Part shown: positions 1 through 64,000 of the stretch, in pieces | Position numbering within the stretch: position 1 is the first letter of the stretch | Layout of the letters: each line of letters begins with the position of its first letter | Assembly (NCBI RefSeq): GCF_900104925.1 | Contig: NZ_LT629735.1 | Location: 1,210,291-1,274,290, forward strand | Direction of reading: 5' to 3' | Length of the DNA stretch: 64,000 nucleotides | Origin: Opitutus sp. GAS368 | GTDB taxonomy: Bacteria > Verrucomicrobiota > Verrucomicrobiia > Opitutales > Opitutaceae | The notes under the pieces: generated by a model | The model's database searches: none | Told to the model about the DNA's origin: nothing | What the model saw: only the letters and a program-made list of their open reading frames with translations | Position numbers and translations under genes: made by a program

Positions 1-778
1 CGGCGAACGACAGGCGCTCGCACGCGTCCTTCAATTCCTGCGTGGCCTCCTTCGGGTGATTGAGGTGCACGCTCATCCAGATCGGGCCGTGTTTCTTAAA
101 GATGTCCGCCAATTCCGGCGTGATGCGCGACGGCAGGAACACCGGGATGCGCGAGCCGATGCGGATGAACTCCACGTGCTTGATGGCGCGCAGGCGGCCG
201 AGCAGGTGGTCGAGCTTCTTGTCCGAAAGCAGCAGCGGGTCGCCGCCGGAGAGCAGGACGTCGCGGATTTCCGGGTGCGCCTCGATGTAGCGGAGGGCCT
301 GCTCGTATTCGGGATGGAAGTTGTAGTCCTGCGCGTTGCTCACCAGCCGGCTGCGGGTGCAGTAGCGGCAGTAGGCGGCGCAACGGTCGGTAACGAGGAA
401 CAGCACGCGGTCCGGGTAGCGGTGGACGAGGCCGGGCACGGGCGAGTGCTCGTCCTCGCCGAGCGAGTCGAGCATCTCGCCGGAGGAGATGACCATCTCA
501 TCACTGCGCGGGATGACCTGCTTGCGGATCGGGCAATCCGGATCGTTGCGGTCGATCAGGTTGAAAAAATACGGCGTGATCGCCAGGGCCAGCTTGTCCT
601 TGGCAAACAAACAGCCGGCCTTCTCCGACGGCGTGAGCGTCATGTAGCGCTCGAGCTGCTCGATCGTGGTGATCCGGTTCTTGAGCTGCCAGACCCAGTC
701 CTTCCAATCGGCTTCCGGCACGTGCGACCATAGACCCTGCCCGGCGAACCAAGTGGTGCGGTCTTCGGTGTAGGGCAT
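1..778 (-). CDS. kamA: Lysine 2,3-aminomutase (KamA family), 5' part, truncated by the window edge
   Basis: Radical-SAM, PLP-dependent enzyme family that interconverts alpha- and beta-lysine. The visible N-terminal 259 residues start MPYTEDRTTWF and contain the cluster motif CAAYCRYC (CX3CX2C), which holds the 4Fe-4S cluster that cleaves S-adenosylmethionine, followed by the family motif LLSGGDPLLLSDKKL. The 3' end, with the PLP lysine, lies beyond the left edge. The ATG at 776-778 was chosen because it is followed by the normal N-terminal extension of the family. The gene is divergent from the kdp cluster. Members of this family can also be EpmB-like or glutamate mutases; substrate cannot be settled from this fragment. 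Family call is firm. Confidence 0.9.
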   Translation of the reverse strand, partial: MPYTEDRTTWFAGQGLWSHVPEADWKDWVWQLKNRITTIEQLERYMTLTPSEKAGCLFAKDKLALAITPYFFNLIDRNDPDCPIRKQVIPRSDEMVISSGEMLDSLGEDEHSPVPGLVHRYPDRVLFLVTDRCAAYCRYCTRSRLVSNAQDYNFHPEYEQALRYIEAHPEIRDVLLSGGDPLLLSDKKLDHLLGRLRAIKHVEFIRIGSRIPVFLPSRITPELADIFKKHGPIWMSVHLNHPKEATQELKDACERLSFA

Positions 779-888
779 GGGCGGACTGCAGAGATAGCTG
801 CTTTGGCCGGGGTGTCAAACGGCCGGATGCACCGTGGGCGCGGCCCCCCTTCCCGGCTGGGTCGACCGGCGCGCCGGCGGCCTTAGCG

Positions 889-925
889 AATTCTTAATGC
901 CCGCGCCTCGCCTCTTAATTAGCCT
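889..925 (+). promoter_or_regulatory. Candidate KdpE-type operator ahead of the kdp cluster
   Basis: Two copies of the half-site CTTAAT (CTTAATG at 893-899, CTTAATT at 914-920) lie 21 bp apart, two helical turns, about 50 bp upstream of the first kdp reading frame. Similar half-sites precede the permease gene and the PII gene. Spacing in multiples of about 10-11 bp is typical of OmpR/PhoB-family regulators, which include KdpE. Seen: the repeats. Inferred: the regulator. Confidence 0.45.
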
Positions 926-969
926 GCGCCCGGCCGCTCTGTTACCGTGCCGGGAATCTTTCTTCTCTC

Positions 970-1062
970 ATGAACATGAACGACCTGATTTTTGCCGCCC
1001 TGGCCGCGGGCTTTTTCATCCTCTGCGCCGCTTACGCCGTCTTCTGCGAGCGGCTGCGCTAA
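970..1062 (+). CDS. 30-residue membrane mini-protein preceding kdpF
   Basis: Reading frame MNMNDLIFAALAAGF... ending CERLR, one predicted transmembrane helix (about residues 5-25) and a basic end. Short proteins of this type, with a conserved CxRL-like tail, commonly sit directly before kdpF in other bacteria; their role is unknown. It is 28 bp upstream of kdpF in the same direction, so it probably belongs to the kdp operon. It could be non-coding, but the codon choice and the hydrophobic pattern support translation. Confidence 0.55.
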   Translation: MNMNDLIFAALAAGFFILCAAYAVFCERLR

Positions 1063-1090
1063 ACCGCCTTACCCACCGGCCCCTTCTCCC

Positions 1091-1174
1091 ATGGAAAATC
1101 TCCTCATCGGTCTCATCGCCCTCGCCCTCCTCGTCTACCTGGTCGTGGCCGTGCTGCGGCCCGAAAAATTCTGA
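1091..1174 (+). CDS. kdpF: KdpF, small subunit of the K+-transporting ATPase
   Basis: A 27-residue single-span membrane peptide that stabilises the KdpFABC complex in the inner membrane. It starts MENLLIGLIALALL and ends LRPEKF, the typical KdpF tail. Length (27 against 29 in E. coli) and position just ahead of kdpA fit the family. The stop is 11 bp before the kdpA start, so the genes are co-transcribed. Confidence 0.85.
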   Translation: MENLLIGLIALALLVYLVVAVLRPEKF

Positions 1175-1185
1175 TCGTCCCTGCC

Positions 1186-3060
1186 ATGAACAATTTCAAC
1201 GCCTGGTTCCAATTTGCGCTGTATGTCGGCGCGCTGCTCCTGATCACGAAGCCCCTCGGGCTCTACCTCGTGCAGGTGCTCGATGCCCGCGGCAAGACCT
1301 GGCTCGACCCGGTCGTGCGTCCGATCGAGCGCCTGACCTACCGGGTCTGCGGGATTGATCCGGAAAACGAGCAAAGCTGGATCGGATACACAATCGCCAT
1401 GCTGGCGTTCAGCCTCGTGGGCCTGCTGTTCACTTACTTCATCCTGCGCTTCCAGGATCACCTGCCGCTCAATCCGCAGGGCCTGCCGGGGCTGAGCCCG
1501 AATCTCGCGTTTAACACCGCGGCCAGCTTCACGACCAACACCAACTGGCAGAACTACACCGGCGAATCGACCATGTCGTATTTTTCGCAGATGGTCGCGC
1601 TGACGATCCACAACTTCACCTCGGCCGCCGTCGGCCTCGCCATCGCCGCCGCCCTCGTGCGCGGCATCGCGCGGCAGACCGCCCGCACCATCGGCAACTT
1701 CTGGACCGACACCGTCCGAGTGACCTACTACCTGCTCGTGCCGGTCTGCCTGGTGTTCGCGCTGTTCCTCGTCTCGCAGGGCATCATCCAGAATTTCAAG
1801 CCCTACACGGTCGCGAAGACCTTCGAGCCCTACACGACCCAGGTCCAGAAGACCGATGAGAAGGGCCAGCCCGTGACGGCGCCGGCGCCGAAGCTTGACG
1901 ACAAGGGCCGGCCGGCCGCCGGCCCCGACGGCAAGCCCGTGATGGTGGACCAGCCGGTGATGGTGGACCAGAAGGTCGACACCCAGATCATCGTGCAGGG
2001 CCCGGTGGCCTCGCAGATCGCCATCAAGATGCTCGGCACGAACGGCGGCGGCTACGTCAACGCCAACGCCGCGCATCCGTTCGAGAACCCCACGCCGCTC
2101 TCCAACTTCCTCCAGATGCTCTCGATCTTCGCGATCCCGAGCGCGCTCACCTGGTATCTCGGCCGCATGGTGAAGAACCAGCGCCATGGCTGGGCCGTCT
2201 GGGGCGCGATGTTCGCGCTGTTCGTCGCCGGCGCGCTGGTCTGCTGGCCGGCCGAGGCCGCGGGCAATCCCATCCACCAGCAGCTCGGCGTCGCCGCCGC
2301 GGACGGCAACATGGAGGGCAAGGAGGTCCGCTTCGGCATCTTCAACTCCGCGCTCTTCGCCACCATCACGACCGACGCCTCGTGCGGCGCCGTCAACGCG
2401 ATGCACGACTCCTTCACGCCGCTCGGCGGCCTCGTGCCGCTCTTCAACATCCAGACGGGCGAGGTCATCTTCGGCGGCGTGGGCGCCGGGCTCTATGGCA
2501 TGCTGATCTTCGTGATCCTCGCCGTGTTCATCGCCGGCCTGATGGTCGGCCGCACGCCGGAATACCTCGGCAAGAAGATCCAGGCCTACGACGTGAAGCT
2601 CGTGATGCTGGTCCTGATTGTCCTCTCCGCGACGATTCTCGGCGGCACCGCGTGGGCCAGCGTCACCGACTGGGGCCAGGCGGGCCTCAACAACGCCGGG
2701 CCGCACGGCTTCAGCGAGATTCTCTACCTCTACAGTTCGAGCGTCGGCAACAACGGCTCCGCCTTCGCCGGCCTCACCGGCAACCCGGCGAACGGCGACT
2801 GGCACTACAACGTCACCGGCGCCTTCGCGATGCTCATCGGCCGTTTCCTGATGATCGTCCCGATCCTCGCGTTGGCCGGCAGCCTCGCGGGCAAGAAGCT
2901 CGTCCCCGCCAGCGCCGGCACCTTCAAGGTCGAGGGCGCCACCTTCATTATCCTGCTCATCGGCACCGTCGTGCTCGTCGGCGCGCTCACCTTCCTGCCC
3001 GCCCTCGCGATGGGCCCCGTGGTCGAGCACTACCTGATGCACGCCGGGACCTTGTTCTAA
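1186..3060 (+). CDS. kdpA: KdpA, K+-binding and translocating subunit, with a large periplasmic insertion
   Basis: Potassium channel-like subunit of the high-affinity Kdp ATPase. The pore-loop motifs of the family are all present: TTNTNWQNY, LGTNGGGYVNANAAHPFENP, TDASCGAVNAMHDSF and VGNNGSAFAGL. At 624 residues it is about 65 longer than the E. coli protein (557). The extra length is mainly a hydrophilic stretch at about residues 212-265, before the second pore loop, on the periplasmic face. It contains DEKGQPV, DDKGRPA and PDGKPV motifs and a perfect PVMVDQ duplication. A comparable loop is present in the permease at 9243. Followed after 97 bp by kdpB. Family call is certain; the role of the insertion is unknown. 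Confidence 0.97.
   Translation: MNNFNAWFQFALYVGALLLITKPLGLYLVQVLDARGKTWLDPVVRPIERLTYRVCGIDPENEQSWIGYTIAMLAFSLVGLLFTYFILRFQDHLPLNPQGLPGLSPNLAFNTAASFTTNTNWQNYTGESTMSYFSQMVALTIHNFTSAAVGLAIAAALVRGIARQTARTIGNFWTDTVRVTYYLLVPVCLVFALFLVSQGIIQNFKPYTVAKTFEPYTTQVQKTDEKGQPVTAPAPKLDDKGRPAAGPDGKPVMVDQPVMVDQKVDTQIIVQGPVASQIAIKMLGTNGGGYVNANAAHPFENPTPLSNFLQMLSIFAIPSALTWYLGRMVKNQRHGWAVWGAMFALFVAGALVCWPAEAAGNPIHQQLGVAAADGNMEGKEVRFGIFNSALFATITTDASCGAVNAMHDSFTPLGGLVPLFNIQTGEVIFGGVGAGLYGMLIFVILAVFIAGLMVGRTPEYLGKKIQAYDVKLVMLVLIVLSATILGGTAWASVTDWGQAGLNNAGPHGFSEILYLYSSSVGNNGSAFAGLTGNPANGDWHYNVTGAFAMLIGRFLMIVPILALAGSLAGKKLVPASAGTFKVEGATFIILLIGTVVLVGALTFLPALAMGPVVEHYLMHAGTLF
1936..1971 (+). repeat. 18-bp in-frame tandem duplication inside kdpA
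   Basis: Two adjacent 18-bp units, differing at one base, each encode PVMVDQ. They lie in the periplasmic insertion of KdpA (residues 251-262). This suggests growth of the loop by slippage. Confidence 0.9.
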
Positions 3061-3070
3061 ATTCCAATGG

Positions 3071-3119
3071 GGAAATCAGGAAAGCCGGCCAAGGCCAGAT
3101 GCGTCCATTCCTGATTTCC
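3071..3119 (+). repeat. Inverted repeat between kdpA and kdpB
   Basis: GGAAATCAGGAA at 3071-3082 is perfectly complementary to TTCCTGATTTCC at 3108-3119, with a 25-base loop that itself holds GCCGGCCAAGGCC. No T-run follows, so it is not a classical terminator. It may be an mRNA stability or translation-tuning structure between the two subunit genes, or a dispersed repeat. Confidence 0.6.
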
Positions 3120-3157
3120 TGAGTTCCGCTTTTTAAAATCATCCTTTCCCGAATCCC

Positions 3158-5200
3158 ATGAGCACCAAAGCCGTCTCCCTTTTCGACCGCGCCATCCTCC
3201 GCCAGGCCGTCGCCGATTCCTTCAAGAAGCTCGACCCGCGCACCCAGCTGAAGAACCCGGTGATGTTCGTCACCCTCATTGGCGCCCTGCTGACGTTCGA
3301 GCAGCTCTTCACCTCCAAGGAGCCGTTCGGCTACGTCCTGCAGGTCGCCCTCTGGCTGCTGTTCACCGTCCTGTTCGCCAACTTCGCCGAGGCCGTCGCC
3401 GAGGGCCGCGGCAAGGCCCAGGCCGACTCGCTCAAGCGCGCCCGCACGCAGACCTTCGCCCGCCGGCTGCGCCACGGCACGGAGGAAAAGGTTGCCGCCA
3501 CCGACCTGCGCAAGGGCGACCTGGTCGTCTGCGAGACCGGCGACATCATTCCGGCCGACGGCGACGTCATCGAGGGCATCGCCTCGGTCGACGAATCCGC
3601 CATCACCGGCGAGTCCGCGCCCGTCGTCCGCGAGAGCGGCGGCGACCGTTGCGCCGTCACCGGCGGCACGCGCGTGCTGAGCGATCGCATCGTCATCCGT
3701 GTCACCTCGGAGCCCGGCCACACCTTCATCGACCGCATGATCGCCATGGTCGAGGGCGCCTCGCGGCAGAAGACCCCCAACGAGATCGCGCTCACGATCC
3801 TGCTGTCCGCGCTCACCATCATCTTCCTGCTGGTCATCATCGCGCTGAAACCCTTCGGCATCTATGCCAACGTCGCCTTCTCCATCACCACGCTCATCGC
3901 GCTGCTCGTCTGCCTCATTCCCACCACCATCGGCGGCCTGCTCAGCGCCATCGGCATCGCCGGCATGGACCGCCTCCTCCAGCGCAACGTTCTCGCCACC
4001 TCCGGCCGCGCCGTCGAGGCCGCCGGCGACATCGACGTGCTGCTGCTCGACAAGACCGGCACCATCACCCTGGGCAACCGCCAGGCGACCGAGTTCCTGC
4101 CGGCGACCGGCATCCCCGCCGAGCGCCTCGCCGACGCCGCGCAGCTCGCCTCTCTCGCCGACGAGACGCCCGAGGGCCGCAGCATCGTGGTGCTCGCCAA
4201 GGAGAAATTCAACCTGCGCGGCCGTGACATCGCGGCGCCACACGCCACGTTCGTCCCCTTCGCCGCGCAGACCCGCATGAGCGGGGTGGACTTCGCCGCG
4301 GTCACCCCGAATCAGGTCGTCCGCCAGATCCGCAAGGGCGCCGCGGCCAACGTCAAGGCCTGGGTCGAGGCCCAGGGCGGCGTCTACCCCGCCGCGGTCA
4401 CCGAGACCGTAGACAACATCTCACGCAGCGGCGGCACCCCGCTGGTGGTGGCCGAGGGCCGCGAGGTGCTGGGCGTCATCCACCTGAAGGACGTGGTCAA
4501 GGGCGGCATCAAGGAGCGCTTCGCGCAGCTCCGCGCCATGGGCATCCGCACCGTCATGATCACCGGCGACAATCCCCTCACCGCCGCCGCCATCGCGGCC
4601 GAGGCCGGCGTGGACGACTTCCTCGCCCAGGCCACGCCCGAGATGAAACTCGCCCGCATCCGCGAGGAGCAGGCCAAGGGCCACCTCGTCGCCATGACCG
4701 GCGACGGCACCAACGACGCCCCCGCGCTGGCCCAGGCCGACGTCGGCGTCGCGATGAACACCGGCACCCAAGCCGCCAAGGAGGCGGGCAACATGGTCGA
4801 CCTCGACAGCAACCCGACGAAGCTCCTTGAGATCGTCGAGATCGGCAAACAGATGCTCATCACGCGCGGTTCGCTCACGACCTTCAGCATCGCGAACGAC
4901 GTCGCCAAGTATTTCGCCATCATCCCCGCGATGCTTGTCGGCGTGTTCCCCGCCATCGCCCCGCTCAACGTCATGCACCTCGCCACGCCGCTCAGCGCGA
5001 TCCTGAGCGCCGTCATCTTCAACGCTCTCGTCATCATCGCGCTCATCCCGCTGGCGCTGCGCGGCGTGGCCTACCGGCCCGTCGGCGCGGCCGCCATGCT
5101 CCGCCGCAACCTGCTGCTCTACGGGGTCGGCGGCATCCTCATCCCCTTCGTCGGCATCAAGCTCATCGATGTCCTCATCACCGCGGCCCACCTTGTCTGA
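3158..5200 (+). CDS. kdpB: KdpB, P-type ATPase catalytic subunit
   Basis: ATP-hydrolysing subunit of the K+ pump. Visible motifs: TGES actuator loop (about residue 150), phosphorylation site DKTGTIT with Asp near 298, the nucleotide-domain region, and the hinge motif [14 protein letters not shown] near 516. The 680-residue length matches the family (682 in E. coli). Membrane helices flank the cytoplasmic domains in the usual order. ATG at 3158 gives [13 protein letters not shown], a normal start. The downstream kdpC is separated by a 52-bp palindromic repeat. Certain call. Confidence 0.98.
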
Positions 5201-5209
5201 AAATCAACT

Positions 5210-5261
5210 GTAGGGGCACCGCTTGCCGGCGCCCGCGGGCGTCCGCAAGGGACGCCCCTAC
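5210..5261 (+). repeat. 52-bp palindromic intergenic repeat, copy 1
   Basis: Begins GTAGGGGC and ends GCCCCTAC, with the palindromic core CGCCCGCGGGCG. The same element occurs at 18207-18258 and, inverted, at 19443-19494, always 52 bp. Here it sits between kdpB and kdpC and could fold in the kdp mRNA. It resembles REP/MITE-type sequences mobilised in trans. Confidence 0.9.
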
Positions 5262-5276
5262 CAATCAAACCACGCC

Positions 5277-5870
5277 ATGAAAACCTTCCTCGCCGAATTC
5301 AAAACCTCGCTCCTCCTCACGCTGGTCTTCGCCGTGCTGCTGTGCGGCGCCTATCCGCTGGCCGTGTGGGCCGGTGCCCAGACCCTCTTCCCCGACCAGG
5401 CCAACGGCAGCCTCGTCACCGACAAGGACGGCACCGTGCGCGGCTCGCGGCTGCTCGCGCAGAATTTTTCCAGCGACAAATACTTCCAGCCGCGCCCGTC
5501 CGCCGCGGGCACCGGCTACGATGCGACGAACTCCTCGGGCACCAACCTCGGTCCGACGAGCCAGAAGCTCGCCGACTCCATCAAGGCCGCCGTCGTCGCC
5601 TACCGCACCGCCAACGGCCTTGCGGCCGACACCGCCGTGCCCGCCGACGCCGTCACCTCCTCCGGCAGCGGCCTCGATCCGCACATCAGCGTCGCCAACG
5701 CGCAGCTGCAGGCCGCCCGGGTCGCGAAGGCCCGCGGGCTTCCGCCCACGCAGGTGCAGCTGCTCGTGCAGCAAAACACCCAGGGTCGCGACTGGGGCGT
5801 CTTCGGTGAGCCCGTCGTCAACGTGCTCCAGCTCAATCTCGCCCTCGATCATTTTGCCCCGGCAAAATGA
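5277..5870 (+). CDS. kdpC: KdpC, K+-transporting ATPase subunit C
   Basis: Single-span subunit with a periplasmic domain. Starts MKTFLAEFKTSLLLTLVF, a membrane anchor at about residues 10-32, followed by the family motifs GSRLLAQNF, YFQPRPSAAG and NLGPTSQKL, and a C-terminal LNVLQLNLALD-type end. 197 residues, close to the family size. An upstream extension of this frame would run through the palindromic repeat, so the ATG at 5277 is preferred. Fourth gene of the kdpFABC operon. Confidence 0.95.
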   Translation: MKTFLAEFKTSLLLTLVFAVLLCGAYPLAVWAGAQTLFPDQANGSLVTDKDGTVRGSRLLAQNFSSDKYFQPRPSAAGTGYDATNSSGTNLGPTSQKLADSIKAAVVAYRTANGLAADTAVPADAVTSSGSGLDPHISVANAQLQAARVAKARGLPPTQVQLLVQQNTQGRDWGVFGEPVVNVLQLNLALDHFAPAK

Positions 5871-5889
5871 TCCCTGACCGGAACCCGCC

Positions 5890-6051
5890 ATGAAAGCCCG
5901 CCGCCCCATGCCCCGTGACCAGGTGGCGTTCATGATTGTGCTCATCCTGCTTTCTGTCCTCACCATCGTGCTTTGGTTCATGGATCCTTCCCACCAGCCC
6001 TCCGGACACTCCCGCATTGCCTGGCCGCCCGCCCAGCCGGTCAAACCTTGA
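5890..6051 (+). CDS. 53-residue membrane mini-protein between kdpC and kdpD
   Basis: Frame starts MKARRPMPRDQVAFMIVLI and has one transmembrane helix (about residues 13-32), a basic cytoplasmic N-terminus and a Pro-rich tail ending QPVKP. It lies 19 bp after kdpC and 71 bp before kdpD, in the same direction. No family recognised. The positive-inside pattern argues that it is translated; no good ribosome-binding site is visible. Confidence 0.45.
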   Translation: MKARRPMPRDQVAFMIVLILLSVLTIVLWFMDPSHQPSGHSRIAWPPAQPVKP

Positions 6052-6122
6052 GGCCAGTCCGCGACGATTACGAGTGGTGTTTCCGCACCGCCCCGGCAAA
6101 CTGACGGGTAAAATCGCCTGCC

Positions 6123-8777
6123 ATGCTCAACGTCCGCCCCGATCCCGACGCCCTGCTCGCCTCGCTCCATCGCGATGAAGCCCGGGCCCGCCGCGGCCGG
6201 CTGAAGGTCTTTTTCGGCATGTGTCCCGGGGTCGGCAAGACCTACGCGATGCTCCGCGCCGCGCAGCAGGAACGCGCGTCCGGGGTGGAGGTTGCGATCG
6301 GGGTCGTCGAGACCCACGGGCGCGCGGAGACCGAGGCGATGCTCGCCGGCCTGACCGTCATCCCGCGCAAGCAGATCGACTACCGCGGCACCCAACTGGC
6401 CGAGATGGATCTCGAAGCCGTCCTCGCCCGGAAGCCGCGGCTCGTGCTGGTGGACGAGTTCGCCCACACCAACGCCCCCGGTTCCCGTCATCCGAAACGC
6501 TACCAGGACGTGGTCGAGCTGCTCGACACCGGCCTCGATGTCTACACCACGCTCAACGTGCAGCACCTGGAGAGCCGCGCCGATGCCGTCCGCCAGATCA
6601 CCGGCGCGACCGTCAACGAGACCGTGCCCGACTCGGTGTTCGAGCTCGCCGACGAGATCGAGCTGCTGGACCTCACGCCCGAGGCGCTGCTCGAGCGGCT
6701 CCGCGAGGGCAAGGTCTATCTCGGCGAGCGGGCCGCGGCGGCGCAGGCCGGGTTTTTCAAGGACACCCACCTCACCGCCCTCCGCGAGCTGGCCTTGCGC
6801 TTCGTGGCCGAGCGCGTGGACCGGCAGCTGCACCACCTGCGCGCCGGGGCTGCCAAGCAGACCGTCTGGCGCAGCGGCGAACGGCTGCTGGTCGCGGTCG
6901 GGCCGAGCCCGTTCTCCCTCCAGCTGGTGCGCTGGACCCGGCGCATGGCGGCGGCCCTCGGCGCGCCGTGGGTCGCCGTCTACATCGAGCCCTCGGTCGC
7001 CCTGTCGGCGGAGGACCAGCGGCTGCTGGACAAGAACCTGGCCCTGGCCCGCGAACTCGGCGCCGAGATCGTGGTCACCCATGACGACGACATCGCCGCG
7101 GCCCTCGTGCGCACGGCGCTGCAGCACAACGCCACCCAGATCGTCGTCGGCAAGCCGCGCGCCCGGCGGTTCCTCGACCTCGTGCGCGGCACGCTGGTCG
7201 ACCGGCTGCTCCGGCTCGGCGGCAACATCGACATCTACGTCGTCCCGGCCGAGTCCGCCCGCCACCGCCCGCTGCTGACCATGAACCGGGGCCTGCGCAG
7301 CGCGCCCCGGGAATACGCGGTGGCCGCCGGCACCGTCGCCGTCATCACGCTCCTCGGACGGTTGCTGGCCGCCGAGACCTACCTGGCCGTCGGCCTGGTC
7401 TACCTGCTGGCGATCATCATGCTCAGCCTGCGGGTCGGCCGCGGGCCGGTGTTCGCCGCGGGCGTCCTGAGCGCGCTGACCTGGGATTTCCTGTTCATCC
7501 CCCCGCAATTCACCTTCGCCATCAGCAAGGTGGAGGACGCGACGCTGTTCGGCACCTACTTCGTGGTCGCGCTCGTCTCCGGCCACCTCACCTCGCGCAT
7601 CCGCGCCCAGGCGCAGAACGAGCAGCTGCGCGAGGAGCGGGCCACGGCGCTGTTCGAGCTGACGCGCGCCCTGGCCGAGGCCCGGACGCTGGATGACGCC
7701 GTGTTCGCCGCGCTGCGCCAGGCGGATGAACTCTTCGGGGCCAAGACCGCCCTGCTGCTCGCCGACGAGGCCGGCGGCGCCATCCCGCATTTCGCCGGCT
7801 CGTTCGCGCTCGACGAGAAGGAACGCGGCGTGGCCGAATGGGTTTTCCGGAACCGCCGCCCTGCCGGACGCTTCACTGACACCCTGCCCGCCAGCGCGGC
7901 GTTCTACCTGCCGCTCGTGCGCGAGGAACGGGCCGTGGGCGTGCTGGGCATCGTCGTGCCGCCGGAGCGCACGCTGACCCTGGCGCAGCGCGACCTGCTG
8001 GAAGCCTTCGCCCGGCAGCTCGCGCTCAACGTCGAGGGCGAGCACCTGCGCGCGGCCGGCGAACGGGAAAAACTGTTGGCCGAGTCCGACAAGCTGCACC
8101 GCGTGCTGCTCGACAGCGTCTCGCACGAGCTGCGCACGCCGCTGGCCGTGATCACGGGCGCCTTGGAGAACCTGGCGGAGGCCACCCCGGAGCTGCGGGC
8201 GGAACTGATCGGCGAGGGCCGGGCCGCCGCCCGCCGCCTCAACCGGCTCGTCGGCAACCTGCTCGACCAGACCCGCCTCGAGAGCGGCACGCTGAAGCCG
8301 CGGCTCGACTGGTGCGACGCCCGGGACCTCGTGAACGCCGCCCTCGACGGCGTGCGCGACGCGCTGGCCGGCCACCCGCTCGACGTGGTGCTGCCCGACG
8401 ACATGCCACCGGTGCGCGCCGATTTCGCGCTGATGGAACAGGCGCTCGCCAACCTCCTGCTCAACGCCACGCGCCACACCCCGGAAGGCACGCAGGTGTT
8501 CCTGACCGCCGGCATCGAGCGCAGCGGCACCCGGGCGTTTTTCACCGTGGCGGACCGCGGGCCCGGCTTCCCGCTGGAGATGCGCGAGCGGCTGTTCAAG
8601 AAATTCGAGCGCGGCGACGCGGCGCACGCGGGCGGGCTCGGCCTGGGCCTGTCGATCGTGCGGGGCTTCGTGACCGCCCAGGGCGGCGATGTCATGGTCG
8701 GCGAAAATCCCGGCGGCGGCGCCGTGTTCACCATTTACCTGCCGCACACCCCGCCCAGTGCCGTGCTCCACGAATGA
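6123..8777 (+). CDS. kdpD: KdpD, turgor/K+ sensor histidine kinase
   Basis: Full-length (884 residues) sensor. Domain order: KdpD N-terminal domain with Walker A GMCPGVGKT (32-40) and Walker B-like VDEFAHTNAPGSRHPKR; a universal-stress-like domain (about 250-370); the DUF4118 membrane region with four helices (about 400-490); a GAF-like domain; then the kinase core SVSHELRTPL with His668, the N box NLLLNATRHTPEG and the G box GGLGLGLSIVRGF. It phosphorylates KdpE and so controls kdpFABC. No regulator gene follows directly; the nearest are at 14801 and 16169. Certain call. Confidence 0.96.
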   Translation: MLNVRPDPDALLASLHRDEARARRGRLKVFFGMCPGVGKTYAMLRAAQQERASGVEVAIGVVETHGRAETEAMLAGLTVIPRKQIDYRGTQLAEMDLEAVLARKPRLVLVDEFAHTNAPGSRHPKRYQDVVELLDTGLDVYTTLNVQHLESRADAVRQITGATVNETVPDSVFELADEIELLDLTPEALLERLREGKVYLGERAAAAQAGFFKDTHLTALRELALRFVAERVDRQLHHLRAGAAKQTVWRSGERLLVAVGPSPFSLQLVRWTRRMAAALGAPWVAVYIEPSVALSAEDQRLLDKNLALARELGAEIVVTHDDDIAAALVRTALQHNATQIVVGKPRARRFLDLVRGTLVDRLLRLGGNIDIYVVPAESARHRPLLTMNRGLRSAPREYAVAAGTVAVITLLGRLLAAETYLAVGLVYLLAIIMLSLRVGRGPVFAAGVLSALTWDFLFIPPQFTFAISKVEDATLFGTYFVVALVSGHLTSRIRAQAQNEQLREERATALFELTRALAEARTLDDAVFAALRQADELFGAKTALLLADEAGGAIPHFAGSFALDEKERGVAEWVFRNRRPAGRFTDTLPASAAFYLPLVREERAVGVLGIVVPPERTLTLAQRDLLEAFARQLALNVEGEHLRAAGEREKLLAESDKLHRVLLDSVSHELRTPLAVITGALENLAEATPELRAELIGEGRAAARRLNRLVGNLLDQTRLESGTLKPRLDWCDARDLVNAALDGVRDALAGHPLDVVLPDDMPPVRADFALMEQALANLLLNATRHTPEGTQVFLTAGIERSGTRAFFTVADRGPGFPLEMRERLFKKFERGDAAHAGGLGLGLSIVRGFVTAQGGDVMVGENPGGGAVFTIYLPHTPPSAVLHE

Positions 8778-8862
8778 GAGGTCCGACCGCCATTGCCGCG
8801 AGCCGGCTCATGGGCCGGCTCGCTCCGGTCCGCCGGCAGCGGCGCACTGCGTGACTGCGCCG

Positions 8863-9081
8863 ATGGACCCACTCTCCCTCTTCGGCCTGTTCGCCGTCTC
8901 CGCCATGCTGGTCTGCTATGCGCTGGAGGCGCGCAGCCGGTGGTTCGTCCTGGCGTTCGCCGCATCGTGCACGCTCGGCTCGGTTTACGGATTCCTGCAG
9001 GGCGCATGGCCGTTCGGCGTCGTGGAGGCCGTCTGGTCCGTAGTCGCTGTGCGCAAGTGGTGGTGCGCCCCGCAAGCTTGA
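8863..9081 (+). CDS. Small conserved membrane protein (72 residues)
   Basis: Starts MDPLSLFGLFAVSAMLVCYALE and has two to three hydrophobic segments, with the motif GFLQGAWPFGVVEAVWSVVA. Similar 70-80 residue proteins are known as conserved hypotheticals in proteobacteria; no function is established. An in-frame GTG at 8851 is a possible earlier start. Gene follows kdpD by 85 bp in the same orientation, so it may be the last gene of the kdp transcript. Confidence 0.7.
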   Translation: MDPLSLFGLFAVSAMLVCYALEARSRWFVLAFAASCTLGSVYGFLQGAWPFGVVEAVWSVVAVRKWWCAPQA

Positions 9082-9160
9082 GGCTCAGCCGTGCGTCAGC
9101 CCCGGGCCGGGCAGGCGGTGGGCGACTTGTTTTCGATTTATTTATGCTTTTGGCGGCTTT

Positions 9161-9190
9161 GTTAACGGCACCTTAATGCCCGGTGGTATA
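9161..9190 (+). promoter_or_regulatory. Candidate operator/promoter of the permease gene
   Basis: Half-sites GTTAACG (9161) and CTTAATG (9172) are spaced exactly 11 bp, followed by GGTGGTAT at 9182-9189, which merges with a TATAAC -10-like box. The block TTRATG-SS-CGGTGGTAT recurs with the same spacing ahead of the PII gene at 15562-15579, and the half-site also recurs ahead of kdp. Confidence 0.5.
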
Positions 9191-9242
9191 ACGGATGCAG
9201 AAACGTGCGTGTTCCTCGGCAAAAACCCAAAACACACATACC

Positions 9243-11333
9243 ATGGCTGAAAAAACTACCGCTTCGATGAAGCCTACCCTCGGGCTTACTGGCCTGACCT
9301 TCAACGCGATGGCGCTGATCGCTCCCGGTGCTTTCCTCTGGTTGACGTATGAAGAACAGGCCCTTTATGGCGCGCCGATGGCCGGCGCCGCCATGTGGTT
9401 CGGTTTCTTCCTCGCGCTGCTGCTGTGCCTGGCGACGGCCATCAGCTATGCCGAACTGTCCAAGCTGTATCCCGGCACCGGCTCTTCCTACTTTTACGCG
9501 GAACAGGCCTTCATCTCGAAAAAGAAGGCGTTCAAGTATGCGCGCGTCATCAAGTTCTTCACCGGCTGGGCGAGCCATCTGTATTACTGGATCTATCCCG
9601 GCCTCATGGTGGGGGTGACGGCGCTGCTGGGCGGTTATCTGGCCGCCCAGTTCTGGCCCGACACCTTCAGCGGCAACTACAACAGCCCCCTGCTGATGAT
9701 TCTCATCTGCATCGTGTTCTCGCTGTTCGTGTCGTGGATCGCGCAACGCGGCGTGTCCGGCTCGACCGGCGTGAACATCGCCATGAACGTGATCCAGATC
9801 ATCGCCCTCATGGTCTTCTCCATCATGGCGCTGAGCTACCGCATGAACCACAAGGAGGGGGCGACCGCCATCCACCTCTCCAACGGCACCGCCATCAACT
9901 ACCAGGTGGACCAGGCCAATGTGACCGACGACAAGGGCGCACCTGTGCCCGACACCTGGGCCGACGGTTCGGCCAAATACCAGACCGACGACAAGGGCGC
10001 GGTGATCAACCAGACCGATGCCAGCGGCAAACCCGTGCTCGACAAGGATGGCAAGCCGGTGCCGCTCGCCGCCATCAAGCAGCAGGACCGCACCGTCACG
10101 GATGACGACCTGAACAAGGACAAGAACAAGGATCCCGACCTGTTGGCGGCGCTGACCGCCATGGGCCTGGCCAGCGGCGATCCCTATCCGCTTTTCGACA
10201 AGGACAAGGATGGCAAGTGGGTCAAGGACAAGGACGGCCACCTGACCCCCACCCTCTTCACGATCAGCTACACGGAGAAGGACGGCGGCATCAGCGGGAC
10301 GGCCGGCAGCGCGACGGATCCGCTGACCTTCAACTATCACAGCTCGGCGGTCTCCGTCGTGGCGCCGCACAATTTCAGCTGGCTGTTCGTGCAGGCCTGC
10401 ATCGCGGTGCTCTGCCTGGTCGGCTTCGAGTCCGTCTCCTCGATGGCCGAAGAGGCGAAGAACCCGAAGCGCGACGTGGCGCGGGCCATCATCCTGTCGC
10501 TCGTCATCCAGGGCGCGGTCTGCTACCTGATCGAATACTTCTGCGCGAATTACTTCCTGAACAACGGCTACACCATGCCGGCCGCCGGCGCCTCGAGCGC
10601 GCCGATCGGCGACATGATGAAGATCGTGGGCACCTGGGCCTTCGGCAGCGCGAAGGCCGGCACGGCCTTCATGCTGGTCCAGGCCTTCACCGTGTTCCTG
10701 GCGCTCATCGGCACCACGCTGGCCTGCCTCAACACCGGCGCCCGCGTCACCTACGCCATGGGCCGCGACGAGGAAATGGGCGCGCACTTCGGCATCCTGC
10801 ACGAAAAGACCCTGACGCCCCACCGCGCCATCTGGACGCTGGGCATCCTTTCCATCTTCGTCGGCATCGTGACGGTCTGGCTGTATCTCGGCAGCACGAC
10901 GCCCGCGGCGCTCGACAAGCATAACTTCTGGTACGGCTTCGGCATCTTCTCGCCCGAGACCTACGCCAAGCTGCCCAACACGCTGCTCATCGTCACCCTG
11001 ATCAGCAATTTCGGCACCTTCCTGCTCTACATGACGACCTGCATCGTGGCGATGGTGGCCTTCAAGGAGCACCACAGCTTCAGCGGGTTCAAGCACGTGG
11101 TCGTGCCGGTGTTCGGCGTGATCGCCAATTTCACCTGCATGCTGTTCTATCTCATCGGGCCGCTGCCGGTGAACGGTTCGAGCCTGGTCCCGGGCATGAG
11201 CTGGAAGGAGCCTTACATCGCCCTGGGCGTCGTCGCCCTCTGGGGCGTCTGGGGCTTCGTCTATCTGCTGCGGCGCAGCAAGGCGGCTGGCAAGGCCGTC
11301 CTGCTATCCGCCCCGGTCCAGTCCCAGACCTGA
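9243..11333 (+). CDS. APC-superfamily permease with a ~160-residue periplasmic loop
   Basis: Inner-membrane transporter of the amino acid-polyamine-organocation superfamily, 696 residues against a usual 450-550. The N-terminus has the unwound-helix region LTFNAMALIAPGAFLW, and the family motif GFESVSSMAEEAKNPKRDV is present. Between helix 5 (ending near residue 202) and helix 6 (near 372) lies a hydrophilic loop rich in Asp and Lys, with TDDKGAV, DKDGKPV and DKDKDGKW; DxDxDG patterns resemble calcium-binding loops. By LeuT-fold topology this loop is periplasmic. The location inside a Kdp island suggests either amino acid or potassium transport; substrate is not decidable here. Start ATG 9243 (MAEKTTASMK). 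Confidence 0.85.
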   Translation: MAEKTTASMKPTLGLTGLTFNAMALIAPGAFLWLTYEEQALYGAPMAGAAMWFGFFLALLLCLATAISYAELSKLYPGTGSSYFYAEQAFISKKKAFKYARVIKFFTGWASHLYYWIYPGLMVGVTALLGGYLAAQFWPDTFSGNYNSPLLMILICIVFSLFVSWIAQRGVSGSTGVNIAMNVIQIIALMVFSIMALSYRMNHKEGATAIHLSNGTAINYQVDQANVTDDKGAPVPDTWADGSAKYQTDDKGAVINQTDASGKPVLDKDGKPVPLAAIKQQDRTVTDDDLNKDKNKDPDLLAALTAMGLASGDPYPLFDKDKDGKWVKDKDGHLTPTLFTISYTEKDGGISGTAGSATDPLTFNYHSSAVSVVAPHNFSWLFVQACIAVLCLVGFESVSSMAEEAKNPKRDVARAIILSLVIQGAVCYLIEYFCANYFLNNGYTMPAAGASSAPIGDMMKIVGTWAFGSAKAGTAFMLVQAFTVFLALIGTTLACLNTGARVTYAMGRDEEMGAHFGILHEKTLTPHRAIWTLGILSIFVGIVTVWLYLGSTTPAALDKHNFWYGFGIFSPETYAKLPNTLLIVTLISNFGTFLLYMTTCIVAMVAFKEHHSFSGFKHVVVPVFGVIANFTCMLFYLIGPLPVNGSSLVPGMSWKEPYIALGVVALWGVWGFVYLLRRSKAAGKAVLLSAPVQSQT

Positions 11334-11357
11334 TCTCCGCTCCGCCGGACCGGCCCC

Positions 11358-11394
11358 GCGGCCCTCGGAGCAATCCGAGGGCCCGCGCTTTTAC
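11358..11394 (+). terminator. Rho-independent terminator after the permease gene
   Basis: GCCCTCGGA / TCCGAGGGC stem with a GCAA tetraloop, extended by GC pairs and followed by GCTTTTA. It separates the permease from the kinase/phosphatase gene. Confidence 0.7.
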
Positions 11395-11399
11395 CCCCC

Positions 11400-13196
11400 G
11401 TGCAAGTCACCCATGCGCAGCTCTCCGTGGCCGGCCCCGTTCGCGAAACGAACGAGGACTTCATCTCGTTCTGGCAGCACGAGGAAGGAGAACAGGTCCG
11501 GACCAAGGGCATGGCCTGGATCCTCGCGGATGGCGTGGGCGGGGAGAGCCGCGGGGAGGTGGCCAGCCAGCTGGCGGTGACGGCGGCGCTCATCGCCTTC
11601 CAGAAAGCGCTGCCCGCCACGCCGGCCGGCGTGCTGCAGCGGACGATGTTCGATGCGGCCAGCCGGGCGGTCTACGACACGGCCGTCGCCACGCCGGAGC
11701 AGGGCAAGATGGCGACCACGCTGACGGTCTCCTTTTTCCGCGACAATGTGCTGCATGTCGCGCATGTGGGCGACTCGCGCGTCTACCTCGTCCGCAACGG
11801 CAAGATCCGGCGGCTCACCACCGACCATTGCTACGTGGCCTTGTCGGTCAAATTCCGCGTCATGCACGAGCACTGGGCCATGACGAGCCCCATGCGTTCC
11901 GTGCTCACCCGCAGTGTCGGCCACGAGCCGATCGCAAAGTTCGACAGCAACCAGGAAACCCTGGTCAAGGGGGACATCGTGGTGCAATGCTCCGACGGGC
12001 TCTACGCCTTCGTGGTGGACGAGGAGATCGGCGAAATCGCGAGCCATTTCCCGCCGCAAGAGGCCTGCCAGCGCCTGATTGCGCTGGCTGAGAAACGGCA
12101 GGTTGACGATAACATCTCCGTCCAAATCATCCGCGTCGACCAGACCGACCTCATCACTTATTTCCGCGGCATCCCGCTCGTCCACCAAAACCAACCCAAC
12201 CCCAGCAACGTGAGCAGTGAACTCGAACCGGGCAACGTCCTTGATGAGCGATTTGAGGTGACCGAGCTGATCAGCCGCAGCGGCATGGCCTGCATCTTCA
12301 AGGCGCGCGACCACCAGACCCAGCAGGTCGTGGCGCTGAAGGTCCCGCTGATGCAGTTCGAGAGCGACGTGGCGACCTTCACCCGGTTCCAACGCGAGGA
12401 GGAGATCGGCCGGCAGCTCGACCATCCCTATATCCTCAAGATCATCCCGGTCGACAAACCGAAGAGCCGTCCCTACCTGGTCATGGAGTATCTCGACGGG
12501 CAGACGCTGGACAAGGTGATGGAGGCCACCAAGCCCCTGCCGGAAAAGGAGGCCGCGAAGATCGTCAGCCGCGTCTGCGAGGCGCTCGAGCACATGCACC
12601 AGCGGAACATCGTGCACCGCGACCTGAAACCGCAGAACATCATGGTCTGCAAGGACGGCAGCATCCGCATCCTCGACTTCGGCATCGCCAAGGCCGCCCG
12701 GATGCGCCGGCTCACCTTTGCCGGATTCTCGCCGACCATGGGCACGCCGGACTACATGGCGCCCGAGCAGGTCAACGGCCGCCGCGGCGACCATCGCACC
12801 GACATCTACAGCCTGGGCGCGATCCTCTACGAGATGGTCACCGGCAAGGTGCCCTTCGAAGGCGAGAGCCCTTACGTGGTGATGAACATCCGGACCACCG
12901 GCGACCCCGTGGCGCCGCGCAAACTCAACCCGCATCTGACGCCCGTGATGGAGGAGATCGTCCTGCATGCGCTGGCGCGCAACCCCGACGAACGCTACGA
13001 AAGTGCGGCGAAAATGAAGGCCGAGCTCGACGACTACGAAATCGTTCCACTCACCGAGCGCTTCCGCAACCTTCAGCCCGTCCGGCCGTGGAAGGGCCGG
13101 TTCCGGGCCATGCCCCTGATCCTCTTTTTTGTCGCGTTACAGGTGATTGGATTCGGCCTGATGCTGTGGTATTTCACCCGACACGGAAAACATTGA
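11400..13196 (+). CDS. Fused PP2C phosphatase / Ser-Thr protein kinase
   Basis: Bifunctional signalling protein, 598 residues. Residues 1-255 are a PP2C-type phosphatase with metal-binding Asp motifs RETNEDF, LADGVGGES, SDGLYAF and VDDNIS. Residues about 275-545 are a eukaryotic-like kinase: degenerate Gly-loop ISRSGMACIF, lysine in VALKVPL, catalytic IVHRDLKPQN (Asp408), ILDFGIAKA (Asp426) and MAPEQV. One C-terminal transmembrane helix (about 569-590) anchors it with both domains in the cytoplasm. The GTG start at 11400 is directly followed by the PP2C strand. Such fusions are known in several phyla; opposed activities in one chain suggest a switch acting on a neighbour, possibly the permease or PII. 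Target is unknown. Confidence 0.9.
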   Translation: MQVTHAQLSVAGPVRETNEDFISFWQHEEGEQVRTKGMAWILADGVGGESRGEVASQLAVTAALIAFQKALPATPAGVLQRTMFDAASRAVYDTAVATPEQGKMATTLTVSFFRDNVLHVAHVGDSRVYLVRNGKIRRLTTDHCYVALSVKFRVMHEHWAMTSPMRSVLTRSVGHEPIAKFDSNQETLVKGDIVVQCSDGLYAFVVDEEIGEIASHFPPQEACQRLIALAEKRQVDDNISVQIIRVDQTDLITYFRGIPLVHQNQPNPSNVSSELEPGNVLDERFEVTELISRSGMACIFKARDHQTQQVVALKVPLMQFESDVATFTRFQREEEIGRQLDHPYILKIIPVDKPKSRPYLVMEYLDGQTLDKVMEATKPLPEKEAAKIVSRVCEALEHMHQRNIVHRDLKPQNIMVCKDGSIRILDFGIAKAARMRRLTFAGFSPTMGTPDYMAPEQVNGRRGDHRTDIYSLGAILYEMVTGKVPFEGESPYVVMNIRTTGDPVAPRKLNPHLTPVMEEIVLHALARNPDERYESAAKMKAELDDYEIVPLTERFRNLQPVRPWKGRFRAMPLILFFVALQVIGFGLMLWYFTRHGKH

Positions 13197-13244
13197 GGCC
13201 GGCGGCACCGACGTCCGGCTCCCGTGTGAACGACCCGTGACCGC

Positions 13245-14804
13245 ATGAGCCAGCCGCCGAACTCCTCCGCACCGCAACCGTCTTTCCTCCACCGGTTGAA
13301 GGGCGGCACGGGCGCATCCTCGCCCGCGCGGGAATACCTGGCGGCCAGCCTGGCCATTGCGACCGCCACCGGCTTCGGCTTTCTCATCCGGCCGTGGTCG
13401 GACTACTGGGCGGTGGCGGTCATCTATCTGTTCATGATCGTGCTGCTCAGCCTGCGGCTGGGCCAGGGGCCGATCCTGTTCGCCGCCGCGCTGGGCGCGC
13501 TGACCTGGGACTACCTGTTTTTTCCCCCGCTTTTCACGTTCGTGCTGCTGCGCTTCGAAGACTGGATGATGTTCTTCCTGTTCTTTGCCATCGCGATCGT
13601 CGCCGGGCGGCTGACCGGGCGGATCCGCCAGCAGGAACAGTCCGAGCGGCAACGCGCGCAACGGGCCACCGCCCTGCTCCAGCTCACCCAGCTCCTCGCC
13701 TCGGCCCAATCCGCCGACGAGGTCCTGCGCACCGCCGCCGATCAGGCCCGGGAGCTGTTCGGCGCACGGCTCGCCCTGCTGATCGCCGACCCGGCCCGAC
13801 CCGGTCACCTCACGCTGCACCCGGCCACCTCCTACGCGATCAGCGAGACCGAACAGGCCGCCGCCCTCCGGATCTTTCGCGCCCACGGGGAATCAGGCCG
13901 CTCCACCCGGGCGGTGACAGGCGGCGACGGCCTCCATTTTCCCCTCGCGGCCGCCGGCCGGTTGCTTGGCGTGATGGCGGTCGAGATTCCGCCCGGAAGG
14001 GATTTCCCGCTGGCGCAGCGCGACGTGCTCGCGAGCTTTGCCGCGCAAATCGCCGTGGCGCTGGAGCACGAGCGGCTGCGCGCCGCCAACGAGTCGGCCC
14101 GCGTGCAGACCGCTTCCGACCAGTTGCACCGCGCCCTGCTCGACAGCGTCTCGCATGAGCTCAAGACCCCCCTGGCCGTCATCGCTTCCGCGGCGGAGAG
14201 CCTGCAAGCCGCGACGGGACCGGCCGATCCGGCGCTGGCGGGCGAAATCCATGTCGCCGCCCAGCGGCTGCGCCGCCTGGTGACCAACCTGCTGGACACC
14301 ACCCGGCTCGATGCCGGCGTGCGCGCGCAACGCGACTGGTGTGACGCCGCCGATCTCGTGAACGCCGCCTTGAAAAGCATTGCCGACGTCCGCGCCGGCC
14401 GCACGGTGCACGTGCGGCTGGACCCCGGCCTGCCCCTGGTGCACGGCGATTCCGACCTGTTGCAACAGGCCTTGGTGAACCTGATGCACAATGCCTGCCG
14501 CCACGCACCACCCCCGGCGGAAATCACCGTGTCAGCCGGGGTGGACGAGTCCAACCAACGGATCTGGCTGGCCGTGAGTGACACCGGACCCGGGTTGAGC
14601 GAAGACCTGCGGGCCCGCTTGTTTGAACGGTTTTTCCGCGGCCAGCCCAACCGGGCCGGCGGCCTTGGCCTGGGGCTTTCCATCGCCCGTGGTTTTGTCG
14701 AAGCCCACGGCGGCAGCCTCACGGCGGAGAACCAACCGGGTGGCGGCGCGCGGTTTGTCATCTTGCTGCCGCTCGAACAGCACGACAGTGTCCCGGCCGA
14801 ATGA
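13245..14804 (+). CDS. KdpD-like histidine kinase lacking the KdpD and USP domains
   Basis: A 519-residue paralogue of the C-terminal half of the KdpD at 6123. It has four DUF4118 transmembrane helices (about 28-120) with the same motif pattern ALTWDYLFFPP, a GAF-like domain (about 145-280), kinase core SVSHELKTPL with His304, N box NLMHNACRHAPPP and G box GGLGLGLSIARGF. Without the N-terminal ATP-binding domain it cannot respond to the same cytoplasmic inputs as full KdpD. Its stop codon overlaps the start of the response regulator gene (ATGA at 14801-14804), marking them as a cognate pair with coupled translation. Confidence 0.9.
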   Translation: MSQPPNSSAPQPSFLHRLKGGTGASSPAREYLAASLAIATATGFGFLIRPWSDYWAVAVIYLFMIVLLSLRLGQGPILFAAALGALTWDYLFFPPLFTFVLLRFEDWMMFFLFFAIAIVAGRLTGRIRQQEQSERQRAQRATALLQLTQLLASAQSADEVLRTAADQARELFGARLALLIADPARPGHLTLHPATSYAISETEQAAALRIFRAHGESGRSTRAVTGGDGLHFPLAAAGRLLGVMAVEIPPGRDFPLAQRDVLASFAAQIAVALEHERLRAANESARVQTASDQLHRALLDSVSHELKTPLAVIASAAESLQAATGPADPALAGEIHVAAQRLRRLVTNLLDTTRLDAGVRAQRDWCDAADLVNAALKSIADVRAGRTVHVRLDPGLPLVHGDSDLLQQALVNLMHNACRHAPPPAEITVSAGVDESNQRIWLAVSDTGPGLSEDLRARLFERFFRGQPNRAGGLGLGLSIARGFVEAHGGSLTAENQPGGGARFVILLPLEQHDSVPAE

Positions 14805-15496
14805 ACCCGGCCGGCCCCCAGTCCGAAGTGCTCGTCATCGACGATGAGGACCAGATCCGCCGCCTGCTCCGCGGCGCGCTCACGACCGCCGGCTACCGTG
14901 TCCGCGAGGCCAGCGACGGCTTGAGCGGCCTCGGCGAGGTGGCCCACCACCGGCCGGACGTGATCATCCTCGACCTCGGCCTGCCCGACCTGTCCGGGCT
15001 GGAGATCCTGCGGCGGCTCCGCGAGTGGAGCCAGGTGCCGGTGCTCATCCTCTCGGTGCGCGGTCAGGAAAAGGAAAAGATCGAGGCGCTGGACGCCGGC
15101 GCGAACGACTACATGACGAAGCCGTTCGGCTGGGGCGAGATGCTGGCGCGTCTCCGGGTGCTCCTGCGGCGCGAACCCGCCGCCGTGGAGGCAAACGTGG
15201 CGCAGTTCGGCCCGGTGACCGTCGACCTGGGGCGCCGCGTGGTGACCAAGCACGGGCAGGAGCTGAAACTCACCGCGCGCGAATACGCGCTGCTGCGGCT
15301 GCTGGTCACGCACCGCAACAAGGTCATCACGCACCGGCAGATCCTGCGGGAACTCTGGGGGCCGGGGGCGGAAGCCCAGACGCATTACGTGCGGGTCTAC
15401 ATGGCGCGCCTGCGCCAGAAAATAGAGGAGGAGCCCAACCAGCCGCGGTTCCTCATCACCGAGGCCGGGTCGGGCTACCGGCTCGACACCGATTGA
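14801..15496 (+). CDS. KdpE-like response regulator, partner of the 13245 kinase
   Basis: OmpR/PhoB-family regulator, 231 residues: receiver domain with acidic pocket IDDE (14-16) and phospho-acceptor Asp58 in IILDLGLPD, Lys in MTKPFGWGE, and a C-terminal winged helix (about 130-228) with LTAREYALLRLL and the closing GSGYRLDTD. Translationally coupled to the upstream kinase. It is closely similar, and equal in length, to the regulator at 16169. Either may bind the STTRAYG half-sites of this island. Confidence 0.9.
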   Translation: MNPAGPQSEVLVIDDEDQIRRLLRGALTTAGYRVREASDGLSGLGEVAHHRPDVIILDLGLPDLSGLEILRRLREWSQVPVLILSVRGQEKEKIEALDAGANDYMTKPFGWGEMLARLRVLLRREPAAVEANVAQFGPVTVDLGRRVVTKHGQELKLTAREYALLRLLVTHRNKVITHRQILRELWGPGAEAQTHYVRVYMARLRQKIEEEPNQPRFLITEAGSGYRLDTD

Positions 15497-15518
15497 GCGA
15501 TCCCGGCCGCGGCGGGTG

Positions 15519-16009
<491 letters not shown>

Positions 16010-16057
16010 GCGGTTTTTCCGCCTGAATTTTGGGTTAGCTCATAACTCATAAGCAAA

Positions 16058-16093
16058 GCGGCCCCTTTCGTGGTGAAAGGGGCCGCAAGTTTT
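16058..16093 (+). terminator. Rho-independent terminator after the PII gene
   Basis: Perfect 12-bp stem GCGGCCCCTTTC / GAAAGGGGCCGC with a 5-base loop, followed by AAGTTTT. It separates PII from the downstream regulator. Confidence 0.85.
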
Positions 16094-16168
16094 CCGGGGC
16101 CGGATGGTCGCGACGGGCCGGTGCTTCTGCGGGCTTTACGCTGCGGTCGGCCCAGGTATGTTGCCGTC

Positions 16169-16864
16169 GTGATTGCCGCCGCCGCCAAGTCCTCGCTCCT
16201 CGTCATCGACGACGAGGTCCAGATCCGCCGGCTGCTCCGCGTGACCCTCGAGGCGGAACACTACAAGGTGCGCGAGGCCGAGACCGGCCAGCTCGGCCTG
16301 CAGGAGCTGGCGCACGCCGCGCCCGACGGCATCATTCTCGACCTCGGCCTGCCCGACCTCGACGGCACGGAGGTCATCCGGCGGCTGCGCGAGTGGTCCA
16401 AGGTGCCGGTGCTCGTGCTTTCCGTGCGCGAAGGCGAGGACGACAAGATCGCCGCGCTCGACGCCGGGGCGGACGATTACCTGACCAAGCCCTTTAGCGG
16501 CCGCGAATTGCTGGCCCGGGTGCGGGCCATCCTCCGCCGCACGCCGGCGGCCAGCGAACCGGCCGTGGTCAAAATCGGCGATATCGAGGTGGATCAGGCG
16601 GCGCGCCTCGTGCGCCGGGCCGGCACCGAGGTGCACCTGACCGCCCGGGAATACGCGCTCTTCCATCTGCTCGTGCAGCACCGCGGCAAGGTCGTCACGC
16701 ACCGGCAGATCCTGCGCGAACTCTGGGGGCCCAACGCCGAGGAGAACACCCATTACCTGCGGGTGCACATGACGCACCTGCGCCAGAAGCTCGAAGCCGA
16801 CCCGCACACGCCGCGCCACCTGAAGACGGACGCCGGCATCGGCTACCGGCTGGTCGAGGGTTGA
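16169..16864 (+). CDS. kdpE: KdpE-type response regulator
   Basis: OmpR-family regulator, 231 residues. Receiver: LVIDDEVQIRRLL, phospho-acceptor Asp58 in IILDLGLPDLDG, Lys in LTKPFSG. Winged-helix DNA-binding domain with HLTAREYALFHLL and final GIGYRLVEG. The GTG at 16169 is preferred over upstream codons because it avoids the terminator at 16058-16093 and gives the same length as its paralogue at 14801. As an orphan regulator in the kdp island it is the natural partner of the full-length KdpD at 6123, which has no adjacent regulator. Assignment of which regulator is the true KdpE is inference. Confidence 0.85.
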   Translation: MIAAAAKSSLLVIDDEVQIRRLLRVTLEAEHYKVREAETGQLGLQELAHAAPDGIILDLGLPDLDGTEVIRRLREWSKVPVLVLSVREGEDDKIAALDAGADDYLTKPFSGRELLARVRAILRRTPAASEPAVVKIGDIEVDQAARLVRRAGTEVHLTAREYALFHLLVQHRGKVVTHRQILRELWGPNAEENTHYLRVHMTHLRQKLEADPHTPRHLKTDAGIGYRLVEG

Positions 16865-16867
16865 AGA

Positions 16868-16960
16868 TAGGGCGGACACTCCGCCTTGCCAGACCGTAGC
16901 CTTGGCGAAGGCTGGTGCCCGCCGAGGCGCGGCGCGGAGTCCGCGCCTTACCCGCGCACA
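16868..16960. repeat. Imperfect inverted-repeat intergenic block
   Basis: Contains AGGGCGGACACTCCGCCTT, the hairpin AGCCTTGGCGAAGGCT and GGCGCGGAGTCCGCGCC. These short GC palindromes look like dispersed non-coding repeats. No gene is seen here. Confidence 0.45.
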
Positions 16961-17004
16961 TTTCACGGGTTTGCCTCGAAAACCACTAGACAGGAGGGGA
17001 CGAA

Positions 17005-17024
17005 GTGCTTTTCGTGCCTCTTTA

Positions 17025-17025
<1 letters not shown>
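17005..17025 (+). promoter_or_regulatory. Possible leader peptide coupled to carA
   Basis: A strong ribosome-binding sequence AGGAGGGG (16992-16999) is 25 bases from the carA ATG, too far to serve it. It is 5 bases from a GTG that opens a six-codon frame (GTG CTT TTC GTG CCT CTT) whose TAA stop overlaps the carA ATG as TAATG. Translation of carA by termination-reinitiation is therefore likely. The pattern is seen directly; the function is inferred. Confidence 0.45.
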
Positions 17026-18197
<1,172 letters not shown>

Positions 18198-18206
18198 GGC
18201 CTTCCT

Positions 18207-18258
18207 GTAGGGCCGGCGCTTGACGCCGCCCGCGGGCGTCCGCAAGGGACGCCCCTAC
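18207..18258 (+). repeat. 52-bp palindromic intergenic repeat, copy 2
   Basis: Same element and orientation as copy 1 at 5210. It fills the gap between the convergent carA and kdsB genes. Its right tip (CTAC on this strand, GTAG on the other) supplies the TAG stop codon of kdsB at 18255-18257. Confidence 0.9.
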
Positions 18259-18995
18259 ACTAGCGCCTCGAACTTCTTCGCGTCCTCGGGCGTGTCCACG
18301 CCGATGGTCGGATCCTCGGTGACGTCGATGGCGATGGGATAGCCCGCCTCCAGCACGCGCAGTTGCTCGAGTTTCTCGATCTGCTCCAGCCGGCCCGGCG
18401 GCATGGCCACAAATTTCTCGAGGAAGTCGGCCTTGTAGGCGTAAAGCCCGAGGTGCTTGTAGCAGGTGTTCTGGGCCAGCCACGCGTCGTCAATGGTCAG
18501 GCCGAGGTCGCGCGAATAGGGCATCCGGGACCGCGAGAAATACAGCGCCCGGCCGGTCTGGCTCATGACCACCTTGACCTGGTTGACATTGTAGAAATCC
18601 ACGATGCGTTTGAACGGCGTGCAGAGCGTCGCCATGGGACAATCGCCCTGGATGAGCCGGGCCAGGGCGTTGAGCTGGCCGGCGGTGACCAGCGGCTCGT
18701 CAGCCTGGACGTTGAGAACATAACTGGCACGGACTGTGCGATTGGCTTGGGCGATGCGGTCGGTGCCACTGGGATGGCTGACATCGGTCATTATCGCCCT
18801 AAACCCAGCTCCCTCAATGCATTCCGCCAGTAATTCATGATCCACAGCGAACCACAGCGGATAGTCCGGTGCCTGGGCCGCAATGCGCTCGGCCACCCAC
18901 AGCACAAGCGGCTTGCCCTTAATCGGATGCAAAAGCTTACGCGGGAATCGCGTGGACTCCAAACGGCACGGCACGATGATGGCGAAGGCTGGCAT
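18255..18995 (-). CDS. kdsB: 3-deoxy-manno-octulosonate cytidylyltransferase
   Basis: Cytoplasmic enzyme that activates Kdo with CTP for lipopolysaccharide core synthesis. 246 residues, the family size. Start MPAFAIIVPCRLESTRFP holds the nucleotide-binding signature with Arg and Lys (RFPRKLL); QADEPLV and SRSRMPYSRD are further family motifs, and the protein ends GVDTPEDAKKFEALV. The ATG at 18995 is chosen because longer frames lack family similarity. The presence of Kdo synthesis indicates a Gram-negative outer membrane. The stop codon is provided by the repeat copy 2. Divergent from the HPr gene. Confidence 0.95.
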   Translation of the reverse strand: MPAFAIIVPCRLESTRFPRKLLHPIKGKPLVLWVAERIAAQAPDYPLWFAVDHELLAECIEGAGFRAIMTDVSHPSGTDRIAQANRTVRASYVLNVQADEPLVTAGQLNALARLIQGDCPMATLCTPFKRIVDFYNVNQVKVVMSQTGRALYFSRSRMPYSRDLGLTIDDAWLAQNTCYKHLGLYAYKADFLEKFVAMPPGRLEQIEKLEQLRVLEAGYPIAIDVTEDPTIGVDTPEDAKKFEALV

Positions 18996-19015
18996 GCGGG
19001 GGTCTTTGTGATTGC

Positions 19016-19038
19016 AAGCCGGGGCACGACCGGCTTTT
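19016..19038 (+). terminator. Terminator-like hairpin in the HPr leader
   Basis: AAGCCGG / CCGGCTT stem, 7-base loop and a TTTT run, about 40 bases before the HPr start. As no + strand gene ends nearby, it may act as an attenuator of the HPr transcript or block read-through from the carA side. Confidence 0.35.
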
Positions 19039-19075
19039 GCGTTATCCTTTAATCCGACCCTGCAGCCCAATCGCA

Positions 19076-19372
19076 ATGGAAAAGAGCACCACTACGCCAG
19101 CCAACGCCCACATGAAGGAACTCCTCGTGCAGAACAAGATGGGCATCCATGCCCGTCCGGCGGCCATGATCGTGCGCGTGACCAACAAATTCAAGGCGGA
19201 GGTCCTGGTCGAGAAGGATGAGGAGCAGGTCAACGGCAAGAGCATCATGGGTCTCATGATGCTGGCCGCAGCCAAGGGCTCGAAGGTGAAGTTCATCGCC
19301 ACGGGCGAGGACGCCCCGGCGATGCTGGCCGAGATCGAGGCGCTGTTCGCCAAGAAGTTCGACGAGGCCTGA
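19076..19372 (+). CDS. HPr-family phosphocarrier protein
   Basis: Small phosphocarrier of the phosphotransferase system. Active-site motif MGIHARPAAMIVR contains the phospho-histidine (His25 in this numbering) and VNGKSIMGLMML contains the regulatory serine (Ser56); their spacing of 31 equals His15/Ser46 of the family. The ATG at 19076 gives 98 residues with a short polar extension; a second ATG at 19112 gives 87, nearer to the usual 85-90. Neither has a clear ribosome-binding site. No EI or EII genes adjoin. Without them it may be mainly regulatory (HPr kinase circuit), which is inference. Confidence 0.92.
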   Translation: MEKSTTTPANAHMKELLVQNKMGIHARPAAMIVRVTNKFKAEVLVEKDEEQVNGKSIMGLMMLAAAKGSKVKFIATGEDAPAMLAEIEALFAKKFDEA

Positions 19373-19413
19373 GCCAAGGCGAATCGCGGAAACGCGAAGG
19401 AGCGGAAGCACGG

Positions 19414-19439
19414 AAGCCGGTCGAACGACCGGCTTTTTT
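19414..19439 (+). terminator. Rho-independent terminator of the HPr gene
   Basis: AAGCCGGTC / GACCGGCTT stem with a GAAC-type loop directly followed by a T-run (TTTTTT). It lies between the HPr and tatD stop codons. Confidence 0.85.
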
Positions 19440-19442
19440 GAT

Positions 19443-19494
19443 GTAGGGGCGTCCCTCGTGGACGCCCGCGGGCGCCGTCAAGCGGCGGCCCTAC
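19443..19494 (-). repeat. 52-bp palindromic intergenic repeat, copy 3 (inverted)
   Basis: Reverse orientation of copies 1 and 2, again exactly 52 bp with core CGCCCGCGGGCG. It overlaps the last codon of tatD: its GTAG tip supplies the TAG stop at 19491-19493. Confidence 0.9.
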
Positions 19495-20333
19495 AGGCTG
19501 AAAAATTGCCGGGCGTTCCGGGTCGTGGCCTCCGCCAGCCGTTCCGGGCTGACCCCGAATACTCCGGCGCAGAATTCCGCCGTATGCTTCAGGTAGGCCG
19601 GTTCGTTGGGCTTTCCCCGGTGCGGCATGGGCGTCAGATAGGGCGCGTCGGTCTCGATCATCAGCCGGTCCAGTCCCTGCGCCAGCGCCGCCGCCCGCAC
19701 TGCCTCCGCGGTCTTGTAGGTGATGATGCCGGTGAATGACCCGTAGCCGCCGCGCTGGGTCAGCTCGGCCATCTCGGCCGGTCCCTCCGTGAAGCAATGG
19801 AACACCACCTTCCCCCACGCCACGCCGGAGGTGTCGATCATTTCGACGCACTCGGCAAAGGCCCCGCGCGAATGCACGACCACGGGGCAACCGAGCTTCC
19901 TCGCCAGCCCAAGCTGTTCGGCAAACGCCGCCTTTTGCCAGCCGAGGATCTGCTCCGCCTCGGCGGGCTCCTTGGGCAGATGAAACCGGTCGAGCCCGAT
20001 TTCGCCCAGCGCGACCGGGTAGGGCGAATCCTCTGGATGAGCCGTGGATATCGGCGGCTCGTCGGGACGACTCGCCCTACCCCAGTAAGCTTCCAGTTGC
20101 GCCACGCGCCCGGCCCAATCCGCCTCCACGCTGCAGGGATGCAGCCCGGCGGTGTAGCGAACCAGCCCGGCATGCTCGCGCGCCAGGTCGCGATAGAGCG
20201 TCCAGTCGTCGGTGTCCGTGCCGATGGTCACCATCGCCTCGAGCCCGGCGGCCTTCGCGCGGGACAAAATCCCGGGCAGTTCGCCGCGCTTGGCGAAAGA
20301 TTCGAGGTGCGTGTGCGTATCAATCAATCCCAT
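19491..20333 (-). CDS. tatD: TatD-family metal-dependent hydrolase (DNase) with a coding palindromic insertion
   Basis: TIM-barrel metallohydrolase of the TatD/YcfH family, a 3'-5' exonuclease or deoxyribonuclease. Start MGLIDTHTHLESF gives the first metal ligands His6 and His8. Further ligands: VALGEIGLD (Glu), VVVHSRGA (His), VFHCFTEG (His) and IETDAPYL (Asp). At 280 residues it is about 20 longer than usual. The excess is at residues 85-106 (GRASRPDEP...PEDSPYP), encoded by a 64-bp palindrome also found in hrpA, inserted just before the Glu ligand strand. The stop codon comes from the 52-bp repeat. Confidence 0.92.
   Translation of the reverse strand: MGLIDTHTHLESFAKRGELPGILSRAKAAGLEAMVTIGTDTDDWTLYRDLAREHAGLVRYTAGLHPCSVEADWAGRVAQLEAYWGRASRPDEPPISTAHPEDSPYPVALGEIGLDRFHLPKEPAEAEQILGWQKAAFAEQLGLARKLGCPVVVHSRGAFAECVEMIDTSGVAWGKVVFHCFTEGPAEMAELTQRGGYGSFTGIITYKTAEAVRAAALAQGLDRLMIETDAPYLTPMPHRGKPNEPAYLKHTAEFCAGVFGVSPERLAEATTRNARQFFSL
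20018..20081. repeat. In-frame coding palindrome (family 2) in tatD
   Basis: 64 bp with ends GGTAGGGCG and CGCCCTACC. In tatD it reads GRASRPDEPP...HPEDSPY. Relative to the gene it is inverted compared with the three copies in hrpA, yet it uses the same phase and encodes nearly the same peptide, because the element is palindromic. Confidence 0.9.
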
Positions 20334-20345
20334 GATCTGTTTTCT

Positions 20346-20431
20346 GTCATCCTGAGCGAAGCGAAGGATTCACGGCCACGAACGTGATATGGCCGGCGAA
20401 CGCGTGGATTCTTCGCTTCGCTCAGAATGAC
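20346..20431. repeat. Long inverted repeat (TCATCCTGAGCGAAGCGAAGG type) upstream of tatD
   Basis: 29-bp arms at 20346-20374 and 20403-20431 are complementary with a few mismatches. A related element with TCATCCTGAGC ends occurs at 49341-49414. Such sequences are dispersed in many bacterial genomes. It lies in the tatD 5' region and just beyond the terminator of the DUF4097 gene. Confidence 0.8.
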
Positions 20432-20460
20432 AAGCAAGGAAAGTTATGCCCTGAAAGTCA

Positions 20461-20486
20461 GAAGCCAGCGCTTTCGCGCTGGCTTC
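20461..20486 (-). terminator. Hairpin terminator after the DUF4097 gene
   Basis: Perfect 10-bp stem GAAGCCAGCG / CGCTGGCTTC with a 6-base loop, about 33 bases beyond the stop codon of the gene at 20519. The T content of the tail is modest on both strands. Confidence 0.6.
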
Positions 20487-20518
20487 CTTTGCACACACAC
20501 CAGTTTGCCTGGTGAAAT

Positions 20519-21460
20519 TTAGTCGGTCCGCACCGAGATGTCGCCGCCGCTGGAGCGGAGCTTCAGGCGGGGACCGCCGCCGTTGACGCTGCCGACGAGC
20601 CGGCTCTTGCCCACGCCGCCCTTGGCGATGGTGATGGTCAGGCCCTCGGCCCGGACGTCGCCACCGGAGGTGCTGGCGTCGAGCTCGAAGCCGGCGCCCT
20701 TCACGATGTGCACGCGCACGTCGCCGCCGGAGGTGCTGAGGACGGCGTCCTGCTTGAGCGGCTCGGTGAGGGTCGCACGGACGTTGCCGCCCGAGGTGGT
20801 CGCGCTGATCAGCTGCGCGACGGCATTGATGGTGATGTCGCCGCCCGAGGTGGAGACCTCCGTCGGGCCGCCGGCGCGGTCAACCTCGATGTTCCCGCCG
20901 GAAGTACCGAGCTTGGCGCGGGCCGTGCTCTCCTTGAGGACAATGTCGCCCCCCGAGGTGTGGGCGTCGATCTCGCCGTCGACGCGGTCGAACTTCAGGT
21001 TGCCGCCGCTGGTGCGGGCGCGGACGTTGCCCTGCACGCTGGCAGCCGTGATGTCGCCACCCGAGGTGTTGAGGTTCAGGTTGAAATTCCTGGGCACGGT
21101 GACCTCGAACGAGACGCTGACCGGCGGCCAGCTGCCGAAATGGAAGCCCATCGGGCGTGACTCGTATTTGGCCTCGGCGGTTACGTCGTTGCCGGTCTGC
21201 TCCATGGTCAGGCTCAACTTCTCCAGGATCTCATCGGCTTCCTTTTCACTCGAGGCGCGGATCACCTGCTTGACGTGGATGCGGACCTCCGGGGTGTCGG
21301 CGGTCTGGATCGTGATATCGCCGCCTTGGGTGACGGCCTTGAGGTTGCCACCGGGCTGCACGGTGAAGGTCTTGTCGACGGTGCGGGTGATCTTGGCCGA
21401 AAGCACGGCCGGCGCCGCCAGCAGGGCCCCAAGGGTCAGGAGGGAAAGCAGGGATTTCAT
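20519..21460 (-). CDS. Exported DUF4097 beta-strand repeat protein
   Basis: 313 residues with a signal peptide MKSLLSLLTLGALLAAPA (cleavage about residue 21). The body is a right-handed beta structure with at least eight repeats of about 18 residues, each centred on TSGGD or TSGGN (for example NTSGGDITA, RTSGGNLKF, STSGGDITI, STSGGDVRV). This is the DUF4097/DUF4098 adhesin-like family, whose role is not established. Likely periplasmic or outer surface. A hairpin terminator lies downstream. Start ATG at 21460 chosen for the signal peptide. Confidence 0.85.
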   Translation of the reverse strand: MKSLLSLLTLGALLAAPAVLSAKITRTVDKTFTVQPGGNLKAVTQGGDITIQTADTPEVRIHVKQVIRASSEKEADEILEKLSLTMEQTGNDVTAEAKYESRPMGFHFGSWPPVSVSFEVTVPRNFNLNLNTSGGDITAASVQGNVRARTSGGNLKFDRVDGEIDAHTSGGDIVLKESTARAKLGTSGGNIEVDRAGGPTEVSTSGGDITINAVAQLISATTSGGNVRATLTEPLKQDAVLSTSGGDVRVHIVKGAGFELDASTSGGDVRAEGLTITIAKGGVGKSRLVGSVNGGGPRLKLRSSGGDISVRTD

Positions 21461-21510
21461 AGGGTTGTGTCCCTGATAACACGGCCGCCGGCGAAAAGTT
21501 ACCCTTTTCT

Positions 21511-21876
21511 TCAGGCCGGAGCCAGGGCCGCCGCCCAGGCTTTCTCGTCGAAACCGACCAGGGCGACGCCTGGACCGAGCAAAAACGGCCGCTTCACCAG
21601 CATGCCGCTGCCCGCGAGCAGCGCGAGGGCCCCGGCATCGTCCAAACCGGGCAGCTTGGCCGCCAGGCCGAGGGCACGGTATTCCAGCCCCGAGGTGTTG
21701 AACAGCCTGCCCCGTTTTCCACCCAGCGCCGCCAGCATGGTGCGCAGTTCGGCCGGGGATGGCGGTGTGGCGCGGATGTCTTTCTCGGCAAAATCCACGC
21801 CGCGGCGCCGCAGCCACTGCCGGGCCCGCTCACAGGTGCTGCACTTGGGGTGCAGGTAGGCGATGAGTCGGCTCAC
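21511..21876 (-). CDS. ArsC/Spx-family thioredoxin-fold protein
   Basis: 121 residues. N-terminal YLHPKCSTCERARQWL has the CX2C pair (Cys12, Cys15) characteristic of the YffB/Spx/ArsC family, followed by DIRATPPSPAELRTML and KRPFLLG-type motifs. Members include glutathione- or thioredoxin-linked arsenate reductases and regulators; no arsenic genes are near, so a general reductase role is as likely. The GTG start at 21876 overlaps the stop of the dienelactone hydrolase gene (GTGA), showing translational coupling. Confidence 0.8.
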   Translation of the reverse strand: MSRLIAYLHPKCSTCERARQWLRRRGVDFAEKDIRATPPSPAELRTMLAALGGKRGRLFNTSGLEYRALGLAAKLPGLDDAGALALLAGSGMLVKRPFLLGPGVALVGFDEKAWAAALAPA

Positions 21877-22679
21877 CGCTTCGCTTTGAAGATTTCCGCG
21901 AAGAACCCCTTCATGTGCGCCCAGGAGCGCTTGTCGGCGGCGGCGTTGTAGCCGATGGGCAAGCCCGTGGCTTTGGCGATGGCATCGGCACCGGGGTTGG
22001 TGAACGCATGCACCGCACCGGCATAGCTGATGAACTGGTAGTCGAATTTGCCGTCCTCCATCGACTTCATGAAGGCGGTGACTTCCTCGGGCTTGACGAA
22101 GGGGTCCACCGCGCCATGGCAGAGCAGGAACTTCGCGTGGTTTTTCGCCGCGGCCTCCGCCGACGCCGGGACCAGGGCCCCGTGGAAACTCACGATGCCC
22201 GCGAGCGGCGCGCCGCTGTAGGCGAGCACCTGCGCCGTCGCACCACCAAAGCAATACCCGATGGCGGCCACCCGCGCGGGATCCACCAGGCCCGTGGCCA
22301 GCAGCTGGTCGAGGCCCGCCCGGGCGCGGTCGGCCATGAGCGGCTTGCCGTAGAACTGGCCGGCGAGTTCCCCGGCTTTCTTCGGGTCGGTGGTCGTGAC
22401 GCCGGCGCCATACATGTCGGCGGCAAACGCCACGTAGCCCAGCTTCGCCAGCTGCTCGGCCCGGCCTTTCGGGTAATCGGTCAGACCCCACCATTCCGGG
22501 ATGACCAGCACGCCGGGCGCCGGCATGGCCGCGGAGACCTTGGTGTCGTCGTAGGCGAGGTAGCCTTCGAGCTTCACGCCGGCGTGCTCATAGGCGACCG
22601 GCTTCGTGACAATCTTCGCGCTCAACACCTCGGCCGCGCCCAAGGCGAGACCGGCCAGCAGGAATCGGGATACATTCAT
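21873..22679 (-). CDS. Secreted dienelactone-hydrolase-family protein
   Basis: Alpha/beta hydrolase of 268 residues with a signal peptide (MNVSRFLLAGLALGAAEVLSA). The triad is visible: Cys143 in IGYCFGGATA, Asp192 in HGAVDPFV and His224 in AVHAFTNPG. The cysteine nucleophile is typical of dienelactone hydrolases. Export to the periplasm is unusual for catechol-pathway enzymes, and no such pathway is nearby, so a different ester substrate is likely. Start ATG 22679. Overlaps the downstream ArsC-like gene by four bases. Confidence 0.88.
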   Translation of the reverse strand: MNVSRFLLAGLALGAAEVLSAKIVTKPVAYEHAGVKLEGYLAYDDTKVSAAMPAPGVLVIPEWWGLTDYPKGRAEQLAKLGYVAFAADMYGAGVTTTDPKKAGELAGQFYGKPLMADRARAGLDQLLATGLVDPARVAAIGYCFGGATAQVLAYSGAPLAGIVSFHGALVPASAEAAAKNHAKFLLCHGAVDPFVKPEEVTAFMKSMEDGKFDYQFISYAGAVHAFTNPGADAIAKATGLPIGYNAAADKRSWAHMKGFFAEIFKAKR

Positions 22680-22723
22680 GCCTGCACCTTAGCGGGCCGC
22701 GGACAAAATTCAATCCCGCGCAA

Positions 22724-24520
22724 TCATTTCGGGTGCTCCAGCCAGTGCTCGAGGCTGGCGCGGAGCTCGGACTGCCGGATCGGCTTGGTCAGGAAGTCAT
22801 CCATGCCGGACGCCTCGGCCGCGGCGCGATCCTCCGTCCGCACGTTGGCGGTGAGCGCAATGATGGGCAGCCACCGGCCCTCGATCCGCCGTCGGATGCG
22901 GCGCACGGCCTCGAACCCGTCGATGCCCGGCATCTGGATGTCCATGAGCACGGCGTCCCATTGCTCGCGGACGGCCAGCTCGATGCCCTCGGCGCCATTG
23001 TCCACGATCACCGTCTCGAGGCCGAGCTTGCGCAGGAACGTCTCGACGACGCGCTGGCTGCCCCAGTCATCATCGACGACCAGCACCCGGCCGCTGAGCC
23101 GGCCCCGGGGCGGGCGCGGTGCGGCCTGGTCCGGGCCCGCCAATTGCGCCAGCGGGAGCGGCAGGTCGAACCAGAACTCCGATCCCTGGCCCGGGGCGCT
23201 GGTCACCTTGATCTCGCCGCCCATGCGCCGCACCAGGCTTTGCGAGATGGCCAGCCCGAGACCCGAGCCGCCGTAACGCCGCGTCATCGAGCTGTCGCCC
23301 TGGCTGAATTTCTGGAACAGCTTGGCTTGGGTCGCCCCGTCCATGCCGATGCCGGTGTCCCGGATGCGGAACCGCAGCACCGCCTCCCCGCCGTCAATGC
23401 GGACCGTCTCGAGATACAAATCGATGCTGCCCTGCTCGGTGAACTTCACGGCGTTGCCGACGAGGTTGAGCAACACCTGCCGGATGCGCGTCGGGTCGCC
23501 CGTGACGGCGGCCGGCAGGTTGGAACCGGGATGGTAGTGCACGGGCAGCTGCTTGGCCGCCGCCTGGTTCTGGAACAGCGCCGCCACCTCCTCGCCCGCC
23601 TCGGCCGGGGAAAAATCGATTTCCTCCAGGTCCAGCTTGCCACTCTCCACCTTCGACAGGTCAAGGATGTCGTCGAGCAGGCGGAGCAACGTGTCGGCCG
23701 ACTTGCCCGCGACGCCGAGCTGCACCTGCTGGTCGGGGGTCAGCGGGGTATCGTTGAGCAGCTGCAGCATGCCGAGGATGCCGTTCATCGGCGTGCGGAT
23801 CTCATGGCTCATGGTGGCGAGGAACTCGGTCTTGGCCTGGTTGGCCGACTCGGCGCGGCGCTTGGCGTCGCTCAGGGTGGCCACCAGTTCCTCGTTCTCG
23901 AAGATCAGTGAGAAAAGCTTCCGCAGGTCCTGGTGGTGCAGTCGCGCGGTGTTCAGCAGGAAGAGCACATACGTGAAGGTGCACGCCACCAGCGTCCAGC
24001 TCCCGGGCTCGCGGTAGACCAGGAAGGCGAGCGTCGCCGGCGTCAGCGTCGTGACGATATACGCGGCGTAGCACAGGCGCACCGAGGCGAGCGAACGGGC
24101 CGCGCCGGCGTTCATGCCCGCGAGGATGAAGACGACCAGACAGCGCGGCAGCAGCTCGTTGGTCTGCAGGAAGAGCCAGCCGGCCACGCCCCAGGTGCAG
24201 CCCGCGGCGATCACGCCGAAGTAGAACAGCGAGCGCCACAGCCGGAGCTGGTCGTCGCGCAGGAGCTTGCGCGCAAAGGTTTGGTTCAGGAGCAGGCGGA
24301 CGCCGCTCACCGTGCAGATGACCGCCAGCCACCCCAGGGTCAGCCGCATGGGGAAATACGTCCAGACCCCGGCCGCCAGCACGATCGCCAGCACGAAATT
24401 GGAATACAGCCCGAAGCCCGCCGTGCGATAGAGCAGCCGCGTCATCTCCGCCTCGACCCGCAGCACAATGTCCTGGCGCATGGGTTCCACCGGCTGGCGG
24501 GGGACATTCGGGGGACTCAT
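22724..24520 (-). CDS. Hybrid sensor histidine kinase with receiver domain
   Basis: 598 residues. Five to six transmembrane helices (about 38-190) form an integral-membrane sensor; then a dimerisation domain with [15 protein letters not shown] (His239), ATPase domain with [19 protein letters not shown] and [10 protein letters not shown], and a C-terminal receiver with [11 protein letters not shown] and phospho-Asp in [10 protein letters not shown]. The lack of an Hpt domain means another protein takes the phosphate. The ATG at 24520 is chosen; an upstream in-frame start adds 20 residues of no clear character. No output gene is adjacent. Confidence 0.9.
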
Positions 24521-24595
24521 CGGGGCAAGCAAGCCACAGCGCCAACCCCTCTCGCAAGGGAATTCCCCCGGGCGCCCCACCCTTTCAGGGTATGA

Positions 24596-25039
24596 TTAGG
24601 TCGAGAGGCCGCCTGCAATGTATTGCCGCAGTGATTCCGCCTCGGCGCGGTGGGCGTTGGCCACCCAGCGGGACACGTCACCGATGGAAATCAGGCCCGT
24701 CAGTTTGCCGTCCTGGATCACGGGCAGGTGGCGGCAGCGTTTCTCCGCGAAGATGTCCATCACCTGCTGGACGGTCGCCTCGGGCCCGACGGTGAGCACG
24801 CTGGTGGTCATGACTTTTGCCAGCGGGGTCGTCTTGGGATCGAGGCTGGCGGCGATCACGCGGGTGAGCGCGTCGCGTTCGGTGAAGATGCCGGCCAGCC
24901 TCGGCCCGTCCTGCACGAGCATGGCGCCGATGCGGTGCTGGTTCATTTTCTGGACGGCCTCAAAGACCGTCACGTGGGCCGGCACCGTGTGCAAAGCGCG
25001 GCCCTTCCCTTCCAACAGCGTAGCTATCGAAGTGTTCAT
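24596..25039 (-). CDS. Tandem CBS-domain protein
   Basis: 147 residues made of two CBS domains (about 10-65 and 78-135), with GAMLVQDGPRLAGIFTERD and RHLPVIQDGKLTGLISIGD. Such pairs bind adenine nucleotides or related ligands and regulate partners. No fused effector is present. Located between the hybrid kinase and hrpA, all on the minus strand. Confidence 0.9.
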   Translation of the reverse strand: MNTSIATLLEGKGRALHTVPAHVTVFEAVQKMNQHRIGAMLVQDGPRLAGIFTERDALTRVIAASLDPKTTPLAKVMTTSVLTVGPEATVQQVMDIFAEKRCRHLPVIQDGKLTGLISIGDVSRWVANAHRAEAESLRQYIAGGLST

Positions 25040-25111
25040 TGGGGGTAATTAGATTGGGCGGAGCCTACCCGGTTCCCACCCATCGCTACAACGCCAAATC
25101 TCACCCCGGCC

Positions 25112-28100
25112 CTATTTCCGGAACAGCTGGTCCAGCGCGCCGAGACTCTTCAGCGGGGCGCCCTTTTTTGATGTTGCGGTAGCCGGCTTCAGGTAGGGCG
25201 AGTCGTCCCGACGAGCCGGCTCATCCGGAGGATTCGCCCCACCCACCTCGGCCAGCATGCGTTCCAGCCGCACCGCTGACACCGGCTCCACCGTGCCCAG
25301 CTCCTGCGCGAACAGGCTCACGCGGAATTCCTCCACCAGCCAGCGGAATTCGCCGGCCTTCCCCTGTAGCGGCGGTCTGTGACCGCCGGACCGGCGCTCA
25401 TAGAGCGCCGCTACAGCTTTGACGAATGGCGCCAGTTCCGCCGCGCGCGCCGCATCCTTGGCCGGATCGCGCCGGGCGCGCTCGGCCCGCGCCTGCAGGC
25501 CCTTCAGGTAACGCGGCAGGTGCGCGATCCGCTCGAACGGCGTGGTGCGGAGGAAATCCGGCGGCAGCAGCGCCGCCAGGTCGTCGGCCATGCCGGGGTA
25601 GGTCTGCTTCGCGGTCTGCAATGCCAGCCGGAGCGTGAAGATCTCCTTCAGCCAGTCGCCGAGCTTCGGCACCAGCCCGCGCAAATCCTGCTTCGCTCTG
25701 ATGATTGCCTGTTCGAACGCGGCTTTGGTCAGCTGGTAGGGCGAGTCGTCCCGACGAGCCGTGCCCTTTGGCTCATCGGGACGATTCGCCCTACCCATCC
25801 GTCCCGCATCGCACACCCAGCGCCGGATCGACTCGAAAGCGTCCGCCTGCAGCGCGTCGGGCGTCGTGAGCGTCACCGCCAGCGTCCCGAGCATCCGCAG
25901 GGCTTTGAGATCCTTCTCCAGCCAACCCAGGTCGTGGCGCAGCTGCGTCTCGAACAGTTTCACCAACCCGGCGCGGGACGCCGCCGTGGCTTCCTCGGGC
26001 GTGGCGAACAGCCGCACGGCCACGCCTGCCGGCAGCGCCTTCAGGCCGGGATGGGCGTGCACCGGCACCCCGTGGTGTTCGCTCACGAGGATTTTTTCCG
26101 GCAGGTCGCCGAATTTCCATTCGGCCGCCGGTTCGCCCTCCCACTTGGCCCGGGCGGCTCGCCACGCGCTGTTGTCCACCGTCGCCGCCTGCTTGCTCAC
26201 GTCGCGCGAACGGCTGTGCAGCTGCGCTTGGATCTCCGCCAGATCGCGGCTGGCGCCCAGGACCTGGTCGCGGTTGTCCACGACCTCGACGCGCACCCGC
26301 AGGTGGTCGGGAAAAATCTTCGCGTCCCACAGCGCCGGATCGATGCGCACGCCGAGCCGGGGCGACAACAGCTCCGCCAGCGCCTCGGCCAGCGTCGGTT
26401 GTTTGGGCCGCGCGCTGATGAGAGCGAGGTCGCGCACCAGCTTCTGCGCCGTCTCCGTCAGGGGGATCAGGTTGCGCCGTTGCTCCTTCGGCAACGCCTT
26501 GAGCATCAGCTCAACTTTCTCGGGCAGATGACCCGGCACCGCCCAGTCGAGCGCAGCGGCCGTCAGCGCCTCGGCCTCGGCCAGGCTCACACGCACGGTG
26601 ACTCCGTCGGCCTCCTTGCCCGGCTGGTAGGCATAGGCGAGCGGCAGCACGCGGTTGTCCACCGGCATCGCCTCCGGGAATGCCGTGGCATCATGCGCCA
26701 CTTCCTCGTCGGACCGGAGGCTGTCTTCCGCCATGAAAAGGAATTTCGGCCTGGTGGCCTGCTGGTGGCGGACGAAGTCGATGAGTTCGGGCACGCTGCT
26801 GATGCCTTGAGGTGGAACCCGGCCTCCGGACAGGTTTTCCCCGTTACCGGATTCCTGCAAGCCCGTCCGGAGGCCGGGCTCCACCTTGGCGAACTCCCGC
26901 GCGTAGAACCGGTAGACGGCCTCGTCGAGATTCATGTAGCCCGAGCTGCGCGTGCGGGTCAGCCGCGTCTCGGCCTCGTCGCGGATGCGGCGGTTGTGGA
27001 CGAGAAAATCAAACGGCCAGGTGACCGTGTCGCCGACGAGCCCCTCGCGGATGAAGATCTCGGTGGCGTGCGCGGGGTTGATCCTGCCGTAGCTCGCCGA
27101 GCGCGTCTCCAGCTCGAGGTTGTAGAGCCGGCGGCGCTCCTTCACCAGCACGCGGCCGGCCTCGGCGTTCCAGAAGGGCTCGCTGTGCGCCACGCGCAGC
27201 AGATGCGCCCCGAGGTCGAGCACCCAGTGCGGGTCGATGCGCGCGCACGTGCGGGCGTAGATGCGGGCTGTCTCCATGATTTCCGCGGCCATGAGCCAGC
27301 GCGCAACCTTCGCCTTCGGCGGTGGAACCCGGCCTCCGGACGGGTTGTGTTTCCGTTCCGTTTTTTCAAACAACGCCGAACCGGGGAACACGTTCACCCG
27401 CCGGTCGTGCGCCGCGTGGTAATCGCCCTCGTCCGTCCGTGTGGCGATGTTGCCGAGCAACCCCGCGAGGATGGACCGGTGGATCGCCGCGAAGGCCGGC
27501 GTGCCGAGCGCGAGCTTCACCTCCTGTCCCTGCTTCACGCCGTCGTAGATCGAGGTCCGGGTGAAGCCGTCGCGCTCGCGCAGCGTGTCCTCAAGTTGGG
27601 CGTGCACGTCGCGCCATTCGCGCATCCGCATGAACGACAGGAAGTGCGCCGTGCAGAACTTCCGCTGCTTGCCGAGCGTCATGGCCTCGAACTCGTCGTG
27701 GTAGATCTCCCAGATGGCGAGCAAGGTGAGAAAATCGGAGTCAGGGTGCGTGAATCGCTTGTGGGCCGTGTCCGCCTTCTGCTGTTGGTCGAGCGGCCGT
27801 TCCCGCGGGTCCTGGATGCTGAGCGCCGCCGCAATGATCAACACCTCCCGCAACGCCTTCTCGTTCCGAGCCTGCAGAATCATGCGGCCGACCGTCGGGT
27901 CCACCGGCAGGTGCGCCAGCTCGCGGCCGAGATCGGTCAACACGCCGGCATCGTCGATCGCCCCGAGTTCGTGCAACAGCGCGTAACCGGCGCGAATGCC
28001 CTTGGCCGGCGGCGCGTTCAGGAACGGAAATTCCTCGATGTCGCCGAGACCGAAAGCCTTCATGCGCAAAATGACATCCGCCAGGTTGCTGCGCTGGATC

Positions 28101-29281
28101 TCCGGCTGGGTGAAGCGCGGCCGGTCGTTGAAATCCTGCTCGGAATACAGCCGGATGCACACGCCGTCGCTCACGCGGCCGCAGCGGCCCTTGCGCTGGT
28201 CGGCGCTGCTCTGCGAGACCGGCTCGACCGGCAGCCGGCGCGTGCGGCTCTGCGGCGTGTAGCGGCTGAAGCGCGACAGGCCCGTGTCGATGACGAACCG
28301 GATGCCGGGGATCGTCAGCGAGGTCTCGGCGATGTTGGTCGCGACAATGACCTTGCGGCCCTGGGTGGAGGCAAAGACGCGTTGCTGCTCGGCGTTAGTC
28401 AGACGCCCGAACAGTGGCACGACCTCGATTCGGCCGAGCCGGCGGCCCTCGAGCAAGTCGCGCGTCTCGCGGATGTCGCGCTCGGTGGGCATGAACACCA
28501 GCACGTCGCCGGCCGAGCTCTCAAGCAGCACGCGCTCGACGGCCTCGACGGCGGCGTCGATGTAGGTGAAGTCGTCCGGCCGGCTTTTCTTCTGGTAGGG
28601 CGAGTCGTCCCGACGAGCCGCCTTGCCCGGCGGCTCATCCGGAAGATTCGCCCTACCCATCTCCTCCAGCGGCGAGTAAATCACCTCCACCGGATAAACC
28701 CGGCCCGAGACCTCGATGATCGGTGCACCATCGAAGGCCTTGGAAAACGCCTCGGTGTCGATCGTCGCCGAGGTGATGATGATCTTCAGGTCCGGCCGGC
28801 GCACGCGCAACCGGCGCAGGTGGCCGAGAATGAAGTCGATGTTGAGCGAGCGTTCGTGCGCCTCGTCCACGATGATGGTGTCGTAGGCGCGCAGCTCCGG
28901 ATCGGCCTGCAACTCGGCGAGCAGCATGCCGTCGGTCATGAACTTGATGACGGTGTCATCGGAGGTCTGGTCGGCGAAACGGATCTTGCAGCCGACCTCG
29001 CGCCCGAGGGGCACATTGAGCTCCTCGGCCACGCGCCGGGCCACCGAGGTGGCGGCCACGCGGCGGGGTTGGGTGCAGGCGATGCGCCCCTTCTCGCCGC
29101 GGCCGGCCACGAGACACATCTTTGGGATCTGCGTGGTCTTGCCCGAACCGGTCTCGCCCGCGAGCACCAGCACCTGGTGGTCGCGGATGGCCGCAATGAT
29201 CTCGTCCGCCCGGGCGCTGATGGGCAGCTCGGGCGGATACTCGATCCGGAAGGGCCAGGGTTTCTTCGGACGGGGCGGCAT
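25112..29281 (-). CDS. hrpA: ATP-dependent RNA helicase HrpA carrying six palindromic coding insertions
   Basis: DEAH-box helicase, 1389 residues (1300 in E. coli). Motifs in order: GETGSGKTTQIP (about 41-52), IIVDEAHERSLN, TSATID, VFMPTERDIRET, VATNIAETSLTIPG, QRKGRCGRVSDG, then HA2/OB regions and the long DUF3418 C-terminal domain. The reading frame is intact from end to end. Extra peptides occur at residues about 209-230, 646-654, 799-824, 1163-1183, 1289-1306 and 1347-1364. They are encoded by three families of palindromic repeats, each listed separately. The first lies in the linker between the two RecA domains; the rest fall in the C-terminal half. Divergent from 29318. Confidence 0.97.
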   Translation of the reverse strand: MPPRPKKPWPFRIEYPPELPISARADEIIAAIRDHQVLVLAGETGSGKTTQIPKMCLVAGRGEKGRIACTQPRRVAATSVARRVAEELNVPLGREVGCKIRFADQTSDDTVIKFMTDGMLLAELQADPELRAYDTIIVDEAHERSLNIDFILGHLRRLRVRRPDLKIIITSATIDTEAFSKAFDGAPIIEVSGRVYPVEVIYSPLEEMGRANLPDEPPGKAARRDDSPYQKKSRPDDFTYIDAAVEAVERVLLESSAGDVLVFMPTERDIRETRDLLEGRRLGRIEVVPLFGRLTNAEQQRVFASTQGRKVIVATNIAETSLTIPGIRFVIDTGLSRFSRYTPQSRTRRLPVEPVSQSSADQRKGRCGRVSDGVCIRLYSEQDFNDRPRFTQPEIQRSNLADVILRMKAFGLGDIEEFPFLNAPPAKGIRAGYALLHELGAIDDAGVLTDLGRELAHLPVDPTVGRMILQARNEKALREVLIIAAALSIQDPRERPLDQQQKADTAHKRFTHPDSDFLTLLAIWEIYHDEFEAMTLGKQRKFCTAHFLSFMRMREWRDVHAQLEDTLRERDGFTRTSIYDGVKQGQEVKLALGTPAFAAIHRSILAGLLGNIATRTDEGDYHAAHDRRVNVFPGSALFEKTERKHNPSGGRVPPPKAKVARWLMAAEIMETARIYARTCARIDPHWVLDLGAHLLRVAHSEPFWNAEAGRVLVKERRRLYNLELETRSASYGRINPAHATEIFIREGLVGDTVTWPFDFLVHNRRIRDEAETRLTRTRSSGYMNLDEAVYRFYAREFAKVEPGLRTGLQESGNGENLSGGRVPPQGISSVPELIDFVRHQQATRPKFLFMAEDSLRSDEEVAHDATAFPEAMPVDNRVLPLAYAYQPGKEADGVTVRVSLAEAEALTAAALDWAVPGHLPEKVELMLKALPKEQRRNLIPLTETAQKLVRDLALISARPKQPTLAEALAELLSPRLGVRIDPALWDAKIFPDHLRVRVEVVDNRDQVLGASRDLAEIQAQLHSRSRDVSKQAATVDNSAWRAARAKWEGEPAAEWKFGDLPEKILVSEHHGVPVHAHPGLKALPAGVAVRLFATPEEATAASRAGLVKLFETQLRHDLGWLEKDLKALRMLGTLAVTLTTPDALQADAFESIRRWVCDAGRMGRANRPDEPKGTARRDDSPYQLTKAAFEQAIIRAKQDLRGLVPKLGDWLKEIFTLRLALQTAKQTYPGMADDLAALLPPDFLRTTPFERIAHLPRYLKGLQARAERARRDPAKDAARAAELAPFVKAVAALYERRSGGHRPPLQGKAGEFRWLVEEFRVSLFAQELGTVEPVSAVRLERMLAEVGGANPPDEPARRDDSPYLKPATATSKKGAPLKSLGALDQLFRK
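25192..25243. repeat. In-frame coding palindrome (family 2) in hrpA, copy nearest the C-terminus
   Basis: 52 bp; encodes GGANPPDEPARRDDSPY at residues about 1347-1364 of HrpA. It lacks 12 bp of the central loop present in the 64-bp copies, so the length difference is a multiple of three. Confidence 0.88.
25364..25416. repeat. In-frame coding palindrome (family 4) in hrpA
   Basis: 53 bp with ends CTGTAGCGGC and GCCGCTACAG; encodes AALYERRSGGHRPPLQ. The RSGGHRPPLQ peptide comes from the palindromic GCGGTCTGTGACCGCC core. No other copy of this family is seen in the window. Confidence 0.8.
25735..25795. repeat. In-frame coding palindrome (family 2) in hrpA, middle copy
   Basis: 61 bp; encodes GRANRPDEPKGTARRDDSPY at residues about 1163-1183. 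Ends GGTAGGGCG and CGCCCTACC are as in the other copies. Confidence 0.9.
26811..26885. repeat. In-frame coding palindrome (family 3) in hrpA, full copy
   Basis: 75 bp with 21-bp arms (GGTGGAACCCGGCCTCCGG and its complement) that match with a single mismatch. Encodes VEPGLRTGLQESGNGENL followed by SGGRVPPQ at residues about 799-824. Confidence 0.88.
27321..27345. repeat. Partial family 3 palindrome in hrpA
   Basis: One arm of the family 3 element (GGTGGAACCCGGCCTCCGG) is present and encodes NPSGGRVPP; the second arm is missing or decayed. Peptide and phase match the full copy at 26811. Confidence 0.8.
28594..28657. repeat. In-frame coding palindrome (family 2) in hrpA, N-terminal copy
   Basis: 64 bp; encodes GRANLPDEPPGKAARRDDSP plus Y at residues about 209-230, in the linker between helicase motifs III and IV, where variation is best tolerated. 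Confidence 0.9.
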
Positions 29282-29317
29282 GACGGGTGAAATTAGAGGT
29301 TCCGTGCACGGCCAATA

Positions 29318-29878
29318 ATGGCAAAGTCAAATCGCATGACCGTCCCCGAGCTCTCCCCGCAGGCCAAGACCCTGAAGCGGGTCCTGGCCATCGCCCGTTT
29401 CAACGGCTGGAGCGTCATCGTGATCGCCGGCTTGGGTGTCATGGTCACGTTGCTGCTGGGCGACCTGGTGGGCACCTTCATCGGCGTGCTGGCGGCGGCC
29501 GCAGGCTGGATGGAAGTCCGCGGGCACCGGATGCTCCGGCGGCGCGACCCGGCGGGGATGACGTGGCTCGTGCGCTCGCAGTTGTTTTTGCTCAGCGTGA
29601 TCCTGGTCTACTGCGTCACCCGGCTGGGCAGTTTCGATGCCGACACGGCCATGGCCAGCCTCACCCCCGACATGGAAGCCTTGCTCAAGGAAGCCGGCCT
29701 GGCGCGAGGGGACATCCTGCCGCTGGTGCGCACCACCTTCCTGGCCACTTACCTTACTTTCGCTGTGGTCTCGATCATCTATCAAGGCGGCATGGCCCTT
29801 TATTACCGGAGCAAGACCCGGCTGGTGACGGCAGCCTTGGCGGTGACGCCGAGGCCGCCGACCCAGTCGGTGTATTAA
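29318..29878 (+). CDS. Hypothetical membrane protein
   Basis: 186 residues with about four hydrophobic segments (near 29-48, 50-65, 88-105 and 141-160). The segment between helices three and four is polar and acidic (TPDMEALLKEAGLARGD). No family recognised. Divergent from hrpA with only 36 bp between start codons, so the two share a promoter region; 44 bp before the next gene in the same direction. Confidence 0.7.
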   Translation: MAKSNRMTVPELSPQAKTLKRVLAIARFNGWSVIVIAGLGVMVTLLLGDLVGTFIGVLAAAAGWMEVRGHRMLRRRDPAGMTWLVRSQLFLLSVILVYCVTRLGSFDADTAMASLTPDMEALLKEAGLARGDILPLVRTTFLATYLTFAVVSIIYQGGMALYYRSKTRLVTAALAVTPRPPTQSVY

Positions 29879-29922
29879 GACCCGCTTGCCTAACTTTCCG
29901 GGCCGGCTATTTCTTACCACCC

Positions 29923-30564
29923 ATGTCGAAGGAGCGCTACATCGCGGCCAAGGAGAAGTGGGCCGAAAAGCAGCTGGCCAAGGGTTTCAAGCCCCGCGAC
30001 ACCGCCGCGACCGACCGCCTGCCTCCGGGCCAGAAGCTCACGGCCGGCTTCCCCGTGCTCGACCTTGGCGTGCAGCCCGACATCCCGCTGGCCGAGTGGA
30101 GCCTGACGCTCGATGGCCTCGTGGAGAAACCTGCCGTGCTGGCCTGGGCGCAGCTCAACGCCCTGCCCCAGGTGACCGATGTGAGCGACTTCCACTGCGT
30201 CACGACCTGGAGCAAATACGACTGCGAGTGGAGCGGGGTCGCCTTCACCACCCTCTTCGAGCTGGTGTCCCCGCGACCGGAGGCAAAGTTCGTCTATTTC
30301 ACCAGCTACGACGGTTACTCGACCAACGTGCCGCTGGCCCACTGCCTCGACGACGACGTGCTGCTCGCCACGAAGTTCGGTGGCGAACCCGTCTCGCGCG
30401 AACACGGCGGCCCGGCGCGCATCATCATCCCGAAACTTTACGCCTGGAAGGGCGCGAAATTCGTCAAGACCATCACTTTTCTCGCCGAGGACCGCCTCGG
30501 CTTCTGGGAAGTCCGCGGCTACCACAACGTCGGCGACCCTTGGAAGGAAGAGCGCTATGCTTAA
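29923..30564 (+). CDS. Molybdopterin-dependent oxidoreductase (sulfite-oxidase/MsrP-like fold)
   Basis: 213 residues forming a single oxidoreductase molybdopterin-binding domain. The molybdenum-ligating cysteine is Cys92 in DFHCVTTWSKYDCEW. Other family motifs are TNVPLAHCLDDDVLLA, REHGGPARIIIPKLYAWKGAK and GFWEVRGYHNVGDPW, the usual ending. No signal peptide or Tat motif is visible, so it appears cytoplasmic, unlike MsrP. The electron partner is unknown. ATG 29923 chosen because upstream codons lack family similarity. Confidence 0.9.
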   Translation: MSKERYIAAKEKWAEKQLAKGFKPRDTAATDRLPPGQKLTAGFPVLDLGVQPDIPLAEWSLTLDGLVEKPAVLAWAQLNALPQVTDVSDFHCVTTWSKYDCEWSGVAFTTLFELVSPRPEAKFVYFTSYDGYSTNVPLAHCLDDDVLLATKFGGEPVSREHGGPARIIIPKLYAWKGAKFVKTITFLAEDRLGFWEVRGYHNVGDPWKEERYA

Positions 30565-30565
30565 A

Positions 30566-30690
30566 GCGAAGCCATCGCGGGCGAGGTCGCCTGCGCTCCA
30601 GGATTGCGATCTTTGGAGCCACGGCGACCCCGCCGTGGATTTCATTCGTGTCTTTTCGTGTCCATTCGTGGTTACCCTCCCTTCGTTTAT
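30566..30690. repeat. Non-coding dispersed-repeat-like block before the thymidine phosphorylase gene
   Basis: Contains GCGGGCGAGGTCGCC followed by TGCGCTCC, then CCACGGCGACCCCGCCGTGG, a perfect hairpin, and a T/G-rich tract CGTGTCTTTTCGTGTCCATT. Such blocks are often seen as interspersed repeats in related genomes; no second copy is in this window. Confidence 0.4.
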
Positions 30691-30696
30691 ATCCCC

Positions 30697-32025
30697 ATGA
30701 GCACCCCCACCTTTTTCCCGCAGGACATCATCATCAAGAAGCGCGACGGCGGCGCGCTGACCAAGGACGAGATCGAGTTCTTCGCCCGCGGCGTGGCCGA
30801 CGGCAAGACCTTCGCCGACTACCAGGCCACCGCGCTGCTCATGGCCATTTTCTGGCGCGGCATGACGCCGCAGGAAACCGCCTGGCTCACCGACGCCATG
30901 ATGCGTTCCGGCGACGTCATCGACCTGAGCGACCTGCCCGGCGCCAAGGTCGACAAGCACTCCACCGGCGGCGTGGGTGACAAGGTTTCGCTCATCCTCG
31001 CCCCGCTCGCCGTCGCCTGCGGCCTCAAGGTCCCGATGATGAGCGGCCGCGGCCTCGGCCACACCGGCGGCACGCTCGACAAGCTCGAGGCCATCCCGGG
31101 CTTCAAGGTCAACCTCAGCGTCCCGGAGTTCCGCGCCATCCTGCAGCAGGTCGGCTGCGCCATGATCGGCCAGACCCCGCAGGTCGTGCCCGCCGACAAA
31201 AAACTCTACTCGCTGCGCGACGTCACCGGCACCGTCGAGTGCATCCCGCTCATCTGCGCCAGCATCATGAGCAAGAAACTCGCCGAGGGCATCGACTCGC
31301 TCGTGCTCGACGTGAAGTTCGGCAAAGGCGCGTTCATGAAGAAAAAAGAGGACGCCCTTACGCTCGCCCGCGCCATGGTCGAGGTGGGCCGCGCCGGCGG
31401 CAAACCGGTGCGCGCGCTCCTCACGGCCATGAACCAGCCGCTCGGCCGCGCCGCCGGCCACACCACCGAGGTCATCGAGTCCATCGAGTGCCTCAAGGGC
31501 CGCGGCCCGGCCGATCTCATGGAAGTCACCTATGCGCTCACCGGCCAGATGCTGATCCTTGGGGGCAAGGCGACGAACGAGGCCGACGCCCGCAAGCAGA
31601 TGGAGGCGGCCATCGCCAACGGCGCGGCGCTCAAGGTGTTTCGCGAGATGTGCATTGCGCAGGGCGGCGACCCGAAGGTCATCGACGACTATAAGATTCT
31701 CCCGACCGCGAAGAAGTTTTTCGAGGTCAAGGCTCCGACCGACGCCAGGGGGTTCGTCAGCGAGGTCGACGCCCTCAAATGCGGCCACGCCATCATGGCG
31801 CTCGGCGGCGGTCGCGCGGCCGTGACCGACCACGTCGACCACGCCGTCGGCATCGCCGACCTCATCAAGATCGGCGAGCCTGTTGCCGCCGGCACGCGCC
31901 TCTGCACGCTGCACATCAATGACGACGTCAAGGGCGCCAAGGCCGAGGCCTTCATCCGCGAGGCCGTCAAGTTCACGCCCACGGCGCCTAAGCAGGAACC
32001 TCTCATCCAAGATTTGGTCTGTTGA
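30697..32025 (+). CDS. deoA: Thymidine/pyrimidine-nucleoside phosphorylase
   Basis: Catalyses phosphorolysis of thymidine (or uridine) in nucleoside salvage. 442 residues. Family signature SGRGLGHTGGTLDKLE at about 116-131, phosphate-site motif DKHSTGGVGDKVSL (about 87-100) and the C-terminal PYNP domain with GGGRAAVTDHVDHAVG. Whether it is DeoA or a broader pyrimidine phosphorylase (Pdp) cannot be separated by eye. ATG 30697 gives MSTPTFFPQDIIIKKRDG, a normal start. Last gene before the tRNA region. Confidence 0.93.
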   Translation: MSTPTFFPQDIIIKKRDGGALTKDEIEFFARGVADGKTFADYQATALLMAIFWRGMTPQETAWLTDAMMRSGDVIDLSDLPGAKVDKHSTGGVGDKVSLILAPLAVACGLKVPMMSGRGLGHTGGTLDKLEAIPGFKVNLSVPEFRAILQQVGCAMIGQTPQVVPADKKLYSLRDVTGTVECIPLICASIMSKKLAEGIDSLVLDVKFGKGAFMKKKEDALTLARAMVEVGRAGGKPVRALLTAMNQPLGRAAGHTTEVIESIECLKGRGPADLMEVTYALTGQMLILGGKATNEADARKQMEAAIANGAALKVFREMCIAQGGDPKVIDDYKILPTAKKFFEVKAPTDARGFVSEVDALKCGHAIMALGGGRAAVTDHVDHAVGIADLIKIGEPVAAGTRLCTLHINDDVKGAKAEAFIREAVKFTPTAPKQEPLIQDLVC

Positions 32026-32141
32026 AACTCAGCCGCCAAGTCGCCGACCCGCTTGGCCAAACTTAGTTCTTCCAACAGCCACCTGCCTTTCGTTCTTGCC
32101 TTGGAGCCTACAGCTCGCTGGCAAGAAGGGAGTGTGAACCT

Positions 32142-32218
32142 ACCCGAAGGACACCCGAAGGACACCCGAAGGACACCCGAAGAATAACCGAAGAATTGAC
32201 GACGAATACTCGACGGAT
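32142..32218 (+). repeat. Decaying 11-bp tandem repeat
   Basis: Seven 11-bp units; the first three are identical (ACCCGAAGGAC), the fourth to seventh drift to ACTCGACGGAT. It lies between thymidine phosphorylase and the tRNA-Leu terminator. Possibly a VNTR or remnant of a protein-binding array. Confidence 0.85.
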
Positions 32219-32305
32219 CCGTGAAGGAAGCCCGTAACTTCCGGCCGGAAATCAGCCCTGATCTTGGCTCGTCCCGCGGAATGAAAGCAAACCGACCGCT
32301 ACTGA

Positions 32306-32343
32306 CCAAAAGAAAACACCTTTGGTCATCGCTGACCAAAGGT
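32306..32343 (-). terminator. Rho-independent terminator of tRNA-Leu
   Basis: On the minus strand ACACCTTTGGTCA pairs perfectly with TGACCAAAGGTGT (13 bp, 4-base loop) and is followed by TTTTCTTTT. It starts 15 bases after the tRNA 3' end. Confidence 0.9.
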
Positions 32344-32358
32344 GTCTACTTGTCGAAA

Positions 32359-32443
32359 TGGTGCCCGAGGGGGGACTCGAACCCCCATGCGGTTAGGCAC
32401 AGGCTTCTGAGACCTGCGTGTCTACCAATTCCACCACCCGGGC
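32359..32443 (-). tRNA. tRNA-Leu (anticodon CAG)
   Basis: 85 nt with acceptor stem GCCCGGG/CUCGGGC, D-arm GGAAUUGGUAGAC, anticodon loop CUCAGAA (anticodon CAG), a long class II variable arm, T-loop GGUUCGAGUCC and an encoded CCA end. Reads leucine CUG codons. Followed by a strong terminator. Confidence 0.95.
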
Positions 32444-33036
32444 AAAAAACGGAAGGGCCATGGATACGTTCCGCCCGGGGTGGCGCAAGAACTTTGTTGC
32501 GGAGGTGGAACGCGTTGACCCCAACGCGTTTCCCACAAGCGCGCAGTGGTCAGCGCGCTCCACCCAAGGCAAATTCGAGCTCGTGTTCCAGCAGCCGCTG
32601 CTTGCGCCAGACACCGCCCGCATGACCGCAAAGATCGCCATCCGACCGGATACCCGATGGCCATATCTTCGATGAAGACCCAAAGGCTCATAAACGCAGC
32701 GAGAAATACGGCAGATACTGACGGGAAGACGAATACGGACGTGAAGAAAATGTTTCCGGCCTGTTCCAGCAGACCAAGATCAGGCCGTTCCGACCCCGGA
32801 CAAAAACCATACACGCCACGCGATGAAAGGACCTGCCGACCACCCTGGAGCTTGCGATGCTCCCCGGGCATCCGTCGCCAGATTTTTGGTTCCCACATAT
32901 GGCGCGAGCAAGGCGCCTGGCAATGAGGCCCGGGCAACGAACGCCCAGCGGGAACTGGGTATGAAAATTTCATAACCCGCCTCAATTATTTCCTACGGGC
33001 GCTTGCCTACTTCAGCTGGTCACCAAGATTCAGGCC
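32444..33036. other. 593-bp region without a recognisable gene
   Basis: Short open frames exist on both strands but none shows family features or consistent codon use. It holds a 9-bp perfect inverted repeat (AACGCGTTG at 32509-32517, CAACGCGTT at 32522-32530) and, at its right end, the palindrome listed at 32957. Lower G+C than its surroundings in the middle part (32670-32800). Confidence 0.6.
32957..32978 (-). promoter_or_regulatory. Palindromic operator candidate upstream of the beta-helix glycosidase
   Basis: Near-perfect palindrome whose minus strand reads GGGTTATGAAATTTTCATA; it contains the 11-mer GAAATTTTCAT that also precedes the genes at 49605 and 54971. It lies 59 bp before the start codon at 33037. 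Confidence 0.5.
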
Positions 33037-35229
33037 ATGCTTTCCACCCTCCGCTGCGTCCGCATTATCACTCCGGCATGGCTGCTCGCGGCGGCGCTCC
33101 ATGCCACCCCCGTCATCATCACCGTGCCGCTCCCCGAAGCCCGCGCCGCCATCGTCGCGCTTAAGGCTCGCGGTCCGCTTCCCGAGGGCGGCGTCATCGT
33201 CGAAATTCCGGAAGGGACCTATGTGCTTTCCGCTCCGCTGGCCCTCACCGCCGCAGACAGCGGCACCGCGGCCGCCCCGATCGTCTGGCGCGCGGCGCCG
33301 GGAGCCCGGGTGGTCATCTCCGGCGGATGCGAACTCAACGACTGGCAACCCGTCACCGACCCCGTCATCGCCGCCCGCCTGCCCGCCGCCAGCCGCCGCC
33401 AGGTGCGGACCGCGGATCTTCGCTCCGCCGGCATCAGGGACTTCGGTCGCATCGAGCAGCGCGGCAGCCCAGGCCTCGAGCTGTTCTTCCATGATCGCCG
33501 CATGCCGCTCGCGCGGTATCCCAACGAAGGTTGGTTGCTCACCGCAGGCGTGCCGCAATCCGGGCCCAAGCGCTTCAATGAGGGACTGGAGCGCGAGAAG
33601 CGTTTCGATGGCGTGCCCGTGGGCCGCCACTACGGGCGCATCACCTATGACGGCGACCGGCCCGCGGCCTGGGCGCCGGACGACGAAATCTACGCCCAGG
33701 GTTACTGGGTCTGGGATTGGAACGACTCCTTCCAGCGCATCCAGTCCATCGACCCCGTGCGGCATGAGATCACCTTCGCCGCGCCGCATCACAGCTACGG
33801 CTACGCGCCGCGGCAGCGCTTCCGTTTCCTCAACGTCCTCGAGGAGCTCGACCAGCCCGGCGAGTGGTATCTCGACCGCAAAGCCGGCCGCGTGTATTTC
33901 TATCCGCCCGCACCGATGGAACCCGGCTCGACGGTCGTGTCCGTGCTCGCCGCGCCGCTGGTCACGCTCGACGGCGTCGCGCACGTCGCGCTGGAGGGTT
34001 TCATCTTCGAGCACGGCCGCGGGAGCGGCGTGATCATCACCGGCGGGGAGGACTGCCGGATCGCGGGCGCCACGTTCCGCGAACTCGGCGGCGAAGCCCT
34101 CGTCATCAGCGGCGGCCGGCGGCACCTGGTCGTCAGCTGCGACTTTCACGACCTTGCCAACGGCGCCATCCGGGTGGCGGGCGGCGACCGCGCCACGCTC
34201 AGTCCCGCCGGCCACGAGATCCGCAACAACCACATCCACGACTTCAGCCAGTGGCTGCGCACCGGCCAGTATGGCGTGTTCATCGACGGCGTCGGCCAGC
34301 TCGTCGCGCACAACCTCATCCATGACGCGCCGTTCGAGGCGATGTATCTGCGCGGCAACGACCATGTGATCGAGTTCAACGAGGTGCACCACGTCTGCAC
34401 CGAGACCGGCGACGCGGGGGCCATTCATACCGGCCGTGACTTCACCTGGCAGGGCAACGTCATCCGCTACAACTACTGGCATGACCTGCAGGGCCCCGGG
34501 CTGCACGGCGTGACGGCCGTCTACCTCGACGATTTCTCCAGCGGCTACCAGATTCGCGGCAACGTCTTTTACCGCGCCGGCCGCGCCGTGCAGCTCGGGG
34601 GCGGCCGCGACAACACCGTCGCCAACAACCTTTTCGTCGAGTGTCATCCCGCCGTGCACATCGACGCCCGCGGCCTCGGCTGGGCGCAGAATTATTTCAA
34701 CGGCGATTTTCCCTGGCTCTTCGACCGGTTCCGGGAAATGCACGCGGACCAGCCGCCTTACGCCGCGCGGTATCCGCGGCTGAAGACCATCCTGCAGGAC
34801 GATCCCGCCGTGCCCAAGGGCAACGTCATCCAGGCCAACGTTTCCTGGGGTGCCGGCCGCTGGTGCGATGCCTACGATTTTTACGCCTTCGATTTCCACC
34901 GCACCGTCACCATGCGCGACAACCTCGTCGCCGACGCTGGATTCATGCGCCGCCGCGCCCGGCCGGAGGCCACGCTCGACCCGTATTATCTCAACATCGA
35001 CACCCAGGAGGGCTACACGCTGCTCCCGACCGACAGCGCCGAGACCCGCCGGGAATTCCCCGGCAACGAGCTCACCCCGGTGGCGCCCGGCACTTTCGAT
35101 CCGGCCGCGCTGCTCTTCAGCGCCCACGATCCCGCGGCCCTCGCGCGGCTCGGCTTCGCCACCCTTCCGCTCGCCCAGATGGGCCTCGAGCGCGACGCTT
35201 GGCGCACTTCGCTCCCGGTGCGGCCGTAG
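33037..35229 (+). CDS. Secreted right-handed beta-helix protein, GH141-like
   Basis: 730 residues with a signal peptide (MLSTLRCVRIITPAWLLAAALHA). The N-terminal block EIPEGTYVLSAPLAL...PIVWRAAPGARVVISGG, then WYLDRKAGRVYFYPP, are typical of the parallel beta-helix glycosidases related to GH141 and GH120. Repeating coils follow (NNHIHDFSQW, HNLIHDAPFEA, EFNEVHHVC, IRYNYWHDL, RGNVFYRAG, ANNLFVECH). The candidate catalytic carboxylates are in ETGDAGAIHTG and YLDDFSSGY. Substrate (fucose or xylose polymers in known GH141 enzymes) is not deducible. Preceded by a GAAATTTTCAT palindrome, shared with other glycosidase genes. Confidence 0.8.
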   Translation: MLSTLRCVRIITPAWLLAAALHATPVIITVPLPEARAAIVALKARGPLPEGGVIVEIPEGTYVLSAPLALTAADSGTAAAPIVWRAAPGARVVISGGCELNDWQPVTDPVIAARLPAASRRQVRTADLRSAGIRDFGRIEQRGSPGLELFFHDRRMPLARYPNEGWLLTAGVPQSGPKRFNEGLEREKRFDGVPVGRHYGRITYDGDRPAAWAPDDEIYAQGYWVWDWNDSFQRIQSIDPVRHEITFAAPHHSYGYAPRQRFRFLNVLEELDQPGEWYLDRKAGRVYFYPPAPMEPGSTVVSVLAAPLVTLDGVAHVALEGFIFEHGRGSGVIITGGEDCRIAGATFRELGGEALVISGGRRHLVVSCDFHDLANGAIRVAGGDRATLSPAGHEIRNNHIHDFSQWLRTGQYGVFIDGVGQLVAHNLIHDAPFEAMYLRGNDHVIEFNEVHHVCTETGDAGAIHTGRDFTWQGNVIRYNYWHDLQGPGLHGVTAVYLDDFSSGYQIRGNVFYRAGRAVQLGGGRDNTVANNLFVECHPAVHIDARGLGWAQNYFNGDFPWLFDRFREMHADQPPYAARYPRLKTILQDDPAVPKGNVIQANVSWGAGRWCDAYDFYAFDFHRTVTMRDNLVADAGFMRRRARPEATLDPYYLNIDTQEGYTLLPTDSAETRREFPGNELTPVAPGTFDPAALLFSAHDPAALARLGFATLPLAQMGLERDAWRTSLPVRP

Positions 35230-35270
35230 CCCGCCCGCGGCCAGCGGAGCTTCCCCGGCAGTTCCTCGTG

Positions 35271-35414
35271 TCAAGACATGGCCGGCTTGTCGGTGAAGCG
35301 GTCCTTCAGGCGCAAGAATCGCTGCTCGAGAAAACGAAAAGACAGCGCCGCGGCCCCGATACTGAGGGTGATCTTGAGCCCGAAGCGGACCGGCAGCGGC
35401 TCCGCGGGCTGCAT
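35271..35414 (-). pseudogene. C-terminal remnant of an acyltransferase-3-family gene
   Basis: The frame MQPAEPLPVRFGLKITLS...ends LSFRFLEQRFLRLKDRF and a short tail, the typical last helix and basic end of acyltransferase 3 membrane proteins (OafA-like). A TAG stop at 35418-35420 cuts the frame and nothing upstream continues it. About 47 of the usual ~350 residues remain. A relic of a deleted gene. Confidence 0.6.
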
Positions 35415-35448
35415 CTCCTACGACGAGTTCTGACCGGCGTACCCCCGC

Positions 35449-36585
35449 TCACGCGAGGTATTTGTCCCGGCCCAGGACGAGCGCCTCGATCTTCCGGTCC
35501 GCCACCGAGCGCTTGAGCATCCAGAAGCCACAGTCCGGGTGCACCCACTTCACGCGGCCCGGACCGACCTTTTTCTCCACGGCCGCAATGCGCGCCGCGA
35601 TTTCGTCGGGGGTCTCGATGTGGTTGACCTTGATGTCGACGACGCCGATGCCAAGGGAGATCTTCTTGTCGATCTGCCTGAGCGCGTCGATGTCCGCCGC
35701 CGGCCGGTGGGCCAGCTCAAGCACGAGGTGGTCGCAATGCAGGCTGTTGAGGAATTCGAGCAGCTTGCTCCAGCCGCCGGCCTGGATGGTCTGGCCGCCG
35801 TAGTTGCCGAAGCAGAAATGCACGGCGCGCCCGGTCCCGGGATCGATGGCGTCGAGCACGCGGTTGATCGCGGCGGCCGCGAGCGGACCATCGGCGGGAT
35901 TGCCGGGAATGTTCGCCTCGTCCACCTGCACGCACGCGGCGGGCAGGCCGGCCATCTGCGCCGCCAGGACGTCGGCGATGGCGAGCGTGAGCGCGGCAAA
36001 GTCGCGGTAGTGGTGGTCGAGCAGCGTGCGCGCCAGCATGTAGGGGCTGGTCACGGTGAACTTGAACGGCCCGCCGGCGACCAGCGCCGCGCGCCGGCAA
36101 TCGGCCGGCAGGTTGAGCGAGCCCTCGCCGAGCGGGCCGGTCACCACTCCCGCCGGCTTGCGCCGGAAGCCCATCGGCGCATGCCGCGTGAATTCCTCGG
36201 CCACGGAGCGGCCGACCACGGCGGAGACGTTCGCCATCGGCCGGATGAAATATTCGATCATGCCGTTCGTGTCCGGATGGTTGACGTCAAAGCGGTAGAG
36301 TTCGCCATCCGTCGGCAGGTCGATGCCGGCCTGCCGCTGGATGTCGAACACCACGCGGGTCGCGTCGATCACGCCCTGCTCGCTCGGCAGGGCCGCCAGC
36401 CAGTCCGGCACCGGATACGAGCCGACGGTGGTGGTGAGGATGCGCGGTGCCTTCGGGTTGCCGGCGCTCGCGGGCTTGGCGGATTTGGACGGCGCGCGCG
36501 CCGCGGCGGCGGCTTGCGCGCGCCCCGGCTTGGCGGCAGTGGACAGTCTGACGGAGCTGTGGGAGGACGGGCAGGATTCGCACAT
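35449..36585 (-). CDS. MetE-like cobalamin-independent methyltransferase family protein
   Basis: 378 residues similar to the C-terminal catalytic barrel of MetE: TTTVGSYPVPDWL at the N-side, QVDEANIPG, LELAHRP and the late zinc-cysteine motif WVHPDCGFWML. It lacks the N-terminal MetE half, so it is not a normal methionine synthase; standalone versions act on other methyl or thiol substrates. The first 50 residues are Ala/Pro-rich and contain CESCPSS, possibly not conserved. It lies 30 bp downstream of a Rieske oxygenase gene on the same strand, suggesting a joint pathway, perhaps transfer or removal of methyl groups. Substrate is unknown. Confidence 0.8.
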   Translation of the reverse strand: MCESCPSSHSSVRLSTAAKPGRAQAAAAARAPSKSAKPASAGNPKAPRILTTTVGSYPVPDWLAALPSEQGVIDATRVVFDIQRQAGIDLPTDGELYRFDVNHPDTNGMIEYFIRPMANVSAVVGRSVAEEFTRHAPMGFRRKPAGVVTGPLGEGSLNLPADCRRAALVAGGPFKFTVTSPYMLARTLLDHHYRDFAALTLAIADVLAAQMAGLPAACVQVDEANIPGNPADGPLAAAAINRVLDAIDPGTGRAVHFCFGNYGGQTIQAGGWSKLLEFLNSLHCDHLVLELAHRPAADIDALRQIDKKISLGIGVVDIKVNHIETPDEIAARIAAVEKKVGPGRVKWVHPDCGFWMLKRSVADRKIEALVLGRDKYLA

Positions 36586-36615
36586 GGGATTATTGGGGTT
36601 GGTTGCGGGGAAGGC

Positions 36616-37653
36616 TCAGTCCGCAGCGCCGGCGGCCAGCCAGCGACGGAGCTGTTTCTGAAAAGTGTTGGCCAGCGTGTCGCCGGGCATCACCAGCACC
36701 CCCCAGCCGCCGCGCGCCGGATTGATGGGCACCTCGCGCGGCAGCTGCATCTCGCACATGCGGCGGTCCTCCTCGAGCACCTTGATCGCGAAGTCCATCT
36801 GCGCCTCGGGCGGCGGCCCCCGGAAGCCCGGCGAGATCGCCAGCGACCAGAAGCAGGTGCAGCTTTCGCGCGTGTTGGGAGACGGGATGTGGACGAGCAC
36901 CCGCTCGTCCCCGTCGGTGAAGCGCTGCCGGATGGTCGTAAAGTTCGGGAGCCAGCTGCGCTGCTGGCGGTGGTGGGCGCTCTGGAGCTTGCCCGGCATT
37001 TCGTGCGCGGTCTCCAGCGCGGGAAACGGCGCGTCCATCTGGTAGCCGCCGTCCGGGGTGACCTTGATCTCCATGCCGCGGATGCGCGGATCGGCCGAGA
37101 CGCCCAGGGTGCCGCTGTGGGCGAAGGCGAAATGTGTCATGTCGAGATAGTTCTCCACCTCGCGCCGCCAGCCGGCGGCAAACGCCATCGGAGGCCCCAT
37201 CCGGTAGGCCCAGCGCGGATCCTCGAACTCGGGCACCGGCGGCAAGGCATGTTCCCTTCCGTCCGCCAGCGGCCCCGGCTCCAGTTGCACCCAGATGAAG
37301 CCGTAACGCTCCTGCACGGCATAGGTCCGCAGGTGCGACAGCGCCTGCTTCCCGGCATTCGGTTCGAGCAACGAGGGGATCGACCGGCAGGCGCCGCCGG
37401 CATCAAACTTCCAGCCATGGTAGGGGCACATCAGGTCGCCGTCGCGGATGCAACCCTGCGAAAGCCGGGCGCCCTTGTGCGGACAGGCGACGTCGGCGGC
37501 CAGCACCTGGCCGTTTGCAAATCGGGCGATGACGAGCTCGGTCTCCAGCAGCGTGTAGCCGGTGACGCGGCCCGCCGGCAGGTCGGCCGAGTTTCCCACC
37601 GGCTGCCAGGTGCGGCGCATTGATTTGAAGACGGCATCCTCGGTGAGGGTCAT
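36616..37653 (-). CDS. Rieske non-heme iron oxygenase (VanA-like demethylase/monooxygenase)
   Basis: 345-residue alpha subunit. Rieske cluster CPH (Cys57, His59) and CPYHGW (Cys76, His79). Mononuclear iron ligands His174 and His179 in ENYLDMTHFAFAHSGTLG, the pattern of the VanA/PrnD-type monooxygenases and O-demethylases. No reductase gene adjoins, so electrons must come from elsewhere. Operon with the MetE-like gene; divergent from an AraC regulator that probably controls both. ATG 37653 fits the family start (MTLTEDAVFKSMRRTWQPVG). Confidence 0.9.
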   Translation of the reverse strand: MTLTEDAVFKSMRRTWQPVGNSADLPAGRVTGYTLLETELVIARFANGQVLAADVACPHKGARLSQGCIRDGDLMCPYHGWKFDAGGACRSIPSLLEPNAGKQALSHLRTYAVQERYGFIWVQLEPGPLADGREHALPPVPEFEDPRWAYRMGPPMAFAAGWRREVENYLDMTHFAFAHSGTLGVSADPRIRGMEIKVTPDGGYQMDAPFPALETAHEMPGKLQSAHHRQQRSWLPNFTTIRQRFTDGDERVLVHIPSPNTRESCTCFWSLAISPGFRGPPPEAQMDFAIKVLEEDRRMCEMQLPREVPINPARGGWGVLVMPGDTLANTFQKQLRRWLAAGAAD

Positions 37654-37732
37654 GGGGCGAAAGCCAGAGTAGCAGGTTTGCGGGGCGGCGTCGCGGCATC
37701 CCGGGCAATGGGTCTTTGCAATTCGGGCGATC

Positions 37733-38644
37733 TTGCGCAGGCTGGGCCCCGTGTTCTCCTCCCGCGCCCTGCGACCCGTCGCAGTCACCTTTCCCGCCCA
37801 CGGGATCTTCGTGCTGGAAAGCCATCACACGCGTGGGTTCCGCATGCCGCCGGTGCGGCACGATTTCCTCAAGGTCATCCAGCCGTTTGCCGGCGGCGGC
37901 TGGCTGGTGCGCAAGGGACTCCGGGTGCCGCTGCAGCCGGGGGATGTCGTGCTGGTGCCGGCCGGAGAGCGCCATCACATCGAGGACAGCGGCACGCGCC
38001 CGCTGAGCCTCTACGCGTTGTGTGTGGCCCCGGCTGCCCCGACGCCCGTGACCGGCGGCGTCTTCCGGGCTTACCGCCACTTTCCCTCTCCGCCTTGGGG
38101 CCCCGAGTTTCGCGGGCTTATCCGGCACCTGCTGCACGAGCAAACGCTGGGCCGGCCGGGCTCCGACCTCATGATGCTCGGCCTCACCTGGCAGGCCCTG
38201 GGCCATATTGCGCGCGCGGCCAGCGGCCGGCAACCCCTGCGCGGGGAACGCACCCATCTGCCCGCCCAGGCCCGGGTCGCAGCTTACGCGGCGGAACTGT
38301 CCCGCACCTTCTACCACCGGCAAAGCGTGGACGCGGCGGCCGCCGCACTGGGATTGAGCCGGCGGCATTTCACCCAGCTGTTCCGCGGGATCACCGGCGA
38401 GTCCTGGCTGGAGCGGCTGCGGCTGTACCGCCTGGCCCATGCGCGGCGCCTGCTGCGGGAAACGGGACGCTCGGCGACCTCCATCGGTTATGAGTGCGGC
38501 TTTGAGGACATCACGACCTTCTACCGCACCTTCAAGGCCGCCGAGGGCACCAGTCCGCTGGCGTGGCGCAACAGCGGCGGCGTCTCCGCTCGGCTGCGCC
38601 GCCGGCCCCACCGCCAGAAGACGGCTTCCAGCACGCCGAATTGA
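37733..38644 (+). CDS. AraC-family transcriptional regulator
   Basis: About 300 residues: cupin-like sensing domain (about 20-110, VPLQPGDVVLVPAGERHHI) and two C-terminal helix-turn-helix motifs (SVDAAAAALGLSRRHFTQLF and TSIGYECGFEDITTFYRTFK). Divergent from the Rieske/MetE-like pair, so likely its regulator. The start is uncertain: TTG 37733 or GTG 37751; no ATG fits. The region between divergent starts is only about 80 bp. Confidence 0.88.
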   Translation: MRRLGPVFSSRALRPVAVTFPAHGIFVLESHHTRGFRMPPVRHDFLKVIQPFAGGGWLVRKGLRVPLQPGDVVLVPAGERHHIEDSGTRPLSLYALCVAPAAPTPVTGGVFRAYRHFPSPPWGPEFRGLIRHLLHEQTLGRPGSDLMMLGLTWQALGHIARAASGRQPLRGERTHLPAQARVAAYAAELSRTFYHRQSVDAAAAALGLSRRHFTQLFRGITGESWLERLRLYRLAHARRLLRETGRSATSIGYECGFEDITTFYRTFKAAEGTSPLAWRNSGGVSARLRRRPHRQKTASSTPN

Positions 38645-39196
38645 TCGGTCAGCATGCCCGCGTAACCGCAGAAACGGTCGTCCCAATAGCCCAGTCAACC
38701 TCGCTCTGGTTGCCGCCAAACCCCCGCGCACCGGCGAGCCCCGTGCACAGCCGCCGGAGGAGCGCGGCCCTCCGCCGGCGGCCGCAACCCCGCCGCAATG
38801 GTCGCGCCGGTCCGTGCAAGCGCGCCCCACGCTGATGGATGATGCGCTTTTTGGGCGCCGCAGTCTCGCTGCGCCGTGGTCGGGTCCAGACCGCGCGACC
38901 GACGGCAAGGCGGCCGTGGGTGAAAGGCAGCTAATCGGCGGCTCAAGCTCGGCCAAGGTGAGATGGTCCTGTGGCATAGGGAGATGGGAGGAATATCCCT
39001 GCGGGAGTGCCACTGGGCGGAAGCCCTCCCGGCCCGCCCCAGCCAGGGCCGGCCTCAAGAAGTTGCCCGTCCATCCGGAAAGCCGTGTTCTGGGCGATGT
39101 GTTTCCTGGGAATTGTTTGGTGTTCCTTGGCGTCGAGCGGGCTTTGCGGTTGCCAACACCGGGTGCGATTTAAACCTGCCCCGACTCCCTTACCTC
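38645..39196 (+). other. 552-bp region without a recognisable gene
   Basis: The open frames present are antisense or out-of-frame extensions without family signatures. It contains GC-rich inverted repeats near 38750-38784 (GCCGCCGGAGG / CCGCCGGCGGC). The last part should hold the promoter of the gene at 39197. Confidence 0.5.
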
Positions 39197-41527
39197 ATGT
39201 CAACCCCTTCGCCCCTTTCCCTGAAATTCGTCTATCATCCCGCGGCCGCCGAGCCGGGGGAAATCACCGCCGCCCGCGAGCTGGCAAAACTGACCGGCGC
39301 CCGCGTCGCTCCGGCCGGACCCGGAGTCAGCGTCAGCCTGGCAGCGCGCGGCCGGCCGGCCAGGCTGCCTTCGGCCGCCGCCGACGCCCCGGCATGGATG
39401 TGGTTGCGCGTCGCTGACGACGGCTCCGGCGAAATCTGCGCCACGCACGGCTCGTTCCTGTTCGCCGCCGTGCGGCTGCTCGCCACCGCCACCAGCGACC
39501 TCACCCGCGAAAAACTCGCCGCCGGCGTGCTGCTGCCCGCGAGCTTCGCCTGGCACCGCCCGCATTGGGACGCCTGCCTCACCCAATACTGGCGCAGCGC
39601 CCGCAACTTCGATCAGGAGCACTACGTCGCCTCACTCGCCGAGGCCGGCTTCACCCATTGCGAGGTCAACGGCCTGCAGGCGCACATGCCGCTCGAGGAT
39701 TTCGTCGCGCACGAATATTATCCGCAGTTCTACACCTACGCGCCGGGCTTCAACCATTTCGTCGATTCCGACCTGACCAAGGGCATCTGGCCCGGCCACT
39801 ACCTCGACGCGAATCTCAACAACCTCGTCAAGCTCGCCAACCTCGGCCGCCAATACGGCCTGAAGCCGGGCGTGTGCATGTTCGAGCCGCGCACGCTGCC
39901 GGAGCGCTTTTTTGCCAAATACCCGACGCTCCGCGGCGCCCGGGTCGACCATCCGTTCCGCTCCCGCCTGCCGCGCTACACCCTGGCGCAGGACCACCCG
40001 ATCGTGCAGCGCCACTACCGCGAGTGCCTGCAGAAGCTGATGCGTTCGGTGCCGGACCTCAGTTACATGTCGGTCTGGACGAATGACAGCGGCTCGGGCT
40101 TCGAGCACACCTCGTCGCTCTACGTCGGCCGCAACGGCGGCCCCTACATGATCCGCGAGTGGCGCAACCACGACAAGATTGCCCAGGCCGCCGGCGAGAG
40201 CATCGTCCGCTATCTCAAAAACCTCCAGTCGGCCGCCGCGACGATCAATCCCGACTTCGACGTGATCCTCCGCCTTGAGCCTTTCAAGGTCGAGCAGGAC
40301 CACATCAAGGCCGGCATGGGCCCGCACGTCACCTGGGAAGGCCCGTCGCTCATGGTGCGCGGCTACCACGTGCCCTACTCGCACCCGAAATATCCCGAGA
40401 ACCAGGCTGTCGCCGGCAGCATTTTCCACACGACGATGGACGCAGGCGAAAAGGAGGCGCTCGCCGCCTCCCGCCAGCTCGGCGCCGAGCCCGTGCTGCA
40501 CTACTCCGCCTCGAGCGTGATGAACCACGAGCCGCTGCTCGGCCTGCCGTTCCCGCGTTCGATCCATCAGAAACTCGCGGCGGTGCGCGACACCGGCGTC
40601 GCCCGCATCAGTGCCCTCGGCGGCCTGACCAACACCGGCCGGGCCCCCTACTGGCCCAACCCGGTCGCCCTCCGCGCCGCGCAGTTCTTTCCGCATAAAT
40701 CCATCGAGACCGTCCTCACCGAGTTCGCCACTTCCCTGGTCGGCAGCGCCCAGGCCGCCGAGCTCTCCCACGCCTGGCGGGAATTCGAGGAAGCGCTGAT
40801 GTATCAGCCGCTCGTCGGCCTCTACTGCGCCTTCGGCTTCTGCTGGCAGCGCACCTGGGACCGCCCCTTCGTCCCCGACCCCGAAGCCGTGCCCGCCGCC
40901 GAGCGCGAATACTACGAGCGCCACGGCTGCTTCCAGCACAACAATCCGGGGCTCATCGATCTCGGCAAGGATGTGCTCTTCGATCTCATCACCCAGCAGT
41001 CCGGCGCGAAGATGGCCGCCGACATGGACCAGAACGTCCTCACCCGCCTCCGCCCGCTCATTGCCCGGCTCGATGCCACGGCCAAATCCTCGGGCGGCCA
41101 GGCCGCCGTCGTGTTCGCCGACCTGCGTGACCGCGTCCGCGCCTACCTGCACTGGGTCTCCTCCCTCCGCAGCGTCTGCGCCTGGTGCGAAAACGTCTAC
41201 GGCTACCTCGCCGCCCAGGACGACGCGACCAAGGCAACCTTCGAGAAAAGCCTTCAGGCCGCCATCGACTTCGAACTCGGGAACATCCGCGGTCTCATCG
41301 AGCTGCTGGAGACGACCCAGTCCGAGGTGCTCGTGCTCTCCGGCGTCGCCGAGAACACCTACTTCTACGGCGAGAATCTCGTTGAGCACCTGAAGACGAA
41401 GCTGCGTCTGACGGAGAAATACCGGCACCGCCAGCCGCGCATCGACCAGGACATCTTCTGGCGCCCGATCCCCGGCACGACCTGGCCCGAAGGCTGGGCC
41501 GCGACCGCCGGCACGGTGAATGCCTGA
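39197..41527 (+). CDS. Putative glycoside hydrolase of unassigned family (GH20/GH67-type N-terminal domain)
   Basis: 776 residues, no signal peptide. Residues 1-110 form a small alpha/beta domain (KFVYHPAAAEPGEITAARELAKLTGAR, then GSFLFAAVRLLATA) like those preceding GH20 and GH67 barrels. A barrel-like region follows with HYVASLAEAGFTHCEVNGLQ, GVCMFEPRTLPERF, MSVWTNDSGSGFEHTSS and VILRLEPFKVE. The C-terminal 300 residues are helical. Acidic residues in TNDSGSG and RLEPF could be catalytic. I do not recognise a named family; a sugar-acid or oligosaccharide hydrolase is inference from neighbours. An in-frame upstream start exists but adds low-complexity sequence. Confidence 0.6.
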   Translation: MSTPSPLSLKFVYHPAAAEPGEITAARELAKLTGARVAPAGPGVSVSLAARGRPARLPSAAADAPAWMWLRVADDGSGEICATHGSFLFAAVRLLATATSDLTREKLAAGVLLPASFAWHRPHWDACLTQYWRSARNFDQEHYVASLAEAGFTHCEVNGLQAHMPLEDFVAHEYYPQFYTYAPGFNHFVDSDLTKGIWPGHYLDANLNNLVKLANLGRQYGLKPGVCMFEPRTLPERFFAKYPTLRGARVDHPFRSRLPRYTLAQDHPIVQRHYRECLQKLMRSVPDLSYMSVWTNDSGSGFEHTSSLYVGRNGGPYMIREWRNHDKIAQAAGESIVRYLKNLQSAAATINPDFDVILRLEPFKVEQDHIKAGMGPHVTWEGPSLMVRGYHVPYSHPKYPENQAVAGSIFHTTMDAGEKEALAASRQLGAEPVLHYSASSVMNHEPLLGLPFPRSIHQKLAAVRDTGVARISALGGLTNTGRAPYWPNPVALRAAQFFPHKSIETVLTEFATSLVGSAQAAELSHAWREFEEALMYQPLVGLYCAFGFCWQRTWDRPFVPDPEAVPAAEREYYERHGCFQHNNPGLIDLGKDVLFDLITQQSGAKMAADMDQNVLTRLRPLIARLDATAKSSGGQAAVVFADLRDRVRAYLHWVSSLRSVCAWCENVYGYLAAQDDATKATFEKSLQAAIDFELGNIRGLIELLETTQSEVLVLSGVAENTYFYGENLVEHLKTKLRLTEKYRHRQPRIDQDIFWRPIPGTTWPEGWAATAGTVNA

Positions 41528-41571
41528 ATTGGCTGTGTGTGTGCGGACGCCGCCGCCGGGTCGGCCCGGGC

Positions 41572-42423
41572 TCAATGCCCGCGGACCCGGCGGCGGTAAT
41601 CCGACGGCGTGATCCCGATCTCCAGCTTGAACGCCTTGGAGAAATGGAACACGTCGCAGAACCCGAGCGTGTCCGCGATCTGCTTCAGCGAGGAGTCGCC
41701 GTGGTAGATCGCCGCGCAGGCCCACTCGAGCCGGCGCCGCTTCTGGTAGCGCCCGGGCGACTCATGCGTGAGCTCCACGAAGCGCTTGCGGAAATTCTCG
41801 TAGTTCAGCCCGACCTGCAGCGCGACTTCCTGTGGCGTCAGCCAGCCGGCCGCGCTCCGGTCGCCCAGCAGCCGCAGGCTGTTTTCCAGCCAGGCGTCCC
41901 GGCCCGCCTGCCGGGTGCTCTCCGCATCCGCGGCCACCATGTCGGTCAGTACGTGGAGCAGGCGGCCCAGCGCGCGCAACGGCGCCCCCGCCGTGTGCAG
42001 CGGCTCGCTCTTCGTCACCTCATGCAGGCGCCGCCGCCAGTAGTCCATCGAACCGAGCCGCAGCACCGGGTGCTCCGGCGAAAGCAGGCCCTGCGCCCGC
42101 CACAGCTGGAACTGCGGCCCGTCGAACACGAAGTAGATCTGCGTCCATTCGCCGCCCGGCAGCGGCCCGTAGGCATGCGCGATCTCCGGGAACACCAGCA
42201 CCACGTCGCCCGGGCCCAGCTCGAGCTTGGTGCCGCGCGCATCCCGGTAGTAGCCCTGGCCCTCCACCATCAGCACCAGGGTGAAGCGTCTCAAAATCCG
42301 CATGCCCGTGGGGTCGATGCCCTGCGCGTTCCGCAGCAGGCCGGCCAGCTCGATCTCCCCCACCGGAGTGCGCAGGGGGCTTTGCAGCCACGGTTCGGAG
42401 CGGTATTTGGGGTGCGGGGGCAT
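41572..42423 (-). CDS. AraC-family transcriptional regulator
   Basis: 283 residues: cupin-like sugar-sensing N-terminal domain (GYYRDARGTKLELGPGDVVL, then IYFVFDG) and C-terminal helix-turn-helix domain (LTPQEVALQVGLNYENFRKR and IADTLGFCDVFHFSKAFK, ending GITPSDYRRR). Divergent from PhyH at 42496; the 72-bp gap holds an AT-rich AAAATTTACATGACTT similar to the motif seen before other catabolic genes here. It is a candidate regulator of the region 42496-58000. Confidence 0.92.
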   Translation of the reverse strand: MPPHPKYRSEPWLQSPLRTPVGEIELAGLLRNAQGIDPTGMRILRRFTLVLMVEGQGYYRDARGTKLELGPGDVVLVFPEIAHAYGPLPGGEWTQIYFVFDGPQFQLWRAQGLLSPEHPVLRLGSMDYWRRRLHEVTKSEPLHTAGAPLRALGRLLHVLTDMVAADAESTRQAGRDAWLENSLRLLGDRSAAGWLTPQEVALQVGLNYENFRKRFVELTHESPGRYQKRRRLEWACAAIYHGDSSLKQIADTLGFCDVFHFSKAFKLEIGITPSDYRRRVRGH

Positions 42424-42495
42424 CCGCCCAAAATTTACATGACTTCTCCCACTTCAACCATTTTTTCCCGCCCCGTTCGGCTGTATGGTGACACC

Positions 42496-43419
42496 ATGCT
42501 TACCACCACGCCGCTGCCCCAGCTCTATTCCTACGGCCACGCCTTGGAGATGGCCGACGACAAGGTCGGCCTCTTGCGCGATTCAACCGACGCGGCCCAC
42601 GACCGGGAGGAATTGCACCGCCGGTTTGCCGCGGACGGCTACCTCTACCTGCCCGGTTATCTCGACCGCGACGAAGTGCTGGCCGCGCGGGCTTCGCTGA
42701 CCGACGGCCTGGCCGCGGCCGGTGTGCTGGACCCCACCCACCCGGCCATTGACGCCGTGTGCCGGCCCGGCGCCGGTTACGTCTTCAAGCCCGAGCTCAC
42801 GAATAACAACCCGAGGATCCAGCAGCTCCTCTACGCGGGCCGCCTGCCGGAGTTCTATGCGATGTTCTTCAACGAGCCGATCCGCCACTATGACTTCACC
42901 TGGCTGCGCGCGATCGGGCCGGGCAAGGGCACCAACCCGCACTGCGACCTCCCCTACATGGGCCGCGGCACGCATTCGCACATGACCTGCTGGGTGCCTT
43001 ACGGCGACATCTCATTCACGCTCGGGGGCCTGATGATCCTCGAGGGCTCGCACAAGCGCATGGACCTGCTGGAAAGCTACGTCTACCGCGACGTCGACGC
43101 CTACTGTGAGAACAAGCCCAAGGACGCCGACGCCGCGAAGGCCGGCAAGTGGACCTTCACCGGCACGCTGTCGCATAACCCCCCGGTCGTGCGCAACAAG
43201 TTCGGCGGTCGCTGGCTCACCACGGAGTTCAAGGCCGGCGACTTCATCACCTTCGGCATGTTTCTCGTGCACGCTTCCCTCGACAACCGCTCCGACAACC
43301 GCCTGCGCATCTCCAGCGATTCCCGCTACCAGCGGGCCAGCGAGCCGGTTGATGATCGGTGGGTCGGCCTCAATCCGCCGGGCCACAGCACCGCCGGCAA
43401 GCGGGGGCGCATCTGCTGA
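42496..43419 (+). CDS. Phytanoyl-CoA dioxygenase (PhyH)-family protein
   Basis: Fe(II)/2-oxoglutarate oxygenase of 307 residues. The facial triad is visible: His149 and Asp151 in NPHCDLPY and His259 in FLVHASLDN, with Arg269/271 for 2-oxoglutarate. The N-terminal part FAADGYLYLPGYLDRDEV is the family start pattern. Bacterial members hydroxylate small natural products or osmolytes; substrate is open. Start of a co-directional run (PhyH, ferritin-like, dehydrogenase, exporter). ATG 42496 preferred; a nearby ATG at 42485 is out of frame. Confidence 0.88.
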   Translation: MLTTTPLPQLYSYGHALEMADDKVGLLRDSTDAAHDREELHRRFAADGYLYLPGYLDRDEVLAARASLTDGLAAAGVLDPTHPAIDAVCRPGAGYVFKPELTNNNPRIQQLLYAGRLPEFYAMFFNEPIRHYDFTWLRAIGPGKGTNPHCDLPYMGRGTHSHMTCWVPYGDISFTLGGLMILEGSHKRMDLLESYVYRDVDAYCENKPKDADAAKAGKWTFTGTLSHNPPVVRNKFGGRWLTTEFKAGDFITFGMFLVHASLDNRSDNRLRISSDSRYQRASEPVDDRWVGLNPPGHSTAGKRGRIC

Positions 43420-43481
43420 GCGAAAGTTTTTTAGAGGGCCGACGGGAGTTATAAGCTCCATCGACCCTCTCACCAAACCCC

Positions 43482-44804
43482 ATGGTCGCCCCCACATCCA
43501 CGCCCCCCGCCCCCGCCACCTCCGCCACCGGCCGCATGGCCGCCGTGCAGGACATGGCCCGGCTCATGCGCCTGCTCTTCGAGATCGAACGCGAGTTCGT
43601 CCGCACCGCGACGACCCTCATCTGCCGCGTCGGTGAGCCCGAGCTGAAATACCTGCTCTGCCAGCACGTCTGGGAATCCGCCGGCCACGCGCGCTTCCTG
43701 CGCGAGCGCGGCCGCGAGCTGAGCGGCTTCGGCGCCGGCGAAAGCGTGCGCCCGGAACTCAGCCGGATCTTCACCGAGGCCGCGATGCCCGCCGACGGCT
43801 ACGTTGCGCTCGCCGGCTTTTACCGCGTGCTCAAGCCCGCCCTGCTCGGAGCCTATCGTCACTACCTGTCGGCCACCCACCACCTCGCCGACTGGCCCTC
43901 GCGCAAGCTCGTCGAGGAGTTTGTGGCCGACGAGGAACGCCATGCGCGCGAGCTGGAGCCCTATCTCGATACAGTCGACGCGACGGAGGGAATCCGCCAC
44001 CTGCGCCTGGCCCTCGCCGCCCATGGCGGCCTTCTCGGCGATCACCCGCGCACCCCGTTGTCCTCCGGCTTCGTCTGGGAATCCGCGCTCCGGCCCTATG
44101 TCCATCCCGCCACCTGCAACCGCGGCAAGTATCCGACCTGTTCCAGCGCCTTCAGCCTTGATCCCGACGAGACCCCCATCGTCCGCCCCTGGCTCGTCGA
44201 CCCAAAGACCGACGCGCGCGTCATCCGCCTCATGGTCTATGTGTGGCTGATGATGGAGCTGGACGCCGTCGACTACCTCGCAACCCTCTTCATCGACACA
44301 CCCGCCGCGCCGTTCGACTTGCACCACGATCTGGCGCGCCACCTGTGGGACGAGTCCCGGCACAGCCAGTTCGGCTACCGGCAGCTGCCCAAACTCGGGG
44401 TGGACCTCATGACGCTCGAGCACCCGCTCGACCTCTACCACCTCCTCGTCCGGATGCCGCCGCACGAGCGCTACGCGATGATGACGATGGAATTCGAGGC
44501 CGGGAGCTTCCCGACCAAGGCCCTTGTCATGGACCGCGTGCGCGAGCTGAACGACTTCGAGGCCGACACGCTCCTGGCGTTCGACCGCAACGACGAGCAG
44601 AATCATGTCCGCTACGGCCATCGCTGGCTGCCGGAGATCATGGCGCTGGGCGGCGAGCGGCGGCCGGTGGCCGAGTTTGTCGCCGCGACCCGGGCGAAAT
44701 TTGCGGAACTGGCCGGAACGCATGGCGGCCTTACCCCGCACGCCCTCCCGCCGGACCGTCGGCTGACCGGCCGCAAGCTGCTCCGTCTCGCGGGCGTGGG
44801 CTGA
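43482..44804 (+). CDS. Ferritin-like di-iron protein with apparently duplicated metal motifs
   Basis: 440 residues, helical, no signal peptide. ExxH-type metal motifs appear four times: E65-SAG-H69 and DEERH (150-154) in the first half, and DESRH and DEQNH in the second half, with supporting acidic residues (FEIEREF; MELDAVD). This matches two four-helix ferritin-like bundles, as in DUF455-type proteins. Function is not known; such proteins are often oxidases or hydroxylases. Sixty-two bp after PhyH and in the same direction, so two oxygen-using iron enzymes are likely co-expressed. Confidence 0.6.
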   Translation: MVAPTSTPPAPATSATGRMAAVQDMARLMRLLFEIEREFVRTATTLICRVGEPELKYLLCQHVWESAGHARFLRERGRELSGFGAGESVRPELSRIFTEAAMPADGYVALAGFYRVLKPALLGAYRHYLSATHHLADWPSRKLVEEFVADEERHARELEPYLDTVDATEGIRHLRLALAAHGGLLGDHPRTPLSSGFVWESALRPYVHPATCNRGKYPTCSSAFSLDPDETPIVRPWLVDPKTDARVIRLMVYVWLMMELDAVDYLATLFIDTPAAPFDLHHDLARHLWDESRHSQFGYRQLPKLGVDLMTLEHPLDLYHLLVRMPPHERYAMMTMEFEAGSFPTKALVMDRVRELNDFEADTLLAFDRNDEQNHVRYGHRWLPEIMALGGERRPVAEFVAATRAKFAELAGTHGGLTPHALPPDRRLTGRKLLRLAGVG

Positions 44805-44886
44805 TCCCACTCCCGGTCCGGACGTTCACCGTTCCCCGGAAAACCGGGTGCGGCCAGATGCTCCCCCAACGCCGCACCCTTCGTCG

Positions 44887-44913
44887 TTTTAATTTTCATT
44901 CATTTGCAGAATG
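44887..44913 (+). promoter_or_regulatory. AT-rich motif related to GAAATTTTCAT before the dehydrogenase gene
   Basis: Contains TTAATTTTCATTCATTTGC, sharing AATTTTCAT with the exact motif found at 32961, 49502 and 54915. It lies about 125 bp before the start at 45038. Confidence 0.35.
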
Positions 44914-45037
44914 ATTCCTATCGCGCATTCCCTGCCGATGCGTTTTTTTCTGAACCTCCGCCCCTTCCCATTCCACGCCTGACCTTGCGTCTGATCCCGT
45001 TTCGACCGTGCCGACCAAAACACCGCCTGATGCCCAC

Positions 45038-46150
45038 ATGAAAACCTACCGCGCCGCGCTCGTCGGCACCGGTTCCATTGGCGAAGCTCATGTCCGGGCC
45101 ATAGAAGGCACCGCCGGGCGTGTCACCCTGGAAGCCGCGGTCGATATCGATGCGGCCCGCGTAAGCGAGTTCGCCCGGAAGCACGGCATCCCGCACCACT
45201 ACACGGACTACGCCGCGATGCTGGCCGCGGAGAAGCCCGACCTCGTGCTGGTGGCGACCCCGCCCGCCCAGCACGCCGGCATGTGCATCGCCGCCATGGA
45301 GGCCGGCGCCTGGGCCCTTTGCGAGAAACCGCTCTGCGGCTCGCTCGCCGAGCTCGACCAGATCGAGGCCACGGAACAGCGCACCGGCTGCTTCACCGCC
45401 TGCATTTTCCAGATGCGCTTCGGCGCCGTGACCGGCCACCTGCGCCGGCTCGCCGACAGCGGCCAGCTCGGCCGGCCCCTGGTCGGCGTCTGCAACACGC
45501 TGTGGTATCGCGACGCCGCCTACTACGCGGTGCCGTGGCGCGGCCGCTGGGAAACGGAGCTCGGCGGACCCACCATGGGCCTCGGCATCCACGCCATGGA
45601 CCACTTCCTGCACCTGATGGGGCCGTGGAGCGAGGTGCGCGCCGTGGTCCGCACGCTCGACCGCGCCGTCGAGGTCGAGGACGTCTCGCTGGCGCTCGTC
45701 ACCTTCGCCAACGGCGCCGTCGGCTCCATCGTCAACAGCGCCCTCAGTCCCCGCCAGGAAACCTACCTCCGGCTGGACTACCAGAAGGCCACCGTCGAGC
45801 TCACCCACCTTTACAGCTACACGCGCGACAACTGGAAGCTCACGCCGGTCCCCCCGGCGCAGGACGACGGCTTGCTGCAGGCCTGGCATAATTTCCCGCC
45901 GGACTTCGGCTCCACCCACGGCGCCCAGCTCAACGCCTTTGTCAGCGACATGGACGCCCACCGCCGCCCGCTCACCTCGGGGGACCAGGCCCGCCAGACG
46001 CTGGAGCTGCTGACCGCCATCTACAAATCGGGATTCACCGGCGAAATCGTCACCCGCGGCTCCATCCGGCCGGGCGACCCGTTCTATACCGCGCTGCACG
46101 GGCAGCGCGCACCCAAGCGGTTGAAGGGCGAACCGACCCGGGCCGGCTGA
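45038..46150 (+). CDS. Gfo/Idh/MocA-family oxidoreductase
   Basis: 370 residues. N-terminal Rossmann motif LVGTGSIGEAHVRAIE and the family motif CEKPLCGSLAELDQ with the catalytic-site lysine; C-terminal alpha/beta domain with GGPTMGLGIHAMDHFLHLMG. Acts on sugars, inositols or amino sugars with NAD(P). The ATG at 45038 places the Rossmann strand properly; a GTG at 45008 would add ten polar residues. Nine bases before the ABC exporter gene, so likely co-transcribed. Confidence 0.9.
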   Translation: MKTYRAALVGTGSIGEAHVRAIEGTAGRVTLEAAVDIDAARVSEFARKHGIPHHYTDYAAMLAAEKPDLVLVATPPAQHAGMCIAAMEAGAWALCEKPLCGSLAELDQIEATEQRTGCFTACIFQMRFGAVTGHLRRLADSGQLGRPLVGVCNTLWYRDAAYYAVPWRGRWETELGGPTMGLGIHAMDHFLHLMGPWSEVRAVVRTLDRAVEVEDVSLALVTFANGAVGSIVNSALSPRQETYLRLDYQKATVELTHLYSYTRDNWKLTPVPPAQDDGLLQAWHNFPPDFGSTHGAQLNAFVSDMDAHRRPLTSGDQARQTLELLTAIYKSGFTGEIVTRGSIRPGDPFYTALHGQRAPKRLKGEPTRAG

Positions 46151-46159
46151 GTCCACGCC

Positions 46160-47914
46160 ATGACCCGCGAGGCGATCGCATCGCGCTCACTTACCGGCTA
46201 CCTTTGGGCCAGCCGCGGCCGTCTCTGGCGCGGGCTCGGGCTTGCCCTGCTGCGCTCGCTGGCCGTCGCCCCCTGCCCGTGGCTGTTCCAGCGCATGATC
46301 GACGTCGCCGTGCCCGCCCGCGACCCCGCCGCCATCGCGGGGCTGGGCGGCATTTTCCTCCTGCTGCTCGGCGTGCACTACATCTTCTCGGTCTGGGGCG
46401 CCAACGAGATCGCGCAGGCCATGGCCCAAATGATGGTCGAGCTGCGCAGCCGGCTCTTCTTCAAGCTGCAGTTCCTGAGCTTCGGCTACCTCGACCAGCA
46501 GAAGACCGGCCGCCTGCTCTCGAAATACGCGTTCGACACCCAGAAGGTCGAGGCGCTGCTCTACAACATCCTCAACCAGTTTTTGCCGAACGTCCTCTAT
46601 GGCGCCAGCATCTTTGCGATCCTCGCCATCCTGAACTGGCGCCTGGCCGGCGTGCTCGCGCTGGTCCTGCCCGTCTACAGCTTCGCAAAATACCATTTCT
46701 TCGACCGCCTCCAGCACAGCAACCACTCGGCGCGCCTCGCCCAGGAAAAACTCACCGGCACGGCCAGCGAATACATCTCCGCCCTCCGGCTCGTGCGCAG
46801 TTTCGGCGAGGAACGCCAGGCCGAGGCCGACCTGGACCGGACCAGCCTGGATTTCGCCCGCCAGCGCGTGCACCAAAGCTACCTGAATGCCATCTACGGC
46901 ACCTTCTGGTATGTCAGCAGCCAGGTCATCGCCCTCATCATCATGGCGGGCGGCGCCCTGCTCGCCATCCGCGGCACCATCTCCTACGGCACGCTCTTCG
47001 CCTTCGTGGCGGGCCTGCCGATCGTGCTCGGGCCGATCCAGGCGTTCGTGGCGCTGAGCGAACAGTATTTCATCGGCCGCGAAAGCTACCTGAGCATCAA
47101 GGAACTGGTCGACTCGACCTACGTCGAGGAGTGGCACGGCACCCGCCGGGTTCAGCGCCTCCGCGGCGAGATCGTCTTCGAGCACGTCGCCTTCTCCTAC
47201 CCCACGGCGCCCGACCGCCGCGTGCTGCACGACATCAACCTCCGCCTCCAACCCAACGAACACATCGCCTTTGTCGGCGCCTCCGGTTCCGGCAAGAGCA
47301 CGCTCGCCAACCTGCTGCTCGGCCTCTACGCCCCGGGTGCCGGCCGCATCCTCATTGACGGCGTGCCGCAGGCCGAATGGGACATGCGCTGGGTTCGCCG
47401 CCAACTCGCCGTGGTGCTCCAGGACAGCCTTCTCCTCTCCGGCACCATCGCGGAGAACCTCCGCTTCGCCCGCGCCGACGCCACCGCGGCCGAGATCCGC
47501 GCCGCGGCGCAGCAGGCCAACGCCGAGGAGTTCATCAACCGCCTGCCCGAGGGCTACGCGACGCTCGTCGGCGAACGGGGCGCAACGCTCTCTGGCGGCC
47601 AGCGCCAGCGCCTCGCCATCGCCCGCGCCATCCTGCGCAATCCGCCGGTCCTGATCCTTGACGAAGCCACCTCCGCCCTCGACTACGAGAGCGAGCGCCT
47701 GATCCAGGAGGCGCTCGACCGCCTTGCCGCCGGCCGCACCGTCATCACCATCGCCCACCGCCTCTCCACCATCCGCAACGCCACCCGGGTCGTGGTGCTC
47801 GACGGCGGCCGCATCCTCGAGGAAGGCGATTTCAACACGCTCATCGCCCGCGGCGGTGCCTTCGCCCGGCTGGTCGCCGCGCAAGACACCGGCCAGGGCA
47901 TCCTTCGCCCCTGA
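46160..47914 (+). CDS. ABC exporter half-transporter (MsbA-like, membrane and ATPase fused)
   Basis: 584 residues: six transmembrane helices (about 25-310), then the ATPase with Walker A GASGSGKST (about 373-381), LLLSGTIAENLRF, signature TLSGGQRQRLAIARAIL, Walker B VLILDEATSAL and the switch histidine IAHRLST. Functions as a homodimer. Exported substrate is unknown (lipid, peptide or small molecule). Tightly packed between a dehydrogenase and a secreted protein gene, so export may be linked to this cluster. Confidence 0.93.
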   Translation: MTREAIASRSLTGYLWASRGRLWRGLGLALLRSLAVAPCPWLFQRMIDVAVPARDPAAIAGLGGIFLLLLGVHYIFSVWGANEIAQAMAQMMVELRSRLFFKLQFLSFGYLDQQKTGRLLSKYAFDTQKVEALLYNILNQFLPNVLYGASIFAILAILNWRLAGVLALVLPVYSFAKYHFFDRLQHSNHSARLAQEKLTGTASEYISALRLVRSFGEERQAEADLDRTSLDFARQRVHQSYLNAIYGTFWYVSSQVIALIIMAGGALLAIRGTISYGTLFAFVAGLPIVLGPIQAFVALSEQYFIGRESYLSIKELVDSTYVEEWHGTRRVQRLRGEIVFEHVAFSYPTAPDRRVLHDINLRLQPNEHIAFVGASGSGKSTLANLLLGLYAPGAGRILIDGVPQAEWDMRWVRRQLAVVLQDSLLLSGTIAENLRFARADATAAEIRAAAQQANAEEFINRLPEGYATLVGERGATLSGGQRQRLAIARAILRNPPVLILDEATSALDYESERLIQEALDRLAAGRTVITIAHRLSTIRNATRVVVLDGGRILEEGDFNTLIARGGAFARLVAAQDTGQGILRP

Positions 47915-47923
47915 ATGCTTCCC

Positions 47924-48460
47924 ATGAAAACCCCGCTCCTCGCCGTCGTCTTCCTGTTCTGCACCAGCCTGGGCTCCGCCCAGCCTGTTTTCCCCGGACT
48001 CAAGGCCGTACTCTCCACCGCCGAATGGCAGCGCGCCGGGCTGGACCGTCTTACGCCCGATGAGATCGGCGTCATCGACGCCGCGCTCATCCGCCACGAG
48101 GCCGGCGCAACCGCCCGGTTGCAGGCCGATCTCACCGCCACCCGCGCGGCCGCTGCGACGGTGCCGGCCGCCACTCCGGCGGTGTCCGCCGAGCAAAAAC
48201 GCGGGCTGCTCCAGCGCTTCGGCCTGCCCGTTTTTTCCGACACCGACTGGCGCACCCTCCCGCCGCTGAAGGCCAGGGTGCTCGCCTGGGAATCCGCCAA
48301 CCGCTTCAAGCTCGACAACGGCCAGATCTGGGAAGGCTACGAGGCGATCCCCTACGAACTCGTCGGCAAGGACATTGAGATCCAGGCCCGGCCGCACGGC
48401 CAGTTCGCCCTGATCGTGGAGGGTGCCAACACCACGATCCGCGTCATGCGCCTGCGCTGA
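47924..48460 (+). CDS. Hypothetical secreted protein
   Basis: 178 residues with a signal peptide (MKTPLLAVVFLFCTSLGSA). The mature part has a helical Ala-rich segment (about 30-85) and a C-terminal beta region (WESANRFKLDNGQIWEGYE and VGKDIEIQARPHGQFALIVE) that looks like a small barrel. No family recognised. An ATG at 47915 would add three residues. Starts 9 bp after the ABC exporter stop. Confidence 0.75.
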   Translation: MKTPLLAVVFLFCTSLGSAQPVFPGLKAVLSTAEWQRAGLDRLTPDEIGVIDAALIRHEAGATARLQADLTATRAAAATVPAATPAVSAEQKRGLLQRFGLPVFSDTDWRTLPPLKARVLAWESANRFKLDNGQIWEGYEAIPYELVGKDIEIQARPHGQFALIVEGANTTIRVMRLR

Positions 48461-48466
48461 TCCACC

Positions 48467-49315
48467 GTGCTCACGCTCGCGAACTCCGACCTTCGCCTGG
48501 AACTGCTCGATCCGACGACGGACCGCGCCCGGCTCGGCCCGCGCTTTTGCTGGGGCGGCAGCCTCTGGCAGGTGCACGACCGCCACGCCGGCCCGGTCCT
48601 CACCGGCCCCGAGTGGCCCAAGCCCGATCCTTCGGCGTGGAACAGCCAGGGCCTGCCGGAGTCCTTCCGCCACCGCACCCGCGACGGCCGGCCGCTCACG
48701 TGGCAAGGCGCCGAGGGCGTCGCCCTGGGCGCAGGCGCGCTCGCGCTCGACGCCGCCGGCGGGGTCACCGTCACCCGCGCGTGCCAGTGGCGCGTGGCCG
48801 CGCACGCCGACCGCCTGGTCTTTGAGACGGACCAGGAAGCCGCCGGCCGCAACTATGCCCTGCGCCGCGAAATCGGGCTCACCGGCCGCACCGTGCGCTC
48901 GGCCACGCGGCTCACCAACCGGGGCCTCGCCCCGCTCCACCTCGAGTGGTTTTGCCATCCCTTCTTCGCGCTGACCGACGGCGTCATCGACGCCACGCTG
49001 CCGGAAGGCTCCGGGCTCCCGGAAAATCCCGGCTTCGCCCTGGCCGGCCGCGCGTTCACGCAAAAACGCCGGTTCGCCCACGAGCAGGACGGGCATTTGG
49101 ATTTCCTGCGCCTGCCCGCGGGCGGGAACCTCGCCGTCCGGCTCACGCATCCCGTGCTCACCCACGTCGATTTCGAGACGAGTTTTGCCCCGAGCGAGTG
49201 CCTGGTATGGGGCAACAGCAACACGTTCTCGATCGAGCCCTATCAGGTCCTCGACCTCGCCCCCGGCCAGACCCAGGAGTGGAGCCTGCGCTACACGTTC
49301 GGCCCGGTCTTCTAG
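48467..49315 (+). CDS. Aldose-epimerase-like (galactose mutarotase fold) protein
   Basis: 282 residues rich in beta strands. ANSDLRLELLDP at the start, LTNRGLAPLHLEWFCHPFFAL and HPVLTHVDFETS resemble the sugar-binding strands of the mutarotase superfamily. The catalytic His/Glu pair cannot be assigned with confidence. GTG start at 48467, 6 bp after the preceding stop. The stop codon overlaps a long nested palindrome. Likely handles an anomeric sugar in the catabolic cluster. Confidence 0.6.
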   Translation: MLTLANSDLRLELLDPTTDRARLGPRFCWGGSLWQVHDRHAGPVLTGPEWPKPDPSAWNSQGLPESFRHRTRDGRPLTWQGAEGVALGAGALALDAAGGVTVTRACQWRVAAHADRLVFETDQEAAGRNYALRREIGLTGRTVRSATRLTNRGLAPLHLEWFCHPFFALTDGVIDATLPEGSGLPENPGFALAGRAFTQKRRFAHEQDGHLDFLRLPAGGNLAVRLTHPVLTHVDFETSFAPSECLVWGNSNTFSIEPYQVLDLAPGQTQEWSLRYTFGPVF

Positions 49316-49477
49316 GGGGTGTTGGCAAAATCCTCTGATTGTCATCCTGAGCCGCGCGAAGGATCCAGAGGCGCGCGCGAATTCTGCTGGATCCTTCGCG
49401 CGGCTCAGGATGACCGATAGCGAAAGTGATGGATTGAGCGCCAGATTGGACGGTTAAGGTATTTTGCCAACACCCCC
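49315..49477. repeat. Nested palindromic element
   Basis: Outer perfect 17-bp arms GGGGGTGTTGGCAAAAT (49315-49331) and its complement (49461-49477) enclose inner perfect 27-bp arms at 49341-49367 and 49388-49414 with TCATCCTGAGCCGCGCGAAG. The first base overlaps the stop codon of the upstream gene. Probably an element inserted within another; it can also act as a terminator. Confidence 0.92.
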
Positions 49478-49496
49478 TCGTAGCCAGATCCCGGCC

Positions 49497-49527
49497 GGCG
49501 GGAAATTTTCATCGACATTCAGTTCGC
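49497..49527 (+). promoter_or_regulatory. Candidate operator before the GH42-like gene
   Basis: GAAATTTTCAT at 49502-49512 followed by CGACATTCAGTTCGC. It aligns almost base for base with 54911-54940 before the glycosidase at 54971 and shares the 11-mer with 32961-32971. It lies about 80 bp ahead of the start codon. Confidence 0.5.
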
Positions 49528-49604
49528 TTATCGCGGTCCGGTCCGCTTCGTATTTTCCTCCACGGGCCCGGCGGGCGCTACCCTCTGTCCCTGATCATCA
49601 CCTC

Positions 49605-51794
49605 ATGCGAAACCCCGTTCACGCCACGGTCGAATCCCGCGCCGGTCGCGCCACGCTGCTGCTCGACGGCCGTCCGGTCACCCCGCAGATCTACGCCCTG
49701 ACGGATTGTCCGGGCGCCCGCTGGACCTGGGAGGAGGTGCCGGCGCGCAACATCGCGCTCTTTGCCGCCCAGGGCGGCGAACTCTTCCAGGCCGACATCT
49801 GGCTGGAACAACTGCTCGGGCCGGACGATACGATGGACTTCACCCTCGTCCGCCGGCAGGTGGCCGGCGTGCTGGCGGCGGCGCCCAACGCCTACGTGAT
49901 GCTCCGCGTCCACCTCAACGCGCCGCCCGCATGGTGCACGGCCCACCCCGACGAATGCTGCGCCTATGCCGACGGCCCCGCGCAGCCCGAGGTGCGCTGG
50001 GGCCTCGAGCGCTGGGTCGGCCGGGACAACGACATGCCGGTGCGCGCCAGTTTCTACTCGGACAAGTGGCGCGCGTGGGCCCGCCGCCAGCTGGCGCGTT
50101 TCTGTGCCGGACTCGCCGCGACCCCGGAAGGCGCCGCCGTGTTCTCCCTCCAGGTGGCCAATGGCGTCTACGGCGAATGGCACCAATGGGGTTTCTTCTG
50201 CCACGATCCCGACACGAGCCCCGCCGCCACCGGCGTCTTCCGGCGCTGGGTGCAGGCGCGCTACGGCGACGAGGCCGCGCTGGCCCGCGCTTGGGCGCAG
50301 CCGGGCCTGACCTGGGCCGGGGTGACCCCGCCCGCGTCGCCCGCCCGCGAAGCCGCCGACCTCGCCCTGCTGCGCGATCCGGCCCGGCAGCGCGCCGTGA
50401 TCGACTACTACACCTTCCTGCACGAGGAGACCGCCGACACGGTGATCGCGATGGCGAAGACCGTGCGCGACTCCTGGCCGCGGCCGATCGCGACGGCCTC
50501 GTTCTTCGGCTACTTCTACTGCCTTTTCGGCCGCGAGGCCGCCGGCGGCCACCTCGGGATCGCGCGCGTGCTGGCCTCGCCCCACCTTGATCTCGTCTGC
50601 GCCACGCCGGCCTACACGCCGACCGCCATGCCGCTCGGCGGTTCGGGCAATTCGCGCGGCGTCGTCGACGCCGTGCGCCGGGCCGGCAAGGTCTGGGTCG
50701 ACGAGATGGACCGCGCGACCACCGTCAGCCCCTGCCCGTGGGACAAGACTTTCACGAGCACCCTGGAGGAGGACGTGGCGGTGCTGCGGCGCAACCTCCT
50801 CGTGCCTGTCACCCGCGGCGGCGGCGCCTGGTGCTTCGACTTTGGCCCGATTGCCGGCACGCCGGCGTTTGCCCGCATGGGCAACATCGGCTGGTGGGAC
50901 GAGCCCACCATCCAGCGGGAATGGGGCCGGATCCGCGCCCTCGCGCAGTCGCGCGCCGGCCGACCCTTCGTCCGCGAGGCCGACGTGCTCGTGATCCATG
51001 ACCCCTGGTCGTTCGCTCATATCGCCAGCGCCCGGCACATCCCCGAAAAAACGGTCTTTGGCGTCATGCCGATCTCGTCGGTCGATCCCGTCTCCCGGCT
51101 GCTCACGGACGGCGTGGTCGAGTCGTTCCATCAATCCGGCGTCATCCATGGTGACGCCCTGTTGTCCGAGCTGCCCGCGCTCGATTTTTCGCCCTATCGG
51201 ATGGTGGTGTTCGCCACGACCGTGGTGCTGGACGACGTCCAATGGAAACTGATCATGGAAAAGATCGCCGTCGCGGGGCGCCACGTCGTGCTGCTCGGCT
51301 ACGCCGGCTGGAGCAACGGCACGGCCGTCGGCCCGGAACTTGCCAACCGGTGGACCCGTTTCTCCACCCGGCTGCACCCGGCTTCTCCCGCCGTGCAGAC
51401 CCTCCAGTTCGACGGACGCACGGAGGTGCTTTCGCTCGACCGCGCGTTCCCGGTGCCGGCCTTCGCCGCCCCGGACGCGCAGGTCATCGGCCGCTGGGCG
51501 GACGGCGAACCGAGTGCGGTGCGCCGTGCGGATGCGACCTCCACCTGGTGGTCCTTCGCCCTGCCGCCCAACAAGCCGTCCACCTGGCGCGCGCTCGCCC
51601 GTCAGGCGGGATGCCGTGTGCTCAACGAACACGATGAGACCACGCTCCTCGGCGACGGCCTGCTGCTCGTCCACACCGCCGCCGGCGGCCCGCGCACGCT
51701 GCGGCTGCCAAACGGCCGGGTCGTCCAGGTCACGCTGCCGTCGAAGAGCACAACGGTGTTCGACTCGGATACAGGTGCCGTGCTGCTGGGCTGA
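49605..51794 (+). CDS. Beta-galactosidase-like glycoside hydrolase (clan GH-A, GH42-type)
   Basis: 729 residues without a signal peptide. Barrel motifs: DIWLEQLLGPDDTMDF, LRVHLNAPPAWCTAHPDE, VANGVYGEWHQWGFF (candidate acid/base Glu in GEWH) and KVWVDEMDRATTV (candidate nucleophile Glu). A trimerisation-like/flavodoxin-type domain follows (VIHDPWSFAHI, YRMVVFATTVVLD, HVVLLGYAGW), the GH42 layout. Substrate is inferred only from family. Preceded by a GAAATTTTCAT motif. Confidence 0.75.
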   Translation: MRNPVHATVESRAGRATLLLDGRPVTPQIYALTDCPGARWTWEEVPARNIALFAAQGGELFQADIWLEQLLGPDDTMDFTLVRRQVAGVLAAAPNAYVMLRVHLNAPPAWCTAHPDECCAYADGPAQPEVRWGLERWVGRDNDMPVRASFYSDKWRAWARRQLARFCAGLAATPEGAAVFSLQVANGVYGEWHQWGFFCHDPDTSPAATGVFRRWVQARYGDEAALARAWAQPGLTWAGVTPPASPAREAADLALLRDPARQRAVIDYYTFLHEETADTVIAMAKTVRDSWPRPIATASFFGYFYCLFGREAAGGHLGIARVLASPHLDLVCATPAYTPTAMPLGGSGNSRGVVDAVRRAGKVWVDEMDRATTVSPCPWDKTFTSTLEEDVAVLRRNLLVPVTRGGGAWCFDFGPIAGTPAFARMGNIGWWDEPTIQREWGRIRALAQSRAGRPFVREADVLVIHDPWSFAHIASARHIPEKTVFGVMPISSVDPVSRLLTDGVVESFHQSGVIHGDALLSELPALDFSPYRMVVFATTVVLDDVQWKLIMEKIAVAGRHVVLLGYAGWSNGTAVGPELANRWTRFSTRLHPASPAVQTLQFDGRTEVLSLDRAFPVPAFAAPDAQVIGRWADGEPSAVRRADATSTWWSFALPPNKPSTWRALARQAGCRVLNEHDETTLLGDGLLLVHTAAGGPRTLRLPNGRVVQVTLPSKSTTVFDSDTGAVLLG

Positions 51795-51842
51795 ACGATC
51801 GGGAGCCCGGCATCGGCACGCCGCGCTCCGCTTCGTGCCGCC

Positions 51843-54050
51843 CTACTTCACGGCGGCTGTGAAGCGGATCTGCGTTCCCGGGTGCGACCACTCGATCGTC
51901 TCACCGTCTTGGAGCACGCGGGCCGCCGGGTCACTCACGGAGGCTAGCTTCTTCCCCCCAGTCAGGCGCACGTGGACTTGCAGCACGGCGGGCGGGCGGC
52001 CGGCAGCCAGGTCCACCTGGCCGCGCACCTGCCGCGAGGCGGCGGCATAAGTCAGTTCATAGGCCACCGGGCCGAAGTGCGTCTGGAACGCCGTGCCGCC
52101 CACTGCGCCGCGATCCAGCCACGACCGGTCCGTGCCGCGCGCAAGATGGAGCGTGTCGCCGTCCTCGAACACCAGGCTGTCGCGCAGCAGGCGCAGGACC
52201 GCAACGGGCGTCCAAAGGTGTTGCCGGTCCCCGGTGGTCTTGGCGGCGCCAGGCTCGGGTCCCCGCTCCTCGCACCAGGAGTAGAGCGGCGTGCCATGGT
52301 TCAGGGTGGCATAGAGGTATCGGGCCACGGCGTCGCCGTCGCCCCGCAGGAGCAGTGTTTCGCCGAGATTGTCGGGGGCGATGGCCACCCACATGCCGTC
52401 CTCCATCCAGCCCGTGTGGATCGGCAGGCCGCCCGGGCTCATCTTCGATTCCATTTTCCGGATGGTGCCGGTGATCAGTTCGTCCGCCGCCGGCAGCAGG
52501 CGGGCGGGAAAGGCCGCGTTGAGCACGCCCCAGCGGCTGCCGCTGGTCTTGCCGGCGACCCCCGGAATCCACCGGTAGCCGTCTTCCTGGATTGCCCCGC
52601 GGCGGATCGCGTCAAGCAGGTCGGTGCGCGCCGTCTCGTAGATGCCGCGCAGTTCCGCGGCTTCCAGGGTGAGTCCCAATTCCTCGGCGGCCCGCAGCGC
52701 CTGCTGGTCCGCGTAGACCGCCCAGATGTTGTGCGGCAGGAAGACGCCGTAGAGGCTGGCGTCGTCCTTGAGTCCGCCGTCACCCATGCCCCGGGGCAGG
52801 AGCCCGTAGGTGAGCGGGCGCGGTCCGTCCGCCAGCACCCGCGTGCGCCGGCGCTGCTGTTCCTGCCAGCGGCTGCTGGCGAGCATCCGCGGGAAGACAT
52901 TGGCCAGGAACTCCCGGTCGCGCGTGAGGCGGTAATGCTCCATCACGAACCAGCTCTTGAAGCCCGCCGCCACCCACATGGTGCGCGCCCAGCCCTGCGA
53001 CTCCGACCAGCAGCCGTCGAAATTCTGCGAGTCCAGGGCGACGCGGTAACCGTCGGCGGCCTCGACCGGCAGGCCGGCTTCGTCGAGCGCAATGGACGCG
53101 ATCGCCGCCTCGACGGGATTGGTGGCGCGGTAAAGTTCGGTGCCGGGCAGCGTGCCGATGTAGTCGCCGGGCACGGGCTCGCGCATGATGAAGATGTCCG
53201 CCAAGCCGGCGTAATATGCGCGCCGCACCCCTTCGTCGGGCAGTTCGATCCGTGTCGTGTGTCCGATCAGCCGGCGCCAGACATCCTTCGCGTCGGCAAA
53301 CTCCTGCGCCCAGTCGCGCCGGCGCAGCTCGGGGAGCATGGACTCATAGACGCGATAGGGCCGCACCAGCCAAAGGCTGCGGGTTTCGCCGGGCCTGAGC
53401 TCGAGGGTCGGGTGCAGGGTGTTGGCGGCGACTTGGTAGCCGTCGCCGCCGACGGCGGCCAGGATCACGCGGTCGGCCCGGGCCATCCAGCCGGCAACCA
53501 ACGCGTCGCGGGCATTGGCCGGCAGACCGGGATCGACGCCGGCGGGGTTGACGCCGCGCCAGTTGCCGGGCACCGCACAATCGATCGCGGCCGTGTGGGA
53601 ATGGGTGGCATCGAGATTCGTAAACTCGGCCCGGACGAGCGCCGCCCGGCTGCCGCCGGCAACCTCCAGGGTCGCGCGGACCGTGGGGCCGGTGAACTCC
53701 GCCGTGAGCACCGGCAGCCAGCCTTCGCTGCGGCGCCACGTCGACGCCATGAGCCTGACGCCATCCACCTCGGGACGCAGCGTCACCTTCCACTGGGTCG
53801 CCGGCCCGAAGAAATTCCCGACCGGAAAGCTGAGCAGGTTGTCGTAGCTCCACGCGAGAGTCACCTGGCCGGGTTCGCAATCGACGAGCGTCTTGTCCCC
53901 GCTGTCCGGCAGGGCCACGGTCAGCCGGTGCGGGTAGCCGAAAGCATAGCCAAAATCGACCTGCGGGGCCGTGGCCGGGAGCGGTCCGGCCGCGGCCAAA
54001 ACCGGGAGCGCGACGAGGGCGAAGCCGAGAACGAGGGTTTGTCGGTCCAT
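51843..54050 (-). CDS. Secreted six-hairpin glycosidase-like protein
   Basis: 735 residues with a signal peptide (MDRQTLVLGFALVALPVLAAA). A beta-sandwich N-terminal domain (about 30-230) precedes an (alpha/alpha)6 barrel with LPDEGVRRAYYAGLADIF, GCWSESQGWARTMW, MGDGGLKDDASLYGVFLPH and HTGWMEDGMWVAIAPDN, and a C-terminal beta domain. The layout resembles GH78-like and related families; catalytic residues are probably acidic ones in GDGGLKDD and TGWMED. Related in plan to the protein at 54971. Follows the S51 peptidase gene by 32 bp on the same strand. Confidence 0.7.
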   Translation of the reverse strand: MDRQTLVLGFALVALPVLAAAGPLPATAPQVDFGYAFGYPHRLTVALPDSGDKTLVDCEPGQVTLAWSYDNLLSFPVGNFFGPATQWKVTLRPEVDGVRLMASTWRRSEGWLPVLTAEFTGPTVRATLEVAGGSRAALVRAEFTNLDATHSHTAAIDCAVPGNWRGVNPAGVDPGLPANARDALVAGWMARADRVILAAVGGDGYQVAANTLHPTLELRPGETRSLWLVRPYRVYESMLPELRRRDWAQEFADAKDVWRRLIGHTTRIELPDEGVRRAYYAGLADIFIMREPVPGDYIGTLPGTELYRATNPVEAAIASIALDEAGLPVEAADGYRVALDSQNFDGCWSESQGWARTMWVAAGFKSWFVMEHYRLTRDREFLANVFPRMLASSRWQEQQRRRTRVLADGPRPLTYGLLPRGMGDGGLKDDASLYGVFLPHNIWAVYADQQALRAAEELGLTLEAAELRGIYETARTDLLDAIRRGAIQEDGYRWIPGVAGKTSGSRWGVLNAAFPARLLPAADELITGTIRKMESKMSPGGLPIHTGWMEDGMWVAIAPDNLGETLLLRGDGDAVARYLYATLNHGTPLYSWCEERGPEPGAAKTTGDRQHLWTPVAVLRLLRDSLVFEDGDTLHLARGTDRSWLDRGAVGGTAFQTHFGPVAYELTYAAASRQVRGQVDLAAGRPPAVLQVHVRLTGGKKLASVSDPAARVLQDGETIEWSHPGTQIRFTAAVK

Positions 54051-54082
54051 AATAAAATTCTCCCGGAGGAACGGGGCGCCAC

Positions 54083-54865
54083 TCACGACCCGGTGTGCTC
54101 CAGCTCGACCATCTCATCGCCCGGCTGCAGGGCCCGCACGCGGTCCGCGCGGTAAAGCCAGCCTTCGCCGACGGCGAGAGTCACACGACCGTCGTGCAGG
54201 CGCGCGATCGAGGTGTTGCCCAGTCCCAGCACGGTTTCGGTGGGATTGAATTTAAGATAACCCGCGATCTTGTCCGCCCGGCCCTTGAAATCCGTCGCGA
54301 GCGCCGGGCGCGGGTGGTGCGGATTGATCACCGCCGGGAAGAGGCCGAGCGATTCGCGGCTCGGGATGTCCGCCGTCGGGAAATCGTTCGTGGTGCCGAT
54401 GCGCAGCCCCGCCACATTCGCGCCGGCGCTCGAGCCGCCGTAGGGCACGCCGGCGGCCACGCGCGCCCGGATCAGCGCCAGCTGACCGGTGCGATACAGG
54501 GCCGCCAGCAGGACGAAGGTCTCGCCCCCACCGACGAAAATGCCATCGGCCTTTTCCAACAGCGCCCGCTGGCCGGCGACATCCAGGTGGTGCAGCGATT
54601 CCGACCGGGCCCCGTTCAGGTGGGCGAACGCCGCCTGCAGCCGCTGCTCCATGTGGTCGCGCTCGGCGGGCGCCGTGGCGTCGAGCACCAGCGCGATCCT
54701 TTTGCAGCCGGCATAGTGCTCGCGCATCAGCGCGAGGGTGCTGTCGGCGAAGTGATCGCCGTTCATCATGGCGCCACCGCACACGAGCACGGAGGGCGAC
54801 GCAGCCCGGAGCAATCCGGGCAGCAGCAGGAGACAGAGCAGCAAAAGTCGGGGCCGGGAACGCAT
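54083..54865 (-). CDS. Exported peptidase E / cyanophycinase-like protein (family S51)
   Basis: 260 residues with a signal peptide (MRSRPRLLLLCLLLLPGLLRA). Nucleophile elbow PYGGSSAGANVAG contains the catalytic Ser; DGIFVGGGETFVLL and INPHHPRPAL are further S51 motifs. Family members cleave Asp-X dipeptides or cyanophycin. Export suggests processing of peptides in the periplasm. Shares a short divergent promoter region with the glycosidase at 54971. ATG 54865 chosen for the signal peptide. Confidence 0.85.
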   Translation of the reverse strand: MRSRPRLLLLCLLLLPGLLRAASPSVLVCGGAMMNGDHFADSTLALMREHYAGCKRIALVLDATAPAERDHMEQRLQAAFAHLNGARSESLHHLDVAGQRALLEKADGIFVGGGETFVLLAALYRTGQLALIRARVAAGVPYGGSSAGANVAGLRIGTTNDFPTADIPSRESLGLFPAVINPHHPRPALATDFKGRADKIAGYLKFNPTETVLGLGNTSIARLHDGRVTLAVGEGWLYRADRVRALQPGDEMVELEHTGS

Positions 54866-54910
54866 GACGGGGTGCCCAAGGAGAACAAATTTTCCCCGAC
54901 ATTCAATCTG

Positions 54911-54940
54911 GGCGGAAATTTTCATAAACATTCATTTCGC
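54911..54940 (+). promoter_or_regulatory. Candidate operator in the divergent S51 peptidase / glycosidase region
   Basis: GAAATTTTCAT at 54915-54925 followed by AAACATTCATTTCGC, nearly identical to 49497-49527. TTCAT repeats are 11 bp apart, a spacing used by AraC-type and OmpR-type regulators. Confidence 0.5.
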
Positions 54941-54970
54941 CCCGGTTCCGCGCAAATCAATCCTCGCCGC

Positions 54971-57900
54971 ATGGTTTCCCGGTTTCTGGCGTCCACTCCC
55001 GCCCTGCGGTCATTGTTGCTGGTTGTTCCCCTGACCGTCCTCGCCGCGGATCGCACGGTCGACCTGCGTTTTGGGATACCGACCTGGCACCAGCCGCTCG
55101 GCGTGCCGGACGACTGGCACAAGCCGATGGCCGACGAGCGCGGCGCGCTCCTCTACGACTTCGGCCCGGGACCCTACGTGCAGCCCGCCACGACGGTCGC
55201 CGCCGCGGCCGCCGGCAAACCCTTCGCCCTGGAACGCCAGGACTGGGTCGACTCCCCCCGCCTGCCGGCCCTGCGCACCGTGCTGCGCCGCGGCCCGGAC
55301 ACCATCGAGATCACCACGCTGGCGCTGCCGCCCGCCGCCCCCGCTCCTTCCGAGGGCCGCACCGCCACCTATGAGCGCCTGGACGGCATCACGGGCGCGC
55401 TCGGCTGGGCGAAACCTCCGGGCGAGGCCTCGCCGGAATTTCGCAACGTCGCCTGGGGCATCACGCGCCCGCTGCGCTACCGCTTCCGCGTCGCGCCCGG
55501 CGCCGCCAAGCGCGTCATGCTCGGTTTCTGCGAGAGCTACAAGCTCCGCCTGGGCGACCGCCTCGCCGAGATGCACGTGGAGGGCGCACCGGCGCTGACC
55601 CTCGATCTCGCCCTCAATGCCCCGCTCAACCAGCCGCAGGTCTTCCTGTTCGATGCCATTGACACCGACCGGAACGGCTGGATCGACGTCACGGTCCTGG
55701 CACCGCAGGGCCACGATCCCAACACCACGCTCGCCACCATTGCGGTTTACCCGGCGGATCTCCGGCTCACCCGCGCCGAACTCGTCGCCGGCTCCCGCGG
55801 GCCCGCCGACCGCGCCGAGCTGCGCATCGCCTGCGGCACCGAAGCCCGCCGGGCGCCGCCGCGCACCGACCTGATCCACGCCCGGTATTCGAACCGGGCG
55901 CAACCGACGCTCACCCTCGCGACCGGCCGGGCGCTCGAGCTTCGCGCCGACGGTGTCGTCACCGATGACGGCGTTCCCTTCGTGCTGACGGCACCGCGCG
56001 CGACCGGGCTGGCAAAGACCGCGACGGGCTGGCAGCTCGATTTCGCCCCCGGCACCCCGGAGATCAGCGCCTGGGTTTTTTCCGGCCAGGCCGACGCCGC
56101 CACCGTTGCGGCCGCCCGGGCCCTGACGCCCGCCGCGGCCCTCGGGCTGAGCCGCGAACGCTGGGCCAGGATCGCGATTCCCTACGGGCGCATCACCGTC
56201 GCCGACCCCCGGATCCAGGCCTTCGTCGACGGTTCGATCCGCACGCTCTACCAGGCGCGGGAGAACATCAACGGCCAGTCACAGTTCGATTCCAGCTTTT
56301 CCCTCTATCGCGGGCTTTGGGCCGGCGACGCCGTTTACCTGACCAGCCTCGCGGCAATGCTCGGCGACTCCGCCACGGGCCGCCAGACCCTGGATGCGCT
56401 TTTCGCGCAGCAGAACACCGACGGCATCATCGACGAGCTGCATCCGCAACAGATCTACCGCACCACCGCGGAGGTGCTGTGGGCGGTGACGCGCGACGCC
56501 GAGATCAGCGGCGACTGGAGTTACGCCAGGGCACGCTGGCCGCAGATCATGCGCGGCGTGGCGGGCATCCGTGCCCTGCGGGACAAGACCCTCGCCCAGC
56601 CCGACGCGCCGTATGGCGGCATGTTCCCGCCGGGATTCAGCGACGGCGGCATCCTCGACATCGGCGCGGAGTATTCCTCCGTCTATTGCACGATCACCGG
56701 CCTGCGCGCGACCGTCCGCGCGGCCGAAGCGCTCGGCCTCCACCAGGACGCCGGCGAGATCGCCCGGCTCGCGGCGGAATTCCGTGCGGCCTACGACCGG
56801 CACCGCCTGCGAGACCAGCGACGCGACCGCCAAGGCAACCTCTATCTGCCCGTGCGGGTCGGGCTCAAGGGCGACGACCCCATCCCCCAGCTCACCCAAT
56901 GGGCCGTGTTCGACGCCCACCTCAATGGCGAGGGTTGGATCCCGTCCGATCACGAGCTTGTGACCGGCACTCTCGCCGTGCTCGATTCCGTCGAACGGCA
57001 GGGTCTACCGGTGAGCATGGGCTGGATGCCCGGCGGCAATTGGGCCGGCATGGGGCTGTTCATCGCCTTCCAGCACCTGGTGCTCGGACACGACGCCAAG
57101 ACCGCCGACATGCTTTATGCCGCAGCCAACCACGCCTCGCCGCGCGGCACTTGGGTGGAGGAGCAGTCGCTCATCGGCGATCCGCTAAAGCTGGCCGGCG
57201 ACCAGCCGCATTGCTTCGCCGCCGCGATGTTCGTCCAGCTCGCCGGCTCCATGCTCGCCTATGATCGCGAAAATACCGTGCACCTGCTCGGCAGCGTGCC
57301 CGTCGAGTGGCTGCACCCGGGCGCCGTCAACCGCCTCGACGCCTGGCAGACTGGCGCCGGCACGGTGACGCTCGCGCTCACCGTTTCCCTCGACGGCCGC
57401 ACCGCGACCCTGAAAGTCGAGCCCATCAACCGAGCCGACAAGAAAATCCGCATCGTCCTCCACACTGCGAGCCTGGAGCACGCCGGCTTCGCCCCCCCGG
57501 CCTCCGCCCAGGACGGCCTCATCGAGATCCAGCCCGGCCAGCCGGTCAGCCTGGTATTTCCCGAACCAACTGACCGGATAATTTGTAACGTAATGCGTTA
57601 CAAATTATCGCTGGGCGTGACCAGTTTCCGGATCGCCGCCACGATCGCGGCTGGGGCGGTGGCCACGAGGTTGTGGCCGGCGCCCGGCACGATCCGCAAC
57701 TCGCCGCGGGGCGACAGCGCCGCGTGCCGACGCTGCAGGGCATGCCAGCCTTGGGTCAACGCCCTCCGCGTTGCTTCGCTCAATTCCGCCGGCATGTCCG
57801 GGCGGCCTGCGGCCAGCACGATCAGGGGCAGATCGCCGAGATCGCGAATCCCGGCCACCACCGCACGGCCCTCGATCCAGATCGGACCGAAACCCTGCAG

Positions 57901-58039
57901 GTGTTGCTGGAAAGCCGCCACCGCGGGTATGCCAAGTTCGCCGGGCAGAATCGCCGCAGCCGCGGCAGCGCCCTGCTCCGGGTGCGACGAATCGACCAGC
58001 ACCAGACCGGCGAGTGTGGCCGGATACCGGGCGGCGTAG
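54971..58039 (+). CDS. Secreted (alpha/alpha)6 glycosidase-like protein with an anomalous antisense C-terminus
   Basis: Signal peptide MVSRFLASTPALRSLLLVVP; beta-rich N-terminal domains; then a six-hairpin barrel with INGQSQFDSSFSLYRGLWAG, GIIDELHPQQIY, GMFPPGFSDGGILDIGAEYS and SMGWMPGGNWAGMG, and a C-terminal beta domain ending about VSLVFPEPT (near 57570). The frame does not stop there: it crosses a 31-bp palindrome and reads about 155 more residues antisense to the hydrolase gene at 57598. Those residues are Arg/Ala/Pro-rich and look non-natural. Stop codons lie in the neighbouring frame at 57571 and 57580, so the true stop was probably lost by a small indel, real or from sequencing. The enzyme is likely functional to about residue 867. 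Confidence 0.7.
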   Translation: MVSRFLASTPALRSLLLVVPLTVLAADRTVDLRFGIPTWHQPLGVPDDWHKPMADERGALLYDFGPGPYVQPATTVAAAAAGKPFALERQDWVDSPRLPALRTVLRRGPDTIEITTLALPPAAPAPSEGRTATYERLDGITGALGWAKPPGEASPEFRNVAWGITRPLRYRFRVAPGAAKRVMLGFCESYKLRLGDRLAEMHVEGAPALTLDLALNAPLNQPQVFLFDAIDTDRNGWIDVTVLAPQGHDPNTTLATIAVYPADLRLTRAELVAGSRGPADRAELRIACGTEARRAPPRTDLIHARYSNRAQPTLTLATGRALELRADGVVTDDGVPFVLTAPRATGLAKTATGWQLDFAPGTPEISAWVFSGQADAATVAAARALTPAAALGLSRERWARIAIPYGRITVADPRIQAFVDGSIRTLYQARENINGQSQFDSSFSLYRGLWAGDAVYLTSLAAMLGDSATGRQTLDALFAQQNTDGIIDELHPQQIYRTTAEVLWAVTRDAEISGDWSYARARWPQIMRGVAGIRALRDKTLAQPDAPYGGMFPPGFSDGGILDIGAEYSSVYCTITGLRATVRAAEALGLHQDAGEIARLAAEFRAAYDRHRLRDQRRDRQGNLYLPVRVGLKGDDPIPQLTQWAVFDAHLNGEGWIPSDHELVTGTLAVLDSVERQGLPVSMGWMPGGNWAGMGLFIAFQHLVLGHDAKTADMLYAAANHASPRGTWVEEQSLIGDPLKLAGDQPHCFAAAMFVQLAGSMLAYDRENTVHLLGSVPVEWLHPGAVNRLDAWQTGAGTVTLALTVSLDGRTATLKVEPINRADKKIRIVLHTASLEHAGFAPPASAQDGLIEIQPGQPVSLVFPEPTDRIICNVMRYKLSLGVTSFRIAATIAAGAVATRLWPAPGTIRNSPRGDSAACRRCRACQPWVNALRVASLNSAGMSGRPAASTIRGRSPRSRIPATTARPSIQIGPKPCRCCWKAATAGMPSSPGRIAAAAAAPCSGCDESTSTRPASVAGYRAA
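57578..57608. promoter_or_regulatory. Perfect palindrome TTTGTAACG-N5-CGTTACAAA
   Basis: 13-bp perfect arms (ATAATTTGTAACG) with a 5-bp centre, between two convergent genes. It supplies the TAA stop of the hydrolase on the minus strand. The GTAAC/GTTAC core recurs at 58281-58304. Could be an operator, a terminator-like hairpin or a repeat tip. Confidence 0.7.
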
Positions 58040-58266
58040 GCCAGCGCCGTAAACCCGCCAAAGGACGCGGCTACGAAGACATAGGGCGGTGCCACATGGC
58101 CCGCCGTCAGCGCCTCATGCAGTTCGTCTGCCGCGGCAGCCGGAGACGTGGGGAGAAAGCCGTTCCGGCGCCGGAAGACAAAGACGGGCGCCATCGTGGC
58201 CACGGCGTCGTGCAACTCCGCGCACGATTCATCGAGAATGATCGTGGTCCTGGGCAACGGGAACAT
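57598..58266 (-). CDS. Alpha/beta hydrolase
   Basis: 222 residues. The nucleophile elbow is VFVAASFGGFTALAYA (Ser, with Ala for the first Gly), LVLVDSSHPEQ follows, and the His is in VPGAGHNLVA. The protein is short at the N-terminus: the oxyanion-side HG motif of the fold is not seen, so activity is uncertain. Start at 58266 (MFPLPRTTIILDE) or eight residues upstream at 58290 inside a palindrome. Downstream of the SSS transporter gene by about 45 bp on the same strand. Confidence 0.75.
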   Translation of the reverse strand: MFPLPRTTIILDESCAELHDAVATMAPVFVFRRRNGFLPTSPAAAADELHEALTAGHVAPPYVFVAASFGGFTALAYAARYPATLAGLVLVDSSHPEQGAAAAAAILPGELGIPAVAAFQQHLQGFGPIWIEGRAVVAGIRDLGDLPLIVLAAGRPDMPAELSEATRRALTQGWHALQRRHAALSPRGELRIVPGAGHNLVATAPAAIVAAIRKLVTPSDNL

Positions 58267-58280
58267 GTCATCCGATTCCC

Positions 58281-58304
58281 CTGGTAACATATTACTGTTA
58301 CCAG
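58281..58304. promoter_or_regulatory. Palindrome CTGGTAACA-N6-TGTTACCAG
   Basis: 9-bp perfect arms with a 6-bp centre between the SSS transporter stop and the hydrolase start. It shares GTAAC/GTTAC half-sites with the palindrome at the 3' end of the hydrolase (57578-57608). Candidate operator of a TetR- or GntR-like repressor. Confidence 0.5.
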
Positions 58305-58310
58305 CGGCTT

Positions 58311-60425
58311 TCAGCTCCCGATCACGAGCACAGCCTTGAAGATGATCAGGATCAACCCGACCAGGGCACAGCAGCCGGCGAAGCCAAGAGCGTCCTGCCG
58401 GTTCCACTTGGTCCACTCCCAGTTGGACCCCGGGAAGAGCTTGGTGTGGTCGAGGCGCGTGGGGTCGGCGTAGCTCGCCGCGACTTCCCTGGCATCGTCC
58501 TCGAGCGTCGCGGCCACCGGGGTCTTCATGCGCGCATAGAAGCGCGCCACGCGCGCCGGGTCGGTCGGCGGCGTCAGCCAGCTGACGACCAGCAGGATCA
58601 GGATCGGCAGCAGCGCGTCCACCAGGTAGCGCGTCGTCATCAGTTGCGCGGAATTGAACCCGGCGACGTCGACCCCCAGCAGCGAGATCAGCCACACCTC
58701 CGCCCGGAAGAGCCCGCGACCGGTCTTTGGCGAGGCCGGGTCCTGCGGGTCCGCGCGGACGACCCCTTCCTCGAAGAAAACCGAAACCGGTTCGAGGCGC
58801 TGCGTCCGGGTCAAGGTCGTCCCGACCGCGGCCGACCGCCCGGCGGCGACATCGGCCGCCGTGGCCGCGGCCTCGCTCGTGACCACGCGCTCGCGCGTCA
58901 TCACCGTAAGCGCGGCGGAACGGGCCAGCGCCGGGATCTGCGGGACCGTCCACGGCATCACGACGATCAGCAAAAGCATGGTGAAGACCTGGACGCGCAC
59001 CGCCATTTCGGTCACGCGCCGCCAGACGAAGAGCAGCGTGATGGGCACGCCCCAGATCACAAGGAACACGATGGCGAATTTCAGCAGCGCGATCACGCTG
59101 TTGAGATAGAGGCCGATGGCGATGCCGAGCGCCAGGGAGACCGGCACGGTCAGGCGCGCGACGACCATGTAGTGCTTCTCGGATTTGCCCGGGAAGATCG
59201 GTTCGTAGATGTTCTTCACGACGAGGCCGGCCATCACGACCGACTGCGCGCCGAGCAGGGCCAGCTTGCCGCCGAGGATGCCGATGATCATCACGCCAAC
59301 GAGGCCGACGGGCAGGAGCGACTTGGTCAGCAGGCCCCAGACCTGGTCGGGGTCGGACAGCCCGGGCCCGAACAGGGCCAGGGCGATGAGGCCGCAGTAG
59401 GCCCACGCGATCGTCACGAACCGCTTGCTGAAGCCGCCCGTGACCGCGCCGAGCCGCGCGGCCAGCTCGTTCTTGGCCGAGCCGGCGATGGTCATGTTGG
59501 CCTGCGAGCCGGAGATGCCGAGGAACTGCACCAGCAGGAGCGCGCCGATGGAATACCAGGTGTATTCGCTCATCGCGCCCCCGCCGAAGAGATTGAACAT
59601 AACCTCCGGCACCTTCTGGTGCAACGTCCCGACGCCGCCGAGCCGCGCCAGCCCGAACGGGATCAGGATCACCGAGATCAGGATGACGAGGACGGCTTGC
59701 ACGGCGTCGACCATGGCCGAGGCCTTGAGGCCGCCGAGCACGATGAAGACCGCCACCAGCAGCGAGGAGGCGAGATAGAACGGCGCCGGCTGCAGGTAGG
59801 TCACATACGGCTGCAGCTCGCCGCGATCGTAGTAGTTCTTCAGCAGGTCGTAGCGGGCCATCGACTCCGTCGGCAGCACATTGGCTGCGCGGTCTGCGCG
59901 GAGCCGGATGAACTCGCCGTAATTGTCGACCATCCGCCTCTCTTCCGGGGTGTAAGCGGCCGGCTCCTTGACCATGAGCGGCTGCAGCGTCTTCAGGGCG
60001 ACGACGTTGCCGCCCGCGATCGTCACGATGATCATGATCAGCGTCGTGCTCGCGTAGAGCGAGCTGAGAAAACGCCGCCCAAAACGGTCCTCGAACAGGT
60101 CGGCCGTGGTCGTCAGGCGCACGCGGCGGAACCAGACATTGAGGAACCAATAGTAGGGGGTGAGGAACAGGGTGATGAGCGCGAGCCACGCGCCGCCGGC
60201 GCCCTGCCGGTAGACGGAGCTCGACGTGGTCGTGGCCTGCCCGGGGTCGGCCATGCTGCCGAAGCTGAGGAAAAACTGGAACCACTTGCCCAGCGAGCGG
60301 CCCCCGAGGAAAAAGTCGCCCTGCCCCTTGACGCCGTGCGCCAGCAGCTTGCCGATCGACAGCACGGCGACGACGTAGGCAACAATGATAAGTCCGTCGA
60401 TCCAGTGGAGGCCGAAGAAATGCAT
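58311..60425 (-). CDS. Sodium:solute symporter (SSS family)
   Basis: 704 residues with about 14 transmembrane helices. Family features: FFLGGRSLGKWFQFFLSFGS near the N-terminus, GGLKASAMVDAVQAVLVILI, GISGSQANMTIAG, and a hydrophilic cytoplasmic segment (about 515-580) before the last helices. Imports a sugar or organic acid with sodium. On the same strand as GH127 and the M28 peptidase, so it probably takes up their products. The insertion at about 165-205 (TPEERRMVDNYGEFIRLRAD) is a soluble loop of unknown role. Confidence 0.9.
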   Translation of the reverse strand: MHFFGLHWIDGLIIVAYVVAVLSIGKLLAHGVKGQGDFFLGGRSLGKWFQFFLSFGSMADPGQATTTSSSVYRQGAGGAWLALITLFLTPYYWFLNVWFRRVRLTTTADLFEDRFGRRFLSSLYASTTLIMIIVTIAGGNVVALKTLQPLMVKEPAAYTPEERRMVDNYGEFIRLRADRAANVLPTESMARYDLLKNYYDRGELQPYVTYLQPAPFYLASSLLVAVFIVLGGLKASAMVDAVQAVLVILISVILIPFGLARLGGVGTLHQKVPEVMFNLFGGGAMSEYTWYSIGALLLVQFLGISGSQANMTIAGSAKNELAARLGAVTGGFSKRFVTIAWAYCGLIALALFGPGLSDPDQVWGLLTKSLLPVGLVGVMIIGILGGKLALLGAQSVVMAGLVVKNIYEPIFPGKSEKHYMVVARLTVPVSLALGIAIGLYLNSVIALLKFAIVFLVIWGVPITLLFVWRRVTEMAVRVQVFTMLLLIVVMPWTVPQIPALARSAALTVMTRERVVTSEAAATAADVAAGRSAAVGTTLTRTQRLEPVSVFFEEGVVRADPQDPASPKTGRGLFRAEVWLISLLGVDVAGFNSAQLMTTRYLVDALLPILILLVVSWLTPPTDPARVARFYARMKTPVAATLEDDAREVAASYADPTRLDHTKLFPGSNWEWTKWNRQDALGFAGCCALVGLILIIFKAVLVIGS

Positions 60426-60482
60426 GAGGGGGTGGTTGGGGGTTGGGGCTGATCTCAGCTAGGCCGCAAAAGAGGGGGCTCG

Positions 60483-61910
60483 TCAATGGAACGGCCAGTA
60501 ACCGATGGCCTGCATGCGCCGCTCCAGGCCAAATACGGTGAAGAGCTTCTCCGTCTCGGCCGGCGCGCGACGGAACGCGCCGAGCGACGGGTCGCCCGCC
60601 AGCGCCAGCACCAGGTCGCCAATGATCGCGGTGGATTTCACCACGATCTCTTCCGGCAGCTTGTCGATGGTGTCGCCGAAATCATGATAGTAGCGCACGG
60701 ATTCGCGGGGAATCGGCGCGTTGAAGGTGATCGCCCGCACGTCGGCCAGCTGGAAGGGCGTGTGGTCGCTGCCGAACCAGTTGATGTTCTCCACCCCCAG
60801 CGGCAGTTTGCGGTCGCCGCGACCGGCGTTCCAGCGCTCGAGGGCCGGCACGAGCGACGCGTCACCCAGCGCGTTGACGGCGATCGGCACGCCGACCATG
60901 TCGAGATTGATCATCGCCACGACGGGCGCGGCGCCGAGGGTGGCCGCCGCGTGGCGCGAGCCCCACAAGCCCTGCTCCTCGCCGTTGAACCAGACCAGCT
61001 CGACCGTGCGGGCCAGCTCGCGCCCGCGCAGCGCGCGCGCCAGCGCGAAAAGCTGCGCCGTGCCGAGACCGTTGTCCAAGGCGCCCTGCCCCAGGTCCCA
61101 GCTGTCAAAGTGCGCCCCGACGATGACGCGCTCCGGCGAACGGCCCGGGAACACCAGCCGCAGGTTGGCGGTGTCGACTTCCCGGCAATGCGACTTGGTT
61201 TCCATGCGCACCCGCACCGGCCGGCCGCGCGCGAGCAGCCGCCGCAGCCACGCGCCCTCCTCCTGCGCGAGCGAATACACCGGCAGCACCAGAGCCTCGC
61301 CGACAAAGCTGCCCGTGCGGGCGAGCAGCTGCCCGCCGCCCTCGCGGTTGATGAACAAGACGCCGCGCGCGCCGCGTTCCGCCGCGATGCGCGAGAATTC
61401 CCGCGCCGACAGGGCCGACGACTGGTTTAACAGCACGATCTTGCCCCGCACATCCGCCGGATAATCCGCCGCCGCGCCCGCGCCGACATCGGCCACATCG
61501 GCTTCAAATGCCGGGTGCGGCTGCGTGTAGCTCAGCGCCGCGATGCGCAGCGGCCGGGCCACCGGCACGATCAGCTGGACCGAATCCGCCCCACGTTCCC
61601 AGCCGGGCATCTTGAACGGCACGATTTCCGGCAGCAGCCCGAGGGTCCGCAGTTCCGCCGCGAGCCGGTCCATCGCCCCGCGGTTGTTGGACGAACCCGT
61701 GAGCCGTCCGCCAAAGTCGTCGCATAACTGCGTCAGCATCGCATGCGCGGCGTGGGCGGAGTCGTCGAAGGATTCGGCTGCGCGGCCCGCCGGAGGCAGA
61801 AGTCCGCAAGCCAGCGCCACCGGCAGGGCGAGTTGTCCCCGAAGAGCCGCGCCCACGCCGCGGTTCACCCAGGAGATTCGCCCTGGCCCAAGACTGGTTG
61901 AAGCTTTCAT
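60483..61910 (-). CDS. Secreted M28-family metallopeptidase with PA domain
   Basis: 475 residues. N-terminal export signal (hydrophobic LALPVALACGLL, then AGRAAE), PA-type insert (about 130-240, GKIVLLNQSSALSAREF), and zinc ligands in VGAHFDSWD (His, Asp), ALDNGLG (Asp), WFNGEEQGLWGS (Glu pair), NLDMVG (Asp) and FGSDHTPF (His). An aminopeptidase or carboxypeptidase of the periplasm. The ATG overlaps the GH127 stop (ATGA). Residues 8-30, ahead of the hydrophobic core, are encoded by a degenerate copy of the family 2 palindrome; a GTG inside it is an alternative start. Confidence 0.9.
   Translation of the reverse strand: MKASTSLGPGRISWVNRGVGAALRGQLALPVALACGLLPPAGRAAESFDDSAHAAHAMLTQLCDDFGGRLTGSSNNRGAMDRLAAELRTLGLLPEIVPFKMPGWERGADSVQLIVPVARPLRIAALSYTQPHPAFEADVADVGAGAAADYPADVRGKIVLLNQSSALSAREFSRIAAERGARGVLFINREGGGQLLARTGSFVGEALVLPVYSLAQEEGAWLRRLLARGRPVRVRMETKSHCREVDTANLRLVFPGRSPERVIVGAHFDSWDLGQGALDNGLGTAQLFALARALRGRELARTVELVWFNGEEQGLWGSRHAAATLGAAPVVAMINLDMVGVPIAVNALGDASLVPALERWNAGRGDRKLPLGVENINWFGSDHTPFQLADVRAITFNAPIPRESVRYYHDFGDTIDKLPEEIVVKSTAIIGDLVLALAGDPSLGAFRRAPAETEKLFTVFGLERRMQAIGYWPFH
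61822..61888. repeat. Degenerate family 2 palindrome in the M28 peptidase N-terminus
   Basis: Matches GGTAGGGCG...CGCCCTACC elements of hrpA and tatD over its length with scattered changes (GGCAGGGCGAGTTGTCC, GGAGATTCGCCCTGGCC). Here it is read in a different frame (GRISWVNRGVGAALRGQLAL). Confidence 0.65.
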
Positions 61911-63844
61911 GTTTCCCTCAGCCAGACGCGCATTTCGCCTTCGCCGCGATTGGCCCAGAGGGCATACGGCACGGCCCGCAATTGCACCGGGGTTTCCGGC
62001 ACCGGCTCGGTTGAATACAAGGCGCCGCCTGTCGCCGCGCGCACCGCCGGGCCCTCCAGCACCACGCAACCGCCCAGCAGGTCGAGCTCGGGCCGCGCCG
62101 TCAGCTGGCTGTCGCGCGGCAGGCCCAGGGCCGAAAGCTGCGGGCCGTTGTCGGCTTCCTCCACGCAGTAGACCACGGGGCCGCGCTGCAAGGCGACCTG
62201 GCCGGCCGCCGCAAACACGCGGGTGTTGGCGCGGACCCGTTCGACCGGCATCGGCAGGTCCAGCACGACCCGGTCGCCGCTCCGCCAAATCCGGCTGATG
62301 CGGGCGTAACCATCGACCGCCCCCGGTTCCCGGGCGACACCGTTCAGCACCAGGCCGGGCTGCCGGCACCAGCCCGGGATCCGCAGGTGCAGGGTGAATT
62401 CCGCGGCGGCCCACTCCGGCTCGATGCGAAATTCGACGCGCCCCTGCCAGGGATAGTCGGTCCGCACGAGCAGCCGCACCGCCCCGGTTCCAGACTGGAA
62501 TCCCGCCTCGCCCTCGGCGTAGAGATGGACGGCCAGCCCGTCGGGCATCTGCGAGTAGGCATAGTCGCCCAGCGAGGCAAAAAGACGGGCGACATTCGGC
62601 GGGCAGCATGCGCAACCGAACCAGGGCACGCGCTGGGTCTTGACGAGATGGCACTCGTAGCGGCGCTTGGCGACCGCCGGCACCACCTCGAGGGGATTGA
62701 CGTAAAAGAAGGTCCGCCCGTCGAGCGCGAGTCCGGACAGCACGTTGTTGTAGAGGGCGCGCTCCATCACGTCGGCATAACCGCCGTGCAGCTCCAGTTC
62801 CAGGAGGCGTCGCGCGCACATCATCACGCCGATGGCGGCGCAGGTCTCGGCATAGGCCCGGTCGGGCGGCAGGTCGAAGGGCTCGCAGAATTTTTCTCCA
62901 TAGGGCTCGGTGCCCACGCCGCCGGTGAGGTAGAGGTGCCGCGTCACGATGGCCTGCCAGAGCGCACGGCACTGGGCGGCCAGCGGCGCGTCGTGGCGGT
63001 CGCCGGCCAGGTCGATCATGGCGGCCAGCAGATACATCATCCGCACGGCGTGCCCGACGGGCTCGGTCAGCTCCCGCACCGGCCGGGCGGCCTGCAGGGT
63101 GGCCAGGCCGTCGTGATGCATGTGCCAGGGCAGCTTGCCGTCGTCGCCCGCCCGCCGCGCCGCCTCGGCCTCGAAATAATTCGGCGACCGGCCGCGTTGC
63201 TCGATGAAGTAGAGGGCGAGGTCGCGGTAGCGTTCGACCCCCGTCGCCCGGGCCAGGCGCACGAGGGCGAGCTCGATTTCCTCGTGCCCGCAGTAGCCCG
63301 GCAGTTGGTCCGGGCCGGGGCCGAAGGTGCGGGCGATCAGGTCCGCCAGCCGGCAGACCACGTCCAGCAGCGTCCGTTTGCCGGTCGCGCCAAAATGCGC
63401 CACCCCCGCCTCGATGAGGTGGCCGGCAACGTAAAGCTCATGGCAGTCGCGCAGGTTGGCCCAGCGATTCTGCGGCTCGACGAGCTGGAAGTAGGTGTTG
63501 AGGTAGCCGTCGGCGACCTGCGCTTTCGCGATGGTGACGATCAGCCGGTCCAGTGTCGCCTCGAGCGCCGGATCCGGATGGGTGGCGAGCCGGTAGCTGG
63601 CGGCCTCGATCCATTTGGCGAGGTCGGAATCCTGCCAGAACAGGCCGTGGAACTGCCCGGCTTTTTCACCGGCCGCCACCTGAAGATTGTGGACGCAGCC
63701 GCTGCGCTCCGCCCCGGGAAGGCGGTCGTTCAGGGCCTCCCATTGGTAGGGAATCACGGTTTCGCGGACCAGGCGGGCCCGGCCCGCGAGGAAACCGCGG
63801 TCGAAGCGGACCAGCGGCAGGGCGAGGGAGGAGGGATAACTCAT
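61907..63844 (-). CDS. GH127 beta-L-arabinofuranosidase-like enzyme
   Basis: 645 residues, no signal peptide. (Alpha/alpha)6 barrel with KWIEAASYRLATHPDPALEA, QVADGYLNTYFQL, HELYVAGHLIEAGVAHF, LYLTGGVGTEPYGEKF (conserved Glu), AETCAAIGVMM and the cysteine motif FGCACCPPNVARL, where a Zn-bound Cys acts as nucleophile in characterised GH127 enzymes; C-terminal beta domains follow. The ATG 63844 is preferred over a longer frame. Translationally coupled to the M28 peptidase. First complete gene of the operon GH127, M28, SSS symporter, hydrolase. Confidence 0.93.
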   Translation of the reverse strand: MSYPSSLALPLVRFDRGFLAGRARLVRETVIPYQWEALNDRLPGAERSGCVHNLQVAAGEKAGQFHGLFWQDSDLAKWIEAASYRLATHPDPALEATLDRLIVTIAKAQVADGYLNTYFQLVEPQNRWANLRDCHELYVAGHLIEAGVAHFGATGKRTLLDVVCRLADLIARTFGPGPDQLPGYCGHEEIELALVRLARATGVERYRDLALYFIEQRGRSPNYFEAEAARRAGDDGKLPWHMHHDGLATLQAARPVRELTEPVGHAVRMMYLLAAMIDLAGDRHDAPLAAQCRALWQAIVTRHLYLTGGVGTEPYGEKFCEPFDLPPDRAYAETCAAIGVMMCARRLLELELHGGYADVMERALYNNVLSGLALDGRTFFYVNPLEVVPAVAKRRYECHLVKTQRVPWFGCACCPPNVARLFASLGDYAYSQMPDGLAVHLYAEGEAGFQSGTGAVRLLVRTDYPWQGRVEFRIEPEWAAAEFTLHLRIPGWCRQPGLVLNGVAREPGAVDGYARISRIWRSGDRVVLDLPMPVERVRANTRVFAAAGQVALQRGPVVYCVEEADNGPQLSALGLPRDSQLTARPELDLLGGCVVLEGPAVRAATGGALYSTEPVPETPVQLRAVPYALWANRGEGEMRVWLRET

Positions 63845-63955
63845 CTGAAACTTGAGTGGTTGGGTGACGGGGGCGGCGGCCGGACAACGCGTGATTTCAG
63901 GCCGGGCCAGCAACGGGCGGAAAGAGCAAGGACCCGCCACCGGGACGAGCCGTCT

Positions 63956-64000
63956 TCACGGTTTGACGCGGTCGGTGATGGTGAGCGTGTTGAAGTCCAG
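63956..64000 (-). CDS. C-terminal end of an upstream gene, truncated by the window edge
   Basis: Minus-strand frame LDFNTLTITDRVKP followed by TGA. Its position just ahead of GH127 and its codon use suggest the last residues of another gene of the same operon. No family can be assigned from 14 residues. The 111 bp between it and GH127 hold nothing else recognisable. Confidence 0.4.
   Translation of the reverse strand: MDFNTLTITDRVKP

Follow-up and report, generated by a model that had tools for sequence, protein, structure and literature searches.

GTAG REPs lying inside genes were described in 2013, with Opitutus terrae as the richest species, and the hosts reported for them include "RNA helicases in O. 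terrae" as well as repair genes (PMC3733652). The same report describes recB of two Xanthomonas species with differing REPs at about one site, and most of its O. terrae GTAG-20 elements have a GTGG variant. The main text of that report does not mention hrpA; its host-gene list is Additional file 3, which may name the gene. Palindromic inserts that are translated within genes are likewise described from Rickettsia (Ogata 2000, 2002; Claverie and Ogata 2003, via PMC6649704), in another organism and with other sequences. The R. conorii elements end in CGTC and not in GTAG, and CGTC repeats are apparently without a dedicated transposase (PMC3733652). The REP/BIME elements of enterobacteria and pseudomonads, which move with TnpA-REP, are inverted REP pairs with GTAG and a REP-flanked transposase gene, and they are mostly intergenic (PMC8266576).

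Here we describe a gene that holds six REP elements from three families. It lies in a window of 64,000 nucleotides, the whole stretch of Opitutus sp. GAS368 DNA that was analysed, and the features of interest are the following.

25112-29281, minus strand: hrpA, encoding a DEAH-type RNA helicase with DUF3418, an intact open reading frame of 1389 aa
25192-25243: family-2 REP pair, residues 1347-1364 (GGANPPDEPARRDDSPYL), C-terminal to DUF3418, disordered in the model
25364-25416: family-4 REP pair (CTGTAG...CTACAG), residues 1289-1306, predicted helix end and loop inside DUF3418
25735-25795: family-2 REP pair, residues 1163-1183 (GRANRPDEPKGTARRDDSPYQ), predicted loop inside DUF3418
26810-26886: family-3 REP pair (GTGG type), residues 799-824, in the linker that joins the helicase part to DUF3418
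27321-27346: single family-3 REP, residues 646-654 (NPSGGRVPP), loop in the OB-fold region; none of the other five is shared as widely
28594-28657: family-2 REP pair, residues 209-230 (GRANLPDEPPGKAARRDDSPYQ), between the DEAD and Helicase_C domains
20018-20081: family-2 REP pair that is read in frame within a TatD-type DNase gene on the minus strand (19491-20327)

The sequence-only reading of this DNA had counted six insertions from three palindrome families in hrpA, and the count stands: family 2 contributes three, family 3 two (one pair and one single element) and family 4 one. It had also called the gene in frame and intact, and the open reading frame check gives one helicase of 1389 residues. 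The peptides encoded by the elements include GRANLPDEPPGKAARRDDSPYQ and YERRSGGHRPPLQ, and Pfam places the domains of the product at 27-176 (DEAD), 245-370 (Helicase_C, followed by HA2), 600-693 (OB) and 824-1344 (DUF3418). Among solved structures its best match is E. coli HrpA. The further claim that the neighbouring genes hold one element or none is borne out for the families scanned, with one element in one of the 42 other genes called by our script and none in the remaining 41; the pair in the TatD-type gene is the sole further element of these families in the window outside hrpA. On the plus strand, opposite hrpA, there is an open frame of 1303 codons (25379-29290) which the palindromes inside it leave open, and which is probably a by-product of the high G+C.

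The elements resemble the O. terrae GTAG REPs in being GTAG- or GTGG-tagged palindromes that form inverted dimers and lie in genes, and family 3 is like GTAG-20 in its GTGG tetranucleotide, the one feature by which the two were compared (PMC3733652). The difference is in number: the genes described there have at most two separate sites of insertion, and hrpA has six. We also go beyond that report with the turnover of families in the hrpA loops across the genus, with a background that was measured, and with a transposase gene for every family that has its REPs on either side. The contrast with the mostly intergenic enterobacterial and pseudomonad elements is that here the densest place examined is a gene. 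A relationship to the Rickettsia palindromic elements was considered and rejected, given the GTAG and GTGG ends and the nearest relatives, which are Opitutaceae. In the literature searched, we found no direct prior report besides PMC3733652, and as far as that literature shows, a single gene with six insertions drawn from three families, a measured genome excess and the repeated change of family in a loop are new.

REP families and their transposases

The elements in hrpA are GTAG-type REP elements. Each half of a REP pair is a hairpin behind the tetranucleotide GTAG (families 2 and 4) or GTGG (family 3), the tags being G-GTAG-G in family 2 and CT-GTAG-C in family 4. The full anatomy of family 4 is CT-GTAG-C-GGCGGTC-TNT-GACCGCC. 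Stems are near-perfect in family 4 and have mismatches in families 2 and 3, and by sight the variants of family 3 show paired changes that preserve the stem. Five of the six hrpA elements are inverted pairs and the remaining one is a single REP. Allowing at most two mismatches, the genome (4,150,783 bases in one contig) holds 59 half-sites of family 2, 121 of family 3 and 125 of family 4, and reversed control patterns for the three families, searched in the same way, found none. Several features that characterize GTAG REPs and REPINs (BIMEs) are found here as well: the tag, the inverted pairs, many copies in mainly intergenic places (hrpA excepted) and transposase genes flanked by REPs.

Each family has a transposase gene in this genome, at 3205034-3205405 for family 2, 477246-477626 for family 3 and 673028-673429 for family 4, with REPs of the same family on its flanks in inverted order. 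Because matching REPs flank each gene, we regard families 2, 3 and 4 as REP families with their own transposase genes. A search of the genome for REP_Tyr_transpos of NCBIfam gave 14 matches, of which 5 are above the cut-off, one of these only together with its neighbours. Against NF047646 the family-2 and family-4 transposases score 89.0 and 96.6 bits, and the family-3 transposase, at 75.8, is just below the cut-off of 80. The family-2 transposase frame also matches Y1_Tnp and reads HVH, an HUH-type motif.

Inverted palindromes flank 10 of 11 REP-transposase-like genes, mostly a separate family for each gene, of GTAG, GTGG or GGAG type; the eleventh is the only one for which no flanking palindrome was found. 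Most of these genes besides the three above have other palindromes on their flanks. One REP-transposase-like gene (near 1185287) has an internal TGA. Additionally, there are two IS200-type Y1 transposase genes of equal score and length (1734480-1734842 and 3396105-3396467), each with a family-3 REP pair at most 1.5 kb away.

hrpA compared with the rest of the genome

That hrpA is a real hot spot, as had been proposed, is confirmed, and the excess is far beyond chance. The background was measured in 20 evenly spaced stretches of 20 kb (400 kb in all), in which genes were called by a script based on codon usage and five families were scanned. Of the 31 elements in this sample, 28 are not within called genes and 3 are, which gives 0.0086 per kb of coding sequence against 0.53 per kb outside. 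At this density 0.036 elements are expected in hrpA and 6 are observed. The Poisson probability is 3e-12, or about 1e-8 when allowing for 3500 genes, and when the background is taken at its upper 95% bound, with the same correction for 3500 genes, it is about 6e-6. The excess does not depend on knowing the families: in a family-blind scan for inverted repeats, hrpA has 4 with a score of at least 15 and the 365 other genes together have 1, and with a score of at least 13 hrpA has 5 and the others together have 9, each in a different gene.

A survey of stretches covering every family-2 place gave 40 elements, 27 of them outside genes and 13 in genes. Family 2 is therefore less strictly intergenic than the mixed sample suggests. 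Three of these 13 are in hrpA and the next gene has two, and the corrected probability for hrpA from family 2 alone is 9e-4. For families 3 and 4 the places are those among the matches listed, 100 of 121 and 100 of 125. Of two other genomes, the first has one palindrome in a total of 118 genes and 2 in its hrpA, and the second has one in a total of 127 genes and 3 in its hrpA; the stretches compared were the first 20 kb of contigs with a family-2 match and not a random choice.

Genes with two elements are a uracil methyltransferase-like gene (families 2 and 3), Mfd (families 2 and 5) and a WD40 gene (two of family 2). In-frame REPs were seen in these three genes and also in those for UvrA (at least 1817 aa), RecD2, MnmA, an ABC-F-type ATPase and NadE; the names of these hosts are given after their Pfam families. 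Several hosts are nucleic-acid enzymes, and that such enzymes are enriched among REP host genes is only an impression.

Turnover among relatives and position in the protein

HrpA was aligned from 20 relatives (21 loci), with Lacunisphaera, Opitutus and Oleiharenicola among the near ones, and then in a set of 86 sequences that included named Opitutaceae and other Verrucomicrobiota. HrpA was obtained from all but three of a same-genus set of 20. In what follows, the congeners scored are 15 to 18 genomes of the genus per site, Opitutus sp. GAS368 included, with the occupancy states assigned partly by regular expressions and partly by eye. The changes are the fewest required on an HrpA tree that was built without the insert columns, given for all states and then for occupied versus short alone.

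Loop 209-230: family 2 in 5 (two decayed), family 5 in 2, other in 6, short in 5; 9 changes, 4 occupied versus short
Loop 646-654 (18 congeners): family 3 in 9, other in 6, short in 3; 6 changes, 2 occupied versus short
Loop 799-824 (18 congeners): family 3 in 4, family 6 in 4, family 2 in 2, family 5 in 1, other in 2, short in 5; 10 changes, 5 occupied versus short
Loop 1163-1183: family 2, family 6 and family 5 in 1 each, other in 3, short in 10; 5 changes, 5 occupied versus short
Loop 1289-1306: family 4 in 3, another repeat peptide in 2, other in 4, short in 7; 6 changes, 4 occupied versus short
Loop 1347-1364: family 2 in 3, family 5 in 2, other in 3, short in 7; 8 changes, 6 occupied versus short

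All six inserts vary among the congeners and five are missing from most of them, so that the difference between relatives which the sequence-only reading had suggested looking for is there. The sister genome G004 (support 94/93) has only the REP at 646-654 in common with this hrpA, and that single REP is older than the other five.

Across the 86 hrpA genes there are 28 strong palindromes against 0.75 in codon shuffles, a count that takes in related species and is not wholly made up of independent cases. Eighteen of the 28 fall in the six loops, which together cover 191 of 1377 residues, five are at residue 447 and five are elsewhere. Residue 447 marks a seventh loop, which is short in this genus (eight residues in the 11 genomes scored) and has palindromes in other genera; some of these, of the GGGAGCAGGGAG or CCAGAAGGCCAGAGG types, do not resemble REPs. 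At loop 799-824 Ereboglobus, Cephaloticoccus and the genus of our strain have palindromes of differing sequence, and that of Didemnitutus resembles family 2. We also saw a palindrome of about 30 bases, family 7 (AKAMADR in the hrpA of some species), nested in family-2 or family-3 REPs at three places. Nesting inside REPs as a general property of this repeat was rejected, since only 3 of 9 contexts are within a REP.

Occupancy by family 2 follows its copy number. Recognisable family 2 in hrpA is found in exactly the four scored congeners that are richest in its half-sites (118, 59, 31 and 21), and the other 14 have 0 to 20 (P = 0.001), G004 having 20 half-sites and none in hrpA. Two of these 14, G002 and G006, have decayed family-2-like peptides in hrpA and no family-2 copy found genome-wide. 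These peptides are probably fossils, and if the two genomes are counted as family 2 the link weakens to P = 0.04.

One explanation offered for the hot spot was that the long DUF3418 region tolerates insertions unusually well. This fails as a general reason, because only the inserts at 1163-1183 and 1289-1306 are wholly within the domain. The insert at 799-824 ends at its border, that at 1347-1364 follows it, and those at 209-230 and 646-654 are in the helicase half. The expectation that all inserts would map to surface loops fared better: they are in predicted loops or linkers, except that the family-4 insert at 1289-1306 starts within a predicted helix. Residues 575-1389 were examined in an AlphaFold model with a mean pLDDT of 79.3. 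There the insert at 799-824 nearly coincides with a predicted disordered stretch (HrpA 800-822, model residues 226-248, pLDDT below 50), and most of 646-654 and of 1347-1364 is disordered. The insert at 1163-1183 forms a loop modelled with intermediate confidence, and that at 1289-1306 takes in the end of a helix and a loop. In a weaker N-terminal model (mean pLDDT 70.5) the insert at 209-230 is a disordered segment lying between the two helicase domains. When the C-terminal model is compared with solved structures, E. coli HrpA on a disome (9gft) comes out best, with a poor global fit (TM-score 0.37). By eye, the surviving insert peptides look hydrophilic.

Attraction, tolerance and the origin of the inserts

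REPs could land at random, with only the in-frame copies in dispensable loops surviving, and HrpA could stand out simply by having many such loops. The predicted positions in loops and linkers are what this would give, as is the occurrence of other elements in large modular enzymes such as Mfd, UvrA and RecD2, besides MnmA, TatD and NadE. It is also consistent with the flanks, which show no strong target motif in 24 family-2, 26 family-4 and 35 family-3 pairs, A-rich bases being found beside family 3 only; a sharp target sequence was rejected on the strength of these flanks. Against it stands the density of the loops themselves. The six loops, which were chosen for this test after the fact, measure 0.573 kb and hold 6 elements where 0.30 would be expected at the intergenic density, or 0.10 with a factor of one-third for frame, which is roughly twenty times the density of intergenic DNA. 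Additionally, three of the loops hardly vary in length across 14 outgroup HrpA sequences. On realignment, 799-824 and 1289-1306 each have one fixed length and 1163-1183 is one residue off in one sequence, while the other three loops vary. Given these constant or nearly constant lengths, the three loops are not generally prone to insertion and deletion. The outgroups were compared by HrpA sequence alone, and one of the 14 has a strong palindrome, elsewhere in the gene. We therefore doubt that tolerance of the loops is by itself the explanation, and we hold random landing followed by survival to be a serious possibility that is somewhat less than even. The opposite suggestion, that the gene may attract the elements, would be in line with loops denser than intergenic DNA, something that tolerance alone would not lead one to expect, but families 2 and 4 give no strong sign of a target motif.

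True insertions may instead have been few, with recombination of hrpA between species spreading them. Several species do have closely similar 3' junctions behind different families (LTKAAF or LTKSAF; GISSV), and exchange of hrpA segments would look similar to exchange of REPs at the loops. We nevertheless think this unlikely, as recognisable family 2 in hrpA tracks its copy number in the genome, which is what local insertion predicts, and several palindromes in other genera are unrelated in sequence. That the peptides are old parts of HrpA, palindromic in DNA by accident, deserves hardly any credence. The sharing of 646-654 by half of the congeners scored would suit this idea, and it is the only site where the insert is common, but the other five sites are short or differently filled in most congeners, most of 209-230 and of 646-654 aligns to gaps in E. 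coli HrpA, and near-exact copies of the elements occur all over the genome. The comparison among congeners rules out an ancestral origin at five of the six sites, and sequence conserved across the phylum is thus not what we see.

Positive selection could also keep strong hairpins in the hrpA mRNA, for example by tying translation to ribosome rescue by HrpA. The five REP pairs rank 1, 3, 7, 17 and 24 among 408 windows of the mRNA by hairpin strength, and the single family-3 REP ranks 368. Rescue of collided ribosomes has been reported for HrpA of E. coli (PMC13159725, PMC11633108), and structures of HrpA on the disome have been solved (9gft, 9ggr). This is very improbable all the same: G001 has no recognisable insert of the named families, G003 has only the short single family-3 REP, many loops hold decayed peptides only, and there is no tie between the hairpins and regulation. 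The strength of the paired hairpins and the rescue activity leave some room for a more specific form, in which ribosomes would stall on the REP hairpins of hrpA and be freed by HrpA, the gene carrying its own load sensor. Any REP family could then serve, which would explain why unrelated palindromes return to hrpA, but we consider this idea a long shot too.

Insertion in trans with later replacement is, in our view, the probable course of events. The REP elements were most likely spread in trans by three RAYT/TnpA-REP transposases, one per family, that are encoded elsewhere in the genome. These would cut and join single strands and place copies at sites of low specificity. Other REP transposases cleave single-stranded REPs at CT dinucleotides, with GTAG acting in a guide-like manner (PMC8266576), and a low target specificity of REP transposases fits the weak flank motifs seen here. 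Insertions that break the frame or the fold would be lost, leaving peptides in linkers and loops, and selection that removes most in-gene copies would explain the positions in loops and the frames. A loop with a resident REP may then become a favoured place for later REPs, by adjacent insertion or by exchange, so that families would replace one another in the loops over time. This step is suggested by hrpA being far above other genes and by a REP density in its loops that exceeds that of intergenic DNA. We infer the movement of the hrpA REPs from comparison among species.

REPs are extragenic by their very name. Loops of one protein that are refilled within a genus, with palindromes in other genera too, offer a natural experiment in which selfish DNA writes protein sequence. 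The case gives a testable form to the earlier remark that in-gene REPs often lie in enzymes acting on DNA or RNA (PMC3733652). Additionally, it provides three matched pairs of REP and transposase from a phylum not represented among the systems that are named as having been studied biochemically, which are E. coli, Stenotrophomonas and Marinomonas (PMC8266576).
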